From positions 1 through 25,585 of IMG/VR virus record IMGVR_UViG_3300035703_000388: a stretch of DNA of 25,585 nucleotides; one strand, written 5' to 3'. The DNA is from a virus. A model generated the notes under the pieces. It had not been told where the DNA came from, made no database searches, and was given only the letters and a program-made list of their open reading frames with translations. The translations under genes were made by a program, and so were the position numbers. Shown piece after piece: positions 1 to 25,585 of this stretch. Within the stretch, counting starts at the first letter, position 1. Each line of letters starts with the position of its first letter.

Positions 1-403
1 TATAGGTGATGAAGCGGTCAGTATAGTACTGCGCAATGTTGCGCTCCTTCTCCACCAAGAAGTCAACCTCGTTTTTCTCTACGCTTGTTGAGTTCTCGCT
101 TGTGTGCTTATATACACCACCATTGGCGATAGTGTACGCAGCAAAAGGCAAGTACTCAACCATCGCATAGTGAATCAGCATAGGCTGAAGGTAGTCGTTG
201 ACTAACGCCAAGTAGGGATTCGCAAGCGTTCCTGCGATGATGTCATCGCTAATCTTGTTGTACAACTTCGTGCCTGTGTAGTTTTGGATGTGGATCTCTT
301 GCGCAATCTTAATGAATTGCAAAAATTTGTCTTGGTCGACGTTACCACCTAAAGCAGTTTGCCGAACTAAATCCTCTCGCTTGATCCAAAGTGCCGTAGC
401 CAT
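1..403 (-). CDS. Head-tail connector-like protein (DUF6712-like), partial
   Basis: The ATG is at 403 and the frame stays open to the window edge, giving 134 visible residues with the C-terminus missing. It begins MATALWIKREDLVRQTAL and includes the stretches DKFLQFIKIAQEIHIQNYTG and NDYLQPMLIHYAMVEYLPF. This helical pattern resembles the DUF6712 type of protein in Bacteroidota phages, which I take to be a gp6-like connector or neck protein. It lies only 6 bp downstream of the portal gene, which fits a job at the portal vertex. The family call is from remembered pattern only; the connector function is inferred from position and fold class. Confidence 0.7.
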   Translation of the reverse strand, partial: MATALWIKREDLVRQTALGGNVDQDKFLQFIKIAQEIHIQNYTGTKLYNKISDDIIAGTLANPYLALVNDYLQPMLIHYAMVEYLPFAAYTIANGGVYKHTSENSTSVEKNEVDFLVEKERNIAQYYTDRFITY

Positions 404-409
404 TATTTT

Positions 410-2476
410 TTATCCGTATTTAAGTGATCCCCGTGAGGGTGTGTCGATTGGTCGGGTTTGAGCCTCATCCCAAGCGTTCGGGACGAGCTTGCTCGTAGGA
501 ACTCCGTCTTTGATAGCCTGCTCCGTAGATACGATCTTGTCGTTGTCAAGACCTTCGTTCGGTAGGAATTTGCCTCCTGATCGCTTGCGGAAGTACACCA
601 AACGCCTCCAAGCGTGGTGACAAAAGGCTCCGCCCTTCCACTTCCAAATAGAGTAGACGCTTTGCCCTTCGGGAGCAAACTGACCATTGACACCGCTGAA
701 GCTCATCATATCGATGTCCTCCTTGCGGAATACGACTCCCCCGTTTGCTGCTCCTACCATCTCACGGCAGAACTCACGGCTATTTGCCGACAGGTTACGG
801 GTGTAGGCGTAGCGTATCTTGTACAGGCCACTGTCGAAGCGGCTGCGGTCATCAGCATTGCTGAAGTCCTCAACTGCGAAGTTGTACTGCTTGGCGAGGT
901 GGGCATCCTCATTGTCGGGGTCGCTGACTACCTCGTCAGAGACGAGTTCCCATTCGTTTAAGTCAACGACCTCACCCTTTCCCCGCAGAGCCTCAATCCA
1001 CTTGTGTTCTTCTTCGTGGGTGAATTCAGGTACTTCTTGCTTGAATTTGTGTGACTTCATCTGCGTGATGACGTTTGCCGAGTTGCCCGCAAAGAGAGCC
1101 TTCGCTACCTGCGGATCAAACTGAAGCATCTGCACAAGGAACGTGATAGCTTGGTCGGTAGTGAGTACGCCATCCTTTACGCTCTGCATAATCTGAAGCG
1201 AGCTTGCAATCTGCGCACCGTTGTACGATGCTTCCTTCTGAATCAGCTCCTCTTGAGCTTCAGCAGGAACACCACCGACAGGCGTTGCTTCGGTGACCTT
1301 GATACCCGTCTCCTCCTCAACGACTTCAGCATCTTCAACCACAAGGTTCGTGAACTCAAGGGGCTGAAGGGTCTTGAAGTAGACGTTCAGACGCAGGTCG
1401 TTGTACGATAGGATCTTGTTCAATCCGTCAAGGATCGTCTCCTGCATCGGCTTGATGACGATGTTCTCAAACAGGATAGAGGCCGTTTTTAGCTCCTCTG
1501 CGTTGTTTCCGAGACCTGTGTTGTCCTTGATACCCATCAGCATCGGTGAAGTGATGCGGTGGGCAACCATCAGCTTCTGCATCGACTCGCTCGACAGGAA
1601 CTGATATTGGTTGTGAGCATCGCTCAACATTACGGGGTCGATGGTAGCAGCAAGCTCTTTGTTGTCGTTGAACGCCAAGATGAACTTGCCTGCGTTGGAT
1701 GAGCCGCTGAACTTCTGCGCAATCTGCATCTCGATCTGCCTGCGCTCCTCCTCGCTCGGTACTCCGTTGTTGAAGTTGATGAGCATCGAAGGCGCAAGAC
1801 CGTTCTGAATGTTGTTGATGTGGAAGTTGGCAACCTCCTCCTCAAGCTCTGCGTAAGGCAAGCCACCCTGATAGTCGACAGGTGAGTAGTAGTAGAATCC
1901 TGCTCGGTAGGGCTTGATGTAAAGGATCTCAATCGCCTCTTGGCTGAAGCCGAAGGCGGGGATGCGTTGAGGGGTCTCCCTGCGTTGCGCAACATCCGAC
2001 CAATCTTTAGCGTAGTAGTAAGCCTCAACCTCACCCTCCTCGTTGCACTTCTCGGCACGTAGGCTCTCGATGGGGATATGCTCTACCTCTACGATGGTAT
2101 TGTGGTCACGGCTATAAATAACCTGAAGGGCGCATTGACCCATCATCTTGTAGTCGGCTACGATCTTGCGAATGCAGTCCTTGTGAAGGAGTCCCTTCAT
2201 CGCTGCGTACTCCGCAGGCTTCTTTGCTGAATCCGTAGCGTCCAACCCCTCACCATAGATGAAGTCCACCACGCCATTGATCAGGGCGTTGTTGGTTGGT
2301 GATCCGTTGTATCGGTCAATTAAGTACTGAAAGTAGTCATTGTCATCACCATATTCAACCCATTCCTTGCCCTGCACCTCCTTGATGGCAGGGGTGGTGT
2401 AGGAGCTTAAATTGACTACGTGGACTTTAGATGATGATGTAGTCGTTGTCGTAGCTTGTTTCTTCGGTGTAGACAT
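410..2476 (-). CDS. Portal protein with C-terminal Mu gpF-like domain
   Basis: This 688-aa protein is probably the portal, the dodecameric ring through which DNA enters the head. After a Thr/Ser-rich N-terminus, residues about 35-80 carry a portal-type start (VEYGDDNDYFQYLIDRYNGS, then NGVVDFIYGEGLD). The middle has SPMLMGIKDNTGLGNNAEEL, typical of portal stem regions. From about residue 547 a second domain appears, with FKIRYAYT-like sequence, NSREFCREM, FRKEDIDMMS and FCHHAW. This resembles the Mu gpF head-morphogenesis domain, which is a separate gene in many phages. It is longer than most portals because of this extension. Its start overlaps the end of the upstream gene by 50 bp. Confidence 0.82.
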   Translation of the reverse strand: MSTPKKQATTTTTSSSKVHVVNLSSYTTPAIKEVQGKEWVEYGDDNDYFQYLIDRYNGSPTNNALINGVVDFIYGEGLDATDSAKKPAEYAAMKGLLHKDCIRKIVADYKMMGQCALQVIYSRDHNTIVEVEHIPIESLRAEKCNEEGEVEAYYYAKDWSDVAQRRETPQRIPAFGFSQEAIEILYIKPYRAGFYYYSPVDYQGGLPYAELEEEVANFHINNIQNGLAPSMLINFNNGVPSEEERRQIEMQIAQKFSGSSNAGKFILAFNDNKELAATIDPVMLSDAHNQYQFLSSESMQKLMVAHRITSPMLMGIKDNTGLGNNAEELKTASILFENIVIKPMQETILDGLNKILSYNDLRLNVYFKTLQPLEFTNLVVEDAEVVEEETGIKVTEATPVGGVPAEAQEELIQKEASYNGAQIASSLQIMQSVKDGVLTTDQAITFLVQMLQFDPQVAKALFAGNSANVITQMKSHKFKQEVPEFTHEEEHKWIEALRGKGEVVDLNEWELVSDEVVSDPDNEDAHLAKQYNFAVEDFSNADDRSRFDSGLYKIRYAYTRNLSANSREFCREMVGAANGGVVFRKEDIDMMSFSGVNGQFAPEGQSVYSIWKWKGGAFCHHAWRRLVYFRKRSGGKFLPNEGLDNDKIVSTEQAIKDGVPTSKLVPNAWDEAQTRPIDTPSRGSLKYG

Positions 2477-2762
2477 TTTGATTGACCGTGAATTTGTCGT
2501 ATTCGGTTTGTGAAGTTACGAAAACCCTATCACGATAGATTAGGTTTCCTGCGTTAAAAACCTTCAAACCATAGAAGCGGTTGTTCACCAACGAGAAAGT
2601 GCCTGTAAGGGTCATAAAACCATTCGCAGAGGCAGCCGTCACCGCAGGTGTTGCCGTTGTGTTTGTTGATTCGTCAATCAGTTGAATCGTAACGCTCGCA
2701 GGATAGGAGCGTGGGATGATTGTAATTGATTGAGGCGAAGCCGATACTTGTAAAATATGCAT
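2427..2762 (-). CDS. Small beta-rich structural protein
   Basis: This is a 111-aa protein starting MHILQVSASPQSITIIPRSY. An upstream in-frame ATG at 2834 would put 24 extra residues through the terminator hairpin, so I chose the ATG at 2762. The sequence alternates beta-prone and Thr/Ala/Ser-rich segments, with no Cys, and ends in DNDYIII, suggesting a small immunoglobulin-like sandwich. It sits between the tail-tube-like gene and the portal and overlaps the portal start by 50 bp, so the two are probably co-translated. A virion adaptor or decoration role is inferred from position only. Confidence 0.65.
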   Translation of the reverse strand: MHILQVSASPQSITIIPRSYPASVTIQLIDESTNTTATPAVTAASANGFMTLTGTFSLVNNRFYGLKVFNAGNLIYRDRVFVTSQTEYDKFTVNQNVYTEETSYDNDYIII

Positions 2763-2764
2763 CT

Positions 2765-2777
2765 CAACTAAATAACC
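2765..2777 (-). promoter_or_regulatory. AACTAAATAA element before the portal-proximal gene
   Basis: The plus strand reads CAACTAAATAACC here, so the minus strand reads GGTTATTTAGTTG three bases before the ATG at 2762. The identical 13-mer precedes TerS (15261-15273), and its 10-bp core precedes the scaffold gene (5060-5069). It follows a terminator, so it may be part of a promoter or leader that restarts expression of the portal block. The function is inferred. Confidence 0.4.
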
Positions 2778-2793
2778 TCGCCTTAAGTTTTTG

Positions 2794-2826
2794 TATAAAA
2801 AAAGAGGGGCTTTCGCCCCCCTCTCT
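2794..2826 (-). terminator. Rho-independent terminator after the tail-tube-like gene
   Basis: Read on the minus strand, an AGAGGGG/CCCCTCT stem closes on a GAAA loop and is followed by seven T. It lies 46 bp beyond the stop of the 188-aa gene. It should reduce readthrough into the portal block. Confidence 0.85.
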
Positions 2827-2871
2827 CCATCCATTGCTCTACTCCGTTCAGTAGCGCACGGCTAAGATACG

Positions 2872-3438
2872 TTAAGAATTCGTACCTGTGGTAATCGTAA
2901 CGTTAGCAGTACAACCCGCAAAAGGATTGTTCTGAACTGCACCTTCGATGAAGTAGGCAGGAGCCTTCTCCTGACCTTCCAACGTCAAGGTGTAGCCTGA
3001 TAGGTCACCCATAGCACCACCCGTCACAACGGTTCCACCCGTTACTTCAGCACCATACTGCATACCCATCAGGAAGCAGTTGCCATTGTAGTCTTCCACA
3101 AATACCTGTGGGCGACCGTAGGCCATCACCTTCAACTGCTTGTTGTCCTGCTTCGTGAGCTTGGTCAAGGTCAGGTTGAGGGTTTGGGTGAAGAAGGTAG
3201 TACCATTCTCACGGCTAACATTGAAAGCCTGCTCGAAAGATGAGTTGCCTTTCAAGTCATATTTGTAAACGGTGAAGGTTCCGCTGATGTCGGTGATTTC
3301 ATCGTATGTTGCAGTCGCATCAGCGAAGCTGATTGCGCTGAAAGGAACGTCACCGAAGTCGGCAAAATATACCGCACGGAGACCACCAACTACGTTTTTG
3401 CACGGGATAGCACGTCCAAGTTGTAAATCGCAAGCCAT
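2872..3438 (-). CDS. Putative tail tube-like structural protein
   Basis: This 188-aa protein begins MACDLQLGRAIPCKNVVGG. It then carries ITDISGTFTVYKYDLKG, RENGTTFFTQTLNLTL, LTKQDNKQLKVMAYGRPQ and DLSGYTLTLEGQEKAPAYF. This pattern recurs in Bacteroidota phages next to the major capsid gene. The repeated beta strands and the GYTLTLEG motif near the C-terminus fit a tail-tube or similar virion subunit fold. It is flanked on both sides by terminators, so its transcript level may be set separately from its neighbours, as expected for a high-copy protein. A head decoration or hoop protein is the main alternative. Confidence 0.6.
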   Translation of the reverse strand: MACDLQLGRAIPCKNVVGGLRAVYFADFGDVPFSAISFADATATYDEITDISGTFTVYKYDLKGNSSFEQAFNVSRENGTTFFTQTLNLTLTKLTKQDNKQLKVMAYGRPQVFVEDYNGNCFLMGMQYGAEVTGGTVVTGGAMGDLSGYTLTLEGQEKAPAYFIEGAVQNNPFAGCTANVTITTGTNS

Positions 3439-3460
3439 TTGTCTTTTGTTTTTTTAAATT

Positions 3461-3494
3461 AAAAAAGGGGGCGGGGCAGAACCCACACCCCCTC
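3461..3494 (-). terminator. Rho-independent terminator after the major capsid gene
   Basis: On the minus strand, GGGGGTGTGGG and CCCCGCCCCC arms around TTCTG form a G/C-rich imperfect stem followed by six T. It lies 23 bp beyond the capsid stop codon, so it probably ends or attenuates the capsid transcript before the tail-tube-like gene. Confidence 0.8.
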
Positions 3495-3516
3495 GTGGTT
3501 TAAACTATGACTCGGA

Positions 3517-4443
3517 TTAAGAGTAGAGAACTACGTCAGAACCGATACCGTACTGAACACCTGCGAAGAAGCGCAAGATCACACGGATGTTGTCACTTCC
3601 GTCGAGGTCTGACATGTCAAGGACACGACATTCGTTTCTCTCATTTCCCAAACCTGTGCCGAAAAACAGGTTGCTCGTTTGAGCAGCAACCATCTTGTTT
3701 GAAGGCAGGCCGTTAACCATAGCTACACGGATTCCGTCAAAGTACAAGGGTTGGTCACCGTACCACATCGTGCCTTTGTTGTCAAGACCGTTAGCACCAA
3801 GACCTGAAGCACCGAAGCCACCAAGCGCACGAACGTAGGCTTTAGCCACGTTCTGCGGAACGTAGATGGTCAAGTCCTCCTTGCCGTAAAGGGCGGCAGG
3901 AATAGCGTCTACAACCTTGCCAAGCTCGGTGATAACGTTTGCAGCCGTTACGGTCGTAGCCGTTACGTCAACAACGTCAGAGTCAGCAGTCATCAAAGAA
4001 AGGAATCCGCTGAATTCGCCTGCGCTTGCAGCGTTACCATTCCAAATGTTTTGCTCGATCTTTTGAGCAGTCTTGGCAGCTACGTGAGCGATCAAGAAGT
4101 CAGCAAAAGAAGCAGGGATGCTATCGTAAGCAGAGAAGCCCATCTGACTACCGATCCAAGAATCGTAGTAGTCTTTCTTGCAAAGCTGAAGGTTAACTTG
4201 GAACGGCTCTACTTCGAGGACACGGTCAGTCAAAGTCAGGGTAGACGTAGCGGTAAAGTCGCAAGTTGCGTCTTTAACGATGTCGTCAGTACCTACCTTC
4301 TGAAGGGTGGTCTTGAAGTTTACGTTCGGGAGGATTTCGACAAGTCCTTTGTCAAGGGTGTCGGCAGACAACAAAGCGGCAGAGATGTACTTGCTCGCAA
4401 ATTGACCTGCATAGTTGGTAGTGATAGAAGTGGTCGTTGCCAT
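3517..4443 (-). CDS. Major capsid protein
   Basis: This 308-aa protein is the best candidate for the HK97-fold shell subunit. It starts MATTTSITTNYAGQFASKY and has VLEVEPFQVNLQLCKKDYYDSW, typical of the capsid N-arm and spine region. The later part has LYGKEDLTIYVPQNVAKAYV, FDGIRVAMVNGLPSNKMVAA and a C-terminal VILRFFAGVQYGIGSDVVLYS, which resembles the strand that ends many capsid proteins. It lies directly downstream of the acidic scaffold gene (12 bp gap) and upstream of a strong terminator. The length is normal for the family. There is no obvious delta-domain fusion, in agreement with a separate scaffold. Confidence 0.88.
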   Translation of the reverse strand: MATTTSITTNYAGQFASKYISAALLSADTLDKGLVEILPNVNFKTTLQKVGTDDIVKDATCDFTATSTLTLTDRVLEVEPFQVNLQLCKKDYYDSWIGSQMGFSAYDSIPASFADFLIAHVAAKTAQKIEQNIWNGNAASAGEFSGFLSLMTADSDVVDVTATTVTAANVITELGKVVDAIPAALYGKEDLTIYVPQNVAKAYVRALGGFGASGLGANGLDNKGTMWYGDQPLYFDGIRVAMVNGLPSNKMVAAQTSNLFFGTGLGNERNECRVLDMSDLDGSDNIRVILRFFAGVQYGIGSDVVLYS

Positions 4444-4455
4444 TTTCTGATTTGA

Positions 4456-5055
4456 TTATTTGTTAAGACGTGCAAGGACTCGGTCAATCGACTTTGCGGG
4501 ACGATTAAATTCAACCTTGTTGGCTTGCTTTGTTGCGGGCGTGTGCTTGATGGGTTTAGCGGCAGCTTGAGATGAGAACTCCTGCTTTGCAGCAGCCATC
4601 TCTTGCTTGTATGCTTCCATCGCCTCTTTCATTTTTTTCATCTCGCTCTGAATCTCCTCAACAAGGGGAGCTACTGCTTCAGCGACTGCTACCTCGATAA
4701 CGGCAACAACCTCTTGGGCAACTTCAGACACGGCCTCTGAAGCAACTTCTTCAGCTACTGCAACGGCTTCTTCTGACTGCATTTCGATCTCAACCTCCAC
4801 AGGAGCTTCGGCTTCTTTGATCTCGGCAATCATACCTTCTTCAACAATCACGAGGATGCGACCATCTTCGAGCTTGTGTTCACCAACAGGAGCAGGAACA
4901 CGATCTTCACCGCTAACGATGAAAACCTCATTGCCTGCTTCAAAGGCTTCAGCCTCAAGAACGGCTCCGTTCTCAAGGTTCATAGTTGCAAACTTTACTT
5001 CACGTACGGAAGCGAGTTCAGCAAGGATTCGGTTCAGAATAGAATTTGCTTTCAT
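4456..5055 (-). CDS. Putative capsid scaffolding protein
   Basis: This 199-aa protein is strongly acidic in its middle, with repeated VAEE/AVAEEV/EVAQEVV units at about residues 90-135, followed by a charged coiled-coil segment (EIQSEMKKMKEAMEAYKQEM). The C-terminus is basic (FNRPAKSIDRVLARLNK), a common arrangement in scaffolds, where the basic tail contacts the capsid subunit. The N-terminal 75 residues look like a small beta domain (VFIVSGEDRVPAPVGEHKLEDG). Position just before the major capsid gene supports the call. The simple repeats could expand or contract between strains. Confidence 0.72.
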   Translation of the reverse strand: MKANSILNRILAELASVREVKFATMNLENGAVLEAEAFEAGNEVFIVSGEDRVPAPVGEHKLEDGRILVIVEEGMIAEIKEAEAPVEVEIEMQSEEAVAVAEEVASEAVSEVAQEVVAVIEVAVAEAVAPLVEEIQSEMKKMKEAMEAYKQEMAAAKQEFSSQAAAKPIKHTPATKQANKVEFNRPAKSIDRVLARLNK

Positions 5056-5059
5056 ATCT

Positions 5060-5069
5060 AACTAAATAA
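5060..5069 (-). promoter_or_regulatory. AACTAAATAA element before the scaffold gene
   Basis: The plus strand reads AACTAAATAA, so the minus strand reads TTATTTAGTT five bases before the scaffold ATG at 5055. It lies in the only sizeable gap of this part of the late block. It matches the elements upstream of TerS and of the 111-aa gene at 2762. Confidence 0.4.
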
Positions 5070-5095
5070 AAAGGGTTGGTTGAATTGTTACATTT

Positions 5096-5320
5096 TTAGA
5101 GATCCTGCCATAGCGTGTTCGTGGCCTCCCATCGGGTGTTGATGGCCTGCCATTCTTCGCCACGTATGCGGACACTTGTGCCTTGACCAACGAGAGAGCC
5201 GATGCCTTGAGCAGCAAGCGACCCATCGCAGCATTTGCGTGAGTAGGTGTTGTCCTTGCAAAGGCATCCCCTGTTTCCGCCTCGAGGTGAGGCTATGGGA
5301 AGGCGTTGTGGTCTGATCAT
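5096..5320 (-). CDS. Small conserved Cys-motif protein of the head block
   Basis: This 74-aa protein begins MIRPQRLPIASPRGGNRG, followed by CLCKDNTYSRKCCDGSLAAQG. The ATG at 5320 overlaps the stop of the upstream gene as ATGA, so I prefer it to an in-frame start at 5395 that would overlap much further. Four Cys in a CxC-(9)-CC arrangement suggest a metal-binding or disulphide knuckle. I recall the same GCLCxDxTYSRKCC pattern in small proteins of Bacteroidota phages, but no function. The setting between a virion protein and the scaffold suggests a minor head component. Confidence 0.68.
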   Translation of the reverse strand: MIRPQRLPIASPRGGNRGCLCKDNTYSRKCCDGSLAAQGIGSLVGQGTSVRIRGEEWQAINTRWEATNTLWQDL

Positions 5321-5946
5321 CGTGATTGAGTTCTTTGTATGAAGAATATAATATCCCAAACGAGGATAGCACCACCTACTGCCGTCAACTGCCAATAGTT
5401 GCCGTTGGTAATGAAGTCCTCGTCAACGTAGTATTGGAATACGTTGTGAAACGGATGCTCTACATCGTTGCCTCTTGGGAATGCAATTGTTGATGCCAAA
5501 CGCTCGTAGGGCGTTCCGTTGCCACCCTCAAGGCGCAACTCTCCGTAGGTTTGTTGAGCGTTTGCTGCGCTCGCTTTGAATACGATGGTGGCAATGTAGG
5601 TGTCGTTCTCCGATATGCCGTACACACGCCCTGTGGTGGGGTTGTACAAATCAGCAGGAGTATTCAAGTAAGAGATGATGTTTGCTCCGTTATTAGGCAG
5701 GCGAGCAGGTACTCCATTTGCGAACGTGAGCTTGTTGCTTGAGGTGTACTGATTGTCATCCCAACGTACCCAACCAAGCCCCTGTGCGTTGCTTATGTTT
5801 AGGTTTACCCATTCACCATTGCGCACGATCCAATAGCCCGTCTCGGTTTGTACAATTGAGCCTTCTTCGATGGCATACGTCAGACGCTCCGCATCGCTGA
5901 TGACATCGGTCTGAACTTTGATGGCAGTGTTCTTGCGTGTACTCAT
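5317..5946 (-). CDS. Beta-rich virion protein, function unknown
   Basis: This 209-aa protein has a short charged N-terminus with ERLTYAIEEGSIVQTETGYWIVRNGEWVNL split over residues 20-50. A beta-rich body follows with FANGVPARLPNNGANII, GRVYGISENDTYIATIVFKA and GELRLEGGNG. This suggests a jelly-roll or sandwich domain of the kind found in head fibres or decoration proteins. The C-terminus is hydrophobic (LTAVGGAILVWDIIFFIQ), possibly a buried strand pair rather than a membrane segment. ATGA overlaps couple it to the protease upstream and the Cys-motif protein downstream. The function is not known. Confidence 0.65.
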   Translation of the reverse strand: MSTRKNTAIKVQTDVISDAERLTYAIEEGSIVQTETGYWIVRNGEWVNLNISNAQGLGWVRWDDNQYTSSNKLTFANGVPARLPNNGANIISYLNTPADLYNPTTGRVYGISENDTYIATIVFKASAANAQQTYGELRLEGGNGTPYERLASTIAFPRGNDVEHPFHNVFQYYVDEDFITNGNYWQLTAVGGAILVWDIIFFIQRTQSR

Positions 5947-6860
5947 AGCCTGCCGAGTTCTTTCAGTTTAGATTCTGCCCATTGCTTACCTGAAAGGCCT
6001 CCCCACAAAAGGTAGGAGATGGTTCCGCAGGCTTGCGTGTCGTTCTCATCGTAGTACGTCTCGGCTCTTGATAGGTAAGAGTACATCCGACCGATGGTCT
6101 CCACCGACAAAGCCTTGCCTTGTGCGAGCTGCTGACCACGAATCTTGCCCACTTCGGTGGCGCACTTGTTTCCGTTTTTCTCGTTTAGCTCGATGCCACG
6201 CTTGGCGTTGTTGCGTACCGATTCGGGGTAGTCAGCAAACGACTCAAGCTCTACCACACGACCATCCTTTTTTATGATGGTGGCGATTTGCGATAGGATG
6301 AGAGCCGCCTCTTGCTCCTCGATCTTGGCAAGCTCCTGCTTGCTGAAGTTCATCTTGTCAACGAAGTAGCCCTCGATTGAGAAGCCCTTGAACTCGCCAT
6401 CTTTGACACGCTTCCAAATGCTCTCGTTGTCAATCTTCATTGAGACCATCCACGTGCCAACAGGCAGGTCAAGGCCGTAGGCACGGCTCTTGTCAAGTGT
6501 ATCGTCCTCGATGATCCACGACTCCACAATCGTAGTGCCGTCAACCTCGTAGTCGTGTTCGATGGTAGCGTTGCTTTGGTAGCCGTTCTTGAAAAACAGT
6601 TCCATCGCCTTGCGGATGGTGTCCTTTGAAAAGTACACATAGTACTCATTCTCACCATCGGTTCGGTAGATTGGCTTGTCAGGGATCAGAGCAGCACCCA
6701 TCAGCAGACGCTTCTCTTGGTTCTGCATTGCGAATACCTGCTTCTTTTGCGTGTTGAGTGCGATGAAGTCCTCCTCAATAGCGGGGTATTCGACAAGGCT
6801 GATGGCATCGATGCCTGTCAAGGCCATCGTCTCATCAAGGATTAGTTCGATTAGTTTCAT
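5943..6860 (-). CDS. XkdF-like prohead protease with C-terminal extension
   Basis: This 305-aa protein probably matures the prohead by cleaving scaffold and capsid proteins. Residues about 50-170 match the XkdF/S78-like domain: LLMGAALIPDKPIYR, YYVYFSKDTIRKAMELFF, IEHD with the likely catalytic His at 102, VGTWMVSMKIDNESIW, and GFSIEGYF with the likely catalytic Ser at 161. Residues about 205-305 form a second domain (ESVRNNAKRGIELNEKNG, then GRMYSYLSRAETYYDEND) that I know as a partner of XkdF-like proteases but cannot assign. ATGA overlaps link it to the tape measure gene and the next virion gene. Confidence 0.8.
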   Translation of the reverse strand: MKLIELILDETMALTGIDAISLVEYPAIEEDFIALNTQKKQVFAMQNQEKRLLMGAALIPDKPIYRTDGENEYYVYFSKDTIRKAMELFFKNGYQSNATIEHDYEVDGTTIVESWIIEDDTLDKSRAYGLDLPVGTWMVSMKIDNESIWKRVKDGEFKGFSIEGYFVDKMNFSKQELAKIEEQEAALILSQIATIIKKDGRVVELESFADYPESVRNNAKRGIELNEKNGNKCATEVGKIRGQQLAQGKALSVETIGRMYSYLSRAETYYDENDTQACGTISYLLWGGLSGKQWAESKLKELGRL

Positions 6861-8461
6861 CCGAATGTTGCGGTTCTTACTCGTTGACGTTCCAATTGTT
6901 GTGCGGTCGTTACCTCGCCACCTACGACATACGCACGGATGGGTTGGTTGAACTGACTGCCGATGCTTTGTGCAAGCTGATTCGTGCCACTCTGCCCAAC
7001 GATGTTGAACTGCGGTGCAGGCACGGAGCCACCACCTCCTGCGGCAGAGGAGTTGATTGATGGGCTTGAAGGTTGTGATTCACTCCAAGTGAACTTCTGC
7101 GCTCCAATAGCAGCAACACGGGCAAGACCACCTGCTACGGCTACGGCAGCAGCAATCTGCGCACGTACAACGGACGTGGGGTCTCCGATGATTAGCTGCG
7201 AGGTGTACGCCTTTTGTGCGGCTGCATAGGTTGATACGATGGTCTCTGCGATGCTCAACGCCTTGTTGCGATTAAACGCTCGCTCTGATGCCTCCTTATT
7301 GTTTTGGTCGTAGATGCCATTCAGCTCCTTCAACGCACCGATAGTGCCAAGCGCAGAGTCAACGGCAAGGTCTTGCAGCGACTGACGGTAGGCCTTCTCT
7401 TTGGCTAACTCGTCTTGACGTGCCTTTTCTGCGGCATCCGATTCGGCCTTTCTCGCACGGGCTTGGCGAATCTTGCGCTCCTCCTCTGCCCAAATCTCTT
7501 GATCTTCGAGATCCTGAATTTGCTCTTGGTAGAATTCAAGCAACTGAACGGCAAACTGACCCCTTGCACGGACGGCCTCATTGCCCTTCTCAACGGCCTT
7601 TGCAAGCTCGTCTGCCCAATAGTTGTTGCTGACGATGATAGCGTTCAGGCGATTGAACTCCTCCTGACGCTCACGCTCACGATCTGCCTTTGCTTGCTTG
7701 GCGGCTGCTGCTTTCTCCTCACGTACTCGCTTGTCCTCCGCTAAATCAAGCACACGGAGTGCTGACTGCTTGTCAAGGATGTCTTGAGAGATTTGCTTTT
7801 GAGCCTCTGCGTCATCGTACAGGAATGCCTGCTTTGCGATCAGGTCTTGCAGCTCTTGGTTGAGCAGCTCCTTTTTCTTTGCGTAGACGGTCTCGGATGC
7901 TGCTCCTGAAGCCTCCAATTCTGCGATCTCCCGCTTGATCTCGTTCGATGCGCCTTCACGTGCCTTGCGCTCCTTGTCGATAGCGTCAGCGGCCTGACGT
8001 GTGGTCTCGATGTATTGCTTCTTGGCCTCGTCAGCCTTCTTCAAAGCCTCTGCCTCCTCCTCTGCGGAAGTGGTCAGTTCGTCATACAATTCAATCAGGC
8101 TTTGGATGACGAGAATTGCGATACCAAATGCAGCGGTTTTAAGTGCAAGGTCAAGGCCTTTTACTCCATCGGTTGCTGCTTTGACTGACTGATACGCCTG
8201 AAAGAACGCATCCGACATCCCACCCGTCAGGTCGTTGATCAGACCCTTGATAGGTTGAAGCGTATTCTTTAGGGCTTCAACGTCCTTTGTGCCTTGCTTG
8301 ATTTTACCATCACCTTGAGCAGGTTGGTCAAACGCTTCGGCAAGCTCATCCTTGACCTCTTTGGCCTTTCTCTTTACGCCATCAAGCTCCTTCGTGATCT
8401 TGTCAGCGGCAGGAGCAGCGTTGGTCGTGATGCTTATGTTGATATTTACTTCTTCAGCCAT
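6857..8461 (-). CDS. Tail tape measure protein
   Basis: This 534-aa protein probably sets tail length. It has a helical N-terminus (residues 15-45), a hydrophobic stretch at about 105-125 (AAFGIAILVIQSLIELY) typical of tape measures, and a long charged coiled-coil region at about 130-370. The C-terminus has a Gly/Ser linker and a final block, FNIVGQSGTNQLAQSIGSQ followed by AYVVGGEVTTAQQLERQ, that recurs at the end of Bacteroidota phage tape measures. An AGGAGG lies two bases before the ATG, one of the few clear Shine-Dalgarno sequences in the window. The length would suit a short to moderate siphovirus tail, if the usual length rule holds. Confidence 0.78.
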   Translation of the reverse strand: MAEEVNINISITTNAAPAADKITKELDGVKRKAKEVKDELAEAFDQPAQGDGKIKQGTKDVEALKNTLQPIKGLINDLTGGMSDAFFQAYQSVKAATDGVKGLDLALKTAAFGIAILVIQSLIELYDELTTSAEEEAEALKKADEAKKQYIETTRQAADAIDKERKAREGASNEIKREIAELEASGAASETVYAKKKELLNQELQDLIAKQAFLYDDAEAQKQISQDILDKQSALRVLDLAEDKRVREEKAAAAKQAKADRERERQEEFNRLNAIIVSNNYWADELAKAVEKGNEAVRARGQFAVQLLEFYQEQIQDLEDQEIWAEEERKIRQARARKAESDAAEKARQDELAKEKAYRQSLQDLAVDSALGTIGALKELNGIYDQNNKEASERAFNRNKALSIAETIVSTYAAAQKAYTSQLIIGDPTSVVRAQIAAAVAVAGGLARVAAIGAQKFTWSESQPSSPSINSSAAGGGGSVPAPQFNIVGQSGTNQLAQSIGSQFNQPIRAYVVGGEVTTAQQLERQRVRTATFG

Positions 8462-8604
8462 TGCCTCCTAATTATCTTTTTGGTGTCTTGCCAATTGCTC
8501 GGTAGATGGTATTTGCCTTTTGCGATTTCAACATTCTCACTCACACCTACCCAATCGTCCGACTGAAGTACGTCTACCAAATAACCTATAAATCCTTTTT
8601 TCAT
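8446..8604 (-). CDS. 52-aa protein upstream of the tape measure gene
   Basis: This is a short gene (MKKGFIGYLVDVLQSDDWVG to the end RRQWLKK). It starts two bases after the stop of the 733-aa tail protein and overlaps the tape measure start by 16 bp, so it exactly fills what would otherwise be a 145-bp gap in a tightly packed operon. It is basic and Trp-containing, with no recognised domain. The ribosome-binding site of the tape measure gene lies inside its 3' end (RR codons). Gap-filling, a normal start and coupling support it; the function is unknown. Confidence 0.6.
   Translation of the reverse strand: MKKGFIGYLVDVLQSDDWVGVSENVEIAKGKYHLPSNWQDTKKIIRRQWLKK
8464..8469 (-). promoter_or_regulatory. 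Shine-Dalgarno AGGAGG of the tape measure gene
   Basis: The plus strand reads CCTCCT, so the minus strand reads AGGAGG, two bases before the ATG at 8461. It fixes the tape measure start. It stands out because most genes in this window have AT-rich leaders without such a site. Confidence 0.6.
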
Positions 8605-8606
8605 AC

Positions 8607-10808
8607 TCAAGATGGTACTGATGGTTCCAATGGCTCCGAAGGAGTAGCGTAGATTCCCGATGTGGTTGATTGGTCATCGTTGAGCAACTCGAAGCGACAT
8701 TTGCCTGTGGTCATATTTACTGACACCGAATTCACCGTGAATCGGCTATTGTTCCAAATTACCTTGTTTTGCAGGTTAAGGGTTAGAATCTTGCCGAGTG
8801 GCAACACCGCATCGACCTGTACGAGCCTGCGGCTCTTGTTGTAGAGCGTGGTGATGTACTCCGCCCAATAGTTGTAGTACAGTCCGTTCTTGACCACCTG
8901 CAAAAAGTAGGGGTCGATGTTTGCACCAAAACACATACTATTCGCCTGAAAAAGCGTTTGGTCGTAGCGGTTCGATACGTTGGCATACCAACAATTAGTA
9001 ATGGTTCGTGTGGTCACTCCATCCGAATCTACCCACATAATAGGCTCATCAAAGAAGGTGAAGTCGGCATCAAAGTACCCGTAGAACAAAACAGGCGCAC
9101 CCACATATGGATTCAACGTACCATCATCGTTTGCTTCCGTAGTGATGCTCTTGTACACGAGTACCGTTGTGAGGCTGCCATCACGCTCATCGGTCAAACG
9201 CTCAAACAAAGGACACTCAAACGGAATGTCAATCGTGAAGTTCTCTGCGTCAAAAGTGAATGTTGCTCGCAGGTCACCGAAGCCTACCGAGTTGGTCTGC
9301 TGATATTGGAATCCAAGTATCTGCTCGGTGGGTTGGTATTTGAACTCAATGTCACGATAGATTGGTGGGCGGTTTACCGAGTACTCCGTGATGTCGAAGT
9401 ACGTTTGGTAGTCCTGATTTGTGCCATCAGCATACCATTCGCTCAATGGCTGAAGCAGGAATGAGGTAGAACTGCTTGGCACAAGAACCAAGTTGTGCAT
9501 CTTCATAATGCCTGACAAGAAGTCCGTCACACGGATTTCAGGCATCAGGTCAGACACAATCAGCCTGAAGCTGACGGTCTGCGAAGTGGTGCGGTCAACC
9601 GAGAACTCATTTGCAATTGGTAGACCCGTAGTGCGGTCAAGGGTGTCGCAGCTATAATCGGTCGGCAGGAACGTGATGGAGTTCGTTGCCTGTGGGCGGA
9701 TAGCAAGCTGCACATCAGATCCAAAAGGAACATATAGGTCGAACGAACGCTGAATGCTCGTCACGTGCGCATCGATGAGTGCTGACGCTTGAATCTGCCC
9801 ATTGAAGAAGATACCAATCTCGTATGCTTCCGTGCAGCTCGCCATCGTCAACACGAATTGGTAGTCGTTGTCTGCGGGGCTTGTCCACGTCTCGGTAGCG
9901 AGGTTGAAGTCGCTGCCGCTTCCCGTGTTGCGAGTGAAGTCAATCAGCGTCCAAGCGATGTCGTTTCCGCTTGCGAATAGATAGCCTTCTGCTCGGTGTA
10001 GCCATAGCGACAGGTCAACAAACGGAACTGACGTTAGGAAGTCACCCGTGAAGGTGATGCCGTACTTGGCCTCTATTGCGTCAATAATTGCCTTGACCTT
10101 CATTGCAGGCTTCAGCTCGTACCAATGGATGCCGTGTACGCCTGCTCCGTTGTCAGCGATGTTGCTATCCCCTACGTCACCCCCGTCTGAATCGTAGTAC
10201 CAATTCTTCACGGGACTCATCAGCGGATAGAAGAAGTTTTCGTCAGTATCGGATATGAAGCGAATACGCACCTCGTCATCGGTGTATTCGTGGTCGTATG
10301 CGCTAAAGTTTAAGTCGTAGAGGTAGTCGTCACCGAATAGGTCGGTGAGGTTTACCAATTCCCCATAGAACGTCAAGGTGTAGGCATAGGGTTCCGTGCC
10401 TTTGATTTGTACGCTCTCAACCTCAATCACCCCTGTGCGGAATGGCAATGAGTTGATCTCGATTCTTGCGGGTTGACGCAAGCGTCCGTCAAAGGTGTTG
10501 GTCACACTCGTTGTAGACGCTCCTGCGTTCCAAGCAGTAGCCCAACTATTCCACGTGATGCCGATGCTATTCCATACGGGACTACCTGCGGTCTCGGTGG
10601 TTACCTTCGAGCCTGTGATATTCCAATTGTAGTAGTGCTGAAGGATCTCGTTGTTGCGTGGCGTAGCAGGAACCGTGAAGCCTTGCGTGAAGTCCGTGAA
10701 CACCTTGCTGATGTCCTGCACGTTCTGCACCGATAGGTTGATGCTGATCTCCTCGTCATCAAACAGGTCAAGTCGAAAGTCGTTGACGTATAGGTCTACC
10801 TTGTTCAT
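8607..10808 (-). CDS. Large tail/baseplate-type structural protein
   Basis: This 733-aa protein begins MNKVDLYVNDFRLDLFDDEE, then has VQNVQDISKVFTDFTQGFTV and RQPARIEINSLPFRTGVIEVE. I know this N-terminal pattern from tail-region structural proteins of Bacteroidota phages. The rest is beta-rich with many aromatic residues (YSVNRPPIYRDIEFKYQPTEQ), compatible with a baseplate hub, distal tail or adhesion protein. There is no collagen-like repeat, enzyme motif or signal peptide that I can see. It is coupled by ATGA to the 409-aa protein upstream and lies two genes before the tape measure. Receptor binding is possible but not shown. Confidence 0.68.
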   Translation of the reverse strand: MNKVDLYVNDFRLDLFDDEEISINLSVQNVQDISKVFTDFTQGFTVPATPRNNEILQHYYNWNITGSKVTTETAGSPVWNSIGITWNSWATAWNAGASTTSVTNTFDGRLRQPARIEINSLPFRTGVIEVESVQIKGTEPYAYTLTFYGELVNLTDLFGDDYLYDLNFSAYDHEYTDDEVRIRFISDTDENFFYPLMSPVKNWYYDSDGGDVGDSNIADNGAGVHGIHWYELKPAMKVKAIIDAIEAKYGITFTGDFLTSVPFVDLSLWLHRAEGYLFASGNDIAWTLIDFTRNTGSGSDFNLATETWTSPADNDYQFVLTMASCTEAYEIGIFFNGQIQASALIDAHVTSIQRSFDLYVPFGSDVQLAIRPQATNSITFLPTDYSCDTLDRTTGLPIANEFSVDRTTSQTVSFRLIVSDLMPEIRVTDFLSGIMKMHNLVLVPSSSTSFLLQPLSEWYADGTNQDYQTYFDITEYSVNRPPIYRDIEFKYQPTEQILGFQYQQTNSVGFGDLRATFTFDAENFTIDIPFECPLFERLTDERDGSLTTVLVYKSITTEANDDGTLNPYVGAPVLFYGYFDADFTFFDEPIMWVDSDGVTTRTITNCWYANVSNRYDQTLFQANSMCFGANIDPYFLQVVKNGLYYNYWAEYITTLYNKSRRLVQVDAVLPLGKILTLNLQNKVIWNNSRFTVNSVSVNMTTGKCRFELLNDDQSTTSGIYATPSEPLEPSVPS

Positions 10809-12034
10809 CGTACCAAGCTGCGTTCGTCAAAGGCATAGGTGAACGTCATCGTGTAGTTGATGAGCTTTTGGTTGACGCTTTTTTGGTATTCGATGCTGCC
10901 ACGATCAGGCACAACGCTGACCCAATTGCTGCCGTCCAACACCGCAACGTACTCACTCATCAGGATGTCCTTTATGGTCTCATCGTAGTTCTGATCCACG
11001 AAGCCCGTGTTCAGGCGTAGTGAGTTGCGTGAGTTTACATTGAACGAGTTGTACTTGCCCACCTCAAGTGATGGCGTAGTGAAGCCGTCATTGTAGATGC
11101 TCTTTTGGTACGAGTCCTGCGTGAACGTACCCGTCTCATCGCTGCGCTTAAAGAATGTGATGAAATCAGCAACACCGAAGCGGTTGATGAAGGCAATTTG
11201 ATAGGGCGTGTATTTAGGCTCACACACCACGTAGTATCGCACCCGTGCGATCTCGCTTGGCGTATCGTCATCGTTGAGCAAGATCACGTCATAGTAGCTG
11301 CCTATTCCGTTCCCCACCTGACTACTTGGTTTGATTTGAGCCTCAATGTCGGGGTTGTTCTCAAGGTTAGCCGTACCAACTCCTGCGTAGATTACGAGGT
11401 TTTGCGTGTTGTTTGATGCTGCGCTTGGTGGAGTAGTAGTGCCGCCCACGTTTGTCAGCAATCCCGTATCTCCACTCTCCCACGTTATGCGGATGCTTCC
11501 GAGTTCATTTGCCTCGCTATTGTAGATTGCGAGTACCTCGTATGCTGATGGCTGCACCTGTCGATCACGGCTTGTTGCAAGCACCGCTTGGCTTACTGAC
11601 GTAGGTGCGATGTTGGTCATCGTTGCCCATCCGTCCGTAGTGATGTATGCGTAGGTCGTGCCTGAACTCCACGTTGCAGTAGTAGGAGACGCACCGTTGT
11701 TCGAGTATGTCCACGTACCTTGTGGGCGCACCCATAGGCATTCGCCTTGTGGACTCTGCACGAAGCCGATGTCATTCCAAATGCTGAAGTCGTGGTAGAA
11801 CTCCGAGCGCACCAAGTCACTCACCTCAAAGTTGATGACCTCGTTGATTGAGTAACCTTTTGACAGGTTGTAGTTGTTTGTGGCGGATGCTGATTTGGCT
11901 CCTGTGTAGATAGCAAGATTTAACGTCATTGAGTCCAATGAATCGTTTGCAAGTGCGTTGTTCTTGCCCGTGATGAACTGCGGGCTTCTCGCCATTGCGA
12001 GGCTGCTTGGGGTGGCTATGACAGGTGTACTCAT
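10805..12034 (-). CDS. Tail structural protein
   Basis: This 409-aa protein is rich in Thr, Ser, Asn and Tyr. Its second half carries YTPYQIAFINRFGVADFITFF, then LEVGKYNSFNVNSRNSLRLN and TGFVDQNYDETIKDILMSEY. This block resembles a domain in tail-region proteins of Bacteroidota phages. The middle (TWTYSNNGASPTTATWSSGT) looks like an inserted low-complexity, surface-exposed beta segment. The start at 12034 overlaps the gp10-like stop as ATGA, and the end overlaps the 733-aa gene in the same way. A role at the tail tip or baseplate is inferred from position. Confidence 0.66.
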   Translation of the reverse strand: MSTPVIATPSSLAMARSPQFITGKNNALANDSLDSMTLNLAIYTGAKSASATNNYNLSKGYSINEVINFEVSDLVRSEFYHDFSIWNDIGFVQSPQGECLWVRPQGTWTYSNNGASPTTATWSSGTTYAYITTDGWATMTNIAPTSVSQAVLATSRDRQVQPSAYEVLAIYNSEANELGSIRITWESGDTGLLTNVGGTTTPPSAASNNTQNLVIYAGVGTANLENNPDIEAQIKPSSQVGNGIGSYYDVILLNDDDTPSEIARVRYYVVCEPKYTPYQIAFINRFGVADFITFFKRSDETGTFTQDSYQKSIYNDGFTTPSLEVGKYNSFNVNSRNSLRLNTGFVDQNYDETIKDILMSEYVAVLDGSNWVSVVPDRGSIEYQKSVNQKLINYTMTFTYAFDERSLVR

Positions 12035-12594
12035 TGTCTTGGTTGTTGCAACGTGAATCGTAGGAAGTCAGCTACCTCAAGCGCATAGGCCTGCGCAATT
12101 TCGTTGGGAAGCTGCTCGAATTGTAATTGGAACGGCTTGGTGAAGAAGCTCGTTGTTTTGATACCCTTGTTGTAGATGCTTCGGGTGATCAGGAATGCCG
12201 TAGCATCGTAGCTCAAGAACTGACCCTTCTTGCCCTCCTCACGACTTTGGAATTGAAATCTGCGGGTACGCACCCATTGGTTGATAGCACGGGTCAAGCC
12301 ACCACGCATACCGCTGCTCCCCGTTCCGAATCGGAAGGGACTGTTGGGGGCTTTGTTGGATGATGTCTTGCCCTTTACACCGTAGTCCTGAAACTTCCAA
12401 TAGGGAGCAAGCTCGTCCATCTTCCATTGCAGGGCAATTGAGTTGGGGTTCACCTCAATGTAGTACTGAAGCGAATTGGCAAGGTTGCCTGTGACGTTCT
12501 TGTTCTCACGGGCAAGGTTAGCCTTCGCCTGCTCGACTACGCCATTGGCAAACTTCTCAAGGCTTGCTCGGACAAGATCCTGCCGGAGTTGCAT
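12031..12594 (-). CDS. HK97 gp10-like tail completion/neck protein
   Basis: This 187-aa protein has an N-terminal helix (MQLRQDLVRASLEKFANGVV), then NVTGNLANSLQY, which is the classical GxLxxSL element of HK97 gp10-like proteins, followed by a beta core (YIEVNPNSIALQWKMDELAP). YWKFQDYGVKGK and the Gly/Ser/Asn loop after it resemble the family's WxxxxxxGxxG region. RSIYNKGIKTTSFFTKPFQ near the C-terminus matches the usual proximal motif. Such proteins join tail to head. The start overlaps the upstream stop by one base (TGATG). Confidence 0.74.
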   Translation of the reverse strand: MQLRQDLVRASLEKFANGVVEQAKANLARENKNVTGNLANSLQYYIEVNPNSIALQWKMDELAPYWKFQDYGVKGKTSSNKAPNSPFRFGTGSSGMRGGLTRAINQWVRTRRFQFQSREEGKKGQFLSYDATAFLITRSIYNKGIKTTSFFTKPFQLQFEQLPNEIAQAYALEVADFLRFTLQQPRQ

Positions 12595-13061
12595 CAGCAG
12601 ATAGAGATTTCGGTGTTAGAAAGCAGCACATCGAAGGTGGCAGTCCACCCCGCAAGCAGGTTCTCGAAGCGCTCCGTGAACGGAAGGCACGTTGGATTGC
12701 CGTCCAACTGATACAGGTCGGAATACAACTGCCCTCTGCGAAGCTCCTCTACCACATCGTTGATGACTGCAAGCTGCGTGTTGAGGATGTCTTGCACATT
12801 GCTCGTTCCGTAGAATGGCTCTGCCTGCGCACGTGGGTTCTCTTTGGTCTCATCCACCACGTCCATACAAATGAGGCTGATGCTCATACGAACCACCTGA
12901 CCTTCGAACGTAGCTTGGTTCACCATAATGTGCGACAATGGGAAGATCGTCTGCTTGTTGAGGTCTACATCGTACACATCGCCTGTTGTCACTACGTTGA
13001 CTTGGCTATTGGCTTCAAGGGTGTCCTTGAGCTTGGTGGTGATGTCGTAGAATTGTCTCAT
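12594..13061 (-). CDS. Tail terminator-like protein
   Basis: This 155-aa protein begins MRQFYDITTKLKDTLEANSQ and has VVTTGDVYDVDLNKQTIFPL, HIMVNQATFEGQVVRMSISL and a C-terminal CLPFTERFENLLAGWTATF. A short helix followed by alternating strands and a closing beta-rich half fits the tail terminator (gpU/gp17-like) fold. Adjacent position to the gp10-like gene and the chaperones is also typical. Its ATG overlaps the stop of the frameshift extension upstream as ATGA. The family call is by pattern and position; no motif is decisive. Confidence 0.58.
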   Translation of the reverse strand: MRQFYDITTKLKDTLEANSQVNVVTTGDVYDVDLNKQTIFPLSHIMVNQATFEGQVVRMSISLICMDVVDETKENPRAQAEPFYGTSNVQDILNTQLAVINDVVEELRRGQLYSDLYQLDGNPTCLPFTERFENLLAGWTATFDVLLSNTEISIC

Positions 13062-13315
13062 TTTTTCAGTTGTTTTTGGAGGATCTTGTTCTCCGTTTCT
13101 ATGCGCTCTTTTTCGAAGGTGAGGTAGGTGAATGCGAATGCTGCTGACATCTCTGCTACTTGACCGAACTTGAGGGGGTCTCCATTAGAGAGCTGATAGT
13201 AGATGGTGACCCAAGACCATTTTTGAGAAAATTGTGCAGCGGGACTAAATTCATCTCCTGCTCCATTCCCAAAGATTTCAGGGAAGCGATCGATAAATCG
13301 TTTCCTAAAGTCCAA
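13058..13315 (-). CDS. Tail-assembly chaperone, -1 frame extension (gpGT-like T part)
   Basis: This is an 85-codon frame with no ATG in its first half and no ribosome-binding site. Its only early start would be a TTG at 13315, which lies inside a T9 run. It reads DFRKRFIDRFPEIFGNGAGD, then FSQKWSWVTIYYQLSNGDPL and a charged helical end (FEKERIETENKILQKQLKK). It sits in the -1 frame relative to the chaperone ORF that starts at 13788. Expression by a -1 ribosomal slip would give a 243-aa fusion, as with lambda gpG-T. The alternative is a lost T in the homopolymer, which would make one 243-aa gene. Its stop overlaps the next ATG as ATGA. Confidence 0.72.
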   Translation of the reverse strand: MDFRKRFIDRFPEIFGNGAGDEFSPAAQFSQKWSWVTIYYQLSNGDPLKFGQVAEMSAAFAFTYLTFEKERIETENKILQKQLKK

Positions 13316-13788
13316 AAAAAAAGCATCGCACCGATGGCAATGTCAAGGGGTACGTCCTTCATCTTGTCTGCGTACTTCTCCGACCCCTCGTATTTTTCTA
13401 TCTCGTATCGGCTACCGAATGTTGCGGTCACAGGACGGAACATCACCGCCATCGCACGGTGCATCTGCGACCAATCCGAGATGTAGGTGTCGATGTCGTT
13501 GAGTTCACCAACGGTGATCTCCTCAAGCGATGGGATAAACCCGAACTCCTGCTTGTCGATGAAGAAGCGTTGCTTCAGGGGTGGGCGTTCCGAAAACGCC
13601 TTCATCAGCACCGCATTGATCTTGTTCAAGCTCGATGCCTTCATCTGAAGAATGACGTCCATCGACAGGCCGCAGAAGATCTCAAGGGCTTTGCGTGATA
13701 GAAACTCCTCGTCACCCTCCAAGCGCACAAAGCGTTGGTAGTCCGACAGGCGGATCTCGTTCATCTGATTTGGAACAATGAGCTTCAT
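13156..13788 (-). CDS. Tail-assembly chaperone (gpG-like)
   Basis: This is a 210-aa frame following TerL. I start it at the ATG at 13788, one codon after a possible TTG at 13791. It reads MKLIVPNQMNEIRLSDYQRF, then LSMDVILQMKASSLNKINAV, PSLEEITVGELNDIDTYISD and DVPLDIAIGAMLFF. It looks like a soluble helical protein, as expected for a chaperone that coats the tape measure. The codons after the T9 run (13322-13314) overlap the second frame; that tail (SPSTISSLMETPSSSVK) looks less protein-like than the other frame. The position between terminase and the tail genes, and the frameshift arrangement, support the role. Confidence 0.7.
   Translation of the reverse strand: MKLIVPNQMNEIRLSDYQRFVRLEGDEEFLSRKALEIFCGLSMDVILQMKASSLNKINAVLMKAFSERPPLKQRFFIDKQEFGFIPSLEEITVGELNDIDTYISDWSQMHRAMAVMFRPVTATFGSRYEIEKYEGSEKYADKMKDVPLDIAIGAMLFFWTLGNDLSIASLKSLGMEQEMNLVPLHNFLKNGLGSPSTISSLMETPSSSVK
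13314..13322 (-). other. T9 slippery run for -1 frameshifting
   Basis: On the minus strand nine T follow GCGATGC and precede GGACTTTAGG. In frame 0 the codons are CTT TTT TTT TGG, so a slip back of one base at T TTT TTT gives TTT TTT TTG GAC and enters the 85-codon frame. The site is a canonical X XXY YYZ heptamer. Confidence 0.7.
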
Positions 13789-13809
13789 CAATGAAATAAC
13801 TTTTAGAAT

Positions 13810-14970
13810 TTAACGTATGGCATACCGCCCGTAATTGGGCTTCGAGAGCTTGTTGTAGGTGGCGTACCTCACCGCATCGATGGCGTGGTTGAATGCGTCA
13901 ATCGGTTTGTTGAGCAGGTTGGCGTTTTTGTCCTCCACCCATTTGTAGTTCTGAAGCTCCTTGATTAGGTTGCTGCTTCGTGGGGTAGCAAATATCTTGT
14001 GACGCTTCAGCACATCAATACCCACTATGACGCTATCTGCGCCCTTCTGCGTGGGTTTTATGTTCCATCCCATACGATTTAGCTCCTCGATGGATTTGGG
14101 TTCAGCAGAGTCAGCGAAAATCTCTGACCTGCGGTCGAGGTTTAGGCTCTTGAGGTAGTTGCTGATGTCGGGGTTGGTGAGTCCCGTTTGATAGATCAGC
14201 TCGTCAAGGTAGAGGTTGTCTCCTGATTTGTACACCGCCACAAGTGCGGTCGGGTCGTTGGTGTACCCGAAGTCCATCCCGTGAGCGAGTAGTGTTGCGT
14301 CTGATGGTATGTCACTCATCCCGAATTGGAAGATGGTGGCACGGCTCATACCACGCTCACCCAATCCATAGATACGCCAATAGTCCTCATCGGTTGTTGC
14401 AAGGCGTTCAATCTCCGCTACGATGGAGGCATCAAGAAAGGGGTTGTCCTTGTAGGTACTTTGTATGTACGTTACGTCATCACGGGTCAGCAAGCGGTCA
14501 TAGATCCAATGGAACGCATCGGATGGGTTGTAGTCAATCCATATCTTGCCTGTGGTACGAACCAAGAGCTGAAAGAAGTCCTCCCAAGAAAGCTCGTTGG
14601 CCTCGTTGCAAAATAGGTAGTCACGTCTTGCTCCACGTTTCTTCTGCGGTTGGTCAAGGCTGATGAACTCAAAGAGGTTGCCGTTGAGGGTGTAGGTGTA
14701 ATCGCTCTTGTTGTGGCGTGACTCATCGTACAACTCAAGTTTGTTGAGGATCTCAAAGAAGTCACGGTAGGCCGTCATCTTGAGCGATGGTAGCGATTTA
14801 CGCACAATAGAAAAAACCTTCCCCTTCTCTTGCATTGCGATCACGATCAGCATCTGCAAGATGGAGTAGGTCTTTCCTGAACGAGAGCCTCCTTGATTGA
14901 CTACGATCCGTGTGGGTGCGGTGTAGTTCTTCTCAAAGAGTTCACTCGTCTTTACTTGCAGAACGGACAA
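13810..14970 (-). CDS. terL: Terminase large subunit
   Basis: This 386-aa protein is the packaging motor. Walker A is GGSRSGKT at residues 27-34. The Walker B region is YLFCNEANE at about 118-126, and the glutamate is in place. IWIDYNPSDAFHWIYDRLLT at about 143-162 and TYIQSTYKDNPFLD match motif III-type coupling regions. The C-terminal RNase H-fold nuclease has its likely acidic residues at D233 (MDFGYTNDPTAL), D287 (IFADSAEP) and D365 (HAIDAVRYA). No ATG is available before the Walker A, so the start is a TTG at 14970, overlapping the TerS frame by 29 bp. The length is normal for the shorter terminases of this type. Confidence 0.93.
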   Translation of the reverse strand: MSVLQVKTSELFEKNYTAPTRIVVNQGGSRSGKTYSILQMLIVIAMQEKGKVFSIVRKSLPSLKMTAYRDFFEILNKLELYDESRHNKSDYTYTLNGNLFEFISLDQPQKKRGARRDYLFCNEANELSWEDFFQLLVRTTGKIWIDYNPSDAFHWIYDRLLTRDDVTYIQSTYKDNPFLDASIVAEIERLATTDEDYWRIYGLGERGMSRATIFQFGMSDIPSDATLLAHGMDFGYTNDPTALVAVYKSGDNLYLDELIYQTGLTNPDISNYLKSLNLDRRSEIFADSAEPKSIEELNRMGWNIKPTQKGADSVIVGIDVLKRHKIFATPRSSNLIKELQNYKWVEDKNANLLNKPIDAFNHAIDAVRYATYNKLSKPNYGRYAIR

Positions 14971-15241
14971 TCTCTACTTTGATTTGGGTGAGTTCATCTG
15001 CTGCTTCGTGGGAGTTCTCTACCCGAGCGAGCTTGGGTGTCGTGTACTCCGCCATCTTGTTCAGAAGGTCAAGTGCGCCCTTCGGGTCATCAGCAGCTAC
15101 CTGCGTCAGCCATAGGGTCATATTCTCAAGATTGTCTTCAATGAGGTTTTGGAACGCCTCACGTATTTTGTTGGTCGTTTTGTTTGTTGCTCCCTTCGGT
15201 TTACCCGCAGGGTTGCCACTCACTCCTTTTTCAAATGCCAT
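14942..15241 (-). CDS. terS: Terminase small subunit
   Basis: This 99-aa protein begins MAFEKGVSGNPAGKPKGATN, a GNPAGxPKGA start known from small terminase-like and DUF5681-type proteins. It continues with a helical segment (KIREAFQNLIEDNLENMTLW, then AADDPKGALDLLNKMAEYTT). It probably recognises the packaging site and forms the ring that regulates TerL. The gene directly precedes TerL and overlaps it by 29 bp. It follows the HNH gene with a 22-bp gap that carries the AACTAAATAA element, and may open the late block. Confidence 0.8.
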   Translation of the reverse strand: MAFEKGVSGNPAGKPKGATNKTTNKIREAFQNLIEDNLENMTLWLTQVAADDPKGALDLLNKMAEYTTPKLARVENSHEAADELTQIKVEIVRSASKDE

Positions 15242-15260
15242 TGTAAAGCCTTGTATTTTT

Positions 15261-15273
15261 CAACTAAATAACC
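15261..15273 (-). promoter_or_regulatory. AACTAAATAA element before terS
   Basis: The plus strand reads CAACTAAATAACC, identical over 13 bases to the element at 2765-2777. It overlaps the stop codon of the HNH gene and ends 19 bases before the terS ATG. It may mark the start of the late transcript. Confidence 0.4.
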
Positions 15274-15524
15274 CTTTTTGATAGGTGATGGTTGTGGACT
15301 GCCTTGAGCATCTCCTTGTGTTGGGTCTTGTCACCAAATGCGTTATGGCATTGCCTACATAGAGCCATCAGGTTGTCGATGGTGTCCGCCTCTTTGCTGC
15401 CTCCCATTCCACGAGCCTCGATGTGATGGATGTCTACGGCCTGCGATTGGCATACCTCGCAAGGGATCCAATCGGTTGTATCGTAGCCCATCCCTTTCAG
15501 GTAGACCTTTGTGTGGTTCTTCAC
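15264..15524 (-). CDS. HNH endonuclease next to the terminase
   Basis: This 86-aa protein has a complete HNH site: CEVC (Cys 22 and 25), DIHHIEARGMGG with His 33/34, DNLMALC with Asn 51, and CRQCHNAFGD with Cys 56, Cys 59 and His 60. The four Cys should bind a structural zinc. I chose a GTG start at 15524 because it overlaps the methyltransferase stop as GTGA; a TTG at 15542 is also possible. HNH proteins beside terminase genes, as in HK97 gp74, stimulate packaging cuts. A free-standing homing-type nuclease is an alternative, but the operon position favours packaging. Confidence 0.88.
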   Translation of the reverse strand: MKNHTKVYLKGMGYDTTDWIPCEVCQSQAVDIHHIEARGMGGSKEADTIDNLMALCRQCHNAFGDKTQHKEMLKAVHNHHLSKRVI

Positions 15525-16048
15525 TTTTGGTAGATCCAACAATCGTCAATGAACGTGGCGTGGGGTAGCAGTTCATCTACGGCTTGGATTACGCCTCTCC
15601 AATTTTCGTGGTAGTCATCTCCTGCTATGTAGCCTCCCTTCTTTACTTTGGGAAGCCATAGCTTGATGTCTTCCTTTACGGACTCGTAGGAGTGGTCAAG
15701 GTCTATGAATACCACGTCAAGGGATTCGTTGGCGAACTTCTTTGCTGCGGTTTTGGATGTTGCTTTAATTACATTGTAATTGCGCTCACCCATATTCTCC
15801 AAGAACAGCTTGTAGATGTCTTTGGTCTTGGCGAGCTTGTAGTAGGAGTCTATGTATTCTGCCGTGCCTTTGAACGAGTCAATGATTGTGATTTGTTGGT
15901 GTGTTGCTTGGTCGCACAGGTAGGCAGAGGACTTGCCGAGCCACGCTCCGAGTTCAACGAACGTGCCTCCTTCGGGGACTTGCTTTAGCAGGAAGTCGTA
16001 TGCTGCTTGGTGGTTGAACCACCCTTCAATGTCTTTGTAGTTTTTCAT
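15521..16048 (-). CDS. Class I SAM-dependent methyltransferase (Methyltransf_24-like)
   Basis: This 175-aa protein has motif I as FVELGAWLGKSSAYLC (residues 30-45), an acidic loop at ITIIDSFKGT (53-62), and a later DVVFIDLDHSYESVKEDIKL (111-130). KKGGYIAGDDYHENWRGV (137-154) completes the pattern of methyltransferase 24-like or cephalosporin hydroxylase-like small-molecule and sugar methyltransferases. No DNA-methyltransferase DPPY or PCQ motif is present. The ATG at 16048 overlaps the stop of the GT-A gene as ATGA, so I reject an in-frame ATG at 16069. Coupling to two glycosyltransferases suggests it methylates the sugar they attach. Confidence 0.8.
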   Translation of the reverse strand: MKNYKDIEGWFNHQAAYDFLLKQVPEGGTFVELGAWLGKSSAYLCDQATHQQITIIDSFKGTAEYIDSYYKLAKTKDIYKLFLENMGERNYNVIKATSKTAAKKFANESLDVVFIDLDHSYESVKEDIKLWLPKVKKGGYIAGDDYHENWRGVIQAVDELLPHATFIDDCWIYQK

Positions 16049-16572
16049 TTGAGTGCGTTGTAGTAACAAAGGTAAGCATCTACGCAGATGAGTGTTCCTT
16101 GTTCGGATGCTGCTTTAGCATACATCCCATCGGCCTCATAGATTTTCTCAAAGCGCAGCTTGGGTAGTTGGTATGGTCTGAACATAAAACAGGCGGTGTC
16201 TATGTTGCCGACTCTCGGTCGATCAGTAGGGCGTAGCCTTCCCTCTTGTCCCCACGTGGCGATTGAGCAGTCAAGTCGGTTTAATGAATCCCATAGCTCG
16301 TTGAACTTTGGGTGGATGATATTGTCATCATCTAAAAAATACACCCAATCGTTGTCGGTGAATTGGTCTTGGTATAGATCAAGGAACTCGTTGCGCAGCG
16401 GGTGTCCCCAATAGCCTGTTCGCTTTGAGTAGTGGGTTACGTTTGCGCCTGTTGCTTCCTTGAAGTCGCAATTTGCGTCCATCATCACCACCCACGTAGC
16501 CCAATCGGGGATGTACTGTTTCATCCGCTTGAGGTTGCGGGGGCGTGAGCAGGGGGTCACAATGTAAAGCAT
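16045..16572 (-). CDS. GT-A fold glycosyltransferase
   Basis: This 175-aa protein begins MLYIVTPCSRPRNLKRMKQY, the nucleotide-binding start of a GT-A enzyme. It carries VYFLDDDNIIHPKF at about residues 77-90, where the DDD is the metal-binding DxD. It then has a recognition region with NIDTACFMFRPYQLPKLRFE. It is short for a full GT2 enzyme (about 230 aa or more) but all core motifs are present, as in other small phage enzymes. There is no membrane segment. It overlaps the upstream GT-B gene by 16 bp and the methyltransferase by 4 bp. The acceptor is unknown: virion protein, DNA or host surface glycan. Confidence 0.77.
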   Translation of the reverse strand: MLYIVTPCSRPRNLKRMKQYIPDWATWVVMMDANCDFKEATGANVTHYSKRTGYWGHPLRNEFLDLYQDQFTDNDWVYFLDDDNIIHPKFNELWDSLNRLDCSIATWGQEGRLRPTDRPRVGNIDTACFMFRPYQLPKLRFEKIYEADGMYAKAASEQGTLICVDAYLCYYNALK

Positions 16573-17498
16573 CGCAGTTGGTTTATTTTGTCCATCGTGA
16601 ATTCTTGCACGTACTCGTGTAGCGAATCCGCTATATCTTGGACTTGGTTGGGGTTATCGTTTAGCCTCTTGATTGCTCCTGACCATTCGCTTGGGTGGTT
16701 GATGGCAATGCAGTTATCTTTGGTGATGTATGGTGAATAGGGATGCGTGTTGCTCACTATCAGAGCGCACTTGCTAAATCCTGCCTCAAGCATCTTTAGA
16801 TGTGATTTGCACTTGGCAAATTCGCTTGTTGATAGTGGAACAAGGCTCACGTCAAAGAAGTCGTACAGGCGATGGTACGAGTTTGGCGGGAAGGTGTTGA
16901 GCGTGTGGTTCGCCTTCATCATCGTTGGGTAGTTGTCTACGTTTGCAACGAATGCCTCGTACCCCGTGAGGTCGATTGTTGATTCACGGATGTCCGCTTG
17001 GTGGTGGTTGCCTCCGATGTAGCCGAAGCGAACCTTCTCTGATGGCTCTCGGTTGATCTGCCAAGTGGGTACGCTGATGGCGTTTGGGATGACTCGGATG
17101 TTGGTGTTGTACTTTCTCACCTTCGAGGCGAGATGCTTGTTGGTGACCCATACCTCGTCAGCCACTTTGATTGACTTGACAATGCGCTCCTTTACCTTGT
17201 CAACATAGAGTCCACGCAGGGGATGGGCGGGAGGTAGAACCCACCAATCGTCTTGATCCAAGATTAGCTTGATTCCTTCTCTTTTGCATAGGGTGACAAA
17301 GTCATCAAACGGATCAACGGGGAAGGTACGGCTTGCAAAGACGTGGGTGACTTTAGGCCATATTTCAGGATCAAGGTCGGTGATGCTTTCAATGAAGTAT
17401 ATATCTGCCTCCTGATGGCATATCAACGGGGCAAAGACACGGTGGTAACTGACGCCCGAATTCTTCTTGTGGAAGGCTACAACAAAAGGCCTACTCAT
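16557..17498 (-). CDS. GT-B fold glycosyltransferase
   Basis: This 313-aa protein has an N-terminal half with SGVSYHRVFAPL, IYFIESITDLDPEIWP and LILDQDDWWVLPPAHPLRG. The linker HLASKVRKYNTNIRVIPNAI is typical of GT4-like enzymes. The C-terminal half has VRFGYIGGNHHQADI, SLVPLSTSEFAKCKSHLKML and EAGFSKCALIVSN, where E is the likely donor-phosphate contact. The length is slightly under the usual 350-400. No membrane helix is visible. The start overlaps the stop of the 88-aa gene upstream, and the gene leads the cassette of two glycosyltransferases and a methyltransferase. Confidence 0.8.
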   Translation of the reverse strand: MSRPFVVAFHKKNSGVSYHRVFAPLICHQEADIYFIESITDLDPEIWPKVTHVFASRTFPVDPFDDFVTLCKREGIKLILDQDDWWVLPPAHPLRGLYVDKVKERIVKSIKVADEVWVTNKHLASKVRKYNTNIRVIPNAISVPTWQINREPSEKVRFGYIGGNHHQADIRESTIDLTGYEAFVANVDNYPTMMKANHTLNTFPPNSYHRLYDFFDVSLVPLSTSEFAKCKSHLKMLEAGFSKCALIVSNTHPYSPYITKDNCIAINHPSEWSGAIKRLNDNPNQVQDIADSLHEYVQEFTMDKINQLRCFTL

Positions 17499-17757
17499 AG
17501 TGTTCTCCTTCGTTGCCGTTCGTTCCGATGATGTCCATCCGCTTGTTAAGTTCTTCTTCCATCAAATCCCATTCCTGTTGCTTTGCGTGCATAGCACAAG
17601 CACGGACTTGGCGCATCTGCTCACGCTCCCATTGCTTTGCTGCGTAGCGTTCAAGATAGGTTACCCACATACGAGCTGCGATTGCTTGGCGTTGGGGTTT
17701 GAATGGATAGGTGCTGCGTAGCCTCGCCATTGCGATACGCATAAATTGCTCTCTCAT
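17491..17757 (-). CDS. Small helical protein, unknown
   Basis: This 88-aa protein begins MREQFMRIAMARLRSTYPFK and is basic and helical, with AIAARMWVTYLERYAAKQWE and a second helix rich in Glu and Lys (EWDLMEEELNKRM). There is no recognised domain. The ATG overlaps the upstream stop as ATGA, and the end overlaps the GT-B start by 8 bp. The operon coupling and a normal start support it. No function can be given. Confidence 0.62.
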   Translation of the reverse strand: MREQFMRIAMARLRSTYPFKPQRQAIAARMWVTYLERYAAKQWEREQMRQVRACAMHAKQQEWDLMEEELNKRMDIIGTNGNEGEHYE

Positions 17758-17975
17758 AGGTTTAGTTCGTTTTCGTTTAGGATGCGGTGAAGGGTAGTGC
17801 GAATCTTCTCGTACGTTTCGTGTTCCATATCGGGCATTGAATCAGGAGCGTACTTTGTCAAAGCTCGCAGTTCGTTATCCATTACCCACATAGCGTACTT
17901 CCATTTAGCACCATTGACTGCATCTTGGAACTCCTCTTGCTCATCGGGTAGGTTGTATACAAGTGTTGCTTTCAT
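17754..17975 (-). CDS. Small acidic protein, unknown
   Basis: This 73-aa protein begins MKATLVYNLPDEQEEFQDAV and has NGAKWKYAMWVMDNELRALT, then EHETYEKIRTTLHRIL. I chose the ATG at 17975 because it overlaps the upstream stop as ATGA; an ATG at 18077 in the same frame would run through the 48-aa gene. The start resembles the YNLPEE...F.....G.....L...D..LR pattern of small phage proteins of unknown role. The acidic N-terminus and helical C-terminus are its only features. Confidence 0.65.
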   Translation of the reverse strand: MKATLVYNLPDEQEEFQDAVNGAKWKYAMWVMDNELRALTKYAPDSMPDMEHETYEKIRTTLHRILNENELNL

Positions 17976-18118
17976 TCGGGTAGCCGTTGTATTGAGAAAC
18001 ATAAGAAGTAAATTCCAATTGCCCAACGACCACTTGTACCTCCAAGTCGCCATACGTTTACGGCAGGGAATATCCACAGGTCGTGGATGTCAGTTCTGAA
18101 TTTTATTCTCCAATTCAT
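17972..18118 (-). CDS. 48-aa protein with hydrophobic C-terminal half
   Basis: This short frame reads MNWRIKFRTDIHDLWIFPAV, then VWRLGGTSGRWAIGIYFLCF. The C-terminal half could be a short membrane segment. The start is preceded by TTTAACACCAACGAGAA, the shared early leader, and the stop overlaps the next ATG as ATGA. These signals make it likely to be translated. The function is unknown. Confidence 0.58.
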   Translation of the reverse strand: MNWRIKFRTDIHDLWIFPAVNVWRLGGTSGRWAIGIYFLCFSIQRLPE

Positions 18119-18213
18119 TTCTCGTTGGTGTTAAAGAAAAGGACTCCGTTAATCAGGGCGGTTGCATTCCGCTTGCTGAATCCTAATGCGCCATAAGCGG
18201 GCGGAGTTCTCAT
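18115..18213 (-). CDS. 32-aa peptide with shared early leader
   Basis: This is a very short frame (MRTPPAYGALGFSKRNATAL, ending VLFFNTNEK). The start has the leader TTTAACACCAAATAGAA directly upstream. Its stop overlaps the next start as ATGA, and the leader of the next gene lies in its own last codons. It could be a genuine peptide or a leader that couples translation of the following genes. Confidence 0.48.
   Translation of the reverse strand: MRTPPAYGALGFSKRNATALINGVLFFNTNEK
18119..18136 (-). promoter_or_regulatory. ACCAA leader of the 48-aa gene
   Basis: The minus strand reads CTTTAACACCAACGAGAA and then ATG. ACCAA lies six bases before the start codon. It is one of the three closely similar copies within 280 bp. 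Confidence 0.55.
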
Positions 18214-18231
18214 TTCTATTTGGTGTTAAAG
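18214..18231 (-). promoter_or_regulatory. ACCAA leader of the 32-aa gene
   Basis: The minus strand reads CTTTAACACCAAATAGAA and then ATG. It differs from the copy at 18379-18396 at one position only. It overlaps the stop codon of the 50-aa gene. Confidence 0.55.
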
Positions 18232-18378
18232 GTTAGTAAGCATCCACACGCCATACCAAATGTTTATGAGCATTAAAATAAAATGTATTATTTTTTTTTG
18301 AATTTCTATTTCTTGTGATGACCTGATTCCTGAATCCACAGCCGTGAGCAAAAGATAGATTGCGATTAAAGTTGTCAT
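18226..18378 (-). CDS. 50-aa membrane protein
   Basis: This short frame begins MTTLIAIYLLLTAVDSGIRS and ends with a second hydrophobic segment (HFILMLINIWYGVWML). A charged hinge (QEIEIQKK) separates the two, so it could form two short membrane helices. It has the shared leader TTTAACACCAAATAAAA before its ATG. A small lysis or exclusion protein is possible but unsupported. Confidence 0.55.
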   Translation of the reverse strand: MTTLIAIYLLLTAVDSGIRSSQEIEIQKKIIHFILMLINIWYGVWMLTNL

Positions 18379-18396
18379 TTTTATTTGGTGTTAAAG
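18379..18396 (-). promoter_or_regulatory. ACCAA leader of the 50-aa gene
   Basis: The minus strand reads CTTTAACACCAAATAAAA and then ATG. It includes the stop codon of the exonuclease-like gene, so the leader and the end of the preceding gene are shared. Confidence 0.55.
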
Positions 18397-19161
18397 TTCT
18401 CCGAAGATGGTGTACGAGTCCAAGTCCTCACCCAAGATGAAGAACTGCTTGTAGAGTTGGATGGCCTCAAGCGTTTTTCTTTCGCCTTCTGCTACAAATT
18501 CAGGAGTGATAGAGTAGATACCTACATCCAAGCTCGCCTTGTCAATAGCGATGAAGTAGAACTTGTCAATCGGCACACCAAACAACCGAGTGTAGATGAA
18601 CGCCTGTACATCATAGCCGTACTTCTTTGCCGAGTAGGGGAACGCTCGTAGGTCGGTTGTTGTTTTCAAATCAGCCAAGAAGCCATCAGCGATGATATCT
18701 GCCTTTGCTCTGAATGGCATACCCTCTATCATACCGATTGCAGGTTGCTCAAACTCGCAGCCTTGAATCATTGACAAAAAGTATTCGTTGCGCAGTAGGG
18801 CATCAGCGATGCGCTGCGCTTCATCCATCTCCTTACGGGTGCAGATGTTGCGTTGGCCTTTTGCTTCTTGCCACGCCTTTGCATTCTTGCTCTGCACCTC
18901 AATCACGTTGTACTCCTCCACACGATGCGGCTCAAGAGCCATCAGGTGAACGAGCCTACCTACCGAGAAGGCATCAGAGTCCTCGCTGCCGTACTTGGTA
19001 ACGTAATGGTAGGTCTTGGGTGAGGTTAATAATAATTTACAAGCTGAAGATGACAGGGCATTCTTTGAGAGGTTGCCGTAGTAGAAGTCATCATCGTGCA
19101 TACGGCTCTTTAGGGTTTCTAAATCCCAAGTGCTGCCGTCAAGTAGTTCTATGATTTTCAT
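18391..19161 (-). CDS. RecE/Cas4-like PD-(D/E)XK exonuclease
   Basis: This 256-aa protein resembles the exodeoxyribonuclease VIII-type PD-(D/E)XK domain (DUF3799-like). It has SKNALSSSACKLLLTSPKTY at the start, a helix with the conserved His (GRLVHLMAL, His 72), Glu 138 (EFEQPAIG), RAKADII (Asp 155), and FLADLKTT (Asp 164 and Lys 166), followed by the YGYDVQAFIY motif (about 181-190) typical of RecB/AddB-like nucleases. It should digest DNA ends to make 3' single strands for recombination. No RecT or Red-beta gene is recognisable nearby. Its start carries the shared ACCAA leader. Confidence 0.8.
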   Translation of the reverse strand: MKIIELLDGSTWDLETLKSRMHDDDFYYGNLSKNALSSSACKLLLTSPKTYHYVTKYGSEDSDAFSVGRLVHLMALEPHRVEEYNVIEVQSKNAKAWQEAKGQRNICTRKEMDEAQRIADALLRNEYFLSMIQGCEFEQPAIGMIEGMPFRAKADIIADGFLADLKTTTDLRAFPYSAKKYGYDVQAFIYTRLFGVPIDKFYFIAIDKASLDVGIYSITPEFVAEGERKTLEAIQLYKQFFILGEDLDSYTIFGEL

Positions 19162-19180
19162 TCGATTGGTTTTGTTAAAG
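19162..19180 (-). promoter_or_regulatory. ACCAA leader of the exonuclease-like gene
   Basis: The minus strand reads CTTTAACAAAACCAATCGA and then ATG. ACCAA lies four bases before the start. An imperfect -7 box, TATCTTTA, overlaps its upstream edge. Confidence 0.5.
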
Positions 19181-19191
19181 ATAGTAAATTT

Positions 19192-19374
19192 TTAGTAACG
19201 CTCGTCAAAGAACTGCTGCTCGGACTTACCCGAATCGTGCTGCACCTTACCTGTAAAGTATGCTGATTCAAGATGAGTGCGTTCAATGTTGAGGTACATC
19301 TCTTTGATGGCATCGCTGAATTCAGGATGGTACTCAAAGAATAGGGTCATTGCGGTTTTGGATTTAGTATTCAT
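19192..19374 (-). CDS. 60-aa protein, unknown
   Basis: This short protein begins MNTKSKTAMTLFFEYHPEFS and continues as a charged helix to HDSGKSEQQFFDERY. It overlaps the end of the 104-aa gene upstream by 11 bp, and a 30-bp gap with an ACCAA leader follows. No domain is recognised. Confidence 0.6.
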   Translation of the reverse strand: MNTKSKTAMTLFFEYHPEFSDAIKEMYLNIERTHLESAYFTGKVQHDSGKSEQQFFDERY

Positions 19375-19678
19375 CTGATGCTACTTCGGTTGCCCAATTG
19401 ACCCACTTGTAGTACAACTCCATATCCATCTTGGTAGGTGGATTGCTGATGTGCGAGGTTGGGTAGCTCGTGGTGTTGGTATAGCCATCCTCGTTGTAGG
19501 ATTCTTCCTTGTACTCAATGATCATCTCATAGGTGTACATCTTCATTGGCGATTCGTAGCCAAGCCATTCCGCAAGGTATTCCTGATCGGTTCCTGCTTC
19601 TACGGCATCCCAATACGCTTGCGGCATCTCGTGAGAGTCCTCAAGCCACATCTGAAGGTCATCAATTTCAAATAGCAT
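19364..19678 (-). CDS. Acidic 104-aa protein, unknown
   Basis: This protein begins MLFEIDDLQMWLEDSHEMPQ and is strongly acidic, with many Glu, Asp, Tyr and Trp (LAEWLGYESPMKMYTYEMII). The ATG at 19678 lies one base after the stop of the 39-aa membrane protein, so I chose it over an in-frame ATG at 19732. Acidic small early proteins are sometimes DNA mimics that block host nucleases, but no evidence here goes beyond composition. Confidence 0.64.
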   Translation of the reverse strand: MLFEIDDLQMWLEDSHEMPQAYWDAVEAGTDQEYLAEWLGYESPMKMYTYEMIIEYKEESYNEDGYTNTTSYPTSHISNPPTKMDMELYYKWVNWATEVASDEY

Positions 19679-19679
19679 C

Positions 19680-19799
19680 TTACATTCCTGTGATAAATTC
19701 AACAATTGCCATTGAACCCATAAGAGTTCCAATGATCACGATAGAAGCAATCAGCTTCGCAAAGAACACCTTGACGGTTTGGGCAGATATTTGTTTCAT
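19680..19799 (-). CDS. 39-aa single-span membrane protein
   Basis: This very short frame begins MKQISAQTVKVFFAKLIASI and continues as a hydrophobic segment (VIIGTLMGSMAIVEF), giving one probable membrane helix. It has a good Bacteroidota-type promoter (TACATTTG) and an ACCAA leader directly upstream. Its stop is one base before the next start. The strong upstream signals make translation likely; the function is unknown. Confidence 0.6.
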   Translation of the reverse strand: MKQISAQTVKVFFAKLIASIVIIGTLMGSMAIVEFITGM

Positions 19800-19815
19800 T
19801 TTGATTGGTTTTAAA
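19800..19815 (-). promoter_or_regulatory. ACCAA leader of the 39-aa gene
   Basis: The minus strand reads TTTAAAACCAATCAAA and then ATG. ACCAA lies five bases before the start. It follows the promoter at 19823-19852 by a few bases, so the transcript probably begins just before it. Confidence 0.55.
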
Positions 19816-19822
19816 TGATACC

Positions 19823-19852
19823 CAAATGTACACAAAGCATTGACACCCACAA
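19823..19852 (-). promoter_or_regulatory. Bacteroidota-type promoter
   Basis: On the minus strand TTG (19852-19850) is followed after 19 bases by TACATTTG (19830-19823), which fits the TAnnTTTG -7 box. It lies in an intergenic gap between a terminator and the 39-aa membrane gene, so it probably starts the transcript of the exonuclease region. Confidence 0.6.
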
Positions 19853-19883
19853 CACTATGAGTGAAATTGAATATCTATTGCAT

Positions 19884-19907
19884 AAAAAAGAGGGCTATTT
19901 GCCCTCT
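19884..19907 (-). terminator. Rho-independent terminator
   Basis: On the minus strand AGAGGGC and GCCCTCT form a perfect 7-bp stem around an AAATA loop, followed by a run of T (TTTTTTATG). The stem includes the last codons of the 45-aa gene. It closes the sigma-factor transcript. Confidence 0.85.
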
Positions 19908-20032
19908 CTCCATTGCGTGTAGCAGATTGCTACTGCTTGATCGTTGTCAGGGTACTCTCCTGCGATGGCTTGCACACATCGTTGAATGTAGTCCGACTGC
20001 TTCTCTCCTGCGTTAGGTGTTGGAATTGGCAT
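19895..20032 (-). CDS. 45-aa conserved phage protein
   Basis: This short protein begins MPIPTPNAGEKQSDYIQRCV and ends AVAICYTQWREGK. I recall the same pattern (PKPxxGEKQSDFIxRC...FPDQ...AVCYSQW) in other Bacteroidota phage proteins, both free-standing and at the end of virion proteins. The start overlaps the 213-aa gene by 20 bp, and its end lies in a terminator stem. The function is unknown. Confidence 0.66.
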   Translation of the reverse strand: MPIPTPNAGEKQSDYIQRCVQAIAGEYPDNDQAVAICYTQWREGK

Positions 20033-20654
20033 AGTGTAGGTATAAATTGATTTGATTGAATAGCTGCTCCCTGTCCACGATTCCATTCTTGTCGTAGTAG
20101 ACGTAAACGTAGGGGGCATATTTTTCCTTGTACTGCTCGTTCTTGATCCGATGCTGCTCCTTTGCTCGCTGCTGATATGGCGTGTTCATCATACGATACG
20201 ATTCAGGCTTGATCTGAAGGCCAAGCAGAAGCGTTTTGTTGAAGAACATCTCGGCATCGATGCAGTAGTTGTGATCCACCTCGAATGTGGTACGTGCAAA
20301 ATGCGCATCAGGGAATGCGTAGTTCAGCTCCTCAATGGTCATCAGCTCCTTCGCAAAGCCATTCCACGTCTGACCTATCACACGATGGAAGATGTACTTC
20401 TTGATCGTCAGATCCTCAAGTTCGGGAAGTCGCTTCTTGAGTTCTTGGAATACCACCTTCAAACCATCCCAACCCTGCACCTCTTGGTAGTACTGTTCCC
20501 ATCCTTCGGGCGTTGGATTGGTTGTTGTTTGGTAGTAGTCCGACACCAACCGCACACATTCGCCAACGTATGTCTTGTAAAAAAACGGATTGATCTTGGC
20601 GTTCTTGTTTAACGCCTTGAAGGTATCGTTGGGAATGTCGATGGTGTAGATCAT
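20013..20654 (-). CDS. Possible PD-(D/E)XK-type nuclease, conserved phage protein
   Basis: This 213-aa protein begins MIYTIDIPNDTFKALNKNAK. The second half has TWNGFAKELMTIEELNYAFP, then FEVDHNYCIDAEMFF and LLLGLQIKPESYR, ending with YVYVYYDKNG. An acidic residue (Asp 127 or 133) followed by QIK (Gln 147, Lys 149) on a strand fits a PD-(D/E)XK core of the D-QxK variety seen in some restriction enzymes. This is a fold suggestion from motif spacing only. The ATG at 20654 overlaps the upstream stop by one base (TGATG), so I reject an ATG at 20705. Confidence 0.6.
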   Translation of the reverse strand: MIYTIDIPNDTFKALNKNAKINPFFYKTYVGECVRLVSDYYQTTTNPTPEGWEQYYQEVQGWDGLKVVFQELKKRLPELEDLTIKKYIFHRVIGQTWNGFAKELMTIEELNYAFPDAHFARTTFEVDHNYCIDAEMFFNKTLLLGLQIKPESYRMMNTPYQQRAKEQHRIKNEQYKEKYAPYVYVYYDKNGIVDREQLFNQINLYLHYANSNT

Positions 20655-21061
20655 CAATAGGCGTTGTAAACCGTGACGAGTTCTTGAAGTCGGCCTCGCA
20701 TACACGAACCGCAGTTGGTGGCTTGCACGTTGTCGTGAAATACTCGGTTGTAGATTTTATTCAATTCAGTCTGCTCAAATGCAGTCACTACGTTGCGATC
20801 CTTCATCGTGCCAATAAACTCGTATTCGGCCTGTGTCAGGCATTCAGGCTTGCGCCAACGCCAAATCTGATTGAGACGCTCCTTGCGAGCATCACATCCG
20901 CAGTCGATACCTGTGGTCTCGCTGAACCAATCAACCGCTGCCTTGATGCCTGTGGCGGTGGTGATCTTCTCTACCGTGTCTCCTAAACCGCTACTCTTGC
21001 GAGGCTTCCTTCCACGCTTGGTAGGTTCCGCTGCATTCTGATTGGATTCGTTCTCTTGCAT
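20654..21061 (-). CDS. Conserved Cys-containing phage protein
   Basis: This 135-aa protein has a disordered, basic N-terminus (TKRGRKPRKSS) with an AT-hook-like GRKPR core. A conserved body follows: GLGDTVEKITTATGIKAAVD, GIDCGCDARKERLNQIW, KPECLTQAEYEF and a C-terminal NCGSCMRGRLQELVTVYNAY. The CGC, CLT and CGSC positions could bind a metal. I remember the CGCDARKEKLN pattern from Bacteroidota phages but know no function. It overlaps the end of the sigma factor gene by 71 bp. A nucleoid- or DNA-associated role is possible. Confidence 0.68.
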   Translation of the reverse strand: MQENESNQNAAEPTKRGRKPRKSSGLGDTVEKITTATGIKAAVDWFSETTGIDCGCDARKERLNQIWRWRKPECLTQAEYEFIGTMKDRNVVTAFEQTELNKIYNRVFHDNVQATNCGSCMRGRLQELVTVYNAY

Positions 21062-21527
21062 TTTTTAAAGTGTTGAAAATTGAACGTGCTGAAATTTTTG
21101 TTTTTGATGCGAGGGTGCGCATACTCATATCGGTGTTATGATACAGGTCAAAGATCTTGCGATCGTACCAATGCCACTCCTCCGTGTTTTCCCATATCTC
21201 ATCGTAGAGTTCGACAATGGCTTCTTCAGCCTGTTGATTCGTATCTTCAAAGATCAGCTCATCTTCAAGTTGACTCACGTCTACAAACTCGATTCGGCTC
21301 TTGGCCTTCATCAAGGTGGCGTACATATTCCGAAGCGTAACGTACACAAAAAAGGTGTTCACCTCTTGCTCGTTGTACATTATTTTTTCAGGCTCGTCAA
21401 TGTACTTATACAGGCGAACGTACATCTCTTGGACAATATCGTTGGCAAGGTCTTGGTCTGCACCAAAACTCTTGACCATCCGAATCCAATCGGTGTGACG
21501 TTCAGCGAGTACGTTTAAGAGTTCCAA
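20991..21527 (-). CDS. Phage-encoded sigma-70 family factor (ECF-like)
   Basis: This 178-aa protein fits a two-domain sigma factor. Residues about 8-75 match region 2 (TDWIRMVKSFGADQDLANDI, VQEMYVRLYKY, then TFFVYVTLRNMYATLMK). Residues about 118-165 match region 4, with WYDRKIFDLYHNTDMSMRTL and a helix-turn-helix (KISARSIFNTLKNARERI). It would direct host RNA polymerase to phage promoters. No ATG fits; the start is a TTG at 21527, overlapping the 49-aa gene by 13 bp, and an ATG later would cut into region 2. The AACTAAATAA elements are a possible target. Confidence 0.78.
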   Translation of the reverse strand: MELLNVLAERHTDWIRMVKSFGADQDLANDIVQEMYVRLYKYIDEPEKIMYNEQEVNTFFVYVTLRNMYATLMKAKSRIEFVDVSQLEDELIFEDTNQQAEEAIVELYDEIWENTEEWHWYDRKIFDLYHNTDMSMRTLASKTKISARSIFNTLKNARERIQSECSGTYQAWKEASQE

Positions 21528-21664
21528 GATAGTTCGAGCAGTATGATGCCGAGTGCAACCTGTACCTGTTGGATGGTTTCTTCTTCGTCAAGGTAGTCGG
21601 TCTTTGACCAATTCACACCAACAACCAAGCCGTAGATAGGGTAAATGCCTACGTTAAAATTCAT
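21515..21664 (-). CDS. 49-aa small conserved phage protein
   Basis: This short protein begins MNFNVGIYPIYGLVVGVNWS and ends VALGIILLELSWNS. It resembles small Bacteroidota phage proteins with an IYPxxGFVLGINYW start and a hydrophobic end; these sit near replication or regulator genes. Overlaps of 11 bp with the DnaA-like gene and 13 bp with the sigma factor gene support translation. The function is unknown. Confidence 0.66.
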   Translation of the reverse strand: MNFNVGIYPIYGLVVGVNWSKTDYLDEEETIQQVQVALGIILLELSWNS

Positions 21665-22067
21665 CAAATGTCTTTTTCAGGGTTAAATATAGCTCTTTAT
21701 ATTTAATTAACTCCGTTACAATATCATTAAGCCTTTTGATTTCATCCTCAAGAGACTTAATATCTACCGCATCCAATACCTCAATTGGGTACTCATCACG
21801 GATCTCACAGGCTACTTTGTACGCCCATCGGTAGTCTTTGTAATTGAGTCTTGATTTGTGTTCCTTTTGGGCGTGGACTACGGATGAATGGTCACGGTCA
21901 AGGATTGAACCAAGCTCCATCAGCGTTGCCTTGTGTCGGTAGGCATTGATGAATGCGCCTCTTGCGAGTGTGTATTCTCTTTTGCGTGTGTCCTTGTCAT
22001 CGAGTCCAAGACGTGCCATCAAAGCGTTCTTCGCTCGCTTCATTTGTTGTAGTTCAAAGGCTCTCAT
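21654..22067 (-). CDS. DnaA domain IV-like DNA-binding protein
   Basis: This 137-aa protein begins MRAFELQQMKRAKNALMARL and holds a C-terminal DnaA-type helix-turn-helix: TRKREYTLARGAFINAYRHK, then LMELGSILDRDHSSVVHAQK. The RDHSSVVHA element (residues 58-66) is close to the DnaA signature that contacts the DnaA box. There is no AAA+ domain. The C-terminal third is a coiled coil (SLEDEIKRLNDIVTELIKY), which suggests a dimer. The ATG at 22067 overlaps the upstream stop as ATGA; an ATG at 22073 is also possible. It could bind the phage origin or a promoter. Confidence 0.76.
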   Translation of the reverse strand: MRAFELQQMKRAKNALMARLGLDDKDTRKREYTLARGAFINAYRHKATLMELGSILDRDHSSVVHAQKEHKSRLNYKDYRWAYKVACEIRDEYPIEVLDAVDIKSLEDEIKRLNDIVTELIKYKELYLTLKKTFDEF

Positions 22068-22294
22068 TTGCATTTGCAGAGTGTTGCTCTGCCCTCTTTA
22101 GTGGTTTCTATTATTTTGGTGATCGGTACTTCAAAGTGCTTGTGGTCGGATAGCCTCTTGAATTTAAAGAAGCTGCACCACTCCACAAGTTTATCCTCCC
22201 AATCTTGGATGATTTGGTAGTCCAAGCAGATGTAGTCAACGCCATCCACACGGAAGCATTCATACTGCTGAAAAGGAGAGAATATCTGCTTCAT
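22064..22294 (-). CDS. 76-aa protein, unknown
   Basis: This protein begins MKQIFSPFQQYECFRVDGVD and has IIQDWEDKLVEWCSFFKFKR, ending in KEGRATLCKCK. It contains four Cys, two of them in the C-terminal CKC. Both ends have ATGA overlaps with neighbouring genes. No domain is recognised, although its place between the helicase region and the DnaA-like gene suggests a replication accessory. Confidence 0.62.
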   Translation of the reverse strand: MKQIFSPFQQYECFRVDGVDYICLDYQIIQDWEDKLVEWCSFFKFKRLSDHKHFEVPITKIIETTKEGRATLCKCK

Positions 22295-22602
22295 AGGTTG
22301 TCCTCAATAATCCGTTGCAGTCGCTCTATCTCCATCACCATTTCTTCGTTGTTGATACGGAGCTGCGCATTGGCGAGCATTACCTCGTTGAGCTTACGGT
22401 TGGCAAACAATCGGTAGTCAATAAACTGCTGCAAGAGTTGGTCTGCGTTGTGGCAGTTCATCACGTGGTCAAGGAGTTCATCCTGTATCTCACGCCCTTT
22501 GGATTTGTCTGCTGCTTGATGGGCAAGCCATATCGCAGTACCCGAAAGCATCAGTTGCTTCTCCCTGATGTAAAGGTCGTGGAGTTCTTCAGAAGGGTAC
22601 AT
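22291..22602 (-). CDS. 103-aa helical protein, unknown
   Basis: This protein begins MYPSEELHDLYIREKQLMLS, is predicted helical throughout and ends in a coiled coil (EEMVMEIERLQRIIEDNL). Its first 14 bases overlap the end of the helicase gene, so that the codons for DDVPF of the helicase also serve as its start. It could be a helicase-loading or regulatory partner, but no domain is recognised. Confidence 0.64.
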   Translation of the reverse strand: MYPSEELHDLYIREKQLMLSGTAIWLAHQAADKSKGREIQDELLDHVMNCHNADQLLQQFIDYRLFANRKLNEVMLANAQLRINNEEMVMEIERLQRIIEDNL

Positions 22603-23533
22603 CGTCAGGGTTTATTAGTTCAACGGGTTCATCTCTCTTTTGCGTCAACAAATTACGCCCATTTATTTTGAATCCTACGTTCCCAATCATTGACTGAAGA
22701 ACAAGGGGCGTATCAAGCGGAGTTACCCTACCACCCGTTTCCATCTCCTTGACTTTGCGGACGTGGACGTGAGTATAAATCCAATCCGTTTCGTGCTGCG
22801 AGTATCGGTGGATGATGACTACCGCATCAGCTCGGTTGCCCCACTTACCTCCTCCTTCAATGTCAGAGGTCATCGGTGGCATCGGCATACCCTCGTATGG
22901 GTGGCCTTTGTAGTGCGTTCTGCGCATTGCTTCCGTAACGGGGTGAGTATTCACAATAGTGGTCACGTTGTTCTTGTGGGCATATACTCGGATGGCGGAT
23001 GCTACCTCATAGTGGTACTCGTGCATCCCTGTTTTGCCCAACTTCTTTTGGTCGGTGGTGAGCGAGTTGTACGGATCAATAAGCGCACCTGTGTAGTCCC
23101 ATTCATTCTTGATGGACTCCATAACCTCAATGAGGTCAAAGGCGTTGAATAGCCTGTTGCCATCAATGAATTGGAAGTACTCGTTGATCCAATCCAACTT
23201 GCGGTGCATCGTAAGCTCATCAATTCCTTGAATGGGCTTGCACACCATAAACTCAATGAGCTTTCGCTTGAGCGATGCGACCTCGTTTTCTGCCGAGTAG
23301 ATGAGCCACTTCTTGCCCATATTGTAGGACTGCAAAAGCATCAAGTACATCAGCGTGTGTGTCTTGCCCACGTTGGCGTGGCCTGTGACTACGATGAACT
23401 CGCCATCCTTGAAGCGGATGTACTCATCAAGCTCGTAGACACCGAGCTTGCCTGTGTCAAAGTATTTGCCCTTCAACGCCCTTTGAAGGTAGGGAAGCGA
23501 GGCTTCGTTTGGTAGTAAGTCGGGATGTTTCAT
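22589..23533 (-). CDS. DnaB/RecA-fold replicative helicase-like ATPase
   Basis: This 314-aa protein has Walker A GHANVGKT at residues 51-58, YSAENE at 79-84 (a likely catalytic Glu), Walker B ALIDPYNSL at 150-158, and TIVNTHPVT at 192-200, matching the H3 motif of the DnaB and gp4 helicases. The ring-forming DnaB N-terminal domain is absent, so it resembles the compact phage helicases or a RepA-like ATPase. The C-terminus ends NPDDVPF, close to the SSB tip that recruits replication partners. I chose the ATG at 23533, which carries the ACCAA leader, over one at 23560. A terminator lies upstream. Confidence 0.8.
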   Translation of the reverse strand: MKHPDLLPNEASLPYLQRALKGKYFDTGKLGVYELDEYIRFKDGEFIVVTGHANVGKTHTLMYLMLLQSYNMGKKWLIYSAENEVASLKRKLIEFMVCKPIQGIDELTMHRKLDWINEYFQFIDGNRLFNAFDLIEVMESIKNEWDYTGALIDPYNSLTTDQKKLGKTGMHEYHYEVASAIRVYAHKNNVTTIVNTHPVTEAMRRTHYKGHPYEGMPMPPMTSDIEGGGKWGNRADAVVIIHRYSQHETDWIYTHVHVRKVKEMETGGRVTPLDTPLVLQSMIGNVGFKINGRNLLTQKRDEPVELINPDDVPF

Positions 23534-23551
23534 ATTCTGATTGGTGTTGCT
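23534..23551 (-). promoter_or_regulatory. ACCAA leader of the helicase gene
   Basis: The minus strand reads AGCAACACCAATCAGAAT and then ATG. ACCAA lies seven bases before the start. An imperfect -7 box, TATATTAG, lies just upstream, after the terminator of the preceding gene. Confidence 0.5.
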
Positions 23552-23574
23552 AATATACAAACATTACTGAAATA

Positions 23575-23597
23575 AAAAAGCCTCCCGAAGGAGGCTC
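23575..23597 (-). terminator. Rho-independent terminator after the SSB-like gene
   Basis: On the minus strand AGCCTCC and GGAGGCT form a perfect stem around a TTCG tetraloop, followed by six T. It lies 25 bp beyond the stop of the 144-aa gene and separates it from the helicase gene. Confidence 0.9.
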
Positions 23598-23621
23598 TTA
23601 CGCAACGTCCGAAGAAACCAA

Positions 23622-24056
23622 TCAGAACGGACTCTCGTTGCGTGAAGCAAAATGCTCTTGATGCGTGGCGGTTGATTGGTTACCGTTCATCCACTCATTG
23701 AATGTTGCTGCGTTAGCCAAGATGGTATTGACATCGTGACCTGCTGCACAGGCGTACTCCACCGCAGCCTTCAAAGCTACTTGGCGGATAATGGAGGCGG
23801 AGCGTTCATCACCTGACACTTTTGAAGTATTGGCGAAGCTGCCTCCTGAACCTCCACTAAATCCACCGCCAAACGGTTTGCTGATTTTGATAGTACCCTT
23901 TTCGTTTTTGGTGTAGTCCACCTCATCACCTACGGCATAAGAGGGGGTCGGTGATTTGGCGAATGCCGTTCCGAAGTCCCCGTTATCAAAACGGAGTTCC
24001 AACTTGAACAGGTCTTGCCATTGCCCTTTCGGGGTGATGCTTACGATTTTAGCCAT
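23622..24056 (-). CDS. OB-like single-stranded DNA-binding protein candidate
   Basis: This 144-aa protein has an N-terminal beta domain (KIVSITPKGQWQDLFKLELR, then FAKSPTPSYAVGDEVDYTKN) that looks like an OB fold. A Gly/Ser-rich linker (residues about 62-73) and a helical segment (SASIIRQVALKAAVEYACAA) follow, and the protein ends with NESPF, similar to the acidic SSB tip. It has its own leader, and a terminator follows. The gene lies between the RusA and helicase genes. An SSB or annealing role fits position and layout; a recombination mediator is an alternative. Confidence 0.66.
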   Translation of the reverse strand: MAKIVSITPKGQWQDLFKLELRFDNGDFGTAFAKSPTPSYAVGDEVDYTKNEKGTIKISKPFGGGFSGGSGGSFANTSKVSGDERSASIIRQVALKAAVEYACAAGHDVNTILANAATFNEWMNGNQSTATHQEHFASRNESPF

Positions 24057-24075
24057 TGTCTTGATTGGTTTTAAA
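24057..24075 (-). promoter_or_regulatory. ACCAA leader of the SSB-like gene
   Basis: The minus strand reads TTTAAAACCAATCAAGACA and then ATG. ACCAA lies eight bases before the start. Its first part overlaps the stop codon of the 46-aa coiled-coil gene. Confidence 0.55.
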
Positions 24076-24211
24076 TGAATAGAATTGCTTGCTGCTCCAA
24101 TACTTCAACCTTTGCTTGTAGCTCGGTTACCTTTTCTTGGAGTGCTTTGATCTGCGCCTGCTGCACTTGCAGGGCTTGGGTGTATGTTTCTTGAGAAAGT
24201 GAGAGAGTCAT
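24071..24211 (-). CDS. 46-aa coiled-coil protein
   Basis: This short frame begins MTLSLSQETYTQALQVQQAQ and is a heptad-patterned helix (KALQEKVTELQAKVEVLEQQ) almost to the end. It has a good TATATTTG promoter and an ACCAA leader upstream. It fills a gap between RusA and the SSB-like gene. A small oligomerisation or accessory protein is likely, but the partner is unknown. Confidence 0.68.
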   Translation of the reverse strand: MTLSLSQETYTQALQVQQAQIKALQEKVTELQAKVEVLEQQAILFI

Positions 24212-24228
24212 TGTGATTGGTTTTTATT
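24212..24228 (-). promoter_or_regulatory. ACCAA leader of the coiled-coil gene
   Basis: The minus strand reads ATAAAAACCAATCACA and then ATG. ACCAA lies five bases before the start, directly downstream of the TATATTTG box. Confidence 0.55.
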
Positions 24229-24232
24229 TGAG

Positions 24233-24261
24233 CAAATATACTCAAGATTCTGAATCTACAA
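24233..24261 (-). promoter_or_regulatory. Bacteroidota-type promoter within the rusA end
   Basis: On the minus strand TTG (24261-24259) is followed after 18 bases by TATATTTG (24240-24233), a full match to the TAnnTTTG -7 box. It lies over the last codons and stop of the RusA-like gene and would drive the coiled-coil and SSB-like genes. Confidence 0.6.
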
Positions 24262-24628
24262 CCCAACCCTCAAAAATAATTTCAGCGGTGTCCTTTGGGA
24301 TGGCATCGGAGTGGGTCATCTTGATTCGGTTGACGTACTTGGGTGAGTCATCCTTTATCCCTCCCCATTGCTTGAACGCATCAAGGGCGAACTTGATAGC
24401 CATCACGCTATTGTCCAAGTCGTATCGGTAGTTGACCTTACACTTGATTTGCACGTTCTTCAGCTCGTACTTGTCGTACTCTTGCAGTTGTTGCAACACT
24501 TCACCGCAATGCTTCTCTTTAGCCTTTGCACGGACTGTCCAATGCTTTGATGCGTAGAAGGCGTTGAGGCTTGGTACTTTGCCTACGGTGACCTTGTAGG
24601 ATGTTAGTCTGCCTGTTGGTATCCGCAT
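24242..24628 (-). CDS. RusA-like Holliday junction resolvase
   Basis: This 128-aa protein is of the usual RusA size. It begins with KVTVGKVPSLNAFYASKHWT, then has KVNYRYDLDNSVMAIKFALD at about 64-83, with Asp 70, 72 and 83 in the positions of the RusA catalytic acids. WGGIKDDSPKYVNRIKM (88-104) matches the conserved (I)KDDS element. It should cut four-way junctions during recombination or before packaging. The start overlaps the upstream gene by 25 bp. A promoter for the next gene sits over its 3' end. Confidence 0.87.
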   Translation of the reverse strand: MRIPTGRLTSYKVTVGKVPSLNAFYASKHWTVRAKAKEKHCGEVLQQLQEYDKYELKNVQIKCKVNYRYDLDNSVMAIKFALDAFKQWGGIKDDSPKYVNRIKMTHSDAIPKDTAEIIFEGWVVDSES

Positions 24629-24849
24629 TGGATGGCGAAGTGATGATCAAGTTTTGCTACCTCTGCGAGTAGCTCTTGCTCTTTGTATTTCGCCTGTTGG
24701 CGTTCAGCATACGAGTTGCCGCAGTTGGCGAACAGAGAAGCACACTCCTCAAGGATAAAGTCAATCTTTCTGCGTTTGGCGGGATTAGTATAGTACTGCA
24801 TACTTGACATTGATTGTTTCGCTTGTTGTGCTAACTCCTGATTGCTCAT
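24604..24849 (-). CDS. 81-aa helical protein, unknown
   Basis: This protein begins MSNQELAQQAKQSMSSMQYY and continues TNPAKRRKIDFILEECASLF. A later charged helix (AERQQAKYKEQELLAEVAKL) follows. No domain is recognised. The ATG at 24849 gives a 65-bp overlap with the upstream gene; internal ATGs at 24810 and 24801 would reduce this, so the start is uncertain. Confidence 0.6.
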   Translation of the reverse strand: MSNQELAQQAKQSMSSMQYYTNPAKRRKIDFILEECASLFANCGNSYAERQQAKYKEQELLAEVAKLDHHFAIQCGYQQAD

Positions 24850-25069
24850 CTTTGATCTCTTGTTTTCTTTGGCGGTCTAATTCAAACTCAAGATGCGCAA
24901 TGGCCTTCTTGATGTCTTGGGTGATGGGGTTGTTTGGCTTCTTACCTGCCCTCATCAGGTAGGTCAGCGCAGTCCCGATGTTGTAGTTGTCGGGTTGGAA
25001 GTCCATCACCACATCCTTCGCCTCTATTCCGAGAGTCTTGCCGATGTAGTACGTTGGTGTCTTGCTCAT
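24785..25069 (-). CDS. DUF3310-like protein (SaV-type)
   Basis: This 94-aa protein begins MSKTPTYYIGKTLGIEAKDV and has NYNIGTALTYLMRAGKKPNN, then ITQDIKKAIAHLEFELDRQR. The pattern N-(Y)-G-A-x-Y-x-RAGKK followed by a DxxKAxxxLE helix is that of DUF3310, common in early regions of phages and once linked to nucleotide metabolism. The function is not established. It is the first gene after the regulatory gap and has a leader that resembles the ACCAA type (AAACCATCAGACA). Confidence 0.76.
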   Translation of the reverse strand: MSKTPTYYIGKTLGIEAKDVVMDFQPDNYNIGTALTYLMRAGKKPNNPITQDIKKAIAHLEFELDRQRKQEIKDEQSGVSTTSETINVKYAVLY

Positions 25070-25085
25070 TGTCTGATGGTTTGCT

Positions 25086-25093
25086 CAAAGGTA
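25086..25093 (-). promoter_or_regulatory. Candidate early promoter -7 box
   Basis: The minus strand reads TACCTTTG here, a full match to TAnnTTTG, 16 bases before the ATG at 25069. The -33 element is only weak (a T-rich run about 20 bases upstream), so the call is moderate. A transcript from here would have a very short leader. Confidence 0.45.
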
Positions 25094-25168
25094 AATCATC
25101 CCAATACAAAAAAATGTAGTCGCTCACTATTTAGAATGATTAAAAATTAGCATAATCTATGCATAGGT

Positions 25169-25292
25169 ACTTGCGTATGTAAAGATTATTTTGTTTTTTA
25201 TACAAGTTACTTGACTTATATAGTTAAACTATAAGTTTACTAACTTATCAAGTAAGTCAACTTACCAAGTACTTGAAAGAAAAAGAAACTTG
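25169..25292. repeat. Cluster of YAAGT/ACTTR half-sites
   Basis: At least twelve copies of CAAGT, TAAGT or their complements lie in 124 bp. They form several dyads: CAAGT-T-ACTTG at 25203-25213, TAAGT-CA-ACTTA at 25253-25264, CAAGTACTTG at 25266-25275, plus a TATAGTT-A-AACTATA dyad at 25219-25233. The arrangement suggests a multi-site binding region for a dimeric protein. Confidence 0.6.
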
Positions 25293-25406
25293 ACAAAGAA
25301 AAAGAAAGGAATCTTGCTTCTGCTGCGTTATTATATGCAAAACCATACAACCATACCACTTTGGGTAGAAAGTGTATTAGAACGCAAATAAACGCTATCT
25401 ACGGGC

Positions 25407-25585
25407 TTATTCGGTCAACTTGTCCACCCACCGCTTGAATAGGTAGATGATGAGCAGAGCAACCAACGAACCGAAGACAAGTTGGTCAAAGTTCCACCCA
25501 TTGCGCTTTGGCTCTTGCTTGGTCAGCACCTTCGTTTGGGTGACACGGATCGTATCAGGCAGGCACGTTGCCTCAACCACGACCT
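25407..25585 (-). CDS. C-terminal part of a single-span membrane protein
   Basis: The frame is open from the right window edge (first full codon at 25583) and ends with TAA at 25407, giving 58 residues. It reads VVVEATCLPDTIRVTQTKVL, then NFDQLVFGSLVALLIIYLFK, with one clear membrane helix close to the C-terminus and a short basic-then-acidic tail (RWVDKLTE). A CLPDTIRV stretch before the helix resembles small phage membrane proteins with a Cys-Pro-Asp-Thr segment. A lysis or spanin role is possible, but the N-terminus is missing. Confidence 0.6.
   Translation of the reverse strand, partial: VVVEATCLPDTIRVTQTKVLTKQEPKRNGWNFDQLVFGSLVALLIIYLFKRWVDKLTE

Follow-up and report, generated by a model that had tools for sequence, protein, structure and literature searches.

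The stretch of DNA considered here – the window, at its full length – is a linear virus record of 25,585 bp whose clear genes all lie on the minus strand, and which is probably a fragment of a larger genome. The virus probably infects a Bacteroidota host: the only cultured matches to the capsid are Nonlabens phages (32% identity) and the nearest cultured terminases are those of Parabacteroides and Bacteroides phages. Between a lysis-region gene, labelled lysU here, and the early operon lies a gap at 25128–25406. The early operon comprises a short ORF and the genes for a DUF3310-like and a RusA-like protein, an 'SSB' (so labelled from its position only), a DnaB-like helicase, a DnaA domain IV-like protein and a sigma-like protein. 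On the other side of the gap, the 3′ part of lysU (25407–25583, minus strand) continues past the end of the window; the gene product measures 140 aa in the relatives G007 and G001, and a peptidase-M15-like ORF adjoins it in G007.

The first ORF after the promoter is the short one (24942–25127, minus strand; MSDYIFLYWDDLPL...), which starts about 30 nt past the promoter, carries a conserved YWDD[LV]PL motif and, in the relatives examined, overlaps the start of the DUF3310-like gene out of frame. The DUF3310-like gene (24785–25069, minus strand), used as bait for relatives, matches Pfam PF11753 with an E-value of 5.9e-4 and 20.3 bits, under the curated cut-off of 24, and PHROG 236 with an E-value of 1.4e-13. 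The DnaB-like helicase (22589–23560, minus strand), a plausible partner of the DnaA-like protein, matches Pfam DnaB_C with an E-value of 4.1e-6 and 26.8 bits (cut-off 27). Elsewhere in the window, at 20013–20705 on the minus strand, a protein matches the MjaI restriction endonuclease family of Pfam (E 2.4e-6, over the curated cut-off), and at the same place G007 and G001 have an unrelated-looking 180-aa protein.

The DnaA domain IV-like protein (21654–22073, minus strand), which lacks an AAA+ part, is the candidate binder of the array described below. It is 139 aa long and matches Pfam Bac_DnaA_C with an E-value of 1.2e-4 and 22.5 bits, under the cut-off. Its AF2 model (pLDDT 85.7) finds its best Foldseek matches in 3pvp and 1j1v – both of them DnaA DNA-binding domains bound to DNA – with TM scores of 0.69–0.70 by target length and a probability of 1.0, the E-values being weak (0.08–0.14). 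D61 and H62 do not vary across relatives, nor does the C-terminal tail, and the recognition motif DHS[ST] is kept; the DNA-binding domain falls to about 50% identity, and the protein ends in the near-invariant sequence YKELYLTLK[KR]TF[DN]EF, likely a partner-binding motif. No match to the protein was found among cultured phages, and no relative in the bacterial genomes searched. At 20991–22073 (minus strand), the DnaA-like gene, a 50-aa ORF and the sigma-like gene stand in a row, an arrangement resembling the split DnaA-like/GafA layout of some gene transfer agents.

Within the gap, the early promoter occupies 25154–25183 (minus strand) and is conserved as TTKACAT in 85 of 101 distinct relatives; the form TTGACA-N17-TAATTT occurs in 26 of the 101, and the window itself has TTTACA-N18-TAGATT. 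A single CAAGT site (CGCAAGTAC; 25169–25173, minus strand) sits in the promoter spacer, and at this fixed position CAAGT is found in 70/101 distinct relatives. Between promoter and array lies an A-rich block (TAAAAAACAAAATAAT; 25184–25200, minus strand), which alignment places in 64/101 and which appears UP-element-like or easily melted. The main array follows at 25203–25292, with units in both orientations, and its outer edge is marked by a polypyrimidine direct repeat, TTTCTTTTTCTTT-(GT)CAAGT-TTCTTTTTCTTTC (25276–25310, minus strand), kept in 83/101. The putative functional stretch thus extends past 25157–25292, the interval singled out by the first-pass annotation, and includes the promoter, the A-rich block and the polypyrimidine repeat.

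That annotation had described the interval as a dense array of YAAGT/ACTTR half-sites, and the density is borne out. Twelve such pentamers lie within 25157–25292, spanning 25169–25292, with eleven in the main array and the twelfth in the promoter spacer; dinucleotide shuffles of the interval average 2.6 and peak at 9, none of 20,000 reaching 12. The next densest 136-bp stretch in the window holds 4. The comparison with a shuffled model that had been proposed as a check gives a whole-window total of 92 pentamers against about 100 expected; as this total is not raised and there is one dense stretch, the enrichment is local. Similar density elsewhere had been named as an outcome that would speak against the array, and the window has no second cluster, while complete relatives have one such large cluster per genome.

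Relatives were collected as more than 200 IMG/VR loci, some of them repeats of one contig, through searches with the DUF3310-like and DnaA-like proteins; both flanking genes are present in 166 loci, which represent 105 distinct sequences. All 166 carry a cluster in the same gap between lysis and early genes, with 5–14 pentamers per 136 bp, so the loss in close relatives that had also been named as counter-evidence is not seen. In 96 of the 105 distinct sequences none of 200 shuffles is as dense as the real sequence; in the least favourable one, 5/200 are. Four loci (L003, L030, L036 and L037) had at first seemed to be exceptions without the array; in each, a gene is inserted between array and DUF3310, exactly at the overlap of the short ORF with the DUF3310 ATG, and array and promoter are intact. 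Individual sites move, flip orientation and change sequence between relatives, and such turnover of single sites within a kept array would be the usual evolution of binding arrays. The earlier proposal of a regulator- or origin-binding array fits this family-wide conservation with site turnover, while two dyads that it listed as components do not share in it: the CTATGCATAG palindrome is found in 14/101 distinct relatives and the AACTATA dyad (TATAGTTTAACTATA) in 3/101, and both are lineage-specific. Nonlabens phage P12024L, whose capsid is 32% identical, has no comparable cluster. A family of small phages, probably with Bacteroidota hosts, thus appears to keep one dense cluster of short motifs upstream of its early promoter.

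A strand-symmetric A[G/C]T describes the conserved unit better than the pentamer does, and its copies follow a lattice of roughly 4.2 bp, or five units per two helical turns. Measured from centre to centre, A[G/C]T spacings have maxima at 4–5, 9, 12–13, 16–17, 21, 25–26, 29 and 33 bp, with troughs between, and the shorter-distance peaks are seen in every orientation pair; direct spacings of 4 and 5 bp are common. At a period of 4.2 bp the spectral power reaches 4.87, compared with 1.09 ± 0.23 in dinucleotide shuffles and 2.62 ± 0.41 in a permuted-spacing control (maximum over all periods 3.77), and the best period is 4.1–4.3 bp in 75 of 90 distinct arrays, figures that overstate independence, as the arrays are related. 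Both AGT and ACT occur often, in one and the same lattice phase. This lattice is partly in phase with the downstream promoter: counted from it, the phase is 1.83, 1.70 and 2.02 bp in three separate segments, and between −98 and −19 the grid captures 70% of the units (40% by chance). The locking is strong close to the promoter, where homology contributes, and weaker farther out, where the phase power of 14.5 compares with a mean of 2.7 and a maximum of 20.7 in random-offset trials, some of which reach the observed value. The lengths of the arrays do not fall into steps of 4.2 bp, and unguided motif finding returned just low-information overlapping motifs around TAAGTTA.

The DnaA-like protein had been named as one candidate to bind the array, and it was compared with the products of other nearby genes by correlating array distance with protein distance across 30 loci of the window's group and nine genes. 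It shows the highest correlation with array divergence (rho 0.37–0.41), its partial correlation, with the eight other genes controlled, being 0.25–0.31 (p 0.007–0.02), and it ranks first in 55–73% of bootstraps of the 30 loci (274/500 in one run). Flanking lysU is close behind (rho 0.30, partial 0.25), followed by helicase and SSB (rho 0.25–0.28); DUF3310, g81 and RusA, between the array and the DnaA-like gene, reach 0.01–0.11, and the sigma-like gene and g135, directly downstream of the DnaA-like gene, give values about zero in a 22-locus subset. Since the intervening genes DUF3310, g81 and RusA are uncorrelated with the array, simple linkage does not explain the correlation of the DnaA-like protein. 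The candidacy gains indirectly from this correlation and from the match of the model to DnaA–DNA structures, and loses by the near equality of lysU and by mismatched pairs of array and protein. Near-identical arrays accompany differing DnaA-like types in L003/L004 and in L044/L049/L053, a g1 array is joined to a g2 DnaA-like protein in L060, and a comparison of motif variants ('flavours') did not cleanly separate the DnaA-like types. The covariation is thus modest and only suggestive in pointing to the DnaA-like protein as binder. In L060 the array and DUF3310 are of one group and the downstream early genes of the other, making this locus an apparent recombinant, though it may also be an assembly chimera.

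Compared with known classes of origins and operators, the array contains no standard DnaA boxes (TTATNCACA), near matches to which, with one mismatch allowed, are depleted in the whole window (25 against 46 expected), a single one (TTTTATACA, at 25196) touching the array. A candidate initiator with the DnaA domain IV fold is present by model match, though its Pfam score is below cut-off and it has no AAA+ part. Iteron origins, whether of the lambda ori, PLE or plasmid type, have at least three direct repeats of roughly 17–30 bp; the longest direct repeats in the array measure 24 and 17 nt, occur as pairs and show 71–76% identity, and long iterons are absent. There are no contiguous WATCACW heptads, the array's unit being A[G/C]T at a 4.2-bp period, and a Pfam scan of 20 window proteins showed neither a ParA partner nor a ribbon-helix-helix ParB. 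Rfam gave no match at E ≤ 1, and no terminator-like site – a stem followed by a T run – was seen. The GC-skew extremes of the closed relatives G001 and G002, whose ends overlap exactly by 127 nt and 68 nt, respectively, disagree on the origin position. An apparent terminal repeat in G007 proved not to be real (37% identity, ungapped).

Several described systems nonetheless offer points of comparison. The sites of omega, the ParB protein of plasmid pSM19035, are 7–10 short non-palindromic heptads, variously oriented and overlapping promoters, which are weak individually and to which a small protein binds cooperatively (PMC9499535). The array here likewise has short non-palindromic repeats in mixed orientation, but in place of a gapless 7-bp WATCACW it repeats A[G/C]T roughly every 4.2 bp, and the binder of the omega sites is a ribbon-helix-helix protein acting in partition, of a kind not seen among the window proteins scanned. 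PLE RepA has a DNA-binding domain that covaries with the origin iterons and a conserved C-terminal domain (PMC8263062), much as the DnaA-like domain here varies with the array and its tail is invariant; in the PLE origin, however, a RepA_N domain binds three semi-palindromic iterons, each some 30 bp long (PMC8263062), whereas at this locus the covariation is a modest statistical one and the origin role predicted only. As in bacterial oriC, several sites lie beside A/T-rich DNA and the candidate binder has a DnaA domain IV fold; unlike oriC, there are no standard DnaA boxes and no AAA+ domain, and the repeat unit and spacing are different. The signals of phi29 p6 repeat at about 12 bp, in contrast to the short explicit motifs and 4.2-bp spacing here. 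The proposed multimeric complex of a phage protein on DNA, serving replication start or early control, would nevertheless be like that of p6, which, in the part of PMC10899789 drawn on here, is described as multimeric on DNA, as restraining it in a superhelix and as active in both the start of replication and the early-to-late switch. GafA of RcGTA joins a DnaA-like domain that binds DNA to a sigma-like part; it binds upstream of promoters, and in Hyphomicrobiales its gene follows a separate DnaA-like one, according to the sections of PMC9638019 used here. The likeness to GafA considered here is that of the DnaA-like fold, and those sections of PMC9638019 describe GafA without a repeat array, unlike the arrangement at this locus. 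We regard the array as a putative docking array that is real and conserved across the family, a variation on multi-site origins or operators in which the strand-symmetric spacing of 4.2 bp is unusual, and we know of no described counterpart to such a strand-indifferent lattice architecture at an origin or promoter.

The stretch is probably a protein-binding array of some kind. Our preferred reading, held tentatively and somewhat short of an even chance as a whole, is a cooperative docking array for many copies of a single phage protein, most likely the DnaA-like one, acting as an origin and/or in control of the early promoter. Early transcription would start from the promoter, whose conservation is observed, and the DnaA-like protein made from the operon would then bind along the lattice of A[G/C]T units and at the spacer CAAGT. 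The resulting complex may open or wrap the flanking A/T-rich DNA, its invariant C-terminal tail may recruit the phage DnaB-like helicase – which would make the array a replication origin – and the same complex may shut down or retune the early promoter. The position of the array at the head of an operon with a DnaB-like helicase and a RusA-like gene counts in favour of this model. That the DnaA-like protein is the binder has about an even chance, and the binder could instead come from the host or be a different phage protein; that the array is a replication origin is possible, at somewhat less than even chances. A more specific proposal, in which a phage protein, possibly a filament of DnaA domains, contacts A[G/C]T every 4.2 bp irrespective of strand and so wraps the DNA by the early promoter, is unlikely.

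Transcription control alone is nearly as likely as the origin and control model, doubtful though it is when taken by itself. The array would then serve only the transcription of the early genes, as an operator or enhancer to which a regulator from phage or host binds, would play no part in replication, and might work, with the same doubtful standing, like omega-heptad arrays or through a DnaA-like activator of the GafA type. Such a function would agree with the array's place directly upstream of a conserved promoter with which it shares lattice phase and to which it contributes one site in the spacer, and with the position of the DnaA-like gene two genes before the sigma-like gene; DnaA-like proteins can, moreover, activate transcription, as PMC9638019 indicates for GafA in the part drawn on here. 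A dozen or more sites are nonetheless many for a single promoter, the operon holds replication functions and no other replication start is apparent.

Readings that dispense with regulatory duplex sites fare worse. Folding energies below those of dinucleotide shuffles (mean z −2.9 in 19 arrays) are what single-stranded hairpins or a cruciform, acting as a priming or nicking site, would produce, but when units were kept and their orientations randomly flipped the mean z was only −0.84 (0.12 for the window), and the place and arms of the hairpins differ between relatives; units in both orientations account for most of the folding, which was set aside as the main feature, and the hairpin reading is very unlikely. 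A functionless, decayed tetranucleotide repeat (AAGT)n spread by slippage could explain the common 4- and 5-bp direct spacings and the runs, such as ACTTACTTACTTACTT, in some relatives; slippage and decay would not, however, maintain AGT and ACT in one phase, both being common, nor does decay sit well with an array kept in all two-flank loci despite high divergence, and we give this explanation a slighter chance still. Least probable is a terminase recognition (pac) site for headful packaging: there is one array per genome, a small-terminase ring could read evenly spaced short motifs, and the window has a large terminase gene and, likely by position, a small one, but the array lies about 10 kb from these genes, beside the early promoter, and no result here favours packaging.

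Small phages of this kind have no recognised polymerase or AAA+ initiator, and the conserved array together with a stand-alone DnaA domain IV-like protein provides a specific candidate for an origin or regulator in a large uncultured family. If the lattice is indeed read as such, its 4.2-bp strand-symmetric spacing would represent an unusual mode of DNA reading by a protein.
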